Source: Bacteroidales bacterium
GTDB taxonomy: Bacteria > Bacteroidota > Bacteroidia > Bacteroidales > Dysgonomonadaceae
Direction of reading: 5' to 3'
DNA: 49,331 nt
NCBI GenBank assembly: GCA_012837345.1
Contig: DURL01000059.1
Coordinates: 1-49,331 of the forward strand
Shown: positions 1-49,331 of the stretch, piece after piece
Layout of the letters: each line of letters opens with the position of its first letter
How positions within the stretch are numbered: the first letter of the stretch is position 1
Translations under genes and position numbers: made by a program
Notes under the pieces: generated by a model
What the model was told of the DNA's origin: nothing
The model's input: the letters and a program-made list of their open reading frames with translations, nothing else
Database searches by the model: none

Positions 1-45
1 AAAGTTTTCGCACCGCGCCTCTAAACATTATAGAGTAATCAAAGC

Positions 46-726
46 CTATCTCCTGCTGCCACTTGCAATCATGATGTAGTAAAGCAGTGTGGCCAGCGAG
101 CTGAGAGCCGCCACCACATAAGTATAACCGGCCCAGCGGAGGGCATCCTCTGCCTGGCTATGATTGCTGACATCGGTGATGCCCGCGCTGCTCAGCCACG
201 CCAGTGCGCGGTTGGTAGCATTCTTCTCCACCGGGAGGGTGACAAAGCTAAAGAGGGTGGTGAGCGCGAACATGCCGATACCGATCCAGATCAGCATCGG
301 GAAGGTCTGTATCATGATGATACCTCCCAGGATCACCCACATCACCCACTTGGAGGTGGAAGAGACAATGGGAACCAGTGCCGACCGCATCTTCAGGGGT
401 GCATACCCCTTGGCATGCTGGAGGGCATGTCCCGTTTCATGAGCGGCTACCGCGGCAGCTGCCACGCTGTAGGAACCATATACCGCCTCACTCAGGTTGA
501 TGGTCTTGTTGAGCGGATTGTAGTGGTCGGTGAGCCTTCCTCTCACGGAGATCACCTGCACATCGAAGATGCCGTTGTCGTGCAGCATCATCTCCGCCAC
601 CTCACGACCGGTCATCCCGTTACGCAAGGGTATCTTCGAATATTTCTTGAAGCGGCTCTTGAGGGTGGCCTGTACCGCCCATCCGGCAATCGCGATCGCG
701 ATGAACAGAATCCAAACTGGTGACAT
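46..726 (-). CDS. YugP-type zinc-dependent membrane peptidase
   Basis: This 226-residue protein looks like the YugP family of neutral zinc metallopeptidases. It has an N-terminal membrane helix (about residues 3-20), a zincin motif HETGH with ligands at His96 and His100 and catalytic Glu97, two hydrophobic segments near 125-165, and a last hydrophobic stretch near 205-220. A downstream Glu in the segment starting EKNATNRA is a plausible third zinc ligand. The active site should lie close to the inner membrane. It follows purA by 69 bp on the same strand, so it is probably the last gene of a fur-purA-yugP run. The physiological substrate is not known for the family. The family call is good; the role is open. 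Confidence 0.85.
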   Translation of the reverse strand: MSPVWILFIAIAIAGWAVQATLKSRFKKYSKIPLRNGMTGREVAEMMLHDNGIFDVQVISVRGRLTDHYNPLNKTINLSEAVYGSYSVAAAAVAAHETGHALQHAKGYAPLKMRSALVPIVSSTSKWVMWVILGGIIMIQTFPMLIWIGIGMFALTTLFSFVTLPVEKNATNRALAWLSSAGITDVSNHSQAEDALRWAGYTYVVAALSSLATLLYYIMIASGSRR

Positions 727-795
727 ATCGTTTCTATTTTCTAACTAAACAGTTGGTGTGAACAAATGTTCAACTGCCAAAAGCGTGCCGTTTTA

Positions 796-2055
796 TCAGC
801 GGATGATGGTCTGCGCCCTGTCGGGACCCACCGAGACGATGGCGATGGGCACTCCCAGCTCCTCCTCAAGGAAGGTGAGGTAGTTGTTGAACTCTTCCGG
901 GAACTCATCTTCCGACTGCATTTTTGTCATGTCGGTTTTCCATCCCGGCAGCTCCACCCATATCGGTTCGATCCCTTCCGTGATATCGAAGGGTAGTTCT
1001 TCTGTCTCTACCCCGTTAATGCGGTAGGCTACGCATGCTTTTATTGTTTCAAAGCTATCCAGCACGTCACTCTTCATCATCACCAGCTTGGTAACCCCGT
1101 TGAGCATCACCGTGTAGCGCAGCGCTACCAGGTCGATCCAGCCGCAGCGGCGGGGACGACCGGTCACCGATCCGTACTCACAGCCGTTATCACGTAACAG
1201 TTGACCATCCTCATCGAACAGTTCGGTAGGAAAGGGACCGCTGCCCACGCGGGTACAGTAGGCCTTGAAGATGCCGTACACCTCTCCGATGGAGCGGGGA
1301 GCGATTCCCAGTCCGGTACAGGCACCGGCACAGACAGTGCTGGAGGAGGTGACAAAAGGATAGGAACCGAAATCGATGTCCAGCATCGATCCCTGGGCAC
1401 CCTCGGCCAACACCCTGGCACCGTTATTCAGCTCCCGGTTGATGAAGTGTTCACTCTCGATGATCTGGAAACTCTTCATCTTCTCCACTCCTTCAAACCA
1501 AGGTTTCTCAAGTGACTCCAGATCATATTCAAAATCGTACTGATCGAGCATCTCCTTGTGACGTGCCACGGCCTGATTGTATTTCTCCTCGAAGTTGTGA
1601 AAGAGATCCCCCACCCTGAGGCCGTGACGACTGATCTTGTCGGTATATGCGGGACCGATACCACGACCGGTGGTGCCGATCTTGGCATTACCCATCGATT
1701 TTTCAGAAGCGGCATCGAGCAAACGGTGGGTGGGCAGGATCAGGTGTGCCTTCTTGGAGATATAAAGACGATCGGTCAGAGTGTGTCCTGTCTCCTCGAG
1801 TGCTTCCACCTCCTGACGGAAGAGTGCCGGATCAATCACCACCCCGTTGCCGATGACATTGACCTTTCCCTCCTGAAAGATGCCGGAGGGTATCGATTTC
1901 AAAATATACTTCTCTCCTTCAAACTCGAGGGTGTGACCCGCATTGGGACCACCCTGAAAACGTGCTACGATCTCATAGTTTGGTGTAAGCACATCCACCA
2001 CTTTTCCTTTACCTTCATCGCCCCACTGGAGCCCTAAGATTACGTCCACTTTCAT
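796..2055 (-). CDS. purA: Adenylosuccinate synthetase
   Basis: PurA joins IMP and aspartate using GTP to form adenylosuccinate, the first committed step from IMP to AMP, in the cytoplasm. The 419-residue length is normal. The GTP-binding loop GLQWGDEGKGK lies at residues 8-18, followed by GGPNAGHT and the IMP-site motif GTTGRGIGPAYTDK. The C-terminal GRPRRCGW segment is also conserved. It lies 66 bp downstream of fur and upstream of the YugP peptidase, all on the same strand. A fur-purA neighbourhood is familiar in Bacteroidetes, so nothing is unusual here. Confidence 0.98.
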   Translation of the reverse strand: MKVDVILGLQWGDEGKGKVVDVLTPNYEIVARFQGGPNAGHTLEFEGEKYILKSIPSGIFQEGKVNVIGNGVVIDPALFRQEVEALEETGHTLTDRLYISKKAHLILPTHRLLDAASEKSMGNAKIGTTGRGIGPAYTDKISRHGLRVGDLFHNFEEKYNQAVARHKEMLDQYDFEYDLESLEKPWFEGVEKMKSFQIIESEHFINRELNNGARVLAEGAQGSMLDIDFGSYPFVTSSSTVCAGACTGLGIAPRSIGEVYGIFKAYCTRVGSGPFPTELFDEDGQLLRDNGCEYGSVTGRPRRCGWIDLVALRYTVMLNGVTKLVMMKSDVLDSFETIKACVAYRINGVETEELPFDITEGIEPIWVELPGWKTDMTKMQSEDEFPEEFNNYLTFLEEELGVPIAIVSVGPDRAQTIIR

Positions 2056-2121
2056 TTCTGTGTGTTGTTAATTGGATGTATGGTATATGAATCATCCATC
2101 CCTGTTTGATAAGTACCTTGC

Positions 2122-2628
2122 TTACTTGGTTCCTTTTTTCTCCTTGCTTTCACGTTCCAGTTTTCGCAATTCCATCTTTTTGGCATGACTACACTTGCTG
2201 CAGGTACCATAGATGTACATACTGTAATAACTGACACTGAATTTCTTGATTTTCTTCAGCTGTGCCTGTGTCAACAGGTCGCTGTTTTTCGTCTCCCATA
2301 CCTGACCGCAGCTGGTGCAGATCAGATGGTCATGGTTCTCGTTGCCGTAGGCCCGCTCATACTTCGACATGTTCCCACCAAACTGGTGCTTCACTACCAG
2401 TCCACAGTCAAGCAACAGATCAATGGTATTGTAGAGGGTGGCGCGGCTCACCCGGAAGTTGACATCAATCATCGACTTGTAGAGGGAATCCATGTCGAAA
2501 TGCCCCTTGGTCGTATAGATATGGTCGAGGATGGCAAACCGTTCGGGTGTCTTACGGTGCTTATGCAGTGTGAGGTACTCCATAAACTCATCCTTCACCT
2601 GTTTCCTTAATTTCTGACTGGCCTCCAT
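2122..2628 (-). CDS. fur: Fur-family metal-responsive transcriptional regulator
   Basis: A 168-residue Fur-family repressor. The N-terminal half is a winged helix (HKHRKTPERFAILDHIY, then the recognition segment VSRATLYNTIDLLLDCGLV). The dimerisation half carries the metal sites: NENHDHLIC, the Cys pair CTSC and a second pair CSKC, the usual structural zinc site. A lysine-rich tail of about 20 residues follows. Proteins of this type use Fe, Zn or peroxide signals; which one applies here cannot be read from the sequence, so Fur, Zur and PerR all remain possible. It is first in a fur-purA-yugP run. A TAATTTTG element at 2634-2641 lies only about 6 bp before the start codon, which would imply a very short leader. 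Confidence 0.9.
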   Translation of the reverse strand: MEASQKLRKQVKDEFMEYLTLHKHRKTPERFAILDHIYTTKGHFDMDSLYKSMIDVNFRVSRATLYNTIDLLLDCGLVVKHQFGGNMSKYERAYGNENHDHLICTSCGQVWETKNSDLLTQAQLKKIKKFSVSYYSMYIYGTCSKCSHAKKMELRKLERESKEKKGTK

Positions 2629-2726
2629 TGCTGCAAAATTATTTCATTTTATTGATTTATCCTAACGTTCCCTATTGATATTGCTTCACATCAGCACAAA
2701 TAGATTTCAACCTTTCATGGTGAAAA

Positions 2727-4181
2727 CTACTTGATTGTTCGCGAGTGATAGAAAAATGCCGGTGTGCCGGGTTCACTCTCATTGTGATACGAGTCCGATA
2801 TGGTCACGTAATAGTAGTAGGCCCTATCATCATCGGCTACATGCATACGATATGAAGATTCTCTCACACCCACAGCCAGCAGGTTCTCAGCCTGATCTCT
2901 GTTGAAATGATCGCTCTCGCTACGGTAGACATTGTAGGTTATCCGCATGTGATCACCTGCCGGGGTCCAACTTAACTCAAACAGTCCCTCTGCTGTTCTC
3001 TCTGCTCTTAGGTCGGCAGGAGGCGCGGGAATGGTATCGGAGAGCCAGGTCAGGGGTGGTAGTTTAGCTGGATAACGATAGTAGGTCTTAATCGATGTGA
3101 GAATTCCTTTCGTATTCGAGAGAAGGTTACCTGTACGGAAATAGGCTTGTCCATGCACCTTGTTGCTTCTGGTATAATCCACCTGATCGAGGATATCCTG
3201 ACGGGACCATCCTAACTCATCCATTTGATATACACCCAGGCCAGGGACAAGGATCCGGTTGTTGCCATTCACCATCCAATCGTCAACGAAAGGATAAAAA
3301 TGATGATCCTTGTAGTACATCATCGGGTAGAGGGCATCATGCTTCCCCGCCTGCATCCAGCGACCGGCATCCTGATAGACCGTCTCCATAGCCGTCCAGC
3401 CATGGCCATTGCTACCCAGTGCGCGGTACCGGCCCAGCGGTGCACTGCTCACTTGCACCCATGGTTTCGCCTGCTTGATCCAGTCGTAAGCTCTGGTCAC
3501 GAATCGGGTGATGTTGTCTCTCCGCCAGTCGGCTCGTGATTGCCCCTTGCCATGGAGGCGATACATGGTGTCATCGGGAAAGCGCCCTTTGTTGTCCGGG
3601 TAACGGATGTAATCGAAGTGTATCCCGTCCACGTCATAACCGGTGACAATCTCCTTCACAATGGATAAGAGGTAATCATCAGTTCGCGGGTTGCCCGGAT
3701 TGAGGAACCATTCCCCCCGAAACCTGCGTGTGAGTGCCGGATTCTTTTTTGTTATCGAAGCGGGTCCCAGGCTCTTCACATGCTTGTCACTCCCCAGCGG
3801 GTAGGTGACGATCCAGGCATGGCATTCAAGCCCCCGTTTATGACACTCCTCAATCGCAAAGGCAAGGGGATCGAATGAATCCATACGCTCATTACCCCTA
3901 TCCAACAGTGATGACATCGGCTCAATCTTGGAACGATAAAGAACCTCTCCTCTCCCCCGTACCTGAAAGAGAACCGTATTGAAGTTATGTCTCTGCAGAC
4001 TGTCCAGGATTGAGACCAGTTCCTTTTGCTGTAACACGCTACTGGTTCTGTTGTGAGGCCAGTCAAGCCCGTAGTTGGTGGTGAGCCAAACAGCCCTCAC
4101 TTCCGTTGCCGGTGGTTCTGAAGATAACAGATATTGAGGGATACCAATCAGCAGGATGAGCAAGGAGAATAACTTATTCAT
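2727..4181 (-). CDS. Secreted family 10-like glycoside hydrolase (YngK/DUF187 type)
   Basis: A 484-residue exported protein. It has a signal peptide (residues 1-20, LFSLLILLIGIPQYLLSS), then a GHL10/YngK TIM-barrel domain beginning EVRAVWLTTNYGLDWP, with GRGEVLYRS, HAWIVTYP and VDGIHFDYIRYPD, the last being the typical conserved acidic strand. After about residue 385 comes a fibronectin type III-like module (PPADLRAERT, LSWTP, YNVYRSES). Related proteins are thought to act on envelope or environmental glycans; the exact substrate is unknown. It stands alone, with its own likely -7 element at 4213-4220, and faces away from the TonB receptor. Confidence 0.88.
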   Translation of the reverse strand: MNKLFSLLILLIGIPQYLLSSEPPATEVRAVWLTTNYGLDWPHNRTSSVLQQKELVSILDSLQRHNFNTVLFQVRGRGEVLYRSKIEPMSSLLDRGNERMDSFDPLAFAIEECHKRGLECHAWIVTYPLGSDKHVKSLGPASITKKNPALTRRFRGEWFLNPGNPRTDDYLLSIVKEIVTGYDVDGIHFDYIRYPDNKGRFPDDTMYRLHGKGQSRADWRRDNITRFVTRAYDWIKQAKPWVQVSSAPLGRYRALGSNGHGWTAMETVYQDAGRWMQAGKHDALYPMMYYKDHHFYPFVDDWMVNGNNRILVPGLGVYQMDELGWSRQDILDQVDYTRSNKVHGQAYFRTGNLLSNTKGILTSIKTYYRYPAKLPPLTWLSDTIPAPPADLRAERTAEGLFELSWTPAGDHMRITYNVYRSESDHFNRDQAENLLAVGVRESSYRMHVADDDRAYYYYVTISDSYHNESEPGTPAFFYHSRTIK

Positions 4182-4495
4182 TAATTATAATCGTTCTAAT
4201 CTTTATCGCATACAAATATAGCACAAAAAAACGGTTTCACACTGCAATTGGGGCCTATTTGAGAGGTGTAATCCGGTGGAAAGCGTGCGGTATGGAGAGT
4301 AAAAAAAACAGGTAGACTATCCTCATGTAGTTTAATTGCAATTTATGCAAATCGACAGAGAACATAATCTACAATTCTTTGTTTAGTTGAAAGATATAAT
4401 GGTTTTACCCCTATCCCTTAACAGATGTGCCGCTATCATCCGTTGCACATCAAGCGTCAAGCGACTTTATCATCAAACCGGAACCCTTTTTGCAA
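4182..4495. other. Divergent intergenic region, 314 bp
   Basis: This gap separates the minus-strand glycosidase from the plus-strand TonB receptor. On the minus strand a TATATTTG -7 element is visible at 4213-4220. On the plus strand no clean TAnnTTTG element is seen; the sequence around 4368-4382 (ending ATTCTTTG) is the nearest match. An in-frame ATG at 4427 exists upstream of the receptor start but would put an unlikely polar stretch before the signal peptide. No RNA gene or repeat was recognised. Confidence 0.5.
4213..4220 (-). promoter_or_regulatory. Likely -7 element for the glycosidase gene
   Basis: On the minus strand this reads TATATTTG, an exact match to the Bacteroidetes TAnnTTTG -7 consensus, about 31 bp before the start codon. 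No good TTTG -33 element is seen at the usual 19-21 bp distance, so the call is moderate. Confidence 0.45.
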
Positions 4496-6880
4496 ATGAG
4501 AAAATCAATACTGATCACTTTCTTACTGCTGATCACGCTGCTCTCCTATTCCCAGCAGGGAAGGATTGAAGGACGTGTATACAACGAGAAGAACAACGAA
4601 CCGCTGGAGTTTGCCACCATCCAGATCCAGGGCACCCTGATCGGTTCCACCACCGACCTGGACGGCCGGTTTATCTTCACAGGCATCAACCCCGGTTTCG
4701 TGAGGTTGATCGTGAGCTATGTGGGATTTGAGACAACAGTTTCGGCAGAGATACAGGTACTGGGCAACCAGACTGCTTTTATCGATATTGCCGTACCGGA
4801 GTCATCCACCCTGATCAGCGAGGTGGTGATCCGCCCCAACGTGAACCTGAAAAAGATTGAGAGTCCCGTCTCGTTTGCCACGGTGAGCGTCAAGGATATC
4901 GAAAAGGCAGCCGGCGTGAACCGTGATGTCTCAAAGGTACTGCAGACCCTGCCGGGTGTGGGTGCCACCGATCCCAATCGGAACGACCTGATCGTGCGGG
5001 GTGGCGGTCCCTCGGAGAACGTCTTCTACCTCGACGGGGTGGAGATCCCCATCATCAATCACTTCGCCACGCAGGGCTCCTCCGGGGGAGCCGTGGGGGT
5101 CATCAACCCCGACTTCGTGCGGGAAATCAACTTCTACACCGGAGCCTTCCCTGCCAGCCGCCCTAACGCGCTCAGCTCGGTGATGGACATTCGTCAGAAG
5201 GAGGGGAGCAGCGACCGCATCCATACGAAGCTTGCCGTCGGTGCCTCCGATGCTGCCTTCACGCTGGATGGCCCCATTGGTGAGAAATCCACCTTCATCG
5301 TCTCTGCCCGCCAGTCCTACCTGCAGTTCCTCTTCAAACTGATCGGGCTGCCTTTCCTACCGACCTACAATGACTTCCAGGTGAAGTACAAGTACAAGAT
5401 CGACCAGAAGAACGAGCTCTCCTTCATCGGCATCGGCGCCATCGACAACATGACGCTCAACACCGGATTGCAGGAGACAGGCACCGAGGCACAGAAGTAC
5501 CTGCTCAGCTACCTGCCCATCTATGAGCAGTGGAACTACGCCGTGGGAGCTGTCTACAAACATTTTAGCGACCGTTACTTCGACACCTGGGTGCTGAGCC
5601 GGAACATGCTGCGCAACAACAACTACAAGTATGAGGAAAATGATGAGTCACGCCCCAAAATCTCGGACTACCGTTCCGATGAGGCGGAAAATAAGCTGCG
5701 CTTCGAACGCAGCTACCCCGACCTGCCGGTGAAGATCCTGGTGGGTGCCGGTGTCACCTATTCACACTACACCAACAGCACCAACCGAAAGGCGTTCGTG
5801 GAGGGCTCGCTCACCGACCTGATCTACAGCACCAACCTCAATCTATGGGCCTACCAGGCATTCATTCAGGCATCCGACACCTACTACGACGACAGGCTCT
5901 CTCTCTCACTGGGGGTCAACACCATCGGCAACAACTACAACAGCAACATGTCGAACCCCCTCAACCAGTTATCGCCCAGATTCTCTGCCTCCTACCGTAT
6001 CAACGACAAGTGGGATCTCAACGGCAACGTCGGACGCTATGCCATGCGCCCTGCCTACACCACGCTGGGATATAAGGATACGGAAGGCAGCTTCGTCAAC
6101 CGGAACGAGCAGCTGAAACAGATCATCTCTAACCAGGCCATCGCCGGCTTTGAGTATCGACCCTCTGATGTGACACGCTTCAACCTTGAAGGGTTCTACA
6201 AGCAATATGTCAACTATCCCCTCTCGGTGGCAGAAGGGATCAGCATCGCCGGCAAGGGGACCGAATACGGTCAGATCGGCGACGAGGAGATCATCTCCAC
6301 CGGTAAGGGGCGCGCCTACGGGATCGAATTCTCGGGGAAGCTGTTCGACTGGAAGAAGCTTAACAGTACGGTGACCTATACGCTCTTCAAGAGCGAGTTC
6401 ACCGACAGCGAGGGCACCTATCGCCCCTCCAACTGGGATACCCGCCACATGGTGAACCTGATCGGCAGCTACCGGCTTCCACGTAACTGGAACATCTCCA
6501 TGCGCTGGCGATATGTGGGGGGTGCTCCCTATTCGCCTGTCGACATGGAGCTCTCAAGCAGTAAGGCGGCATGGAGTGTCACCAATCAGGCCTATATCGA
6601 CTATGCAAACTACAACACCCTGCGACTCGACGACTCGCACCAACTGGACCTGCGCATCGACAGGGAATTTTATTACGACCGCTGGATGCTGAACCTCTAT
6701 GCCGACGTGCAGAACGCCTACAACTTCCAGTCGGAGAACCCGCCCATCTTCACCAACCGCGACAGCAACGGTGATGTGATGGATGACCCTGCCAACCCAC
6801 AGGAGAAACAGCTGCTGAGAAGGATAGAAACCTACAGTGGCACTGTTCTTCCCACCATTGGAATCATTGTCAAATTTTAA
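4496..6880 (+). CDS. TonB-dependent outer membrane receptor with carboxypeptidase-like N-terminal domain
   Basis: A 794-residue outer membrane receptor. The start at 4496 is preferred over 4427 because it gives a clean signal peptide (MRKSILITFLLLITLLSYSQ). A CarboxypepD_reg-like domain follows (GRIEGRVYNEKNNEPLEFATIQIQ), then a plug domain with GVNRDVSKVLQTLPGVGA, DLIVRGGGPSENVFYLDGVEI and PDFVREINFYTGAFPA, then a beta-barrel rich in Tyr, Asn and alternating residues, ending in the outer-membrane signature Phe (IGIIVKF). It would import a bulky ligand using TonB energy. No SusD partner is next to it, which argues against a polysaccharide locus. The downstream DUF2271 gene starts 12 bp later. 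The ligand is unknown; iron or a cofactor is possible from the DUF2271 partner. Confidence 0.92.
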   Translation: MRKSILITFLLLITLLSYSQQGRIEGRVYNEKNNEPLEFATIQIQGTLIGSTTDLDGRFIFTGINPGFVRLIVSYVGFETTVSAEIQVLGNQTAFIDIAVPESSTLISEVVIRPNVNLKKIESPVSFATVSVKDIEKAAGVNRDVSKVLQTLPGVGATDPNRNDLIVRGGGPSENVFYLDGVEIPIINHFATQGSSGGAVGVINPDFVREINFYTGAFPASRPNALSSVMDIRQKEGSSDRIHTKLAVGASDAAFTLDGPIGEKSTFIVSARQSYLQFLFKLIGLPFLPTYNDFQVKYKYKIDQKNELSFIGIGAIDNMTLNTGLQETGTEAQKYLLSYLPIYEQWNYAVGAVYKHFSDRYFDTWVLSRNMLRNNNYKYEENDESRPKISDYRSDEAENKLRFERSYPDLPVKILVGAGVTYSHYTNSTNRKAFVEGSLTDLIYSTNLNLWAYQAFIQASDTYYDDRLSLSLGVNTIGNNYNSNMSNPLNQLSPRFSASYRINDKWDLNGNVGRYAMRPAYTTLGYKDTEGSFVNRNEQLKQIISNQAIAGFEYRPSDVTRFNLEGFYKQYVNYPLSVAEGISIAGKGTEYGQIGDEEIISTGKGRAYGIEFSGKLFDWKKLNSTVTYTLFKSEFTDSEGTYRPSNWDTRHMVNLIGSYRLPRNWNISMRWRYVGGAPYSPVDMELSSSKAAWSVTNQAYIDYANYNTLRLDDSHQLDLRIDREFYYDRWMLNLYADVQNAYNFQSENPPIFTNRDSNGDVMDDPANPQEKQLLRRIETYSGTVLPTIGIIVKF

Positions 6881-6892
6881 AACAGCACAACC

Positions 6893-7615
6893 ATGATCAG
6901 AATATCTTTTATGCTACTGATGATCCTATCCGGAAACATGCTGACAGCTCAAGAAAAAGCTGAAGTTTTCTCCACTGAAGAAAAACAGCGTGAGAGAACA
7001 GAAATCGTGCTACAGGCTGAAAAAGGTAAACAGCACAACCATCCCCTCTACGCGATATGGCTGGCCGACAGCTGCGGCCAATACATCCAGACACTGTTTG
7101 TCTCCGAAAGCATCGGGAAAGGGGTGTTCAAACATGGCAACAGACGTACCGGCAGATGGATGCCGGGTGAGATTGAACGACCCGCCTCCCTCCCCTACTG
7201 GGTGCATCAACGCAATATACCCAACGAAAAGGGGACGCTACTTCCAACCCCCCAATCACCGGTCGCAGATGCCTATACCGGTGCAACACCCACTAACTCA
7301 TTCAAGATGCGGCTACGATGTGATCAACCCCTCCGGGGTAAGTACCGGATCTACCTGGAGGTGAACCAGTCGTGGGATTGGAATGAATACTGGACCAACA
7401 ACCGCTATCCCGGAAACAGGGACTATATGACTTCCAGCCAGCCGGCACTGGTGTACATGGCCGAGATCAACAGCGCACGACCGGATGAACCGGTACATCT
7501 CACACCCATTGGTCACAGTCACTATGCCGGTGATAACGGTGAGCTCACGACTGATCTGAGCACGATCACCACAGCTCTTGAAATCCTAAATGAGGTGACC
7601 GTTACCCTAAGATGA
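6893..7615 (+). CDS. DUF2271 periplasmic protein
   Basis: A 240-residue exported protein with a signal peptide (MIRISFMLLMILSGNMLTAQ). The body matches the DUF2271 pattern: NHPLYAIWLADSCGQYIQTL, then RTGRWMPGE, and a C-terminal segment KYRIYLEVNQSWDWNEYW. DUF2271 proteins are often found beside flavin-transferase ApbE and PepSY membrane proteins in iron-linked loci (established association; neither partner is present here). The gene starts 12 bp after the TonB receptor and is probably co-transcribed with it, so a periplasmic role in handling the receptor's ligand is a reasonable inference. A terminator at 7629-7672 closes the unit. Confidence 0.82.
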   Translation: MIRISFMLLMILSGNMLTAQEKAEVFSTEEKQRERTEIVLQAEKGKQHNHPLYAIWLADSCGQYIQTLFVSESIGKGVFKHGNRRTGRWMPGEIERPASLPYWVHQRNIPNEKGTLLPTPQSPVADAYTGATPTNSFKMRLRCDQPLRGKYRIYLEVNQSWDWNEYWTNNRYPGNRDYMTSSQPALVYMAEINSARPDEPVHLTPIGHSHYAGDNGELTTDLSTITTALEILNEVTVTLR

Positions 7616-7628
7616 AATTGATATAGCC

Positions 7629-7672
7629 AAAAAAAAATGCCCCTGTACAAAATGTACATGAGCATTTTTTTT
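7629..7672. terminator. Bidirectional terminator between the DUF2271 gene and tRNA-Gly
   Basis: An A-run followed by ATGC, and GCAT followed by a T-run, can pair across an inner GTACA/TGTAC stem. A T-tract follows the hairpin on either strand, so it can end both the plus-strand DUF2271 transcript and the minus-strand tRNA transcript. Confidence 0.75.
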
Positions 7673-7673
7673 G

Positions 7674-7746
<73 letters not shown>

Positions 7747-7822
7747 AATATGTCTTACAACTAAACGCCTTTTGTGGTCACTTCACTTTCCTTGCCAAGG
7801 TCGTTTTCACTTTTCCTTTTGG

Positions 7823-7858
7823 GGCAAGGTCGTGCTCTACCAACTGAGCTACTTTCGC
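7823..7858 (-). pseudogene. tRNA-Gly 5' half, copy 1 (nt 1-36)
   Basis: An exact copy of the first 36 nt of the adjacent tRNA-Gly: acceptor 5' strand, D-arm and anticodon arm up to and including anticodon GCC. The match stops directly after the anticodon, and no T-arm or 3' acceptor strand follows, so it cannot make a full tRNA. It could fold its D-arm, or compete with the real tRNA 5' half for pairing. Confidence 0.85.
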
Positions 7859-7934
7859 AATATGTCTTACAACTAAAAGCCTTTTGTGGTCACTTCACTT
7901 TCCTTGCCAAGGTCGTTTTCACTTTTCCTTTTGG

Positions 7935-7970
7935 GGCAAGGTCGTGCTCTACCAACTGAGCTACTTTCGC
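7935..7970 (-). pseudogene. tRNA-Gly 5' half, copy 2 (nt 1-36)
   Basis: Second exact 36-nt copy of the tRNA-Gly 5' half, 112 bp upstream of copy 1 in the direction of transcription. It breaks at the same base after the anticodon. Conservation of an identical 36-nt segment in both copies suggests recent duplication or continuing gene conversion. Confidence 0.85.
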
Positions 7971-8070
7971 AATATGTTCCCGGAGGAAGTTACATTCGCA
8001 AAGTGTTGCCGTTCCGAATCAGGCTCTCTTGCCGAAGTTCCGTGCAGCATCTTGCTTGAATTTGCGGGTA

Positions 8071-8101
8071 CAAAGATAATGTTTTGTTTGATGATCACAA
8101 A
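8071..8101 (-). promoter_or_regulatory. Promoter for the tRNA-Gly transcript
   Basis: On the minus strand this reads TTTG, 19 bases, TATCTTTG, a perfect match to the Bacteroidetes -33/-7 promoter (TTTG, 19-21 bp, TAnnTTTG). Transcription would begin near 8064 and cross about 320 bases, including both half-tRNA repeats, before reaching the mature tRNA. No closer promoter was seen. Confidence 0.8.
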
Positions 8102-8110
8102 AAAAAGCGA

Positions 8111-8593
8111 CTAAAATTTTAACAGAGACAGGATTTTTTGCAGGTAAAAAGCATCCGTCTCAGAAAAAGCATCAAGTCGGTCACTATCGACGTCAAGCAG
8201 GGCACAAACCTCACCCTCACCTTCACTGAAAATGGGTATGACAATCTCGGAACGGGATAGTGAACTGCAGGCAATATGGCCCGGGAACAGATCCACATCA
8301 GGTACGATCAGTGTCTTTGACTCTTTCCAGGCCGTGCCACAAACACCCCTTCCGTAGGCGATGCGGGTACAGGCTACCGGCCCCTGGAAGGGGCCCAGCA
8401 CCAGCTGCTCACGCTCAACCCGATAGAAACCGACCCAGAAAAAGCCAAAAGTCTCTTTCAGTGCCGCCGCAACATTGGCCATATTGGCCACCCTATCTGG
8501 TTCATCCGCGGTAAGAGCTTGCAACTGTGGAATTAATGACTCATATCTCTCCTTCAACGAACCCTCTTCTGCGATGTATAAATCTTCTGCCAT
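8111..8593 (-). CDS. msrC: Free methionine-(R)-sulfoxide reductase (GAF domain)
   Basis: A 160-residue single GAF-domain enzyme that reduces free methionine-R-sulfoxide, protecting against oxidative damage in the cytoplasm. Three cysteines, at 75 (GPVACTR), 85 (GRGVCGTAW) and 109 (HIACSS), have the family spacing of 10 and 24 residues, including the catalytic and resolving positions. The start at 8593 (MAEDLYIAEEGS) is preferred over 8626 because family proteins begin close to this helix. It is upstream of nothing on its own strand except the tRNA region, and downstream of the OmpA-like lipoprotein gene. Confidence 0.9.
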   Translation of the reverse strand: MAEDLYIAEEGSLKERYESLIPQLQALTADEPDRVANMANVAAALKETFGFFWVGFYRVEREQLVLGPFQGPVACTRIAYGRGVCGTAWKESKTLIVPDVDLFPGHIACSSLSRSEIVIPIFSEGEGEVCALLDVDSDRLDAFSETDAFYLQKILSLLKF

Positions 8594-8671
8594 TTGGTAT
8601 TGTCGTATGAATGTGAAAAATCGCACCGCCGGTAAAGGCAGCGCGATTAATTGTATATTACCTGAACTCGA

Positions 8672-9352
8672 TTACTGAGCCTGCTCCTGAGCCTCCTGGA
8701 TCATCTTGGCATTGGGCAGGATGTATACCTCTACACGACGATTCTCAGCTCTACCGTCGACAGTACTGTTGTCTGCCACGGGCTGTGCTGAACCGAAACC
8801 TTCGTACACCATACGGGTTCCGGAAACGCCTTTGGTCAAAAGGTAGTTGTATACCGATTCAGCGCGACGCTCTGATAAAGGATTGTTGATGGCATCGCTC
8901 CCGGTACTGTCGGTGTGGCCATAAATCTTCACATCGGTATCGGGGTTGTTCAGCAACGAAGTGGCAAATTTGTCGAGTGAAGCACGTGATGCCGTGTTCA
9001 GTGTGCTTGAGTTGGTAGCATAGAGGATACCCGATTCGAAAGTCACTCTAATGGCTTCACCCTCGTTCACCTTCTCCACCTGTGCTCCTTCTATCTGCTC
9101 CAGTTCGGCAGCCTGTTTGTCCATCTTGTTACCGATAATCGCACCGGCGGTACCGCCCAGCACGGCGCCGATACCTGCTCCGATGGCAGCACCCCTGCCT
9201 CCGCCGGCAATAGCGCCGACACCGGCACCTACGGCAGCTCCTGCGCCGGCACCAATGCCGCCGCCCTGTACGGTTCTGTTCAATCCACATCCGGAGAACA
9301 CCATGGCTCCTCCCAGAAAGGCAATCGCTAGTAATTTTGAAAAATGTTTCAT
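8672..9352 (-). CDS. OmpA-family outer membrane lipoprotein with glycine-zipper segment
   Basis: A 226-residue lipoprotein. The signal peptide ends in the lipobox FSGC with acylated Cys22. Residues 30-75 are a glycine/alanine zipper (repeats such as GAGAGAAVGAGVGAIAGG) that could pack in a membrane. Residues about 105-215 form an OmpA C-like peptidoglycan-binding domain with the typical GHTDSTGSDAINNPLSERRA and GFGSAQPVADN motifs and the conserved RAENRRVEVYI end. It probably tethers the outer membrane to peptidoglycan. Confidence 0.92.
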   Translation of the reverse strand: MKHFSKLLAIAFLGGAMVFSGCGLNRTVQGGGIGAGAGAAVGAGVGAIAGGGRGAAIGAGIGAVLGGTAGAIIGNKMDKQAAELEQIEGAQVEKVNEGEAIRVTFESGILYATNSSTLNTASRASLDKFATSLLNNPDTDVKIYGHTDSTGSDAINNPLSERRAESVYNYLLTKGVSGTRMVYEGFGSAQPVADNSTVDGRAENRRVEVYILPNAKMIQEAQEQAQ

Positions 9353-9416
9353 AGTCTGTTTTGCTAATTTATACTATTAATGTTGAAATGTCATCTTTTA
9401 GGAAAAGCAAAGGGAA

Positions 9417-9746
9417 TCAATCGAACAGGTTTAGCGTATCACAGTAAGCCAGTTCACCGGCAACAATCGCCTCAATCTGTTCATCGGTATACTCTCTGAT
9501 CGCATCCTTTCTTGCATTCTTCAGGATATACTCCAGCAATTCATCCTCGTCAATTTCGATCTCGGTCTCATCATTCTCATCGAGAAACCCTTTATCCTCA
9601 TAGAACTCATAGACGAGATCCACAATATAGTTAATTTCATCATCCGAGAATTCATTTTGCATCTCTTCGGGTAAATTTTCCCTGATAAACTTCAGAGAAT
9701 CATCTTCATCATATTCGAGCACTTTTTTTTCTTCACTCATATCCAT
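9417..9746 (-). CDS. Small acidic protein, conserved in Bacteroidales by appearance
   Basis: A 109-residue, very acidic protein (many Asp and Glu, few basic residues) with no signal peptide or membrane segment. It has two similar helical stretches, DDEINYIVDLVYEFYEDKGF and TDEQIEAIVAGELAYCDTL, which look like a repeated helix-turn unit. The start could also be the second Met at 9740. I do not recognise a named domain. Strong coding character and a lone position between yidC and the OmpA-like gene support a real gene of unknown function. Confidence 0.75.
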   Translation of the reverse strand: MDMSEEKKVLEYDEDDSLKFIRENLPEEMQNEFSDDEINYIVDLVYEFYEDKGFLDENDETEIEIDEDELLEYILKNARKDAIREYTDEQIEAIVAGELAYCDTLNLFD

Positions 9747-9892
9747 ATTGTTTAACGTTAGTCTGGTAACATCTGCTGTTCTCTGCAGAACAGGGTCCGG
9801 GCGCCTATGTGATTGAAATCACCCAGGTTAAGTCAAATTCATAATTTAAACAATCATTTGATTAATTAGTTCACCTCCCACCGGGAGAGGCT

Positions 9893-9926
9893 CAAAAAAA
9901 ACCGGAAGTGAGAACCTCCGGTTTTT
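9893..9926 (-). terminator. Terminator after yidC
   Basis: On the minus strand the RNA reads A-run, ACCGGA, loop, TCCGGT, then a U-run. The stem and U-tract lie 17 bp after the yidC stop, so this is an intrinsic terminator for the pyrG-yidC unit; the A-run on the other side could let it work in both directions. Confidence 0.8.
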
Positions 9927-9942
9927 GATGGGATCAATCATC

Positions 9943-11925
9943 TTAACGGTAATTGCGTTTGGCATTCTCTTTTGCCTTTTCACGAGCCTGCTTCTCCTGC
10001 AGTTTCTGTGCTTCCGCAAGGCGGGCCATGAAACCCGATTTCTTCTTTGGTTTCTTCTTGTTGGCTTCCAGCTGAGCCAGGATCTTATCCTCGTTGATGG
10101 TCTGCTTCATGATCAGGGTGATCACAATGGTGTAGAGCGTGGAGAGGAAGTAATAATAGTTCAGACCTGCGGGATAGGAGTTCAGGAAGAAAAACATGAA
10201 GACCGACATGAAGATAGGCATGTACTTCATCCCCGGCATTGCCTGCGAACCGGTGTCCGTCATGCTCATGTTGTACTTGGTGTAGAAGACGTTTACCACC
10301 GTCATCAGTAGACAGAAGATGCTGATGTGGTTTCCCAGATACTTGGTCACAAAAGGTATGTTACCGCTCCAGGAGATCAGTGAGTCATAGGTCGAGAGGT
10401 CATCAGCCCAGAGGAAACCCTGCTGGCGCAACTCGATGGCCGAGGGAAAGAAGAAGAAGAATGCCAACAACACCGGCATCTGGATCAGCATGGGAAGACA
10501 ACCACTCATCGGGCTCACACCCACCTTGTTGTAAAGTTCCATGGTTGCCTGTTGCCGCTTCATCATCATATCCTGCTCTTTTCCGGGATACTTTTTCTCC
10601 AGCTCCTGGATCTGGGGGCGCAACACCCTCATCTTTGCGGAGGAGATGTAAGATTTGTATGTGAGAGGTGAGATCACCACTTTCACCATCAGCGTCAGGA
10701 TCAGGATGATCAAACCCATGCCCCAGTTGAGCGTGAGGAAGAAGTTAAAAACGGGAATTACGAACCACTTGTTCACCCAGCTAAGCCATTTGTAGCCCAG
10801 GTAAACGATCTCTTCCAGCTCCAGCTTCTGTGAGCTGTCGTTCACCCCTTTGTCGTATGCCTTCAGGGTGTTAAAATGCACGGGACCAAAGTAGTAATTG
10901 AAGCCTGCAGTGATCAGATCGCTGTCGGCACTGATCTCTACCGGCACCCATACCTCTGCAGCATATGATTTGATATGGTCGGGATCATCCAGCACCTTCG
11001 AGGTGAGAATGGTGTTGCTGAAGGGTTTCTTACCGATCACAATGGCTGAGAAGTACTGATCCTTGAAAGCAAACCATTTCAGGGGTTCGGAGAGCTCCTT
11101 GCGGTCGTCCTTCGACTCACTCAGCTTCTGTACATCCTGCCGGTCATACTTGTAGTGGATACGCGCATAACGGTTCTCAAACATCCTCCCCTTTTCCTGT
11201 TGACGTAAATCCTGTTCCCAGTACATCCTGAAGTTGGTGAGACTCTCCGGGTGTAGCGCAGTGCGCATACCGGCTACCTGCACGTCAAAGTCCATCATGT
11301 ACTCATCTTCAGGCAAGGTGTAGATGAAGTCGATGTACTGCTCCGGTGTGGTCTGGAGCCGCATGGTCACACTGTTGCCATCGGCACTGCGTATGGGAGT
11401 GAACACCTCCAGCTCGGTGGAGAGACGCACGCTGTTCCGGTTGAAGAGAACCATGTTGAAACGGGCCTCCTCATCCTCGAAGAGATAGAGGCTGTCACCG
11501 GTATGACGAAGATGTTCTTTCAGTTGTACCGAGCGGATGCTGCCACCAAGTGTACTTAACAGGATGCGCACCTTTTCATTCTCCAGCACCACCGTCTGTT
11601 CCGAGGCCTGTGATGGAGAAGCTGCCAGAAGGGTGTCAGTGGATGTTGCGACTGCCACCAGTGATGAATCGGCTGCAGAAGAGGTTGATATGGCAGCGGC
11701 ACCGAAGAAATCGGCGACACTGCTTCCCTGCATTGAATCACTCACTTCTTTCTCAGACGTGTCTGTCGGCAGGTCTGTCACCGCAGGTTGCTTCTCAACG
11801 GACTCCAGCGAGTCGCGCATCCGTTGTTGAGCAGCTATCTGCTCCTGTGAGGGCCTGTTGAAAATTGAAAAGCCGATGATGATCGCTGTGATCAACAGCA
11901 ATCCTATAATTGTATTTTTATCCAT
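9943..11925 (-). CDS. yidC: Membrane protein insertase YidC
   Basis: A 660-residue YidC/Oxa1 insertase, long because of the large periplasmic domain usual in Gram-negative bacteria. An N-terminal helix (IIGLLLITAIIIGFSIF) is followed by a low-complexity Ser/Ala/Asp-rich linker (about residues 30-105), the periplasmic beta domain, then the conserved insertase core from about residue 390 (LNWGMGLIILILTLMVKVV, KVGVSPMSGCLPMLIQMPVL). The tail is strongly basic (KKKPKKKSG) and may contact ribosomes. It lies 41 bp downstream of pyrG on the same strand and is followed by a terminator. Confidence 0.97.
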   Translation of the reverse strand: MDKNTIIGLLLITAIIIGFSIFNRPSQEQIAAQQRMRDSLESVEKQPAVTDLPTDTSEKEVSDSMQGSSVADFFGAAAISTSSAADSSLVAVATSTDTLLAASPSQASEQTVVLENEKVRILLSTLGGSIRSVQLKEHLRHTGDSLYLFEDEEARFNMVLFNRNSVRLSTELEVFTPIRSADGNSVTMRLQTTPEQYIDFIYTLPEDEYMMDFDVQVAGMRTALHPESLTNFRMYWEQDLRQQEKGRMFENRYARIHYKYDRQDVQKLSESKDDRKELSEPLKWFAFKDQYFSAIVIGKKPFSNTILTSKVLDDPDHIKSYAAEVWVPVEISADSDLITAGFNYYFGPVHFNTLKAYDKGVNDSSQKLELEEIVYLGYKWLSWVNKWFVIPVFNFFLTLNWGMGLIILILTLMVKVVISPLTYKSYISSAKMRVLRPQIQELEKKYPGKEQDMMMKRQQATMELYNKVGVSPMSGCLPMLIQMPVLLAFFFFFPSAIELRQQGFLWADDLSTYDSLISWSGNIPFVTKYLGNHISIFCLLMTVVNVFYTKYNMSMTDTGSQAMPGMKYMPIFMSVFMFFFLNSYPAGLNYYYFLSTLYTIVITLIMKQTINEDKILAQLEANKKKPKKKSGFMARLAEAQKLQEKQAREKAKENAKRNYR

Positions 11926-11966
11926 ATTCAGTTGTAAGCAGCCGGGGTTGTCAGTAATATTGCTTT

Positions 11967-13601
<1,635 letters not shown>

Positions 13602-13630
13602 CTATTTATTTGATCCGTTTTGTAAAGGTG

Positions 13631-13638
13631 CAAAGTTA
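13631..13638 (-). promoter_or_regulatory. Likely -7 element for pyrG
   Basis: The minus strand reads TAACTTTG, an exact TAnnTTTG match 38 bp before the pyrG start codon. The -33 region is weak and overlaps the end of ftsE. Confidence 0.5.
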
Positions 13639-13655
13639 CAAAAAAAAGAGTGATT

Positions 13656-14333
13656 TTATGAGGTCATCTCCAGAAATTCCATGTTCTCGCAACGCATGAT
13701 TTTGCCCGGGAAAGCCTGTACAATGGAATAATTATGGGTAGACATGATGACGGCTGTACCTCTCTCGGCAATCTCCTGCAAGAGCGAAACGATCTGACTT
13801 CCCGTCTCGGGGTCCAGATTACCGGTCGGTTCATCGGCCAGGATCAGTGCCGGAGAGTTGAGCAGTGCACGGGCAATCACCACACGTTGCTGCTCTCCGC
13901 CGGAGAGCTCATGGGGCATCTTGTAGGTTTTGTTCTGCATCCCCACCTGGACCAGCACCTCATGAATGCGATCACTGATCTCCCGTTTGTTTTTCCAGCC
14001 GGTGGCCCTGAGCACGAACTCCAGGTTCTTCTCCACCGTACGGTCTATCAGCAATTGAAAGTCCTGGAAGACGATCCCGATCTTGCGACGCAGGAAAGGT
14101 ACCAGGCGGCGTTTGATGGTGGCCAGCTCATAATCGAACACGCGTGCGCTGCCCGACTCAACGGGCAGCTCCGCATACATGCTCTTCATCAGGGTACTTT
14201 TCCCTGATCCCACCTTGCCGATGATATAAAGAAAGTCGCCACGGTTCACCGTGAGGTTCACATTCCGCAGGATGATGTTCTCATCGCGGTTGAGTTGTAC
14301 GTTTGAATAGTTTACCAGTTGCTCCTGCGCCAT
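13656..14333 (-). CDS. ftsE: Cell-division ABC transporter ATP-binding protein FtsE
   Basis: A 225-residue ABC ATPase of the FtsE type, which with FtsX at the inner membrane couples ATP use to peptidoglycan hydrolysis in division. Walker A is GKVGSGKST (residues 39-47), the signature LSGGEQQR (143-150) and Walker B LILADEP (163-169). The start at 14333 is chosen because it overlaps the stop of the preceding DUF4870 gene as TAATG; a longer in-frame reading to 14564 only runs over that gene. No ftsX is adjacent, which is common in this phylum. A related LolD-like role is less likely. Confidence 0.88.
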
Positions 14334-14797
14334 TATTTGATGAATTGTATCGTGAAGGGGTACTTCCAGTACTCGCCATTGTTTGCTTTTATGGTGGCGA
14401 TGACCACAAAGATGGCGTATAGCACACCCAGAACGATGGCAACCGGAATACCAATAATTGTAATTGAAAGCACGATCGCATAGATCGCGTAACTGATGAT
14501 CGCATTGAGGATGTTCTTGCCGTGCAGATCTACGTTGGCATTCACATCCTTCTGGGTAGTCCACATGATAATGGGTATTATGAAACCGGCCAACGGGACG
14601 ATGGCACCGGCAAACTGCGAGAGGTGCATCAACATCAGAAACGTGTTTTCAGTCAGTCCGAACAATGGTTGTCTTCCACTGCTTGCGACAGCGGGTTCTT
14701 CAGACATCAGCTTTGCTTTCTCACGCTGATACTCCTCTTCGGTGATGCTTCCTTTTTCTCTCAGTTCATCCAGAATCTTTAAATCTTCGTACTTCAT
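14333..14797 (-). CDS. DUF4870 membrane protein with SHOCT-like N-terminus
   Basis: A 154-residue protein. The first 30 residues (MKYEDLKILDELREKGSITE) resemble a SHOCT short helical domain. The rest has about three to four membrane helices and the DUF4870 pattern (MHLSQFAGAIVPLAGFIIPI, then HGKNILNAIISYAIYAIV). The start at 14797 is preferred to 14836 because it gives the SHOCT helix directly. Its stop codon overlaps the ftsE start by one base (TAATG), so the two are translationally coupled. Function unknown. Confidence 0.85.
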   Translation of the reverse strand: MKYEDLKILDELREKGSITEEEYQREKAKLMSEEPAVASSGRQPLFGLTENTFLMLMHLSQFAGAIVPLAGFIIPIIMWTTQKDVNANVDLHGKNILNAIISYAIYAIVLSITIIGIPVAIVLGVLYAIFVVIATIKANNGEYWKYPFTIQFIK

Positions 14798-14813
14798 AAG
14801 GCAATTTATTATA

Positions 14814-15407
14814 TTAATCCAACAACAAAGAATCAATCACTTGCACCATACGGTTGAATTCCTCTTCTTTGAACAGGCGTGTGAGCATCACGATTTTGCC
14901 CTCCCTGTCGATGATCACATTGCGGGTGATACCGGCCTCTTTCTCGGCGTAACGACCGAAGATGGAAGCATCCGGATCGAGACCGATCGGATAGGTGACC
15001 CCTGTAGCACGGACCAGCTCCTCAATTTTTTCTATCGGCTCCTCGCGGTCTATGCCATAGAGGGCAAACGCCGGATCATCTTTATGGCGCTGCCATATCT
15101 GCGACTCGATGTAGGGCATCTCTTTCCTGCATACCCCGCACCAGCTGGCAGTAAACTGCAGCATCACCACCTTACCTCTTAGGGAGGAGAGGGTGACGCT
15201 CTCACCCTCTGGCAGTTGCATCGTGAAGTCGGGAGCATTCTCACCCACCCTTACCAGGAACTGGTAATCATCAACGACCACCTGATCCCGTTGCAGTGAA
15301 TCGGACACCGAAGCAACAGTCTCCGCCTGTTGATTCCGGCGTGACTGACCGTTGCAGGAGATGAGCAGCAACGTGAAAAGGAGGAAAAAAAGATATTTTG
15401 TTTTCAT
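14814..15407 (-). CDS. TlpA-like thiol-disulfide lipoprotein
   Basis: A 197-residue lipoprotein with signal peptide and lipobox ending at Cys18 (LLLISC). The thioredoxin-like domain of the TlpA/ResA/AhpC-TSA class starts near residue 55 (VGENAPDFTMQLPEGE) and has the redox motif WCGVC with Cys90 and Cys93. It probably reduces or isomerises disulfides in the periplasm, for example in cytochrome maturation or oxidative-stress defence. It lies 16 bp upstream of the DUF4870 gene on the same strand and likely shares its transcript. Confidence 0.9.
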   Translation of the reverse strand: MKTKYLFFLLFTLLLISCNGQSRRNQQAETVASVSDSLQRDQVVVDDYQFLVRVGENAPDFTMQLPEGESVTLSSLRGKVVMLQFTASWCGVCRKEMPYIESQIWQRHKDDPAFALYGIDREEPIEKIEELVRATGVTYPIGLDPDASIFGRYAEKEAGITRNVIIDREGKIVMLTRLFKEEEFNRMVQVIDSLLLD

Positions 15408-15499
15408 TTGATCATAATCTTAATTTGCATCAGCGATCTGAAGTTTGCCCTATCCATATTGACATGACACCATTATGGCAGGGAGCAATCAGATGAATG

Positions 15500-15907
15500 T
15501 TACAAAGATATAGTTTTTATTGATTTTCTCCTTTTCCTGAGATAAATAAATGCGAGCAACAGAGCCACCAACGATCCTGCAATGTCCGCAATCCAGTCGC
15601 CCCACTCGGCACTACGCGTGGTAAAGACATACATCTGCAGCAACTCAATGATCCCCCCGTAGATCACCGGCAGGAGCACCCCCCAGAAGATCCATTTGCC
15701 GATGGGTGGGGCACCGTTGTGAAGCTTGTCGTAATCATATAGCGAGACGGCGGAAAGAAGAAAGAAGAGTCCGAAGTGAGCCAGCTTGTCCCACGAGATC
15801 TCATCGGACATCTCGGGCACGCTCCCGGGGCCTATCAGACAGGTGCCGACGAAAATAAGTATTCCTACCAGCAGCGGCAGGATCATATAACGAAGAAGGG
15901 TATGCAT
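15500..15907 (-). CDS. VanZ-like membrane protein
   Basis: A 135-residue protein with four membrane helices in the VanZ-like pattern (ISWDKLAHFGLFFLLSAVSL, then GGIIELLQMYVFTTRSAEWGD, then DIAGSLVALLLAFIYL). The start at 15907 (MHTLLRYM) is preferred over 16009 because the longer N-terminus is not helix-like. VanZ-type proteins are linked to envelope stress and teicoplanin resistance in Gram-positive bacteria, but in Bacteroidetes the role is unknown. It faces away from the S41 protease gene. Confidence 0.85.
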   Translation of the reverse strand: MHTLLRYMILPLLVGILIFVGTCLIGPGSVPEMSDEISWDKLAHFGLFFLLSAVSLYDYDKLHNGAPPIGKWIFWGVLLPVIYGGIIELLQMYVFTTRSAEWGDWIADIAGSLVALLLAFIYLRKRRKSIKTISL

Positions 15908-16091
15908 GATGTTAAAATGATCATTGATAATTGATCGCAAAGGTAAAAGATAATCTGCTTTGCAGGGCAATATTATAAACATATAACCAAAAGAAAGAGA
16001 CATTTTCACAAAAAATTTGTTCCTTTGCCCATGAATGGGTCACCATATGCCGACCTGTTTCAGGAACAACCATTAAGTGATATTCTCCAAA

Positions 16092-17807
16092 ATGAAGAAA
16101 TACTTTTTACTACTGTTGATACTTCCCATTGCGCTGCACGTTTTTGCGCAAACCCCGGACGACCCACAAAACAAGCGTTATTACGACATCAATAAAAACA
16201 TCGACATCTTTAATTCCCTATTGCGGGAGCTGGATCTCTTCTACGTGGACAGCATCGAAGTAGACAATCTGGTTCAACGTACCATCCACAGCATGCTCAC
16301 CCGCCTGGATCCTTACACCGAATACTATGCGGAGGAAAACATGGGAGACCTGCAATTTCTCACCACAGGTGAATATGCAGGTATTGGCGCGATCATCTCC
16401 TACCACAACGGACAGGTGGTCATCAACGAGCCCTATGAGGGGTTGCCGGCCGACAAGGTGGGATTGAAGGCAGGTGATGCCATCCTGGAGATCGACGGTG
16501 AAGATATGCGCGAAGCATCCGTGAAAGAGGTGAGCGACAAGCTGAAAGGGATCCCCGGCACCACCCTGAAGCTGAAAATTGAACGGCCGGGAGAAAAGAA
16601 AAAACGCAGTTTCACCATTGAACGTGAGAAGATTGAGATGGACCCAGTCACCTATGCGGAGGTGACCAACGAAGGTATCGGATACTTCCATTTCAGCAGC
16701 TTCACCACACGCAGTGCGGATCGTGTGAAAGAGACGGTAGTCAACCTGAAGGAAAAAGGTGCGACATCGCTGATCATGGACCTTCGCGGGAATGGCGGCG
16801 GTATCCTGGAAGAGGCGGTGAAGGTGGTCAACCTCTTCGTTCCCAAAGGGGAGGAGATCGTCGCCACGAAAGGGAAGGTGAAGCAGTGGGACCGCTCCTA
16901 CTTCACACAGGAGCAGCCGCTGGATGAGCTCATACCCATCGTGGTACTGATCGACACCGGTTCGGCATCAGCATCGGAGATCGTGGCGGGTGCCCTGCAG
17001 GACCTGGACCGGGCTGTGATCGTGGGCAACCGTTCCTTCGGCAAGGGACTGGTACAGACGCCCCGGAACCTGCCCTATGGTGGCAATATCAAGATCACCA
17101 CCTCCAAGTATTACATCCCCAGTGGCCGCTGCATCCAGGCGCTTGACTACTCACACCGTAACCCTGATGGCAGCGTGGCACGTGTACCCGACTCGCTGAC
17201 CAACCTGTTTCACACACGTAGCGGTCGCGAGGTACGCGACGGCGGGGGCATCACGCCCGATATCACCATCCCCCAGAAGAGCGGTGGCACCATCGCCTAT
17301 TACCTGATGACCGACAACATCATCTTCGACTTCGTAACGGAATGGGTACAGCAACATGAAGAGATTGCCCCTCCTCATCTGTTTCGCCTGTCGGATGATG
17401 ATTACGACTCCTTCGTCCGCTTTGTGCAATCGAAGGATTTCACCTATGACCAGTTCAGTGAACGTTCACTCCGGCAACTGAAGAGTATGATGGAATTTGA
17501 GGGATACATGGATGTGGCTGCCGAAGAGTACAAGGCGCTAGAGACAAAGCTCAAGCCCAACGCGGAGCGCGATCTGCAGCTCTTCAAAGAGGATATCAGA
17601 AGCCTGATAGAATCGGAGATCGTGCAACGTTACCATTACAAGAAAGGAGTACTGCGACACCAATTGTCGAACGATGCGGTGTATGACAGGGCGATCAAAC
17701 TGCTTACAGAGCCGGATGAGTACCACACCCTTCTCCGGCCCGATTCGTTACCGGTAATTCCTCCTGCTGAAGAGATCAGGGAAAAGATCAAAGATCAATA
17801 TTCCTGA
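16092..17807 (+). CDS. S41-family carboxy-terminal processing protease
   Basis: A 571-residue exported protease of the CtpA/Prc type. A signal peptide (MKKYFLLLLILPIALHVFAQ) is followed by an N-terminal helical region, a PDZ domain (GIGAIISYHNGQVVINEPYE through LKAGDAILEIDGEDM) and the S41 catalytic domain, with the nucleophile region GSASASE at residues 290-296 and the general-base region GNRSFGKGLVQ. A C-terminal helical extension of about 180 residues follows. Such enzymes trim or degrade periplasmic proteins. The start at 16092 is chosen for the signal peptide; a GTG at 16077 is in frame. Confidence 0.93.
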   Translation: MKKYFLLLLILPIALHVFAQTPDDPQNKRYYDINKNIDIFNSLLRELDLFYVDSIEVDNLVQRTIHSMLTRLDPYTEYYAEENMGDLQFLTTGEYAGIGAIISYHNGQVVINEPYEGLPADKVGLKAGDAILEIDGEDMREASVKEVSDKLKGIPGTTLKLKIERPGEKKKRSFTIEREKIEMDPVTYAEVTNEGIGYFHFSSFTTRSADRVKETVVNLKEKGATSLIMDLRGNGGGILEEAVKVVNLFVPKGEEIVATKGKVKQWDRSYFTQEQPLDELIPIVVLIDTGSASASEIVAGALQDLDRAVIVGNRSFGKGLVQTPRNLPYGGNIKITTSKYYIPSGRCIQALDYSHRNPDGSVARVPDSLTNLFHTRSGREVRDGGGITPDITIPQKSGGTIAYYLMTDNIIFDFVTEWVQQHEEIAPPHLFRLSDDDYDSFVRFVQSKDFTYDQFSERSLRQLKSMMEFEGYMDVAAEEYKALETKLKPNAERDLQLFKEDIRSLIESEIVQRYHYKKGVLRHQLSNDAVYDRAIKLLTEPDEYHTLLRPDSLPVIPPAEEIREKIKDQYS

Positions 17808-17904
17808 TCCATTCTCTACGTGCTGACAGGTCGCCGGGAATAAGGGTGAAAACCTCTTTCTCTTCCGTTTAACAGGAAGATTCAGATAGTAAAAAACAAC
17901 CTTT

Positions 17905-18966
17905 ATGCGGACCACTCTCTGCATTACGATCTGCTTGCTGTTGATCCCGCCCGTGAGATCACAGGAGAGACGCCTGTCGCTTCTCTTTGCCGGGGATGCC
18001 ATGCAACATCTCCCGCAGATCGATGGCGCAAGGCAAGAGGATGGCAGCTATCATTACGACTCCTGTTTTTACCTGTTGAAAGAGAAGATCCAACGTGCCG
18101 ATCTTGCGGGAGTGAATTTCGAGACCACCCTGGGTGGTAAGCCCTATAGCGGCTATCCCCTTTTCAGTGCCCCTGACGCCTTTGCACAGTCGTTGCGCGA
18201 TGTGGGCTTTGACCTCTTTTTCCTGGCCAACAATCATGCGTTGGACCGAAGAAGCGGGGGGCTCGAGAGAACCATTCAACAGTTGGACTCATTGGGCATC
18301 CGTCATACCGGCACTTTTACCGACCCTGAAAAACGATCACTCTATTATCCGCTGATGGTGATATGCAACGGCATTCGCATCGCCTTCCTCAACTACAGCT
18401 ACGACACCAATGGTATCCCTGTGAGGGAGCCCAACGTGGTGAACCTGATCGACAGCCTGCAGATCCTGCAGGACCTGGAGCTCACCCGCCTCTACAAACC
18501 CGATATCATGATCGTGCAACTCCACTGGGGTGAGGAGTACCGCACCACACCCTCCCCTCAGCAGCAACGCATCGCCGGGCTTCTCCTGAAAAACGGCGTG
18601 CAGATCATTATCGGTCATCACCCACATGTGGTACAGCCGATGGTGGTGGAGCGGGAAGATCATCAAATCCGCAACGTGATATATTACTCACTGGGTAACT
18701 TCATCTCCAACCAACAACGTGAACTGACCGATGGGGGGATGCTGGCGGAGATCGTGATCCACAAAAAGGATGAGGATTCACCTGCAGTAATAACCAGTTG
18801 CAGTTATTCACTGGTTTGGGTTGAGAGAAGAAACCGGGGCAGGCAGACCCGTTACCGGCTGATCCCCTGGCCGGATGAAAACTTGCCTCCATTAATGGAG
18901 GCTGATAAAGAGAAAATGGATACTTTTGTGCAACAAGCAACAGACATCATTGAAAACAGGGATTGA
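17905..18966 (+). CDS. CapA-family (PGA_cap) metallophosphatase-like protein
   Basis: A 353-residue exported protein with a short signal peptide (MRTTLCITICLLLIPPVRSQ). The body is a calcineurin-like fold of the CapA/PGA_cap family: FAGDAMQHLPQ, NFETTLGG, FFLANNHALDR, QLHWGEEYR and IIGHHPHVVQP, whose Asp, Asn and His residues form a metal site. The family includes poly-gamma-glutamate capsule proteins, but most homologues in Bacteroidetes are uncharacterised, and no capB, capC or capD genes are nearby. It precedes the MgtC-like gene by 11 bp. Confidence 0.88.
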   Translation: MRTTLCITICLLLIPPVRSQERRLSLLFAGDAMQHLPQIDGARQEDGSYHYDSCFYLLKEKIQRADLAGVNFETTLGGKPYSGYPLFSAPDAFAQSLRDVGFDLFFLANNHALDRRSGGLERTIQQLDSLGIRHTGTFTDPEKRSLYYPLMVICNGIRIAFLNYSYDTNGIPVREPNVVNLIDSLQILQDLELTRLYKPDIMIVQLHWGEEYRTTPSPQQQRIAGLLLKNGVQIIIGHHPHVVQPMVVEREDHQIRNVIYYSLGNFISNQQRELTDGGMLAEIVIHKKDEDSPAVITSCSYSLVWVERRNRGRQTRYRLIPWPDENLPPLMEADKEKMDTFVQQATDIIENRD

Positions 18967-18977
18967 GATTTCAGAAT

Positions 18978-19436
18978 ATGGAACCTATTGATTTTATCAT
19001 TCGCTTGCTGGCTGCAACGGTCGCCGGAGCAGTCGTGGGACTCGAGCGGGAGATCAACAACAAGAGTGCCGGTCTGCGCACCAACACCCTGGTGGCTATC
19101 GGTGCAGCGATCTATGTGCTCATCTCGTTGCAGTTGCTGAATGAGGGTGAAGGGGATGCTTCCCGTATCGTGGGACAGATTATCACCGGCATCGGCTTCC
19201 TGGGTGCAGGTGTGATCCTGCACCGGGGTCCCAGTGTACATGGGCTGACCACCGCCGCCACGATCTGGTGTAGTGCGGCACTGGGGTGCCTGGCTGCCCT
19301 GGCAATGTTCTGGCAACTGATCGTCGCCACCTTGCTGGTACTCATTGTCAACCTCGCCTTCAAGCTTACCGACCGGTGGTTTTCAGGGAAACAGGGAAAG
19401 ACAAAAGAGACAAAAGATAAGAATCACTTCGAATAG
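18978..19436 (+). CDS. MgtC/SapB-family membrane protein
   Basis: A 152-residue protein with about four membrane helices. The motif GLEREINNKSAGLRTNTLVA and the segment IVGQIITGIGFLGAGVILH are the MgtC/SapB hallmarks. Members are linked to magnesium limitation and to control of membrane ATPases. The start at 18978 is an ATG; a TTG at 18963 is in frame but less likely. The 3' end overlaps the convergent DUF1460 gene by 13 bases. Confidence 0.9.
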   Translation: MEPIDFIIRLLAATVAGAVVGLEREINNKSAGLRTNTLVAIGAAIYVLISLQLLNEGEGDASRIVGQIITGIGFLGAGVILHRGPSVHGLTTAATIWCSAALGCLAALAMFWQLIVATLLVLIVNLAFKLTDRWFSGKQGKTKETKDKNHFE

Positions 19437-20284
19437 CTTGCATTGATTTCGGCGACGATGATTCCGGTGCAACTCTTTTGTCCCAGGGTATAGTCACTTA
19501 TCGTCTTTTCATCAATTTTCACTTTCTTCGCACTACTGGAGGCATGCAGAAAGGTGAGTGTCTCTCCTTTTCGGAAGGCGAAGCCCATATGGGTTGCATC
19601 CAGACCGTCGATGGCGGTAGTGAAAAGGACAACCGACATATGAGGGATTTGATCCGCCGCCGCTTCAAGCACTCCTTTAGGCAGATAGTGATATCCGCCT
19701 CTCCGGTTGACCATCTCCTCCATGGAGGCAATCCGATCCAGCATTGCATCATCCTCTTTCAGGCGGCTGTAAGCTTCACGGTGTGATGACATAAAGTGCA
19801 GTGCTTTCTCCTGATGTACCCCTCCCAGTGATGCAGATAGATTGCGCAGTACCCCCCTCTGCTCGTTCTCATGCAGCCAGTCGGTGGCATAGTGCAGCCG
19901 GGAGGCATAACCCTCAATCGTACCGTTGCGGTAGCGCAATGACTGCAACTCTTTCACAAAGATATCAAATGAGGGGTCATCACTCTTTACCATACCTGTT
20001 AATGCGAGCACCGTCTCCACAAAGGTAGTGCAGTCGAATGCCCGCAGGTTCACGGTCAGCTGCTCTTCGCTACTCTCTTCCAGCGTGTGGGCACGGTAGG
20101 GCTTGCCGACGAAAAAGAGCGCTGTCTTTTCCAGTATGGTTTGTAAAGAAGCCTCCCGATAGGGTTCGATGGCAGTGAGGTACTCATGGAAGATCTCCCG
20201 GTCACTCGGGCTGTATAGAGCGGTTGGCTGCGCGGACAACTGCGCGGCAGTCAGACAGAGGAGTATGAAGACCCCACTTTTCAT
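19424..20284 (-). CDS. DUF1460 amidase-like exported protein
   Basis: A 286-residue protein with a signal peptide ([14 protein letters not shown]) and the DUF1460 fold, an NlpC/P60-like cysteine peptidase. The probable nucleophile Cys is in the motif [16 protein letters not shown], and [19 protein letters not shown] likely holds the His. Family members cleave peptidoglycan amide bonds. Its ATG overlaps the aroC stop codon (ATGA), so it is translationally coupled to aroC although the two functions are unrelated. Confidence 0.88.
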
Positions 20285-21348
20285 CTTGTAACATTTGCCA
20301 GCAGGTAGTGATCCAGCAGGGTGATGGCTGCCATCGCCTCCACGATGGGAACAGCACGAGGCAGCACACAGGGATCATGCCTTCCACGAGCCTTGATGGT
20401 AGTGTCGTTGCCCAGGATGTCAACCGTCTCTTGTTCCTGCAGGATGGTGGCTACCGGCTTGAAGGCCACCCGGAAGTAGATATCCTGACCGTTGGAGATG
20501 CCGGCCTGAATACCCCCTGAGTGATTTGTGCGGGTGTTGATCTTCCCCCCGTCATTGAAAAAGTGATCGTTCACCTCCGAGCCACGCTGCTCCACGTTGA
20601 AACCGCTGCCATACTCGAACCCTTTCACCGCGTTGATGCTCAGCATGGCTGAACCGAGCGAGGCGTGCAGCTTTCCGAAGACCGGTTCACCCAGACCTAC
20701 CGGCACACCGCTGGCCACGCAGGTGATCACACCACCGATGGTATCGCCCTGGTAACGCACCTCCTGAATCAGCTTTACCATCCGTTCCGCCGTTTCGGGA
20801 TCGGGACAGCGAACCATGTTCTCTTCTGTCAATGAGAGATCATAAGCCTTATAATCATGCTCCAGCCGTATGGGTCCCACCTGCGAGGTGAAGGCACGGA
20901 TCTGGATGCCCAGCTGTTTGAGATACAGTTTGGCCACTGCACCTGCCACCACGCGCGCGATGGTTTCACGCGCAGAGGAACGCCCCCCTCCCCGATGATC
21001 ACGGTGCCCATATTTCAGGTGATAGGTATAGTCGGCATGTGAGGGACGGTAGACCTTTTTCAGGTGATCGTAGTCGGATGATTGCTGGTTTTCGTTTCGA
21101 ATGAGGAAACCGATGGGTGCACCGGTACTTCTACCCTCGAAGATGCCGGAGAGAAACTCCACCCTGTCCGATTCCTTGCGGGGTGTGGTGATACGTGACT
21201 GACCGGGACGACGCCGGTCGAGCTCCGCCTGAATGAAATCCATATCAATCTCCAGGCCGGGGGGACAGCCATCGATCACGCCCCCCACGGCGGCACCATG
21301 TGACTCGCCGAAGGAGGTTAACCGGTAAAGTGTGCCAAAACTATTCAT
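20281..21348 (-). CDS. aroC: Chorismate synthase
   Basis: A 355-residue chorismate synthase, which makes chorismate from EPSP with reduced FMN, the last step of the shikimate pathway. Conserved parts are [54 protein letters not shown] and [13 protein letters not shown]. The start at 21348 (MNSFGTLYR) is preferred to 21360. It lies 15 bp after slyD and overlaps the DUF1460 gene, inside a long minus-strand run. Confidence 0.97.
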
Positions 21349-21363
21349 ACCGCTACTCAATCT

Positions 21364-21960
21364 TTAGCAGTTGCACCCGGAGCCACAGCCACCACCGGAG
21401 CCGGAGCCACAATCGCAACCCTCACTCTCACCGTCGCCGCAACCGCAGCCGTCAGAGCCGCAGCCACCGCCACCGCCGGAGAAGAGGGCAGCGATCTCCT
21501 CGGCAGAAGCATCCCTGACACCTGTTACGGTTCCCTCAAAATGCATCAGTTCGCCCGCCAACGGATGGTTGAAGTCCATGGTCACTGTCTCTGCACCAAT
21601 CGACACTACCGATCCGGAGAGGCGATTGCCGGAAGAGTCCATCATGGGAACAGTGTTGCCTTCAAACAGCACATTCTCATCGATCTTACCGTCGATCTCA
21701 AAGATCGACTTGGGCAGATCCAGCACTTTTTCCTCGTCATAATCGCCGTAAGCTTCCTCGGGAGTGAGATGGAAGGAGAAGGTATCTCCTTCGGCAAGAC
21801 CATCGATCTGTTTCTCAAAAGCCTCCAGCATGGAGTTGGTACCGTAGATAAACTCCAGCGGGCGTTCGGCAGTAGCCTGCTCCATCAGCTCACGTTCCTC
21901 TCCTTCACCCACGTTCAGGTCGTAGGTGAGTGTGACATATTTGTTGTCTGTAATTTTCAT
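21364..21960 (-). CDS. slyD: SlyD-like FKBP peptidyl-prolyl isomerase with all-Cys metal-binding tail
   Basis: A 198-residue SlyD-type FKBP. The FKBP domain (residues 1-70 and 130-150) is split by an insert-in-flap chaperone domain, with the motifs YGTNSMLEAFEKQIDGLAEGD, EEAYGDYDEEKV and MDFNHPLAGE. After about residue 160 the chain becomes a Gly/Cys-rich tail with eight cysteines in CGCG, CDC and CNC groupings and no histidine. Such tails bind Ni or Zn in E. coli SlyD, where His is also frequent. The start at 21960 (MKITDNKYV) matches the family. It is directly upstream of aroC. Confidence 0.92.
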   Translation of the reverse strand: MKITDNKYVTLTYDLNVGEGEERELMEQATAERPLEFIYGTNSMLEAFEKQIDGLAEGDTFSFHLTPEEAYGDYDEEKVLDLPKSIFEIDGKIDENVLFEGNTVPMMDSSGNRLSGSVVSIGAETVTMDFNHPLAGELMHFEGTVTGVRDASAEEIAALFSGGGGGCGSDGCGCGDGESEGCDCGSGSGGGCGSGCNC

Positions 21961-22028
21961 CTTTCTGTTTTTATTAATAGGTGTATATATTGGCTGCAGA
22001 CGTTGTAACAATCGGCTTCATCTGATGT

Positions 22029-23201
22029 TTATCCATCGATGGCTTTTTTCAGTTTATTAAGAGCTTTTACCAGGTTGCTGCGCGGTGTACCCACATTGAG
22101 CCTCATGAAGCCCTCACCTCCGGGGCCGAACATCGTCCCGTCATTCAGAGCCAGGCCGGCACCCACCACGAACAGTTTCACCAGCTCACTTCTGGAGAGA
22201 CCCAGTCCCCGGCAGTCGAGCCATACCAGGAAGGAGGCTTCCGGCTGCATGACACGGATCTGGGGGATCTGCTCCTTTAGAAACTGATCCACATAATCGA
22301 TGTTCTCCTGCACGTATGCCAGCATCTCATCCAACCAATCCTCGCACTGATTATAGGCAGCCGTCGTGGCAGTATAGGCAAAGAGAGTGCCCTGGTTCAG
22401 TTCGCGAGGCTCCAGATAGGAGAGGTATTGCTCCCGTATGGTTTTGTCGGGGATCACGGCAAAAGAGCTGACGATACCTGCAATGTTAAAGGTCTTACTG
22501 GGAGCCATCAGTGTCAGTGAGTTGGAGAGCGCTTTCTCCGATGCACAGGCAAAGGGGATATGTTGGTAACCGGGCAATGTCAGGTCGGCATGAATCTCAT
22601 CAGAGACCACAAAGACACCATACTCATGGCATATCTCCGCCAAATCTCTCAGCTCTTCGCGTGTCCAGCCCCTGCCTCCGGGATTGTGCGGATTACAGAG
22701 GATCAGCATCTTGCATCGCTGATGGGTAAGGATATCACGAAGCCCTTCCAGGTCCATCCGGTATCTCCCCTCCTCCAGCAGCAGCGGGTTGTGTATCACC
22801 TCTCTACCCAATGCGTTTGTCACCAGACTAAAGGGGTGGTACACAGGAGGTTGAATGATCACCTTATCTCCTTTACCGGTGAACTGATCGATGGCAAAGG
22901 CAAATCCCTTCACCACTCCCGGCACAAAACAGACAGCCTCTCTCTCCACCTGCCAGTCATGTCGTCTCTCAAGCCATCCGGTGATAGAACGGTAATAGGC
23001 ATCGGGAGCGATGGTGTACCCATAGATCTCATGGTTCACTCTCTCCTTGAGTGCATCGACGATAGCTGGTGGTGACTTGAAGTCCATGTCAGCCACCCAG
23101 AGGGGTAACAGGTCATCCCGACCAAAGACCGCTTTCATCTTTTCCAGTTTCACACAATCGCTGCCGCGCCTGTCAATTGTTTCATCAAAATTATACTGCA
23201 T
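22029..23201 (-). CDS. patB: PatB/MalY-type PLP-dependent C-S lyase
   Basis: A 390-residue fold-type I PLP enzyme of the PatB/MalY group, which cleaves cystathionine or cysteine-S conjugates. The opening NFDETIDRRGSDCVKLEKMK and LPLWVADMDFKSPPAI are the family signature. The PLP contacts are LCNPHNPGGRGWT, VVSDEIHADLTL and the Schiff-base Lys in MAPSKTFNIAG. It probably contributes to methionine or cysteine metabolism. It sits between the DUF3316-like gene (34 bp) and slyD (68 bp) on the same strand. Confidence 0.92.
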   Translation of the reverse strand: MQYNFDETIDRRGSDCVKLEKMKAVFGRDDLLPLWVADMDFKSPPAIVDALKERVNHEIYGYTIAPDAYYRSITGWLERRHDWQVEREAVCFVPGVVKGFAFAIDQFTGKGDKVIIQPPVYHPFSLVTNALGREVIHNPLLLEEGRYRMDLEGLRDILTHQRCKMLILCNPHNPGGRGWTREELRDLAEICHEYGVFVVSDEIHADLTLPGYQHIPFACASEKALSNSLTLMAPSKTFNIAGIVSSFAVIPDKTIREQYLSYLEPRELNQGTLFAYTATTAAYNQCEDWLDEMLAYVQENIDYVDQFLKEQIPQIRVMQPEASFLVWLDCRGLGLSRSELVKLFVVGAGLALNDGTMFGPGGEGFMRLNVGTPRSNLVKALNKLKKAIDG

Positions 23202-23235
23202 AACAAATTTTTGTTTTGGTAATCACATCCTTTCC

Positions 23236-24084
23236 TTAACGGTAATAACTGCTAAGAATGGAGGGATTATTCCGCACCATTTTGCCACCAAAATGGAGTG
23301 ATTCGAAGGCCATCCCGATCACAAACTGATGAGTGATGATTCGGGTGACCAGCTGATTCACATCGGTTCGGTAGAAATCACCCAGGTAACCGGTACGCAG
23401 AGTGATGTTTCGTATGGGGATATCAATAGTAAAATAGTTTCTCAAAGCCAGCTGGTTATGAAAGGAGCCAAAATGGACCGTCCCCCTGTTGTTACCCAGC
23501 GTGAAAATCTCGTAATAGGAATGGCCATACTCCGGTGAGAAGAACATGCCGGCAAAGGGGGAGGATAGCTGCCATCGGAAGGTGAGATCGTTCCAGCGAT
23601 AGAGCGCCATTGCCGAGAGCTGCAGGTTGACCGCCGTTTTCAGTGATCCGGGGTTGTTGGAGTTACGCACGTTGTAAATACCGCCCAGCGACAGGGCAGC
23701 ACCTCCTCCACCCATCAGTGTGAGATGATCTGTTCTCAGCAGAGGATAGAAACCGGTCAGATGGTACCGGATTTCACCATAATATTCTGAAGCAGAAGCG
23801 GTGGGATTCTTCGTGACAGCAGTCTGTATCTGAAACTGCTGTTGCATCAGCAGCTTCCCCCCGAGATAGGGAGAGGCTTTGATCCGATCATGCAGCTGCG
23901 AGATACTCACACCATCATAGGTAAGCGGAGAGAGATAACTATCTGAAAGAAAAGCCTTACCAACAGTGAAGAGGGTGGAATGGTTCACGGTAGGCAGAGG
24001 CGTGGCCTCAGGATCCTGCGCTTGTGCAGGAAACCCAAAGCTAAGGGTGAACCCTATGAGTGCCAGTATCGTTGTTCTCTTCAT
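23236..24084 (-). CDS. Outer membrane beta-barrel protein, DUF3316-like
   Basis: A 282-residue exported protein with a signal peptide (MKRTTILALIGFTLSFGFPAQAQ). The mature part has alternating hydrophobic residues and many Tyr, Asn and Gly, as in small beta-barrels. The opening HSTLFTVGKAFLSDSYLSPL resembles DUF3316, a Bacteroidetes outer-membrane family; I am fairly but not fully sure of this name. It lies 37 bp after parC and 34 bp before patB. No function is known. Confidence 0.7.
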   Translation of the reverse strand: MKRTTILALIGFTLSFGFPAQAQDPEATPLPTVNHSTLFTVGKAFLSDSYLSPLTYDGVSISQLHDRIKASPYLGGKLLMQQQFQIQTAVTKNPTASASEYYGEIRYHLTGFYPLLRTDHLTLMGGGGAALSLGGIYNVRNSNNPGSLKTAVNLQLSAMALYRWNDLTFRWQLSSPFAGMFFSPEYGHSYYEIFTLGNNRGTVHFGSFHNQLALRNYFTIDIPIRNITLRTGYLGDFYRTDVNQLVTRIITHQFVIGMAFESLHFGGKMVRNNPSILSSYYR

Positions 24085-24121
24085 TGATTCTACCAGTTGA
24101 CTATTTCCGTGGTGGGTGGCG

Positions 24122-26818
24122 TCAGAACAGTTTCATCTGACCGGTAATCTCATCGCGTAGATCCGCATCGGAGAGTGGGGTCTCCCCATTCTCATCTTCA
24201 ATCTCCACCTTCATCGACTCCTGTTGTTCCGGTTCCGGCTCCGGGAAGCGGGTTGGCTCAAGTTCTTCAACCTCCCTGACCTCGTAGTTGGAGAGTCGTT
24301 TACCCTTTGCCTTGTAACTCTTCACGCCGATGAAATCATCCACCTCGATCACCAGTGGCTCACGATAATCATCGTTACCGCCAAAGATAACCTTTACTCG
24401 CGGAAATACCACATCTGTCAGCAAAAATAATCGGGAGGCAGGGTTGTTACCCAGGAAGCTGAGGGGCTTCTCTGAAGCATCGAAAGTGAATCGTTTCAGG
24501 TAAGCATATCCCTGGTCCGCATCGAACAGTGCGGCAGACCATACCTTGTTGCCGTCATACTTCTCAATATGACGGATGTCAGTAGGAAAATGGTTGGAGA
24601 GATCGAAATTGCAAATGTGAAACTCGCCTCTTTCGCTCACCACCACGATCTTGTCATCACCCTGGAATTCGCCCAGGTATTTGCCGCCCCCCTCATAATT
24701 GAGACGCAACACATCAGGATCGAACCATACCTTACGCCCACCCAGCGTAGAAACACCTTTATGTTTGAGCTGTATGCGGTGGATCTCAGCCTTGGTGAGG
24801 ATATTCCCCATAGCGTTTCGGCCCTTGATGTCTATCTCACTGAAATCTTTTTCAAACTGCAGCACACGCAGTCGCGGCTTGGGTTTGAGGATCACCTTGA
24901 TGGTTTCTGCTTCCCCGTTGGGATTGGAGCTGAAGTAAGCGATGCGGGAGCCGGCTGTTCCCTTGGTCAGGTCATACTCCTTGTCGCGGGTCACTCCTGT
25001 CACCGGAAAACGTTTGATGTAATGGGGTGATGACCTGCCATCACGGTAGACCACGTTATAGATGGTACGATTGTCATTCTTCTTGAATACGTTGGCATAA
25101 AGAATGTTCTTGCCCACGAACATCTTTTCACTCACCTTCACCACCTTATACTTTCCATCCTTGAAAAAGAGGATGACATCATCGATGTCAGAGCAGTTAC
25201 AGACGAATTCATCTTTCTTCAAAGCGGTACCGATGAATCCCTCCTCACGGTTGACATATAGTTTTTCATTGGCCTCGGCCACTTTCACGGCCTCGATGTT
25301 CTCAAAGCTGCGTATCTCGGTGCGGCGTGGATAGTTTTTCCCGTACCGCTCCTTCAGCATCAGGTACCAGGCAATGGTATAGTCGGTAAGGTTGTTGAGG
25401 TTGTGATCGATCTCGCCGATCTCTTCCGCCAGGCGTGCGATCAGCTCGTTCGACTTGTCAGTGTTGAATTTCAGAATGCGCGCCATTTTGATCTCCATAA
25501 GCCGGAGAATGTCGTCGCGGTTGATCTCACGGATGAAAGAGGGTTTGAACGGTTCCAGCCGTTTGTCGATGTGTGAGATTGCCTTATCCATGTTGACGGC
25601 GTTCTCAAACTCACGATCCTTGTAGATCCGCTCCTCAATGAATATCTTCTCCAGTGAAGCAAAAAGCAACGCTTCCTGCTTCTCCTCCTTCTCTATCTCC
25701 AGTTCCCTGCGCAGGTAATGACGCGTATTATCGACTGATACACGTAACACATCGCTCACGGTGAGGAAGTGAGGTTTGTCCTCGTCGATCACACAACAGT
25801 TGGGAGAGATGCTGATCTCACAATCGGTGAAAGCATAAAGGGCATCGATGGTTTTATCGGAGGAGACACCCGGTGCCAGCTGCACCTGTATCTCCACATT
25901 CTGGGCAGTGATGTCGTCCACCTTCCTGATCTTGATCTTCCCCTTCTCATTAGCTTTGAGGATTGAGTCGACGACACTGGCGGTGGTCCTGCCATAGGGT
26001 ATATCTTTGATGACCAACGTCTTACTGTCAAGCTTCTGGATGGTGGCACGCACCTTCACCGATCCGCCCCGTTCACCGTCGTTATACTTCTCCACATCGA
26101 TATAACCACCTGTCTGAAAATCGGGGAAGAGTGTAAAATCCTTTTCTTCAAGGTGAGCGATGGATGCATCACACAGCTCGTTGAAGTTGTGTGGCAGGAT
26201 CTTGGAAGAGAGCCCCACGGCGATCCCCTCTGCACCTTGTGCCAGCAAGAGCGGGAACTTGGAGGGAAGGGTTACCGGCTCCTTGTTTCTGCCGTCGTAG
26301 GAAGGTTTCCACTCGGTGGTCTTGGGATTGAACAGCACCTCGAGGGCGAACTTCGTAAGGCGTGCTTCGATGTAACGAGGAGCAGCGGCACCGTCACCGG
26401 TAAGGATATTTCCCCAGTTACCCTGTGAGTCGACCAGCAGATCTTTTTGTCCCAGCTGCACCAGTGCATCTCCAATGGAGGCGTCTCCATGGGGGTGGTA
26501 TTGCATGGTGTTGCCAATGATGTTGGCCACCTTGTTGTAGCGACCGTCATCCATCCTTTTCATGGCATGCAGGATGCGTCGTTGTACCGGTTTCAGACCG
26601 TCGGAGATGTGGGGCACTGCCCGTTCCAGGATCACGTAGGAGGCATAATCCAGAAACCAGTTCTGGTACATTCTGGATAGGTTGAGTGTGCTATCCTCAC
26701 CCAGTCGTACCGGTATCTTGCCATCGGTCATGCTTTTCCCGGTAAGAATTGAATCAGCCTCCTCCCTGGCTTCCTCTTTGTCTTTGATGTCGTCGTCGTT
26801 CGTTTGTTTAGGAGACAT
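24122..26818 (-). CDS. parC: DNA topoisomerase IV subunit A
   Basis: An 898-residue type IIA topoisomerase A subunit. The catalytic tyrosine is Tyr149 in APRYIEAR, preceded by the winged-helix segment YHPHGDASIGDALV. The C-terminal half has the beta-pinwheel repeats of DNA-wrapping domains. GyrA and ParC are hard to tell apart here, but the N-terminal charged extension, LSRMYQNWFLDYASYVILER and the lack of an obvious GyrA box favour ParC. It unlinks daughter chromosomes. A strong promoter lies at 26910-26940, and the following minus-strand genes down to 19424 are closely spaced. Confidence 0.9.
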   Translation of the reverse strand: MSPKQTNDDDIKDKEEAREEADSILTGKSMTDGKIPVRLGEDSTLNLSRMYQNWFLDYASYVILERAVPHISDGLKPVQRRILHAMKRMDDGRYNKVANIIGNTMQYHPHGDASIGDALVQLGQKDLLVDSQGNWGNILTGDGAAAPRYIEARLTKFALEVLFNPKTTEWKPSYDGRNKEPVTLPSKFPLLLAQGAEGIAVGLSSKILPHNFNELCDASIAHLEEKDFTLFPDFQTGGYIDVEKYNDGERGGSVKVRATIQKLDSKTLVIKDIPYGRTTASVVDSILKANEKGKIKIRKVDDITAQNVEIQVQLAPGVSSDKTIDALYAFTDCEISISPNCCVIDEDKPHFLTVSDVLRVSVDNTRHYLRRELEIEKEEKQEALLFASLEKIFIEERIYKDREFENAVNMDKAISHIDKRLEPFKPSFIREINRDDILRLMEIKMARILKFNTDKSNELIARLAEEIGEIDHNLNNLTDYTIAWYLMLKERYGKNYPRRTEIRSFENIEAVKVAEANEKLYVNREEGFIGTALKKDEFVCNCSDIDDVILFFKDGKYKVVKVSEKMFVGKNILYANVFKKNDNRTIYNVVYRDGRSSPHYIKRFPVTGVTRDKEYDLTKGTAGSRIAYFSSNPNGEAETIKVILKPKPRLRVLQFEKDFSEIDIKGRNAMGNILTKAEIHRIQLKHKGVSTLGGRKVWFDPDVLRLNYEGGGKYLGEFQGDDKIVVVSERGEFHICNFDLSNHFPTDIRHIEKYDGNKVWSAALFDADQGYAYLKRFTFDASEKPLSFLGNNPASRLFLLTDVVFPRVKVIFGGNDDYREPLVIEVDDFIGVKSYKAKGKRLSNYEVREVEELEPTRFPEPEPEQQESMKVEIEDENGETPLSDADLRDEITGQMKLF

Positions 26819-26909
26819 AGATCAGTGTATATACGAAATAACAGCCCCCGTAAACGATGCAGAGGGCCTTGTGCATATTCTGTGGTGAAATGTTCAATAA
26901 AAAATTGCC

Positions 26910-26940
26910 CAAAGATAAGAAAATTGAGGATACTTTCAAA
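26910..26940 (-). promoter_or_regulatory. Promoter for parC and the following run
   Basis: The minus strand reads TTTG, 19 bases, TATCTTTG, a perfect Bacteroidetes promoter, 91 bp before the parC start codon. The genes from parC to the DUF1460 amidase have gaps of at most 68 bp, so this promoter may serve all of them. Confidence 0.75.
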
Positions 26941-27000
26941 AGCAAAAAGGGATAGCCTGTAAACTACTTTTGTGGAAAACTGTTTAATAGGTGTGGTCAT

Positions 27001-27033
27001 TTTACCATGACACTCTTTTTTTTGATATATTTG
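27001..27033 (+). promoter_or_regulatory. Promoter for the M48 lipoprotein gene
   Basis: TATATTTG at 27026-27033 matches the -7 consensus, with TTTA 21 bases upstream as an imperfect -33 element. It lies 62 bp before the ATG and faces away from the parC promoter. Confidence 0.6.
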
Positions 27034-27095
27034 CCCTGACGGTCATCAAATAATTTTTGATACACATCGGCATCAAACCCTTAGCGAAGAATAAT

Positions 27096-28016
27096 ATGAA
27101 ACAAAAGAATCCTCTCACATCCATCCGGTACACCATCACTCTGTTGCTGACCGGGCTACTGTTATCCTCCTGCGGCAGTGTTCCCTTTACCGGAAGAAGA
27201 CAACTACAACTGGTATCCAATGAAGAAGTGATCGCATTAAGTCTGCAACAGTACCAGGAGTTCATCCGTACTGCACCATTGGAAAGCGGCACTGCCGATG
27301 CACAGATGGTCACCCGCATCGGGAGCCGCATCGCCAAAGCGGTGGAGACCTTCTACACCAATAACGGCTATCAGTCGGAGCTGGAAAACTATGCCTGGGA
27401 GTTCAAGCTGGTGAAAGAGAACAGCGTGAACGCATTCGCCATGCCGGGTGGCAAGGTGGTGATCTATACCGGTCTGCTTCCGGTGACACAGACAGAGGAA
27501 GCGCTTGCTGTCGTGATCGGACATGAGATCGCCCATGTGATCGCCCGTCATTCCAATGAACGGTTAAGCCAGCAGGTCGCACTTCAATATGGAGGTGCCA
27601 TTGCCGGGGGGCTGCTGGGCAACTCACAGGCGATGCAACAACTGGGCAGCACCGTGTTTGGTCTGGGCGCACAGTTTGGGGTGATGATGCCCTATGCGCG
27701 CAAGCAGGAGTATGAAGCCGATGAGATTGGTCTGATTGTGATGGCCATGGCCGGTTATAACCCACAAGTAGCGGTGCCCTTCTGGACCAGGATGGCGCAG
27801 AACTCACAGGGAGGAGAAGTACCAGAGTTTCTGAGCACCCACCCCACCGACAGCAAACGTATCGCCCGCATCAATGAGATCATGCCACAGGTGCTCACCT
27901 ACTACAAGGGTGCCGGTGTACAGAATACTACCTCCACACCGATTGAGACCAAAGCAGCAGTACCTGCCGGGAGTGACACAAAGAAGGCCAGAACATCAGA
28001 GGAGTGGTCGTTCTGA
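27096..28016 (+). CDS. M48-family zinc metallopeptidase lipoprotein
   Basis: A 306-residue exported peptidase. The start at 27096 gives a signal peptide with lipobox LLSSC, acylated Cys26. The zincin motif HEIAH has His143, Glu144 and His147, and the third ligand lies in the later EYEADEIGL segment. It is of the BepA/LoiP-like periplasmic class with no membrane-spanning helices, which clear misfolded outer membrane proteins. The C-terminus is polar. It stands alone between divergent and convergent neighbours. Confidence 0.92.
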   Translation: MKQKNPLTSIRYTITLLLTGLLLSSCGSVPFTGRRQLQLVSNEEVIALSLQQYQEFIRTAPLESGTADAQMVTRIGSRIAKAVETFYTNNGYQSELENYAWEFKLVKENSVNAFAMPGGKVVIYTGLLPVTQTEEALAVVIGHEIAHVIARHSNERLSQQVALQYGGAIAGGLLGNSQAMQQLGSTVFGLGAQFGVMMPYARKQEYEADEIGLIVMAMAGYNPQVAVPFWTRMAQNSQGGEVPEFLSTHPTDSKRIARINEIMPQVLTYYKGAGVQNTTSTPIETKAAVPAGSDTKKARTSEEWSF

Positions 28017-28080
28017 TTTAGAGAACCACCTGCCGGTCAAATATGATTCATCTATCAGTAGGCGATGTAGCACTCAGAAA

Positions 28081-28117
28081 TAAAAAAAAGCGATACTCCA
28101 TTCATCCGGAATACCGC
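28081..28117 (-). terminator. Terminator after the bamD-rpoZ-DUF4293 group
   Basis: On the minus strand GCGGTATTCC pairs with GGAGTATCGC (two mismatches) around an 8-nt loop, followed by a T-run. It lies 24 bp after the DUF4293 stop codon. Confidence 0.7.
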
Positions 28118-28140
28118 TACTGTACGAATCAAATATCTTC

Positions 28141-28596
28141 TTATCCTCTTAACCGGTTCAATGAACGAACCAGTGCTTCGTCAGCGCCAATCTTGCGGAT
28201 GGCCAGGATGGTCAGGATGATGGCAATCACCGGCATGATGACTCCAATCCCCACGCTCCGGAATTGCAAATTCTCCACCGGATAGACCTGATAGAGGACA
28301 AAGCCGAAGAAGAGATAAAAACCAACCATGATTACCATGTTAAAGATCGACAGCCTGATCTGCAGCATTCTGTTTTTGTAGAGGAAGAGGGTCACCATCG
28401 AAAGAAGGGAACTGATGGCACCAATGACGAATAGGCCCCAGGTGGAGTCGGTGAGCGTACCGTTGAGGTAGATACCCATTGCTTCAAACAACACCTCATC
28501 ACTGTTGTAGATGAATGTAGCGAGGGGGCTCACCGATGCAACCAGCATGGCTGCAGCCGCCAATAACAAAAAAAGTGACTGAATACGTTGCAACAT
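28141..28596 (-). CDS. DUF4293 membrane protein
   Basis: A 151-residue protein with four membrane helices, opening MLQRIQSLFLLLAAAAMLVA as DUF4293 proteins do. It lies 4 bp after rpoZ and forms the last gene of the bamD-rpoZ-DUF4293 set, an arrangement common in Bacteroidetes. The function is unknown. Confidence 0.9.
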   Translation of the reverse strand: MLQRIQSLFLLLAAAAMLVASVSPLATFIYNSDEVLFEAMGIYLNGTLTDSTWGLFVIGAISSLLSMVTLFLYKNRMLQIRLSIFNMVIMVGFYLFFGFVLYQVYPVENLQFRSVGIGVIMPVIAIILTILAIRKIGADEALVRSLNRLRG

Positions 28597-28600
28597 AAGC

Positions 28601-28933
28601 TCAGAATAACTCTTTCTCTTTGGCGGGGTTACGATAAAATATCTCTCCTTCTTTCCACTCTTCGATAGCCATCAAAGAGGGTTTGGGTAGCTTTTCATAG
28701 AAACGTGAAATCTCGATCTGTTCGTGATTCTCGAACACCTCTTCCAGATTGTCACTATAGGATGCAAACTCCTGAAGCTTGGTATCCAGATCACGTTTCA
28801 TCTCAATAGAGAGCTGGTTGGCTCTTTTGCTGATGATACGGACCATCTCGTAGACATTTCCTACCGGTTCCGACAACTTCATCACATCACGGGTTTCCGT
28901 GTTGGTGTTTGCAGCAATTTTTCTGTAATCCAT
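28601..28933 (-). CDS. rpoZ: RNA polymerase omega subunit, Bacteroidetes type
   Basis: A 110-residue protein with the Bacteroidetes omega pattern: NVYEMVRIISKRANQLSIEM corresponds to the conserved omega helix that binds the beta-prime C-terminus, and the tail ends EEWKEGEIFYRNP. It assists RNA polymerase assembly and may mediate ppGpp binding. It lies 36 bp downstream of bamD and 4 bp upstream of the DUF4293 gene. Confidence 0.9.
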   Translation of the reverse strand: MDYRKIAANTNTETRDVMKLSEPVGNVYEMVRIISKRANQLSIEMKRDLDTKLQEFASYSDNLEEVFENHEQIEISRFYEKLPKPSLMAIEEWKEGEIFYRNPAKEKELF

Positions 28934-28969
28934 TGTTGTATAACTAATTTATTGAATGATCATTATTTG

Positions 28970-29785
28970 TTAACCTGCAGGCAGCACCTCTATCTTCTCC
29001 TCGGCAACCCGGTAATAACGTTGGGCCTCTCCCTTGTACTTTCCTTCAGGGAAAGAGTTGGTGTAATTGAAATATTCATCCACCACCATCCGATAGCGTT
29101 CCGGTTGTGTGAGCATCGTACTGCGTTCCGCATACTCATATCGGGCACGGAGGATGGTCATCTGATAATCTTCCAGATACTTGGAATAGGGATAGCTCTT
29201 CATTGCTTCCCGTGCAGTGATCACCGCCGCCTCATAGTTGTTACCCATGTAATTGCCCAGATTGAGATAGAGTTGGGCGGCAAGCAGCTCCTTATAAGCC
29301 AGTTTCTCTTGTAACTCAAACAGATAGCTCTTGGCCTGTTCAGCTCTCTCTGTCTGTGGATATCGTTCAATGTACTTCTGGAACTCTGCAATGGCCGTAT
29401 AGGTCTTTGTCTGATCAAGACGTGCTTCAGGGGAGTCGAGATACATCCCGTAAGCCGAATAGAAGAGAGCAGCTTCTGCATACTCACCCTTGGGGTAGGT
29501 ATTGTAATAGGTGGTGAACACCTGCGTGGCCGAATAATAATCCCTGGCGTTATAATGACTCTGAGCCAGTAGATAGAGCGACTCCTCAGCTTGTGCAGTA
29601 CCTTTCATAAAGGTAACCAGCTCTTCCAGAAGGGTGATGGTACGGTTGTATTTCCCTTCCTCGAAATATTTTTTTGCATAGGTGTATTTCAAGTCTCTGT
29701 CGGTACTCTTGAGGATCTTGTTGTACTCGTTACAGGAACTCAACACCAAAATGATCAGCAAAAAATAGAATGGTTTTATTCTCAT
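28970..29785 (-). CDS. bamD: Outer membrane assembly lipoprotein BamD
   Basis: A 271-residue lipoprotein with lipobox LVLSSC (Cys18) and at least five tetratricopeptide-like helix pairs (for example KYNRTITLLEELVTFMKGT and YSATQVFTTYYNTYPKGEYA). BamD is the essential partner of BamA in inserting outer membrane barrels. The start at 29785 is chosen for the lipoprotein signal; an in-frame ATG at 29863 adds an unlikely N-terminus that would lie upstream of a -7 element. First gene of the bamD-rpoZ-DUF4293 group. Confidence 0.92.
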   Translation of the reverse strand: MRIKPFYFLLIILVLSSCNEYNKILKSTDRDLKYTYAKKYFEEGKYNRTITLLEELVTFMKGTAQAEESLYLLAQSHYNARDYYSATQVFTTYYNTYPKGEYAEAALFYSAYGMYLDSPEARLDQTKTYTAIAEFQKYIERYPQTERAEQAKSYLFELQEKLAYKELLAAQLYLNLGNYMGNNYEAAVITAREAMKSYPYSKYLEDYQMTILRARYEYAERSTMLTQPERYRMVVDEYFNYTNSFPEGKYKGEAQRYYRVAEEKIEVLPAG

Positions 29786-29809
29786 CTTGTTCAAGTCGGG
29801 TTTAGCGTG

Positions 29810-29817
29810 CAAATTTA
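29810..29817 (-). promoter_or_regulatory. Likely -7 element for bamD
   Basis: The minus strand reads TAAATTTG 24 bp before the bamD start codon at 29785. It supports that start over the upstream ATG. The -33 region is weak (TTCG-like, 21 bp upstream). Confidence 0.45.
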
Positions 29818-29865
29818 CGCATTCTTTCTTATTTACCGAAGAAGGAATGGCTATTTTATTCAATT

Positions 29866-31377
29866 TTAGGATTTCTCAGCCAGAAAACGAAGGATGCTAT
29901 CCACATAATTGCGGTGGTTAGCCAGTCGTGGCACCTTGTTCTGTCCACCCGCTTTCTCCCTTTTCTTCATCCATTCATAAAAGAGGCCTCTCTCCATCAC
30001 CTTCACCACGGGAGGGTTGAGTGAGAGGTTATAGGATCGTTTCGCCTCATAGTCAGAATTGAGTTTTTTCAGGCTCTCATCCAGCTTGTCGGTGAAAAGG
30101 GAGAGATCAGCAGGCGGTGTTTCAAATTCGATCAGCCATTCATGCGCACCGTTGTTGCTGTCTCCGAAGAAAATGGGTGCAACGGTATAGTCAGTGATCT
30201 TGGCTCCCGTCAGTCGACAGGCTTCATCGAGAGCCCTGTCTGCATTGTCGACGATCAGTTCCTCCCCGAAGGCATTGATGAACTGTTTGGTACGGCCGGT
30301 GATCCTGAACAGGTAGGGATGGGTGGAGGTGAACTCAATGGTATCTCCAATTCTGTATCGCCAGAGACCGCCACTGGTGCTGATCACCATGGCATACTGT
30401 TTTCCGGGCACCACACCGCTCAACGGCACCGTCTCCGGTTGCTCCTTCTCCCATTCACCCGCCGGAATGAATTCGTAATAGACCTCGTTGTCGAGCAGCA
30501 GCAACATATCCTTCGAATCGGGTGCGAACTGTACCCCGAAAAAGCCTTCCGAGGCGTTGTAGTTCTCCCAGTAACGCATCCGACCGGAGGGTATCAGCTT
30601 CTCATATTGTTCCTGAAAAGGGATGAAACTGACTCCGCCATGAAAGAACACCTCCAGGTTGGGCCATATCTCGGGAATGGTACGACCACTGTCATCCACA
30701 ATCTTTTTCAGCAGCACCAGCATCCAGGAGGGGACCCCCACGAATGAGCGGATATCGGCACCCATGGCATAATCAGCCAGCTTCTGTAGTTTCTCCTCCC
30801 AGTCGGGCAGCAAGGCAATCTCCTCCGGCGTTCTCCGCCGTTTGGCAGCTCGTGGCAGGTTCTTCATCAGTATCGCCGATATATCTCCGGTGTAGATGCC
30901 ATCACCAATGCGGTTGATCTGTTGACTGCCACCCAGCACCAGCGATTTCCCAAGAATAAAAGATGTGTCGGGGTGATGATGTGCATAGATCCCCAGCATA
31001 TGATAGCCGGCACGATAATTACCATTTTTTAACGATTCAATCGTTACCGGAATGTACTTGCTCTTCTCTTCAGTGGTACCTGACGACATGGCAAACCATC
31101 TCACCGGTGTGTCCCACAGAATATCATTTTCTTTTTCCACAATGATGCGGTCGAGAAAGGGACGCAGCGACTCATAGGTGGTGAGAGGCACCCGACGTCG
31201 ATAAGAGTCATCATCAGTGACCTTATCAAAGTGGTAGTGGCTTCCATATAGGGTACGGCGGCCATGTTGCAGCAAATAATCGAGCGTTCGCTGCTGGGTA
31301 CCAAGCGGATCATCCAGAAAAGCTTCCACTGGTTTATAATAGAAGGTAAGGATCGATCGGGCTATTTTTCGAATCAT
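29866..31377 (-). CDS. GH3 (auxin-responsive promoter) family acyl-acid amido synthetase-like protein
   Basis: A 503-residue member of the GH3 family, an adenylate-forming superfamily. Visible parts are VRWFAMSSGTTEEKSKYIPV (ATP-binding P-loop-like motif), YNASEGFFGVQ, the strand GLWRYRIGDTIEFTSTHPY and the C-terminal GRTKQFINAFGEELIVDNAD. In plants GH3 enzymes join auxin or jasmonate to amino acids; in Bacteroidetes the substrate is unknown. It probably activates a carboxylic acid. It lies 80 bp upstream of bamD, with its own -7 element at 31400-31407. Confidence 0.92.
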   Translation of the reverse strand: MIRKIARSILTFYYKPVEAFLDDPLGTQQRTLDYLLQHGRRTLYGSHYHFDKVTDDDSYRRRVPLTTYESLRPFLDRIIVEKENDILWDTPVRWFAMSSGTTEEKSKYIPVTIESLKNGNYRAGYHMLGIYAHHHPDTSFILGKSLVLGGSQQINRIGDGIYTGDISAILMKNLPRAAKRRRTPEEIALLPDWEEKLQKLADYAMGADIRSFVGVPSWMLVLLKKIVDDSGRTIPEIWPNLEVFFHGGVSFIPFQEQYEKLIPSGRMRYWENYNASEGFFGVQFAPDSKDMLLLLDNEVYYEFIPAGEWEKEQPETVPLSGVVPGKQYAMVISTSGGLWRYRIGDTIEFTSTHPYLFRITGRTKQFINAFGEELIVDNADRALDEACRLTGAKITDYTVAPIFFGDSNNGAHEWLIEFETPPADLSLFTDKLDESLKKLNSDYEAKRSYNLSLNPPVVKVMERGLFYEWMKKREKAGGQNKVPRLANHRNYVDSILRFLAEKS

Positions 31378-31399
31378 TCTTTCATAGTCAAATGGATGA

Positions 31400-31433
31400 C
31401 AAAGGTAGTGACTTGTCTCCGAATAGGAACCAA
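31400..31433 (-). promoter_or_regulatory. Promoter for the GH3 gene
   Basis: The minus strand reads TTGG, 22 bases, TACCTTTG. The -7 element is an exact consensus match; the -33 is imperfect and slightly distant. It lies 22 bp before the GH3 start codon. Confidence 0.5.
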
Positions 31434-31464
31434 GGCGGGGAAACTTTAAGAAAAAATAAGTCGA

Positions 31465-32166
31465 TTAACCTATTCTGCTGATCTTGTGTAGCCGCTCCTC
31501 ATCAATGATCTTGATCTTACGGCCATCGATGGTGATGATACGCTCATTCACGAAGTTGGACAGGGTACGGATGGCGTTGGAGGTGGTCATATTGGAGAGA
31601 TTGGCCAGGTCCTCTCTGGCCAGATAGATGTTGATGGTAGCGCCGTCCTCTTCCAGGCCGTAGCTCTCCTTGAGAAAAAGCAACGATTCAGCCAGCCTGC
31701 CCCGCACATGTTTTTGTGTCAGGTTCACCACCCGCTGATCGGCAATTCCCAGGTCTGTCGACAACATCCTGATGAAAAAGAGAGCAAGCGCACCGTTGTT
31801 GCGTAAAAACTGTTCAATCAACTCCATCGGGATCATGCCTACCGTACATGCTTCAAAAGCCGAGGCAGCGGTCACAAAAGCCTCCCTGGCAAAATAAGCC
31901 CGGTAACCAAAATACTGAACAGGACGAATGATACGGATAATCTGACTTCTTCCTCCCACTCCGCTCTTGTAAATCTTCACCTTACCCTTAAAGAGGATCA
32001 TCAGATCTTTCGGATTCTCATCTTCAAGGTAGATTAATTCATTTTTCTTAAAATGTACCATGCGGGCACTGCTACGCAACTGATCACGTTCAGCCGTCGT
32101 GAGCATTCTCCACACATCAGGTAATGAGGAGGATATATCCACTATCTCTTTATTCTTCACTTTCAC
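31465..32166 (-). CDS. Crp/Fnr-family transcriptional regulator
   Basis: A 233-residue regulator with an N-terminal cyclic-nucleotide-type beta-roll (VHFKKNELIYLEDENPKDLM, then KVKIYKSGVGGRSQIIRII) and a C-terminal winged helix (LAREDLANLSNMTTSNAIRT). No Fnr-type cysteine cluster is seen. The start is uncertain: the first in-frame ATG (32265) lies upstream of a TATATTTG promoter, so a GTG at 32166 or 32160 is chosen. Overlapping palindromes at 32175-32194 sit between promoter and start and may be its own operator. Targets are unknown. Confidence 0.88.
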   Translation of the reverse strand: MKVKNKEIVDISSSLPDVWRMLTTAERDQLRSSARMVHFKKNELIYLEDENPKDLMILFKGKVKIYKSGVGGRSQIIRIIRPVQYFGYRAYFAREAFVTAASAFEACTVGMIPMELIEQFLRNNGALALFFIRMLSTDLGIADQRVVNLTQKHVRGRLAESLLFLKESYGLEEDGATINIYLAREDLANLSNMTTSNAIRTLSNFVNERIITIDGRKIKIIDEERLHKISRIG

Positions 32167-32174
32167 CAGTGTTA

Positions 32175-32194
32175 TAGAACTATGTTCTAGAACA
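32175..32194. promoter_or_regulatory. Overlapping palindromes, candidate Crp/Fnr autoregulatory site
   Basis: TGTTCTAGAACA (32183-32194) is a perfect 12-bp palindrome, and TAGAAC-TAT-GTTCTA (32175-32189) is a second inverted repeat sharing the GTTCTA half. Both lie at the predicted transcription start of the Crp/Fnr gene, an ideal place for repression. Confidence 0.55.
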
Positions 32195-32229
32195 CAAATA
32201 TATAGAATATTTTTACTGGATGTACCAAA
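32195..32229 (-). promoter_or_regulatory. Promoter for the Crp/Fnr regulator gene
   Basis: The minus strand reads TTTG, 23 bases, TATATTTG. The -7 match is exact and the spacing is somewhat long. It places transcription near 32188, downstream of the in-frame ATG at 32265, and so supports a GTG start. Confidence 0.5.
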
Positions 32230-32314
32230 AAAAGTGAGTTTTTTAGAGATTGATCTTTTTGGCAATTATTTTATGGGTCATTTTTGTTTTTTCCACCGAT
32301 CACTGTCTGTTTTA

Positions 32315-32345
32315 TTTATGGTGCAAAAAAAAAAATGTATGTTTG
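32315..32345 (+). promoter_or_regulatory. Promoter for the DUF5686 gene with very short leader
   Basis: TTTA, 19 bases, TATGTTTG. The -7 element ends only 8 bp before the ATG at 32354, so the mRNA leader would be a few bases or none. Confidence 0.55.
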
Positions 32346-32353
32346 CAATCTGA

Positions 32354-34507
32354 ATGAAGAGAAGTGTCATCATACTGATATTGTTTCTGTTTTTAGCCGC
32401 TTCAAACTGTTTTGCACTAACATCCGATCTACCCACAGATACGATACTAAACAGGGCGATGAGTGCTGCCGAAAAATACAACGAGCTGGTGGAAAACTAC
32501 ACAGCTGAGGTTTACGTACGCTCATACGTAGAAACGATCCGTAAGAATTTCCTCTACAAACACACCCACCTGATTCCAAACTTTGTGTTGCATGATCCGG
32601 ATCACGATGATGCGGTGATTGAGACCATCAGTGACCTGCGATACGAGTATCCCAATATCTACGTGCAGGATATCCGTCATGTCACCGGCACGTTGACAAA
32701 AAAGAAAGAGATCGACCTGATCCCTTTTGAGCTGCTGAACATCAATCTCTATGGTGAGACCACCAACGATGAAACTTTTTTCATGCCCATCCGTTTCAGC
32801 ACTGCAAAGTATTACCGTTACACGCTCTATCAGCACTTCTCCGCCAACGACAAGGAGTATTACAACATCCACTTTGCCCCCATATACGAGAATCCGAAGC
32901 TGCTCAAAGGATCTTTTATCGTGGAGAAAGGGACCTGGAGGGTGATCTTTTTCCGGGGTGAAGGACTGGATATCTTTTCCAACTTCTCGTTCGAGATGAC
33001 CATGGGTGATGAATGGGTGACCAACTACCTCCCGGTAAGCATCACCATCTACCAGAAGGCAGCCTACCTGGGCAACGAGCTGGCCAGCAGGCACCTGGCC
33101 AGCATCACCTACAAGGAGATCGCCCTGCGCCAGATCCAGCAGCCGGTGCGGTCACTCAACATCAGTGATTCCTACAAGGTGAGACTCGACTCGGTACCGC
33201 TGCAGAGCGATTCGCTCTTCTGGGAGGGAAAAAGGCCAATCCCGCTTCAAGAAAGGGAGAGGGATGTGATCCGACGTTACCGGCAGGAGCAGCTGATACG
33301 CGAACAGAAAAAACGCCTTGACGATTCACTGGGTAACAACCGTATCGCCCAGCAGATGGCACAACGGATGGTGGTCAACTCGAGCTACCGCTACAAGTCG
33401 ACCCGTTTCGGCTACTCCGGTCTGCTCAATCCGCTGATGCTTGGTTACAGCTCGCGCGACGGTGTCACCTATCGGCAGAAGTTCTCCTTCATTGCCGACC
33501 TGAAGCGCAGTCGCAACATCCGGGTCAATGCATTCGCAGGCTACATGTTCCGCCGCAAGGAGTTTTTCACCGACCTGACCACCACCTTCAACTATGAACC
33601 CCTGCGACTGGGGAGTGCCACCTTTTCGATCGGTAACGGGAACCCCACCTACAGTTCACTGTTCGTGGATCAGATACGGGAGCGGCTCAAGAGCCAGGGC
33701 ATCACCTTCGATGACATCTCACTCAAATACTACCAGGACTATTACCTCAAGCTCTTCAACACCTTCGAGGCCACCAATGGCTTGCTGCTGCAGACAGGTG
33801 TCGATTATCATATCCGCAAGAGCAAAAACAATGAGGTGATGTTCCGCGCACTGACCATCGACAGCAATCCCATCAGTCAGCTGTTTGGCACGAAACGGTC
33901 GTTTGCTCCCTTTATCCGGGTCAGCTGGACCCCGCAGCAGTATTACCGCTTCGAAGGGAGGCAGAAGATCTATGCCCGCTCTGACTACCCCACCTTCAAG
34001 GTTGAGTTCTCACGAAGCCTGCTCGACGTGCTGGGCAGCACCTCACAGTACAACCGTATTGAGCTGGACATCAGTCAGAAGATTGACTTTGGATTGATGA
34101 ATAGCTTTCACTACCATTTTGGTGCCGGCAAGTTCATCAACCAGCAAACAGAATACTTCGCCGATTTCGTCTATTTCTCGAAGAGCAATTTCCCGGAGAA
34201 CTGGAACGACGGTCTGGGAGGCAATTTCAACCTGCTGGACAGGGATCTCTACAATGCTTCCGACTCCTACCTGCAGGGCCATATCATGCTTGAATCACCC
34301 TTTCTGCTGCTGAAAAACATACCCTTCATCTCCGATTTTGCTGATAAGGAACGGCTCTACATGAGTCAGCTCCACACCCCGCAAATAAAGTCCTACACGG
34401 AGCTGGGCTATGGTATCGGAAACCGTTTTTTCAACGCCGGTCTCTTTGCCTCTTTCCATAAGACCCGCTTCGAAGAGATCGGTGTGCGTGTGGCTTTTGG
34501 GTTGTGA
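32354..34507 (+). CDS. DUF5686-family outer membrane protein
   Basis: A 717-residue protein with a signal peptide (MKRSVIILILFLFLAASNCF), a soluble N-terminal region (about 25-330) and a C-terminal beta-barrel-like part (for example SYRYKSTRFGYSGLLNPLMLGY), ending GVRVAFGL. This matches DUF5686, found in Bacteroidetes and often fused to a carboxypeptidase-regulatory domain; that domain is missing here. Function unknown; barrel topology suggests export or surface assembly. The signal peptide fixes the start. Confidence 0.85.
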   Translation: MKRSVIILILFLFLAASNCFALTSDLPTDTILNRAMSAAEKYNELVENYTAEVYVRSYVETIRKNFLYKHTHLIPNFVLHDPDHDDAVIETISDLRYEYPNIYVQDIRHVTGTLTKKKEIDLIPFELLNINLYGETTNDETFFMPIRFSTAKYYRYTLYQHFSANDKEYYNIHFAPIYENPKLLKGSFIVEKGTWRVIFFRGEGLDIFSNFSFEMTMGDEWVTNYLPVSITIYQKAAYLGNELASRHLASITYKEIALRQIQQPVRSLNISDSYKVRLDSVPLQSDSLFWEGKRPIPLQERERDVIRRYRQEQLIREQKKRLDDSLGNNRIAQQMAQRMVVNSSYRYKSTRFGYSGLLNPLMLGYSSRDGVTYRQKFSFIADLKRSRNIRVNAFAGYMFRRKEFFTDLTTTFNYEPLRLGSATFSIGNGNPTYSSLFVDQIRERLKSQGITFDDISLKYYQDYYLKLFNTFEATNGLLLQTGVDYHIRKSKNNEVMFRALTIDSNPISQLFGTKRSFAPFIRVSWTPQQYYRFEGRQKIYARSDYPTFKVEFSRSLLDVLGSTSQYNRIELDISQKIDFGLMNSFHYHFGAGKFINQQTEYFADFVYFSKSNFPENWNDGLGGNFNLLDRDLYNASDSYLQGHIMLESPFLLLKNIPFISDFADKERLYMSQLHTPQIKSYTELGYGIGNRFFNAGLFASFHKTRFEEIGVRVAFGL

Positions 34508-34534
34508 TTCCTTACGCACTTATTGAATTTTCTG

Positions 34535-34542
34535 TATCTTTG
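34535..34542 (+). promoter_or_regulatory. Likely -7 element for ispE
   Basis: TATCTTTG, an exact -7 match, 16 bp before the ispE ATG at 34559, giving a leader of roughly 10 bases. No clear -33 element is seen. Confidence 0.45.
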
Positions 34543-34558
34543 CGCAAAACTAGTCTGT

Positions 34559-35407
34559 ATGATCCGTTTTCCTAATGCAAAGATCAACCTGGGTTTACAT
34601 GTCACTGCCCGCCGCGAGGATGGGTACCATGATCTCGAAACGGTATTCTATCCGATCGGGTTGAAGGATGCACTGGAAATCATACCCACGGGCGATGAAC
34701 AGCTGAAGGAAGCTGAAAAGGGGTTCCGGCTCTTTTTGTCGGGTGACACCCTGCAATGCGACGAGGCGGATAACCTGGTGGTGAGAGCCTGGAAGCTGAT
34801 TGCCGCTGAGAAGCAACTTCCTCCGCTGGAGATCCATCTCCTTAAAAAGATCCCTCATGGTGCCGGTCTGGGAGGCGGATCGTCCGATGCGGCAGCGATG
34901 CTACAGCTGCTCAACAACACCTTCACCCTGCAATATAGTGATTCGGAACTGGCGGCTTTTGCCGCGAGGTTAGGAGCCGACTGTGCCTTTTTCATTCACA
35001 ACCGTCCGGCACTGGCCACCGGCATCGGCGACATCCTGGAACCGGTAGCGCTTGATCTCAGCCACCTGACCCTGGTGGTTGTGAAACCGGATATCTGGGT
35101 TTCCACTGCTGAGGCCTATGCGATGATCACCCCTCATCAGCCCGAAGAGTCACTCAGGGAGATCATCAAACAACCTGTTTCTGAGTGGAAGGAGCGGCTG
35201 AAAAATGACTTTGAGGCTCCTGTTTTCAAAAAATTTCCCGAAATTTGGCAGATCAAACAACAGCTCTACGAGAGGGGAGCACTCTATGCCTCCATGAGCG
35301 GCTCGGGATCTGCGGTGTATGGTCTGTTTGACGAGACTCCCAATCTGAAAGGGTGCTTTGACAAACATTTCGTATGGATAAGCGAAAAGCTAAATAGAAA
35401 AATATGA
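34559..35407 (+). CDS. ispE: 4-diphosphocytidyl-2-C-methyl-D-erythritol kinase
   Basis: A 282-residue GHMP kinase of the MEP isoprenoid pathway, which phosphorylates CDP-methylerythritol. The opening FPNAKINLGLHVT and the ATP loop PHGAGLGGGSSDAAAML are signature motifs, and the end contains YASMSGSGSAVYGLF. The start at 34559 (MIRFPNAKINLG) is the family start; the in-frame ATG at 34523 lies before the -7 element. Its stop overlaps the S9 peptidase start (ATGA). Confidence 0.96.
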   Translation: MIRFPNAKINLGLHVTARREDGYHDLETVFYPIGLKDALEIIPTGDEQLKEAEKGFRLFLSGDTLQCDEADNLVVRAWKLIAAEKQLPPLEIHLLKKIPHGAGLGGGSSDAAAMLQLLNNTFTLQYSDSELAAFAARLGADCAFFIHNRPALATGIGDILEPVALDLSHLTLVVVKPDIWVSTAEAYAMITPHQPEESLREIIKQPVSEWKERLKNDFEAPVFKKFPEIWQIKQQLYERGALYASMSGSGSAVYGLFDETPNLKGCFDKHFVWISEKLNRKI

Positions 35408-37947
35408 ACAAACGATTCTCAACCATTCTTCTGATCCTGCTGTTGCTCGGTGCGACGGGTATGGCACAAGACAGCTTCACCCCGGCAGAGGTATCGACCT
35501 TCGGACCGATAAGAGTACAGGGGCCGGTATTGCTCGACAGTGTCAACCTCAGTGACAAACCCTACTCGAATGAGCTGCTGCTCTCCACAGCCATCAATTT
35601 CCCCGCGCCGGACAAATTCACCATCGGGTTAATGCCCGACACGGCCGGGTTCTTCACCCTGCCGAAACCGGAGGAAGGCAAAGCTCTTCAGTTGGTCTCC
35701 TTCAACCTGTCTACCGACCGGTACGGGAAGGGCAAGATCACGATCACCTCCCCCAACCCACTGGAGCTATGGATTGACAATGTGAAGCGCGCTGCCAAGC
35801 AGGCTGCCGATGACAGCCTCCACCTGGCCGGATCGGCAGATGCTTCGCTCAACGGGTTCATCAATAACAGTCGCGTGGTGATCAAAATGCTTACCTCTGC
35901 TGACGACCTGAACGATGCGATGGTGAAGATCGAGGTGAAACCTGAAGAAACCGATTCACTGCTGGTATATCGCTTCAACCAGCAAGGGAAGAGACGGATC
36001 GACATCAAAGATATTCTGGAAGGGAAACGGGTGAACGGATCTGCCATCTCTCCCAGTGGGCGGTTTGTGTTGGTGTCGCTGCGTGAGACACTGCCGGGCG
36101 GCGAGAACCGCAGCCATACAGAGATCTACGACACCCAACAGAAACGGGTCATCTTCTCGGAACCCCTGAGTCGCCCGCAACTGAACTGGATGCCCCAATC
36201 AGACCTGCTCACCTACACCGCCGACAAGGGGGAGCGTCGCACACTCTACTCCCTCAACCCGCTCACCATGGAGACAGTCATCATGGCTGAGAACCTGCCG
36301 AAAGAGAACTTCATCATTGCCCCCGACGAGCAATCGCTCTTCTACTCATCGAAGGAGACCCTCACGCCCGGCAACCCCGGTGGACTGAAACGGATGATCG
36401 GCATCGACGACCGTCAGTCACATTACCGTGATCGGTATTACCTCTATCGTTACTTCCTTGACACAGGGCTCACCCAACAACTCACCTTTGGCCGTCAGAC
36501 GGCATCGCTCAACGATGTGAGCAACGACATGCGTTACCTGCTTTTTTCGGTATCCGATGAAGACCTCACCCAACGACCCTTTCGCAGCAGTACCCTCTAC
36601 CGGCTCAACCTGGAGACCATGGCAACCGATACCATCTGGAAGAATGAACGCTATGCCTACTCGGCACAGTTCTCTCCCGACGGCAAACAGTTGCTGATCC
36701 ACGGAGCACCCGAGGCGTTCAATGGCATCGGGATGAACATCAAAGCGGGACAGATCGCCAACAGCTACGATACCCAGTCGTTCATCATGGAGCTGGAGAA
36801 CAGGGAGGTGACACCCGTGACCAAGGATTTCGATCCCACCATCAGCGCTCAGGAGTGGAACAAGGTGGACAACAGCATCTACTACCGGGTGGAGGAAGGC
36901 GACCGGGTACATATCTACCGCTACTCACCACGTAAGGCTACCTTCGAGAGACTACCCCTCAAGGAAGAGGTGATCCGTTCGTTCAACATTGCCAGGAACG
37001 CCCAATGGGCCACCTACACCGGACAGAGCTGCTCCAACTCATCACGGAGCTATCTGCTGAACCTCAAGACACTTGCGTCCACCCTTATCTCCGATCCCTA
37101 CGCCGAACGGCTCAACGAGCTGCAGTTGGGTGAGGTGAAGGATTGGAGCTTCACCAGCACCTATGGCGACCAGATTGATGGACGTTATTACCTGCCGCCA
37201 CATTTCGATCCGGAAAGGAGCTATCCACTGATCGTCTATTACTACGGAGGCACCAGCCCCACCAGTCGCATCTTTGAGAGTACCTATCCCCTTCACGTCT
37301 ATGCCGCACAGGATTATGTGGTGTACACGCTGCAGCCCAGCGGCACCACCGGCTACGGGCAGGAGTTCTCGGCACGCCATGTCAACGCATGGGGCGAGCA
37401 GACGGCTGAAGAGATCATCGAAGGGGTGAAAGCATTCGTGGCGGCACATCCTTTTGTCGACAGCACCAGGATTGGCAATATCGGAGCTTCCTATGGCGGC
37501 TTCATGACACAATACCTGATCACCCAAACCGATCTGTTCGCCGCGTCGGTATCACACGCCGGCATCAGCAACATTACCAGCTACTGGGGAGAAGGCTACT
37601 GGGGTTACTCCTACAGTGCGGGTGCCAGTGCCGACAGCTACCCCTGGAACAACCCACGGCTCTACGTGGAGCAGAGCCCGCTGTTCCAGGCCGACAAGAT
37701 CAACACCCCGTTGCTCCTGCTGCACGGTAGCGCCGACACCAACGTGCCCATTGGTGAGAGCATTCAGATGTATACCGCCCTGAAGTTGCTCAACAAGCCG
37801 GTGGAATTCATCCAGGTGGAGGGTGAGAATCATGCGATCTACGACTATCAAAAGCGGATTGGCTGGAACCACACCATCTATGCCTGGTTTGCCAAATGGC
37901 TGAAGGAAGATGCCCGCTGGTGGGAGTCGCTCTATCCTGATAAATAA
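35404..37947 (+). CDS. S9-family prolyl oligopeptidase-like peptidase
   Basis: An 847-residue exported peptidase with a signal peptide (MNKRFSTILLILLLLGATGMAQ), a long beta-propeller region and a C-terminal alpha/beta-hydrolase domain. The nucleophile is Ser696 in GASYGGF, an Asp follows in HGSADTNVPI and a His in EGENHAIYD. It is of the dipeptidyl-peptidase type, probably releasing peptides in the periplasm. It overlaps ispE by four bases and precedes the IMPase-like gene by 8 bp. Confidence 0.94.
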   Translation: MNKRFSTILLILLLLGATGMAQDSFTPAEVSTFGPIRVQGPVLLDSVNLSDKPYSNELLLSTAINFPAPDKFTIGLMPDTAGFFTLPKPEEGKALQLVSFNLSTDRYGKGKITITSPNPLELWIDNVKRAAKQAADDSLHLAGSADASLNGFINNSRVVIKMLTSADDLNDAMVKIEVKPEETDSLLVYRFNQQGKRRIDIKDILEGKRVNGSAISPSGRFVLVSLRETLPGGENRSHTEIYDTQQKRVIFSEPLSRPQLNWMPQSDLLTYTADKGERRTLYSLNPLTMETVIMAENLPKENFIIAPDEQSLFYSSKETLTPGNPGGLKRMIGIDDRQSHYRDRYYLYRYFLDTGLTQQLTFGRQTASLNDVSNDMRYLLFSVSDEDLTQRPFRSSTLYRLNLETMATDTIWKNERYAYSAQFSPDGKQLLIHGAPEAFNGIGMNIKAGQIANSYDTQSFIMELENREVTPVTKDFDPTISAQEWNKVDNSIYYRVEEGDRVHIYRYSPRKATFERLPLKEEVIRSFNIARNAQWATYTGQSCSNSSRSYLLNLKTLASTLISDPYAERLNELQLGEVKDWSFTSTYGDQIDGRYYLPPHFDPERSYPLIVYYYGGTSPTSRIFESTYPLHVYAAQDYVVYTLQPSGTTGYGQEFSARHVNAWGEQTAEEIIEGVKAFVAAHPFVDSTRIGNIGASYGGFMTQYLITQTDLFAASVSHAGISNITSYWGEGYWGYSYSAGASADSYPWNNPRLYVEQSPLFQADKINTPLLLLHGSADTNVPIGESIQMYTALKLLNKPVEFIQVEGENHAIYDYQKRIGWNHTIYAWFAKWLKEDARWWESLYPDK

Positions 37948-37955
37948 TCATCCAA

Positions 37956-38756
37956 ATGAACGACAAAGAGATGGATTTGAACAATATCGTCGATGAAGTG
38001 ATCCTGCTGGCACGTACCACGGGTGCATATCTTGCCAGTGAACAACGATCGCTCCAAAAGCAGGAGATTGAACTCAAAGGCACCCGTAACTATGTCACCT
38101 ACATCGACAAGGAGGCGGAACGACGGTTGGTGAAAGGACTCAGGGCTATCCTTCCCGAGTCCGCCTTTCTTACTGAAGAGGAGACCGTCACCTTCGAGCC
38201 CCGTGATTACAGCTGGATCATCGATCCGCTCGATGGCACCACCAACTACGTACACGGTGATAGCCCCTACTCGGTGAGCATCGCATTGATGCATGAGACG
38301 AAGGTCATTCTGGGTGTGGTGTTCGACCCGGTAGCCGACCAGCTGTTCGTGGCCACCGGAAACGGAGCAGCCACACTGAACGGGGAGCCCCTGGGGGTGA
38401 GTCGCCAGGAGTCACTGACCAACGCCTATATCGGCTTTGGCATCCCCTACTCGCTCGACAGCAGAGGTGAGACCATCCTGGTCAACGCGATGAAACAGTT
38501 CCGCAACTGCAGCTTCCGTATCAAGGGCTCCGCCGCGCTGGAGATCTGTTACGTGGCGGCAGGCATCAGCGATGCCTATTTCCATTCCGGACTATCGCCC
38601 TGGGATGTAGCTGCCGGTGCCTTTATCCTGGAGTGTGCCGGTGGCCGCTGCAGCGACTTCAGCGGTGGAGATCACTATCTGTTTGGCAAAGAGATGGTGG
38701 CCTCAAACGGTAAGCTCCACGAGACCCTCATGCAACACATCATCACCGCTGAGTAA
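37956..38756 (+). CDS. Inositol-monophosphatase-family phosphatase
   Basis: A 266-residue Mg-dependent phosphatase of the IMPase/SuhB family. Metal-binding motifs are ESAFLTEEE, WIIDPLDGTTNYVHG and the C-terminal SPWDVAAGAFILECAGG. The substrate could be inositol phosphate, PAP or another small phosphate; the sequence does not decide. The start may instead be the Met at 37971. Its TAA overlaps the ZIP-transporter ATG by one base (TAATG), so the two are coupled. Confidence 0.92.
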   Translation: MNDKEMDLNNIVDEVILLARTTGAYLASEQRSLQKQEIELKGTRNYVTYIDKEAERRLVKGLRAILPESAFLTEEETVTFEPRDYSWIIDPLDGTTNYVHGDSPYSVSIALMHETKVILGVVFDPVADQLFVATGNGAATLNGEPLGVSRQESLTNAYIGFGIPYSLDSRGETILVNAMKQFRNCSFRIKGSAALEICYVAAGISDAYFHSGLSPWDVAAGAFILECAGGRCSDFSGGDHYLFGKEMVASNGKLHETLMQHIITAE

Positions 38757-39550
38757 TGGAACAACAGACCATCCTTTTCGCGTTTCTGCTGACTCTGATT
38801 GCCGGCCTCTCCACCGGTATCGGCAGCCTGATCGCCTTCATGGCCAAGCGCACCAACACCAATTTCCTGAGCCTGGCCCTGGGCCTCTCGGCAGGGGTGA
38901 TGATCTACGTCTCCTTCATGGAGATGATACCACAGTCGGTGGAGGCACTCTCCGCAAACTTTGGTGAGAAGAAGGGGATGTTGTACCTGATCCTGGGCTT
39001 CTTCGGTGGGATCGCGCTGATCGCGTTGATCGACTTCCTGGTACCCGAATCAAGGAACCCCCACGAGATGCATCGTGTGGAGGAGATGAAAGACCACAGT
39101 CGTCTGAAACAGACCGGCATCATCGCCGCCATCACCATCGCCATCCACAACTTCCCCGAGGGGATCGCCACCTTCATGTCGGCACTGACCACCATGGAGG
39201 TAGCCATTCCCATCACGGCGGCCATCGCCATCCACAATATCCCCGAGGGGATCGCAGTGGCGGTGCCCATCTATCATGCCACCGGCAGCAGGAAGAAAGC
39301 CTTCTGGCTCTCTTTTGCCTCGGGGCTGGCAGAGCCGGTGGGTGCCCTGATCGCCTACCTGTTCCTGTTACCTTTCTGGAACCCGGTGCTCAACGCCATT
39401 ATCCTGGCTGCTGTCTCAGGTGTGATGATCTACATCTCGCTCGATGAGCTGCTGCCCAGTGCGGAGAAGTATGGGAAGCACCACCTCTCCATCATCGGGC
39501 TGGTGGCTGGAATGGTGATCATGGCCCTCAGCCTTTATATGTTCATATGA
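38756..39550 (+). CDS. zupT: ZIP-family metal transporter
   Basis: A 264-residue inner-membrane transporter with eight predicted helices. The metal path motifs HNFPEG and HNIPEG on helices 4 and 5 are those of ZupT, which imports Zn and other divalent metals. A loop with His and Glu (HEMHRVEEMKDHSR) lies after helix 3. The gene is coupled to the IMPase-like gene by a TAATG overlap. Confidence 0.94.
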   Translation: MEQQTILFAFLLTLIAGLSTGIGSLIAFMAKRTNTNFLSLALGLSAGVMIYVSFMEMIPQSVEALSANFGEKKGMLYLILGFFGGIALIALIDFLVPESRNPHEMHRVEEMKDHSRLKQTGIIAAITIAIHNFPEGIATFMSALTTMEVAIPITAAIAIHNIPEGIAVAVPIYHATGSRKKAFWLSFASGLAEPVGALIAYLFLLPFWNPVLNAIILAAVSGVMIYISLDELLPSAEKYGKHHLSIIGLVAGMVIMALSLYMFI

Positions 39551-39597
39551 TAACAACGATATCTACTGATAGTAAACTCAATAAAAAATAACGCATC

Positions 39598-40158
39598 ATG
39601 GCAACAGACTTGATACAGATTGGTGAACGGATCAAAGGACTACGGGAAGCGATCGACCTCACACCGGAGGAGATGGCCCGTAAACTGGAGACCGAAACAG
39701 ACGAGTATTTGAAGTACGAAGCAGGAGAGACCGATATCTCTCTCTCCTTTCTACAACGCATCGAAAGAGAGTTCAACGTGGATCTGGCCACCCTGATGTT
39801 CGGCACGGAGCCGAAGATGAACTCCTACTTCATCACCCGCAAGGACAAGGGGGTCAGTGTGGAACGTGTGTCGGCCTACAAGTACCAGTCGCTCACGGCA
39901 GGCTTCACCAACAATGTGGCGGAGGTGTTCGTGGTGACGGTAGAGCCCGATTCGGAGGAAAAAGAGTTCAACCGGAGCATCCATGCCGGGCAGGAGTTCA
40001 ACATGCTCCTGGAGGGCAGCATGACCATGGTCATCAACGACAAGGAGCTGGTCCTGAACGAAGGTGACAGCATCTACTTCGACTCCTCCCTGCCCCACGG
40101 CATGAAAGCACTCAACAACCGCCCGGTGAAATTTGTGGCTGTTATCCTCTATCCCTGA
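39598..40158 (+). CDS. XRE-family regulator with cupin domain
   Basis: A 186-residue protein with an N-terminal helix-turn-helix (IGERIKGLREAIDLTPEEMA to about residue 60) and a C-terminal cupin (HAGQEFNMLLEGSMTMVIND, then DSIYFDSSLPHGMKAL). Such regulators sense a small ligand through the cupin. It precedes the acyl-CoA synthetase by 29 bp and probably controls it. Confidence 0.92.
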   Translation: MATDLIQIGERIKGLREAIDLTPEEMARKLETETDEYLKYEAGETDISLSFLQRIEREFNVDLATLMFGTEPKMNSYFITRKDKGVSVERVSAYKYQSLTAGFTNNVAEVFVVTVEPDSEEKEFNRSIHAGQEFNMLLEGSMTMVINDKELVLNEGDSIYFDSSLPHGMKALNNRPVKFVAVILYP

Positions 40159-40187
40159 ATAAGATACAATACTGACAATAGGTTATC

Positions 40188-41843
40188 ATGATTGAGAAAT
40201 TTGTAAAACAAACGACCTTCAAATCCCACCGGGATTTCACGGAGCACTATGAGATAGAGGTCCCGGAGCAGTTCAACTTCGCCTATGATGTGGCGGATGA
40301 GTGGGCCCGCACCCATCCCGATAAAAGGGCTCTCTGCTGGACCAACGACAAGGGAGCACACCAGGATCTCACTTTTGGAGCATTGAAAGAACTCTCCGAC
40401 AGGACCGCATCCTTTCTTCAGTCGCTGGGCATCGGCAAGGGAGACATGGTGATGCTGATCCTCAAGCGCAACATCGAGTTCTGGCAGACCATCCTGGCGC
40501 TGCACAAGCTGGGTGCCGTGGCCATCCCGGCCACCCACCTGCTCACCGACAAGGATATCACCTATCGTAATAATGCCGCGGGCATCAAGGCGATCATTGC
40601 CACTGAGGATGAGAACCTGGTCACCCACGTGAACCTGGCCATGAAGGACTCACCCACGGTGGAGCAGCGCATCATGGTAGGGGAATCGATCCCCGGTGGG
40701 TGGGTCGATTTTCACCGCGGGGTGAGCGAAGCGGTTCCCTTTGTAAGGCCGGCAGAGGTGAACCGCAATGAAGAGATCATGATCCTCTACTTCACCTCCG
40801 GCACCACGGGACAGCCCAAGATGGTGATTCACGATTTCACCTATCCCCTGGCCCATATCACCACAGCCAGGTACTGGCATAACCTGCATGAGGGGAGCCT
40901 CCACCTCACCGTGGCCGACACGGGCTGGGCCAAGGCGGTATGGGGTAAGCTCTACGGACAGTGGATCACCGGTGCAGCGGTCTTTGTCTACGACTTCGAG
41001 GGACGATTCATCCCCGACGATATGCTTCGCATGATCTCCACCTACAAGGTGACCTCCTTCTGTGCGCCCCCCACCATCTTCCGTTTTCTGATCCGCGAAG
41101 ATCTGTCGAAATATGATCTCTCCTCACTGGAATACTGCACCACAGCGGGTGAGGCGCTCAACCCGTCGGTCTATGAGAGCTTCTACCGGCAGACCGGCAT
41201 CCGGATGATGGAGGCGTTCGGTCAGACCGAGACCGCCCCCACCATCATCACCTTCCCCTGGATGCAACCCAAGCCGGGCTCGATGGGTGTGCCCAACCCC
41301 CTGTACAGGATGGACCTGATCACCCACGACGGTCGTTCGGCCGAGGATGGGGAGCAGGGGGAGATTGTGTTCTACACCGATGAAAAACGCCCACTGGGTC
41401 TTTTCATGGGGTACTACCGCGACGAGGCACTCACACGAAGCGTCTACTCCGAGAACCTCTACCGCACCGGCGATATGGCGTGGCGCGACGAAGATGGCTA
41501 CTACTGGTTTGTGGGACGTACCGACGATGTGATCAAGAGCTCCGGTTACCGCATCGGCCCCTTCGAGGTGGAGAGTGCCGTGATGACCCACCCGGCAGTG
41601 GTGGAGTGTGCCATCACCGGCGTGCCTGATGAGATACGGGGACAGGTGATCAAGGCGACCATCGTGCTGGCTCCCGATTACAGGGAACAGGCTGGTGATG
41701 AACTGGCGCGTGAGATCCAGGAGCATGTGAAACAGGTGACGGCTCCCTATAAGTATCCCCGCATCATCGAGTTTGTGCAGGAGCTGCCCAAGACCATCAG
41801 CGGTAAGATCCGCCGTGTGGAGATCAGGGAGAAAAGCAAATAA
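40188..41843 (+). CDS. AMP-forming acyl-CoA synthetase
   Basis: A 551-residue adenylate-forming enzyme, closest in pattern to medium-chain acyl-CoA or acetyl-CoA-like synthetases. The P-loop is YFTSGTTGQPKM (about residue 204), followed by the adenine-contact motif FGQTET, the hinge YRTGDMAWRDEDGY and the catalytic Lys in KTISGKIRRVEIR. The substrate acid cannot be fixed from sequence. It is 29 bp downstream of the XRE-cupin regulator. Confidence 0.94.
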   Translation: MIEKFVKQTTFKSHRDFTEHYEIEVPEQFNFAYDVADEWARTHPDKRALCWTNDKGAHQDLTFGALKELSDRTASFLQSLGIGKGDMVMLILKRNIEFWQTILALHKLGAVAIPATHLLTDKDITYRNNAAGIKAIIATEDENLVTHVNLAMKDSPTVEQRIMVGESIPGGWVDFHRGVSEAVPFVRPAEVNRNEEIMILYFTSGTTGQPKMVIHDFTYPLAHITTARYWHNLHEGSLHLTVADTGWAKAVWGKLYGQWITGAAVFVYDFEGRFIPDDMLRMISTYKVTSFCAPPTIFRFLIREDLSKYDLSSLEYCTTAGEALNPSVYESFYRQTGIRMMEAFGQTETAPTIITFPWMQPKPGSMGVPNPLYRMDLITHDGRSAEDGEQGEIVFYTDEKRPLGLFMGYYRDEALTRSVYSENLYRTGDMAWRDEDGYYWFVGRTDDVIKSSGYRIGPFEVESAVMTHPAVVECAITGVPDEIRGQVIKATIVLAPDYREQAGDELAREIQEHVKQVTAPYKYPRIIEFVQELPKTISGKIRRVEIREKSK

Positions 41844-41868
41844 GCTGTTAGCTGTTAGCTGTTAGCTA
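41844..41868. repeat. Heptamer direct repeat (GCTGTTA, about three and a half copies)
   Basis: Immediately after the acyl-CoA synthetase stop codon the bases GCTGTTA are repeated three times and then partly again. It lies in a 140-bp gap before fabD; the rest of the gap shows only short inverted repeats (for example CGGCT and AGCCG). No function is evident. Confidence 0.6.
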
Positions 41869-41983
41869 TCGGCTTTCAGTGGTCAGCCGACAACCAACCG
41901 CTGATCACAATGAACCGTAGAGAGTTTCATGTGTTATTTCAATGAATCAAAAATAAAAGTCAATAAAAAGAATTTTCTAAAGT

Positions 41984-42865
41984 ATGAAGAAAGCATATGT
42001 TTTTCCCGGTCAGGGAGCCCAGTATGTGGGCATGGGTAAGGAGTTGTACGAGACCTCACCTGTAGCCCGTGAGCTGTTTGAGAAGGCAAATGAGATCCTG
42101 GGATTCCGCATCACCGACCTGATGTTCGAAGGCAGCGACGAGGATCTGCGGCAGACAAAAGTGACACAGCCAGCCATCTTCCTCCACTCGGTGATTCTGG
42201 CCAGAACGCTGGGCGAAGCGTTCAAACCCGATATGACCGCCGGCCACTCGCTGGGTGAGTTCTCGGCACTGGTAGCCGCAGGAGCACTCACCTTCGAAGA
42301 TGGGTTAAAGCTGGTCTACAAGCGAGCGAAAGCGATGCAGAAGGCCTGTGAGGTGGAGCCGTCGACCATGGCAGCCGTGCTGGCACTGCCCGATGAGAAG
42401 GTAGAGGAGATCTGCGCCTCCATCAGCGAGGTGGTGGTACCCGCCAACTACAACTGCCCCGGTCAGATCGTCATCTCCGGCAGTGTGAGCGGTGTGGAGC
42501 ATGCCTGCGAAAAGATGAAAGAGGCAGGTGCCAAGCGAGCCCTGCTGCTGAAGGTGGGGGGTGCCTTTCACTCACCGCTGATGGAGCCGGCACGCGTGGA
42601 GTTAAGCAAGGCCATTGAAGAGACTACCTTTTCTGTTCCTGTCTGTCCCGTCTACCAGAATGTTTCAACCGTGGGTGAGACCGACCCTGCACGGATCAAG
42701 GCGAACCTGAATGCACAGCTCACCTCCGCGGTGAAATGGACGCAGTCGGTACAAAACATGATTGCCGATGGCGCCACCGATTTTGTGGAACTGGGACCGG
42801 GCAGCGTGTTGCAGGGACTCATCAAGAAGATTCACGCAGCTGCAAATGTTTCGGGGAAGCAGTAG
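41984..42865 (+). CDS. fabD: Malonyl-CoA:ACP transacylase
   Basis: A 293-residue FabD that moves malonate from CoA to acyl carrier protein for fatty acid synthesis. The nucleophile is Ser89 in GHSLGEFSAL, with His196 in GAFHSPLM. The start YVFPGQGAQYVGMG is typical. Fatty acid synthesis genes are not adjacent. Confidence 0.96.
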   Translation: MKKAYVFPGQGAQYVGMGKELYETSPVARELFEKANEILGFRITDLMFEGSDEDLRQTKVTQPAIFLHSVILARTLGEAFKPDMTAGHSLGEFSALVAAGALTFEDGLKLVYKRAKAMQKACEVEPSTMAAVLALPDEKVEEICASISEVVVPANYNCPGQIVISGSVSGVEHACEKMKEAGAKRALLLKVGGAFHSPLMEPARVELSKAIEETTFSVPVCPVYQNVSTVGETDPARIKANLNAQLTSAVKWTQSVQNMIADGATDFVELGPGSVLQGLIKKIHAAANVSGKQ

Positions 42866-42914
42866 CCCTTCCTCCTTACCAAATGGGGTATTAAGATTTC
42901 TTAGTTCTCCATTC

Positions 42915-42945
42915 TTGGCTGTAACAAAATATGTCGATACATTTA
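42915..42945 (+). promoter_or_regulatory. Promoter for the DUF4919 gene
   Basis: TTGG, 19 bases, TACATTTA. The spacing is ideal and the -7 has a single mismatch. It lies 15-27 bp before the two possible starts (42960 and 42972). Confidence 0.5.
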
Positions 42946-42959
42946 CCTGTACCTAAAGA

Positions 42960-43676
42960 ATGAAGACAGACATGAATAAAATTACCTTACTGTTTACCCT
43001 TTTCATCCTGACCATGCCGCAGGGATATGCACAGGATGAAGAGTTTTTCGAAGCTCCCGATTACCGTCTGATCGAACGCACCGTCAGTGAACCCACCTCC
43101 TCCTACTACTATCCGAGGTTGCTGGAGAAATATCTGAACAGTGATGCCACCATGACCCCCGAGGAAGGAAGACACCTCTACTTCGGTTATGTCTTCCAGC
43201 CGGACTACCTGCCCAGCGACACTTCGCGTTACAATCGTTTGTTGGCTGATGTGCTGAGCAGTCCATCCATATCGCCCACCGACTACACACAGATCCTGCA
43301 ATACAGTGATGCCCTGCTGAAAGAAGATCCCTTCAACCTGCGGGCACTCAACGCCCGGATGCTGGTCTATGCGCAGCAGAACGATGCTGAGGCCTATAAA
43401 GCGATAGCCCGCAAGAGGCGTATCGTGCAGGATGCCATTGTGGGCACGGGTGATGGCATGTCGGAGAAAACAGCTTTTTATGTGATCAAGGTGGCACATG
43501 AGTATGATATCCTCCCCTTCCTGGGCTTCACCTTTGGAGGCGAAGATAAGATTCTGAAAGGGAACAAGGTCAACTACCTCTCTCTTGGGAAAAACCGCTT
43601 CGGTGTGGAGAGGGTCTACTTCAATATCAAGCCGGTGTTTGAGCATGTGAGTGCGCGTGGCGGGGGGAAGCTGTAA
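42960..43676 (+). CDS. DUF4919 exported protein
   Basis: A 238-residue secreted protein with a signal peptide (ITLLFTLFILTMPQGYAQ) and the DUF4919 pattern (EGRHLYFGYVFQPDYLPSD). The mid part is helical. The function is unknown; members are common in Bacteroidetes. The start may be the second Met at 42972, which is a better fit to the signal peptide. It ends 24 bp before the recombinase that starts the accessory region. Confidence 0.8.
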   Translation: MKTDMNKITLLFTLFILTMPQGYAQDEEFFEAPDYRLIERTVSEPTSSYYYPRLLEKYLNSDATMTPEEGRHLYFGYVFQPDYLPSDTSRYNRLLADVLSSPSISPTDYTQILQYSDALLKEDPFNLRALNARMLVYAQQNDAEAYKAIARKRRIVQDAIVGTGDGMSEKTAFYVIKVAHEYDILPFLGFTFGGEDKILKGNKVNYLSLGKNRFGVERVYFNIKPVFEHVSARGGGKL

Positions 43677-43700
43677 CAGCTAGAGAAATTTAGAGCGGCA

Positions 43701-44543
43701 TCAGAGATAATCGAGCGGGCTCTTGATTTTTGATTGTGCGATATCGGTGATATGGGTATATATCTCGGTGGTATTCACCGATTTGTGTCCAAGCAATTGC
43801 TGGATATAGTGAATATCCGTGCCATTCTCCAGGAGATGAGTGGCAAAGCTATGGCGCAAGGTATGGGGGGTCACCTTTTTGGTGATCCCCGCTTTTTTGG
43901 CAGCATTTGTCACCACGGTTTGCACACTCTTTTCTGAATAGCGTCCCCCACCCTGACCCTCAATCAGGTATTCCTCCGGGTGATAGGCCTTGTAGTAACG
44001 TATCAAAGATTCCTGTAACAATGAAGATAGCATCACCACGCGGTCACTGCCTCCATTGTTATTTCTGATCAATATCGTTTTGTTCTTTGAATCGATATCG
44101 GATAGCCTCAGGTGAAGCAGTTCATTCAACCGCAAACCACATCCGTATAATAGCTGGATAATGCATTTGTGTTTCAGGTTTGACACAATATCCATCAACC
44201 GACTCATCTCACCTGTTGTGAGGTATACAGGTAAGCATTTACTTTTTGTATGCGGATAGAGATGTTTGATTTGAAGTTGCCTGTGGAACACTGAGATATA
44301 AAACTTATCGATCGACGCCACTATCAAACGTTGAGAGGATAGTCCAATATGGTATTTATCAATTTTCCGGCACAGATAATCTTCAATATCCGTTTCGGTG
44401 ACCTCCAGCGGATGGCTGTATTTATCAACCACCATCTGCAGGAAACCCTTTACCGCGCTCTTGTAGTTTTGAATTGAGCAATAACTGTAGCGCTGTACCA
44501 ATAGTTCCTTCTCGAACACATCCATCCAACCGTCTGATTTCAT
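43701..44543 (-). CDS. Tyrosine recombinase, complete catalytic set
   Basis: A 280-residue integrase of the XerC/D-like type, short. An N-terminal SAM-like DNA-binding domain (residues 1-100) is followed by the catalytic domain with Arg138 (CGLRLNEL), His227 and Arg230 (HTLRHSF), His253 (LGHKSV) and nucleophile Tyr262 (IYTH). All key residues are present, so it should be active. The start at 44543 is chosen because earlier in-frame codons give a polar run unlike integrases. A TATTTTTG -7-like element lies at 44576-44583. It is homologous to the truncated recombinase at the right end. Confidence 0.92.
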   Translation of the reverse strand: MKSDGWMDVFEKELLVQRYSYCSIQNYKSAVKGFLQMVVDKYSHPLEVTETDIEDYLCRKIDKYHIGLSSQRLIVASIDKFYISVFHRQLQIKHLYPHTKSKCLPVYLTTGEMSRLMDIVSNLKHKCIIQLLYGCGLRLNELLHLRLSDIDSKNKTILIRNNNGGSDRVVMLSSLLQESLIRYYKAYHPEEYLIEGQGGGRYSEKSVQTVVTNAAKKAGITKKVTPHTLRHSFATHLLENGTDIHYIQQLLGHKSVNTTEIYTHITDIAQSKIKSPLDYL

Positions 44544-44740
44544 CGTCTTTAGATTCAATGAAACATTCGCATATGCAAAAATATATAAAAAATCAAAAGG
44601 CACGTAATAATCAGACAAACAATATGTTAAATATTGTTCCTTTTTACGCTTCTTTCTCAATAGACGAATGTTATAAATCGAATGAACAGGAATGTTGTAT
44701 TTTTAATGCGTAAATAACACGATGTGCGTCATTCTGTACT

Positions 44741-44778
44741 ACTTAACTCAACAATGGTATATGAGGACAAAGTTAAGT
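44741..44778. repeat. Inverted repeat ACTTAACT/AGTTAAGT upstream of the cassette
   Basis: ACTTAACT (44741-44748) and AGTTAAGT (44771-44778) form an 8-bp inverted repeat with a 22-bp spacer, and a third half-site AGTTAAGG follows at 44786-44793. It lies in the 264-bp gap between the left recombinase and the first cassette gene, so it may be a regulator site or a recombinase arm site. No copy was noticed elsewhere in the window. Confidence 0.5.
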
Positions 44779-44807
44779 CATATTTAGTTAAGGTGTTCCC
44801 ATAATAT

Positions 44808-45977
44808 ATGATCATGAAAATCTTGTTTGATCTGGATGATTTTAATGATCTTGAGGAGATTTTTTTCAAGGAAGAAAGTCCAATATCAAGGCTCGATATT
44901 GCACGTAAGGTAATGTCTTCAGAGGTCATGGCGAGAAAGCACGAGATTTACTACTACTTATTGCGCAATAGTGTGCTATTAGGCATTGAAGAAGGAGATG
45001 AAGATGTGACGCTGATGCATCAGGAGAAAGAATTATTTCAGTCGTTAGCGGCAAAAGCCATCGTTTTAGCTGAGAATGATTATATGGTCCACAACAGACC
45101 CTGTTGGATTACAAATATGTATAACGATGTTGATGCGTACTGTAAAGATGAGCAGTTGAAAGAGATCGTCAGGAAAACGACGGTTCACATCAGAACAATG
45201 GCAACCATTAATATCGAGATTCATGCAGATGGAAAAATCACTTTTCCCATTCTTACAAAATGTTTCTATAAAAACTACATGATCATTCTATTCTCACTGA
45301 TCCAAAACTGGCATGCACACACGTTGGAGGAGAATGATGCATTGATATTCAAATCGCTGTTTCCATTTTTCCTCCATTATTGTGATCCAACGGATGTGAG
45401 ACTGACAGCATTGCCAAGAGTCCGGATTCATGACGAAGGAATCTATACACATGCAAAAAGGGTTGCCCATTTTCAATCGACTTTTAATTTTTTGCATGAG
45501 ATAGCGCACTTTGGATTCAATCATTTTGACCACACGCACTTGCAGCAGCATATCACGATTGAGGGTTTCAATGAACTCTTCCAAGACAAAGAGAACTACA
45601 AAGAATATGAAGCGGATGCCATGGCTTTCATATTGATGCAGAATTTTCCGGAAAGAGAGATCGATGATATTTATGTAGCGATCCATGGTATGTTTCAATT
45701 TTACTCTACCTTATTTATTTTCAGGGAATATTACCACCATGGGAAAAATTTCACTGAAAATATTTTTCAAAAGAGATATAGAGTTTTAACCTCCGTACCA
45801 GGCAACAAGAGAGCTTCGAATGACACCCGTGCTCTTATGGCAATTATTTCCGGGATTTATGATCGATTTTTGACGACTCTCAATTCTTCAAGTAGAAATG
45901 AGATTGATAAAACCATACAATATTACACTGAGAACAATCAGGCTCAGGTGAGTTTTGATCGATTGTTCGGATTTTAA
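44808..45977 (+). CDS. Zinc-metallopeptidase-like protein of the cassette (HEIAH)
   Basis: A 389-residue protein without a signal peptide. A zincin motif HEIAH has His230, Glu231 and His234; a further His is at 239 and EYEADAMAF (Glu266 to Asp270) follows about 32 residues later, the same kind of third-ligand segment as in M48 and ImmA/IrrE proteins. The N-terminal 220 residues are helical, with no known domain recognised. First gene of the cassette, 11 bp before the 119-residue gene. It may cut the leader of the peptide precursor, or be a defence or toxin-type protease; the sequence does not decide. Confidence 0.7.
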   Translation: MIMKILFDLDDFNDLEEIFFKEESPISRLDIARKVMSSEVMARKHEIYYYLLRNSVLLGIEEGDEDVTLMHQEKELFQSLAAKAIVLAENDYMVHNRPCWITNMYNDVDAYCKDEQLKEIVRKTTVHIRTMATINIEIHADGKITFPILTKCFYKNYMIILFSLIQNWHAHTLEENDALIFKSLFPFFLHYCDPTDVRLTALPRVRIHDEGIYTHAKRVAHFQSTFNFLHEIAHFGFNHFDHTHLQQHITIEGFNELFQDKENYKEYEADAMAFILMQNFPEREIDDIYVAIHGMFQFYSTLFIFREYYHHGKNFTENIFQKRYRVLTSVPGNKRASNDTRALMAIISGIYDRFLTTLNSSSRNEIDKTIQYYTENNQAQVSFDRLFGF

Positions 45978-45988
45978 ATTGAAACGAT

Positions 45989-46348
45989 ATGAAACAGATA
46001 AAAATTGAAGTTCAGGCCTATTCAGACGAAATTTTGCAGGAGCTATTTGAAATGGATTCTAAGCAATTGGCTGAAGGTGTGAAACAACGGATTGAAGATA
46101 CCGATAGTGAAATAGAAATGGTTGACTATTCTCCAGCTGAAAGTTTCGGGTTGGTTGAAGTATCCACTTTCCTTATAACGATAGGGTCTGGAGTTGCAAT
46201 CAACCTTATTTCTTCCTGGCTGATTGAGAAAATAAAGAAAAAGGAGAAAGATGTGGTTGCAATCACCATTAACGGCAAGTCAATCTCATCGCGTAAACTA
46301 ACCGAGGAGAGATTAACTGCAGTTCTAACTGCCATGAATCAGGAATAG
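45989..46348 (+). CDS. Small protein with one membrane segment, unknown
   Basis: A 119-residue protein. Residues 1-50 are acidic and polar; residues about 55-76 (STFLITIGSGVAINLISSWL) form one hydrophobic helix, followed by a basic stretch (EKIKKKEKD) and a short beta-hairpin-like part (VAITINGKSIS). The order polar domain, helix, basic flank, beta-rich tail resembles effector-associated constant components of bacterial conflict systems, but I cannot confirm this from sequence alone. It sits between the peptidase-like gene and the peptide gene and could anchor the system to the membrane. Confidence 0.65.
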   Translation: MKQIKIEVQAYSDEILQELFEMDSKQLAEGVKQRIEDTDSEIEMVDYSPAESFGLVEVSTFLITIGSGVAINLISSWLIEKIKKKEKDVVAITINGKSISSRKLTEERLTAVLTAMNQE

Positions 46349-46424
46349 AAGAACCAGTTGCAAATAAATAGGATTCGTTCTGCTTCTGGAGTGATTGTTT
46401 AAGTGGTTTCACTCATTAAAAATT

Positions 46425-46431
46425 AGGAGGT
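46425..46431 (+). promoter_or_regulatory. Strong Shine-Dalgarno of the peptide gene
   Basis: AGGAGGT lies 7 bases before the ATG at 46438. Most starts in this window lack such a sequence, and Bacteroidetes rarely depend on it, so the site points to high translation or to a foreign origin. Confidence 0.7.
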
Positions 46432-46437
46432 AAAATT

Positions 46438-46644
46438 ATGACAAAAAAGACAAAAGAACAGGTTAAAGCTGATTTGGCAAAAGCGAGAAAAGAATTAGAC
46501 AAGCTCGAAGCACAAATTGACGATGTTGAAGTTACCAAAGGTGCTGTAGACTGTGGCTGTAATAACCCGGGGTGTAGCGGGGTTGAGATTGTAACATACG
46601 CTGTTGCAGTTGGAGCATCATTTGCCGGCGGAGTATCTGCCTGA
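46438..46644 (+). CDS. Putative RiPP precursor peptide, 68 residues
   Basis: A 68-residue peptide directly before a radical SAM/SPASM gene. Residues 1-37 are highly charged and helical (KEQVKADLAKARKELDKLEA), as a recognised leader would be. Residues 38-49 hold three cysteines at 39, 41 and 46 (DCGCNNPGCSG). The C-terminal 20 residues are hydrophobic and Gly/Ala-rich (VTYAVAVGASFAGGVSA). The layout matches a precursor whose core is modified at Cys, Asn or neighbouring residues. It does not match the Bacteroidales double-glycine leader family. Strong ribosome binding site, and a hairpin after the stop. Confidence 0.75.
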   Translation: MTKKTKEQVKADLAKARKELDKLEAQIDDVEVTKGAVDCGCNNPGCSGVEIVTYAVAVGASFAGGVSA

Positions 46645-46651
46645 CATCATT

Positions 46652-46684
46652 GGCTCCCTGCCATTTTTTAAATGACAGGGAGCT
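46652..46684 (+). terminator. Strong hairpin between peptide and maturase genes
   Basis: GGCTCCCTG (46652-46660) pairs with CAGGGAGCT (46676-46684), extended by CATTT and AAATG across a three-base loop; the one mismatch is C-A. No T-tract follows, so this is more likely an mRNA-stabilising or attenuating hairpin than a full terminator. It lies 7 bp after the peptide stop and 40 bp before the maturase start. Confidence 0.7.
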
Positions 46685-46724
46685 AACTTGAAAACTACTG
46701 AATTAATGTTGCTTAAGAGGTTAT

Positions 46725-48113
46725 ATGTGTAATGATTCATCATATTTTACGGGAAAGCTTTTTCACGTGAATGGGCAATCCTATTTTTTCAATACCATTC
46801 CGGGAACAATCAATGAGATCGCAAACAATATGGCTCCCATATTGCACGACCACCTCAATCCTCATGGGGGTTGCGACATACCCAGATCAGGCTCATATAC
46901 GGGTGATTTGCGACCTGTTATCAGAAATCCTTATACCACTGCAGAGATTAAAGAAACGCTGAATCATAAACTACGCTTATTGGTTTTAGAGCTGACAACT
47001 TCCTGTAATATGAATTGTGCCTATTGTATCAATGGTACATCCTATGAGCAGAAAGATTGTTTTACTTCAACACAGATGAGTAAGCAATCTGCTTTTGATG
47101 GCGTTGACTATCTCATCAATCATTCACAGAACCAGTCTAAGCCTCTGGCAATTTCATTTTATGGTGGAGAGCCCCTCTTGCGCTATTCGTTGTTAAAAGA
47201 GATTACAATTTATGCAGAGAAGGAAGCGAGCAAAAAAGGAAAAGATATATTCTTCTCTATCACCACCAATGGCACACTTTTGACTGGAGAAATGATTGAA
47301 TTCTTTATACAGCACTCTTTTCAATTGGTTATCAGCCTCGATGGTCCTGCAGAAATCAATGATCGCAATAGGAAACTTAAGAATGGAGAGGGGACTTTCA
47401 ATCAAATAATGAATATACTGCAAATGATTAAAAAAAGAGATGCTGTTTATTTTAATCATATGGTACGCTGCTCAGTTGTCGTTATGCCCAATGCAGATCT
47501 TATCGAGCTGGCAACTTTCTTCAATGAGCTACATGTTAACTTAATAGTGAATTTTGTGGAGACATATGGTCTGGATGATGCCAGATTCAGACAAAAAGCA
47601 CCCAACAATAGTATGGATACTCTTCAAAATAGTTTGATTGAACGTCTTTCAAAAGAAGGGATTTCAATTTTGTCCAACTCCTCGTCTGGAAAAGATTTTT
47701 CAATTGCGTTGTTGTCTCCCATGCTCAGGCGGTTCTTAGAGTCACAATCTTCATCCCGGTTTATGGAGCTGGGGCAGTGTATCCCCGGAGCGAGCAGGCT
47801 CTATTTGGCTGCAGACAATTACTACTATCCCTGCGAGAAATTAGCAGGCCACTCAATTGCCCGGATCGGTAATATTGAAACAGGCATAGATCCCATAAAA
47901 GCTGAAAACCTTATCAAGCAATTCTACGAGATGACAAGCTCAAAATGCAGCGGATGCTGGATGAGTTCACGATGCTCGGCTTGTTTGGCATTAACCTGTT
48001 CAGGAGATGGTCTCGATGAAAACAAGTTTAATCATTATTGCAACGGAATAAAATCGTGGGGATTATCAGACTTAAAAATGATATCTAAGACAATGTTCCA
48101 AAAATGTGTCTGA
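46725..48113 (+). CDS. Radical SAM/SPASM peptide-modifying enzyme
   Basis: A 462-residue radical SAM enzyme. The [4Fe-4S] cluster motif is CNMNCAYC (Cys94, 98, 101) and GGEPLL follows, as in SAM binding. The C-terminal half is a SPASM domain with auxiliary cluster cysteines near 352, 370, 408, 411, 417, 420 and 439 (segments SSKCSGCW, RCSACLA, HYCNG). The N-terminal 85 residues, opening MCNDSSYFTGKLFHVNG, are an extension that may bind the leader. SPASM enzymes make thioether, C-C or epimer changes in RiPPs. It directly follows the peptide gene, so it is the likely maturase. The specific chemistry is unknown. Confidence 0.88.
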   Translation: MCNDSSYFTGKLFHVNGQSYFFNTIPGTINEIANNMAPILHDHLNPHGGCDIPRSGSYTGDLRPVIRNPYTTAEIKETLNHKLRLLVLELTTSCNMNCAYCINGTSYEQKDCFTSTQMSKQSAFDGVDYLINHSQNQSKPLAISFYGGEPLLRYSLLKEITIYAEKEASKKGKDIFFSITTNGTLLTGEMIEFFIQHSFQLVISLDGPAEINDRNRKLKNGEGTFNQIMNILQMIKKRDAVYFNHMVRCSVVVMPNADLIELATFFNELHVNLIVNFVETYGLDDARFRQKAPNNSMDTLQNSLIERLSKEGISILSNSSSGKDFSIALLSPMLRRFLESQSSSRFMELGQCIPGASRLYLAADNYYYPCEKLAGHSIARIGNIETGIDPIKAENLIKQFYEMTSSKCSGCWMSSRCSACLALTCSGDGLDENKFNHYCNGIKSWGLSDLKMISKTMFQKCV

Positions 48114-48144
48114 GTAGTGTATATACAAATTAATACTGAAAAAT

Positions 48145-48405
48145 ATGAAAACAAGCAACTTAACAACCGGCAAAATCGCATTAGCACTTGCACTCATCGC
48201 AGTGCTTGTTCCATTCCTAATTTCTTTTCTATTCAAGTCATCTCGCGACTTTATCTGGATCAATGGACCTAATTTTATTTGGGGTTTAGAACTCATCGCA
48301 TTCGTATTAGGCATCCTCTCATGGCGCACTCTCCCGGGAAAAATAGGTGTCATCCTTTCCATAGGGATCTCATTGCTTCTTGTCGGATACTTGTCAATTG
48401 TATGA
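48145..48405 (+). CDS. Small three-helix membrane protein
   Basis: An 86-residue, very hydrophobic protein with three predicted membrane helices (about 10-30, 44-60 and 66-84) joined by short loops (FKSSRDFIWINGPN). It lies 31 bp after the radical SAM gene. Its position suggests immunity or export for the peptide, but no homology is recognised. A ZIP- or ABC-type transporter is not present in the cassette. Confidence 0.6.
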   Translation: MKTSNLTTGKIALALALIAVLVPFLISFLFKSSRDFIWINGPNFIWGLELIAFVLGILSWRTLPGKIGVILSIGISLLLVGYLSIV

Positions 48406-48420
48406 TGTGAAGTACCCCGT

Positions 48421-49331
48421 ATGTCATCAGTGTATTCCATAATGCCTCCTAAATACTCAAAGAAAGAGATGCTGGTTATCAACATATCGAATAAAACATT
48501 GCATCTGTATTTCAGCTATAACCATACCATCATTGAAAAAATTAAGAAAATCCCAACAAGATCCTGGAATCCTATCAGGAAATGTTGGGAGCTACCCTAT
48601 TCTGAGAAGTACCTGGCTGAGATAAAGCGAATAGCCAGTCAGGAAGAACTTGATGTCATCTATCGTGAAGAGATTAAAACAAAAATTCGGCCCCGCGAAT
48701 TTAAGAAAGACAGCCAGAATTTTCGTGCTTGTCCACAGTGTTATATTGACAAGCTTAAAGAACTTAGATACAGTGATAATACGATCAAAGTATACACCGA
48801 TTTATTTTGTGAATTTATCAACTACTACCATGAAGTCGAAATCTCCCATATTACTGAATCAATGATTGTTGATTTTCTTCGATATCTTGTGAATAAGCGA
48901 AATGTCTCCACATCCTATCAGAACCAAAGTATCAATGCCATCAAGTTTTATTATGAAAAAGTATTGAGAGGGCCGCGCAAGGTATATCAGATTGATCGTC
49001 CACGTAAAGAAAAGACATTGCCCGAGGTGCTGAGTACCGAGGAAGTGGCAGCCATTTTGAAGTCAATCAATAACTTGAAACACAAAGCAATCATCATGAC
49101 AATCTATTCGTCCGGTTTGCGAATCAGTGAACTAACCAACCTTAGAATTACAGACATCGACAGCAAAAGAATGCAGATACATGTGAAACAGGGAAAAGGA
49201 AAAAAGGACAGATACACTCTATTAGGAAATAAGACATTGGATACTTTGCGGTTCTATATCAAGGAATACAAACCAAAAGAATGGTTGTTTGAGGGAGCAA
49301 ATGGGGGGCAATATTCAACTCGAAGTGTTCA
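48421..49331 (+). CDS. Tyrosine recombinase, cut by window end
   Basis: At least 303 residues, continuing past the window. An N-terminal extra domain of about 75 residues (KTLHLYFSYNHTIIEKIKK, then RKCWELPYSEKYLAE) is followed by a SAM-like domain (about 105-190) and the start of the catalytic domain with Arg234 in SGLRISEL. The HxxR, His and Tyr residues would lie beyond the window. Where it aligns (KEWLFEGANGGQYSTRSVQ against EEYLIEGQGGGRYSEKSVQ), it is clearly related to the left recombinase. It starts 15 bp after the three-helix gene, so it may share its transcript; an ATG at 48442 is an alternative. Confidence 0.88.
   Translation, partial: MSSVYSIMPPKYSKKEMLVINISNKTLHLYFSYNHTIIEKIKKIPTRSWNPIRKCWELPYSEKYLAEIKRIASQEELDVIYREEIKTKIRPREFKKDSQNFRACPQCYIDKLKELRYSDNTIKVYTDLFCEFINYYHEVEISHITESMIVDFLRYLVNKRNVSTSYQNQSINAIKFYYEKVLRGPRKVYQIDRPRKEKTLPEVLSTEEVAAILKSINNLKHKAIIMTIYSSGLRISELTNLRITDIDSKRMQIHVKQGKGKKDRYTLLGNKTLDTLRFYIKEYKPKEWLFEGANGGQYSTRSV

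Follow-up and report, generated by a model that had tools for sequence, protein, structure and literature searches.

Architecture of the locus

The stretch of DNA analyzed here, referred to as the window, comprises 49,331 nucleotides from a Bacteroidales bacterium (family Dysgonomonadaceae, contig DURL01000059.1). Toward its end, the gene for a 68-residue peptide lies upstream of that for a radical SAM enzyme. A second copy of this pair, at a locus designated L003, is found in a Paludibacter sp. MAG (contig JAQVNN010000027.1). The relevant features of the window are as follows.

43701-44660, minus strand: tyrosine recombinase, bordering a low-GC island
44808-45977, plus strand: 389-residue metallopeptidase-like protein with HEIAH and EYEADAMAF (PF06114, 14.6 bits; cut-off 22)
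46425-46430, plus strand: Shine-Dalgarno-like AGGAGG, read directly, 7 nt ahead of the precursor ATG
46438-46644, plus strand: precursor peptide gene, 68 residues, ATG start; 75% identical homolog at L003:7729-7935
46438-46548, plus strand: presumed leader, residues 1-37, a charged helix with a presumed boundary
46549-46641, plus strand: presumed core, residues 38-68, the DCGCNNPGCSG block and a hydrophobic tail
46650-46686, plus strand: hairpin between the precursor and enzyme genes, its stem including CTCCCTG/CAGGGAG
46725-48113, plus strand: radical SAM/SPASM-type peptide maturase, 462 residues (PF04055, 63.2 bits; TIGR04068, 272.5 bits)
48145-48405, plus strand: hydrophobic protein, 86 residues, just downstream of the enzyme; absent beside the L003 pair
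48421-49331, plus strand: tyrosine recombinase, cut by the contig end; its N-terminal part weakly resembles HARP (20.3 bits; cut-off 25)

The two recombinases, which are 35% identical over 193 alignment columns, flank a five-gene island with a GC content of 36-40% versus 51.5% in bases 1-43000. Given the low GC and the flanking recombinases, the window copy of the pair was probably acquired. The 86-residue hydrophobic protein might possibly serve as an immunity or membrane partner. No relative of the 389-residue protein was found in 80 other related genomes (E 1e-5), in plasmids, or in viral contigs, and it may be carried on the island without any link to the pair. Since neither protein is encoded beside the L003 pair, neither seems to be an essential component. 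Also located here, at 45989-46348 on the plus strand, is a gene for a 119-residue protein with one hydrophobic segment. A resemblance to the EACC1 conflict-system proteins was considered and rejected, as PF19953 found nothing in its own genome at E up to 10.

A Pfam scan of the seven ORFs of 43.7-49.3 kb recognized neither an exporter nor a protease, the 389-residue protein being metallopeptidase-like but below the cut-off. The L003 pair sits among apparently ordinary chromosomal genes. Its neighbors encode an AraC-type regulator, a protein without a Pfam match, a ThiF-family protein, and what by eye is a UvrD-like helicase. Again, no exporter or protease was recognized in L003 4000-13000, which was inspected by eye with Pfam scans of four neighbors and the partners. 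Neither locus, as searched, displays the dedicated exporter and protease that define a class I bacteriocin system, although genes elsewhere in either genome could supply both functions. The ThiF-family gene (L003:9414-10214) begins 36 bases past the enzyme gene on the same strand. Its product is probably the housekeeping tRNA enzyme TcdA; an E1-like tailoring role for it is conceivable.

Properties and conservation of the precursor

The peptide is distinctly bipartite, as had been proposed in the original prediction. Residues 1-37 are 46% charged with a mean hydropathy of -0.80, whereas residues 38-68 have a mean hydropathy of +0.72 and a tail rich in Gly, Ala, and Val. The 19-residue stretch of highest hydrophobicity begins at position 48. 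In the ORF translation the cysteines fall at positions 39, 41, and 46, and leader residues 33-36 read T-K-G-A (T-R-G-A in L003). An AlphaFold model contains a helix from residue 6 to 29, but with a mean pLDDT of 56.8 it is of low confidence and provides a hint of helices only. The same prediction had noted the absence of a double-glycine leader, and this is borne out: residues 1-37 contain no Gly-Gly, the sole such pair being at 64-65. The GG that ends the leader of a double-glycine-leader bacteriocin is thus missing, and export of the precursor by way of a GG leader was dismissed.

Searches of Pfam, NCBIfam, and PHROGs with the precursor returned weak matches alone, mostly to the coiled-coil leader; those to FliJ, G-protein gamma, and similar proteins were discarded as coiled-coil noise. 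The precursor models of NCBIfam left the window peptide unmatched at E up to 1, apart from two leader matches of the coiled-coil type, and the PADLOC models gave no match to it at all. Likewise, no known sactipeptide precursor model was matched by the window peptide (E up to 1) or by that of L003 (E up to 10).

A search of genome contigs with the enzyme yielded 35 loci. The best of these, L003, encodes an enzyme 55% identical over residues 1-456; the other 34 lie at 37% identity or less and were not counted as family members. Directly before the L003 enzyme gene is a 68-residue ORF (L003:7729-7935) that is 75% identical to the window precursor, so that the order precursor then enzyme is common to both. 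Retained in it are Cys39, Cys41, and Cys46, the sequence Asn43-Pro44-Gly45, and the entire stretch from Val52 to Ala68. Indeed, 28 of the 31 core residues are identical, with changes at Gly40, Asn42, and Ile51, versus 22 of 36 aligned residues in the leader. The upstream AGGAGG element of the window has no counterpart ahead of the L003 start.

By the method of Nei and Gojobori, pS and pN between the two loci are 0.72 and 0.15 for the whole precursor (67 codons), 0.83 and 0.058 for the core (31 codons), 0.60 and 0.22 for the leader, and 0.80 and 0.29 for the enzyme. The core protein scarcely differs even though synonymous sites approach saturation. The core is held more tightly than the leader and the enzyme, a contrast that is large and derives from one sequence pair and 31 codons. 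With a homolog at the equivalent position, ahead of an enzyme 55% identical to that of the window, and with a frame under strong purifying selection, the precursor ORF is more than a chance one. The original prediction named a variable Cys block or an unselected reading frame as grounds for its refutation; this comparison did not refute it, all three cysteines being present in L003. The covariation with the SPASM enzyme family that it proposed to examine could be assessed in minimal form: the precursor is present in both genomes found to hold the close enzyme (2/2). The suggestion of asparagine modification fared less well: Asn42 is replaced by Asp in L003, only Asn43 is kept, and the idea was set aside as the main theme. 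Because only two close precursor sequences (window and L003) are known, acceptor residues cannot be read from conservation.

The intergenic hairpin

The enzyme gene starts 80 nt past the precursor stop codon. The region 46640-46725 folds with a free energy of -23.8 kcal/mol (z -3.40), a value equaled by none of 200 dinucleotide shuffles. The same 7-nt arms, CTCCCTG and CAGGGAG, occur in the spacers of both loci. When the two spacers were shuffled by mononucleotide 5000 times, a shared 7-nt stem never arose; this null model is lenient, and spacers of common descent would give the same result. The L003 hairpin is followed by a T run and resembles an intrinsic terminator, whereas the window hairpin lacks a T run and a terminator scan of the window found none. 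One alignment of the 200 bases upstream of both precursor genes revealed no clear common element. The natural reading is that the hairpin may act as an attenuator or partial terminator that raises the precursor:enzyme ratio, which would let the precursor be produced in excess over the enzyme.

Distribution

In all of the following counts the query genome is included; the sets overlap and are mostly samples, and other copies may exist. The enzyme was detected in 2 of 101 family genomes (1e-30), the second hit being a 27% relative in G017, and in 2 of 395 phylum genomes (1e-50), the second being G462 at 29%. Within the family of L003 it occurs in one of 250 genomes (1e-60). The precursor was matched in 2/295 order genomes (0.01), 2/395 class genomes (0.001), and 1/48 genomes of the L003 genus (1e-4). 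Both second matches were rejected as chance: that in G299 (E 0.0096, 47% over 32 residues) lies antisense in a long ORF that is membrane-fusion-like by eye, and that in G871 (22.5 bits, model positions 4-54, one internal stop) lies antisense in a DnaJ-like ORF. Viral contigs and plasmids yielded no copy of the window precursor, a DNA pattern derived from its Cys block gave nothing in viral contigs, and phages yielded no copy of the L003 precursor. A literature search, conducted without most subscription journals and all bioRxiv preprints, produced no paper recognized as describing the pair.

The radical SAM enzyme and its relatives

The adjacent SPASM-type enzyme of the original prediction is indeed there. 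It matches PF04055, contains the motif C94xxxC98xxC101, and has eight C-terminal cysteines (352, 370, 408, 411, 417, 420, 425, and 439), all of which are kept in L003. The Pfam SPASM model was not reported for it at E up to 1; the SPASM assignment is drawn from the C-terminal Cys pattern and from the SPASM maturase models in NCBIfam. The latter collection gives 76 matching models (E up to 1), headed by CcpM (TIGR04068; 272.5 bits), then PapB (182.3), RumMC (178.8), the quinohemoprotein (QHNDH, QhpD-type) maturase (173.3), and the lachnocin maturase. Cys-rich, sacti-, ranthi-, or thioether peptides are named in four of the top eight. The L003 enzyme scores 273 bits with CcpM. The cut-off for CcpM is 500 bits, far above either score, and the window enzyme lies below the curated cut-off in each of the best 25 of the 76 models; for this reason no characterized reaction can be transferred to it. 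With PADLOC only viperin-type models were matched.

An AlphaFold model of the enzyme (mean pLDDT 54.7) was used for fold searching only. Three strands and a short helix are observed in residues 7-41, where an RRE-like domain was sought, although confidence there is low. With this low-confidence model, Foldseek returned CteB first (5WHY/5WGG, TM 0.53-0.54), and CteB (5WGG) was also first in a sequence search of solved structures (E 1.4e-33).

A maximum-likelihood tree was built from 17 enzymes hand-picked from the loci at hand, with many relatives left out and four rows flagged as long. It unites the window and L003 enzymes (100/100), and the length of their branch is 1.26 changes per column. 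They group with the CcpM-like, Apre_1838, huazacin, and lachnocin enzymes, with QhpD and SCIFF apart (split 100/99). The branching order within that group is not settled. On this tree the two enzymes form a branch of their own; their best model is CcpM, far below its cut-off. Six of the 39 plasmid records matching the enzyme were examined. Five hold relatives (25-28% identity) beside annotated precursors, namely the Apre_1838 "putative sactipeptide" (two), the huazacin family (one), the lachnocin family (one), and a "putative bacteriocin precursor" (one); the sixth is a quinohemoprotein maturase.

Within 395 phylum genomes, TIGR04068 is matched in six at E up to 1e-55, including that of the window, and in none above the cut-off. 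At the end of the G462 enzyme gene is a small ORF with TKG, NCG, GC, GGV, and AV...YAG...S. In shuffle comparisons of eleven peptides against two queries, its Smith-Waterman score of 59 with the window precursor was reached by 0/5000 full and 10/5000 block shuffles, and that of 56 with the L003 precursor by two full and nine block shuffles. Taken separately, core against core gave 29/5000 and tail against tail 223/5000. Because other compared peptides also had low counts (lachnocin versus L003, 5 and 16 of 5000; a doubtful L074 ORF, 47 and 31), the notion that the G462 pair is a distant sister of the window pair is suggestive only. No exporter was recognized by eye in translations next to the G462 pair, and its peptide was not found in plasmids or viral contigs.

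Small Cys-rich ORFs follow two CcpM-like enzymes of the phylum, at L041 and L073. At L073:2483-2752 (G580), an 89-residue ORF with several CxC motifs follows an enzyme scoring 342 bits, below the cut-off. In G427 and G704, similar 42- and 44-residue ORFs (L077:1248-1376 and L078:1246-1380) precede CcpM-like enzymes; these contain two cysteines and the common end ECVGGTASTANMRATM, and perhaps represent another uncharacterized precursor family.

Proposed chemistry and alternative explanations

A short precursor beside a CxxxCxxC radical SAM enzyme, an arrangement repeated in L003, is what characterizes radical SAM/SPASM-dependent RiPPs in general. From synteny, selection, and enzyme class, we consider it nearly certain that the gene encodes such a precursor. 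The best overall explanation, and a probable one, is a new radical SAM RiPP with a thioether-bridged core, for which a nested hairpin is the favored topology. That Cys39, Cys41, and Cys46 carry the thioethers is likely by analogy with the systems nearest the enzyme; that their acceptors lie in the tail as a nested hairpin is a more tentative proposal, for which we would give somewhat less than an even chance. The thioether bridging of the original prediction is thus upheld in part: the CcpM, PapB, RumMC, and QhpD-type models and the CteB structure all point to it by analogy, but all of these models are matched below cut-off.

In the proposed scheme, the enzyme would bind the charged helical leader, abstract hydrogen atoms from core residues, and join the thiols of Cys39, Cys41, and Cys46 there as thioethers to give a compact hydrophobic peptide. 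The leader would be cleaved near the conserved T-K/R-G-A. Since the pair comes with no recognized protease or exporter of its own, general machinery of the cell would release the mature peptide or insert it into a membrane.

Subtilosin A and thurincin H are nested sactipeptides. Like the nested thuricin Z/huazacin, the window peptide has cysteines on the N-terminal side of its core followed by a hydrophobic part able to supply acceptors. It differs in that the huazacin model is unmatched, the shuffle test is negative, and the spacing is CxCx4C; any S-C-alpha linkage in it would be putative. Homology of the core to the huazacin type was rejected, the alignment being no better than shuffles (2604/5000 reach the score), and membership in the sactipeptides is not claimed. 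The thioether pairs of thuricin Z are 16-26, 12-30, 8-34, and 4-38, with the Cys donors preceding the acceptors (PMC8172795). By our arithmetic each pair sums to 42, such that donors and acceptors mirror one another. If this pattern is imposed on Cys39, Cys41, and Cys46 with similar inner spans, the acceptors would be at about residues 52-63, with which the N-side cysteines would pair in a nested hairpin. Enumerated registers include one summing to 100 (Cys39-Ser61, Cys41-Gly59, Cys46-Tyr54) and one summing to 102 (Cys39-Ala63, Cys41-Ser61, Cys46-Val56). Note that S-C-alpha and S-C-beta/gamma bonds are not separable by sequence alone.

The main rival to the nested hairpin is a ranthipeptide-like pattern of local bridges, in which a Cys is linked to the C-beta or C-gamma of a nearby side chain, for example Cys46 to Glu50, with the tail an unmodified membrane or recognition segment. 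The Cys46-X3-Glu50 spacing is kept in L003, PapB is the second-best model for the enzyme, and CteB, the top solved-structure match, is a ranthipeptide maturase (PMC10352776). PapB acts on Cys-X3-Asp and still forms the bridge after an Asp to Glu change, while a change to Asn abolished it (PMC8172795). That last result weighs against local bridges at the other two cysteines, since the residues four beyond Cys39 and Cys41 are the non-acidic Asn43 and Gly45; moreover, the tree separates the SCIFF and QhpD enzymes from that of the window (100/99). On balance we regard this pattern as unlikely. The likeness to freyrasin (PapA/PapB) and SCIFF/CteB is confined to the PapB score, the CteB match, and the one Cys-X3-Glu: the Cys-X3-Asp of PapA-type precursors does not occur, Cys46-X3-Glu50 being its only approximation, and the six-Cys SCIFF model TIGR03973 is matched by neither the window nor the L003 peptide (those of L004 and L010 match it at 75.4 and 79.4 bits).

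SPASM enzymes catalyze several kinds of reaction, and some other radical chemistry such as epimerization or C-C bond formation, with the cysteines left free for metal binding, a disulfide, or thiol chemistry, would fit an enzyme that exceeds no cut-off among its best 25 of 76 models. For the SacP23 cluster, whose enzyme is annotated as TIGR04068, the nature of the linkages had yet to be established (PMC10731318). Free cysteines nonetheless sit poorly with the naming of Cys-rich and thioether peptides in half of the eight best models and with the Cys-rich ORFs after CcpM-like enzymes in L041 and L073, and we hold such chemistry to be improbable. Least credible of all is that the ORF encodes an unmodified small membrane protein that by chance lies ahead of the enzyme gene. 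Its hydrophobic tail of about 20 residues has the requisite character, but the same neighbor, order, intergenic stem, and three cysteines recur in L003, and we give this account almost no weight.

Possible function and comparison with known systems

A bacteriocin is the default guess for the function of the peptide. A classical one is disfavored because no adjacent exporter or protease was recognized and because the core is the most conserved part of the pair; a core conserved to this degree makes a diversifying bacteriocin appear unlikely. Compatible with the thioether-bridged peptide is the possibility that it acts in or on its own producer, as a signal, a regulator, or the toxin of a toxin-antitoxin or defense unit. 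The lack of a recognized exporter or protease at either locus, a core more conserved than the enzyme, and the position of the window copy in a low-GC stretch between two tyrosine recombinases speak for such a role. Against it, the only PADLOC defense models that the radical SAM protein matches are of the viperin type, the L003 pair lies among seemingly ordinary chromosomal genes, and many RiPPs are, as is generally known, exported by machinery encoded elsewhere. We consider a role within the producer doubtful. More speculative still, and rather improbable, is the fuller picture of a two-gene, exporter-free cassette for a membrane-active or signaling peptide that serves the producer itself in defense or self-regulation, with a hydrophobic cross-linked core kept nearly invariant by a fixed cellular target, an enzyme subfamily of its own regiochemistry, and a distant sister pair in G462.

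The best-scoring model leads to the CcpM family (TIGR04068) and SacP23 of Paenibacillus polymyxa, with which the window peptide shares a Cys-containing core. Unlike the window pair, SacP23 is accompanied in its cluster by genes for an ABC transporter and a subtilisin-like protease, among others (PMC10731318). Closer in taxonomy is BGC8 of Porphyromonas gulae, in which a Bacteroidales radical SAM/SPASM enzyme also accompanies a small precursor proposed to contain thioethers; that cluster also encodes a YcaO enzyme and a PCAT exporter, and its precursor has a GG leader (PMC10352776), none of which was found at the window pair.

The pair is real and conserved, and neither the family models nor the literature searched contains anything recognized as the same system, so that to this extent it is new; its chemistry we infer. 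It is best read as a new radical SAM RiPP family, probably thioether-bridged from Cys39, Cys41, and Cys46. To our knowledge, cross-linked radical SAM peptides have been described mainly from Gram-positive bacteria. Here a precursor unlike the family models tried (Pfam, NCBIfam, PHROGs, and PADLOC) forms part of a two-gene pair from the Bacteroidales. That pair offers a compact system for probing a new branch of maturases near CcpM, and for asking how a producer benefits from a RiPP that does not diversify.
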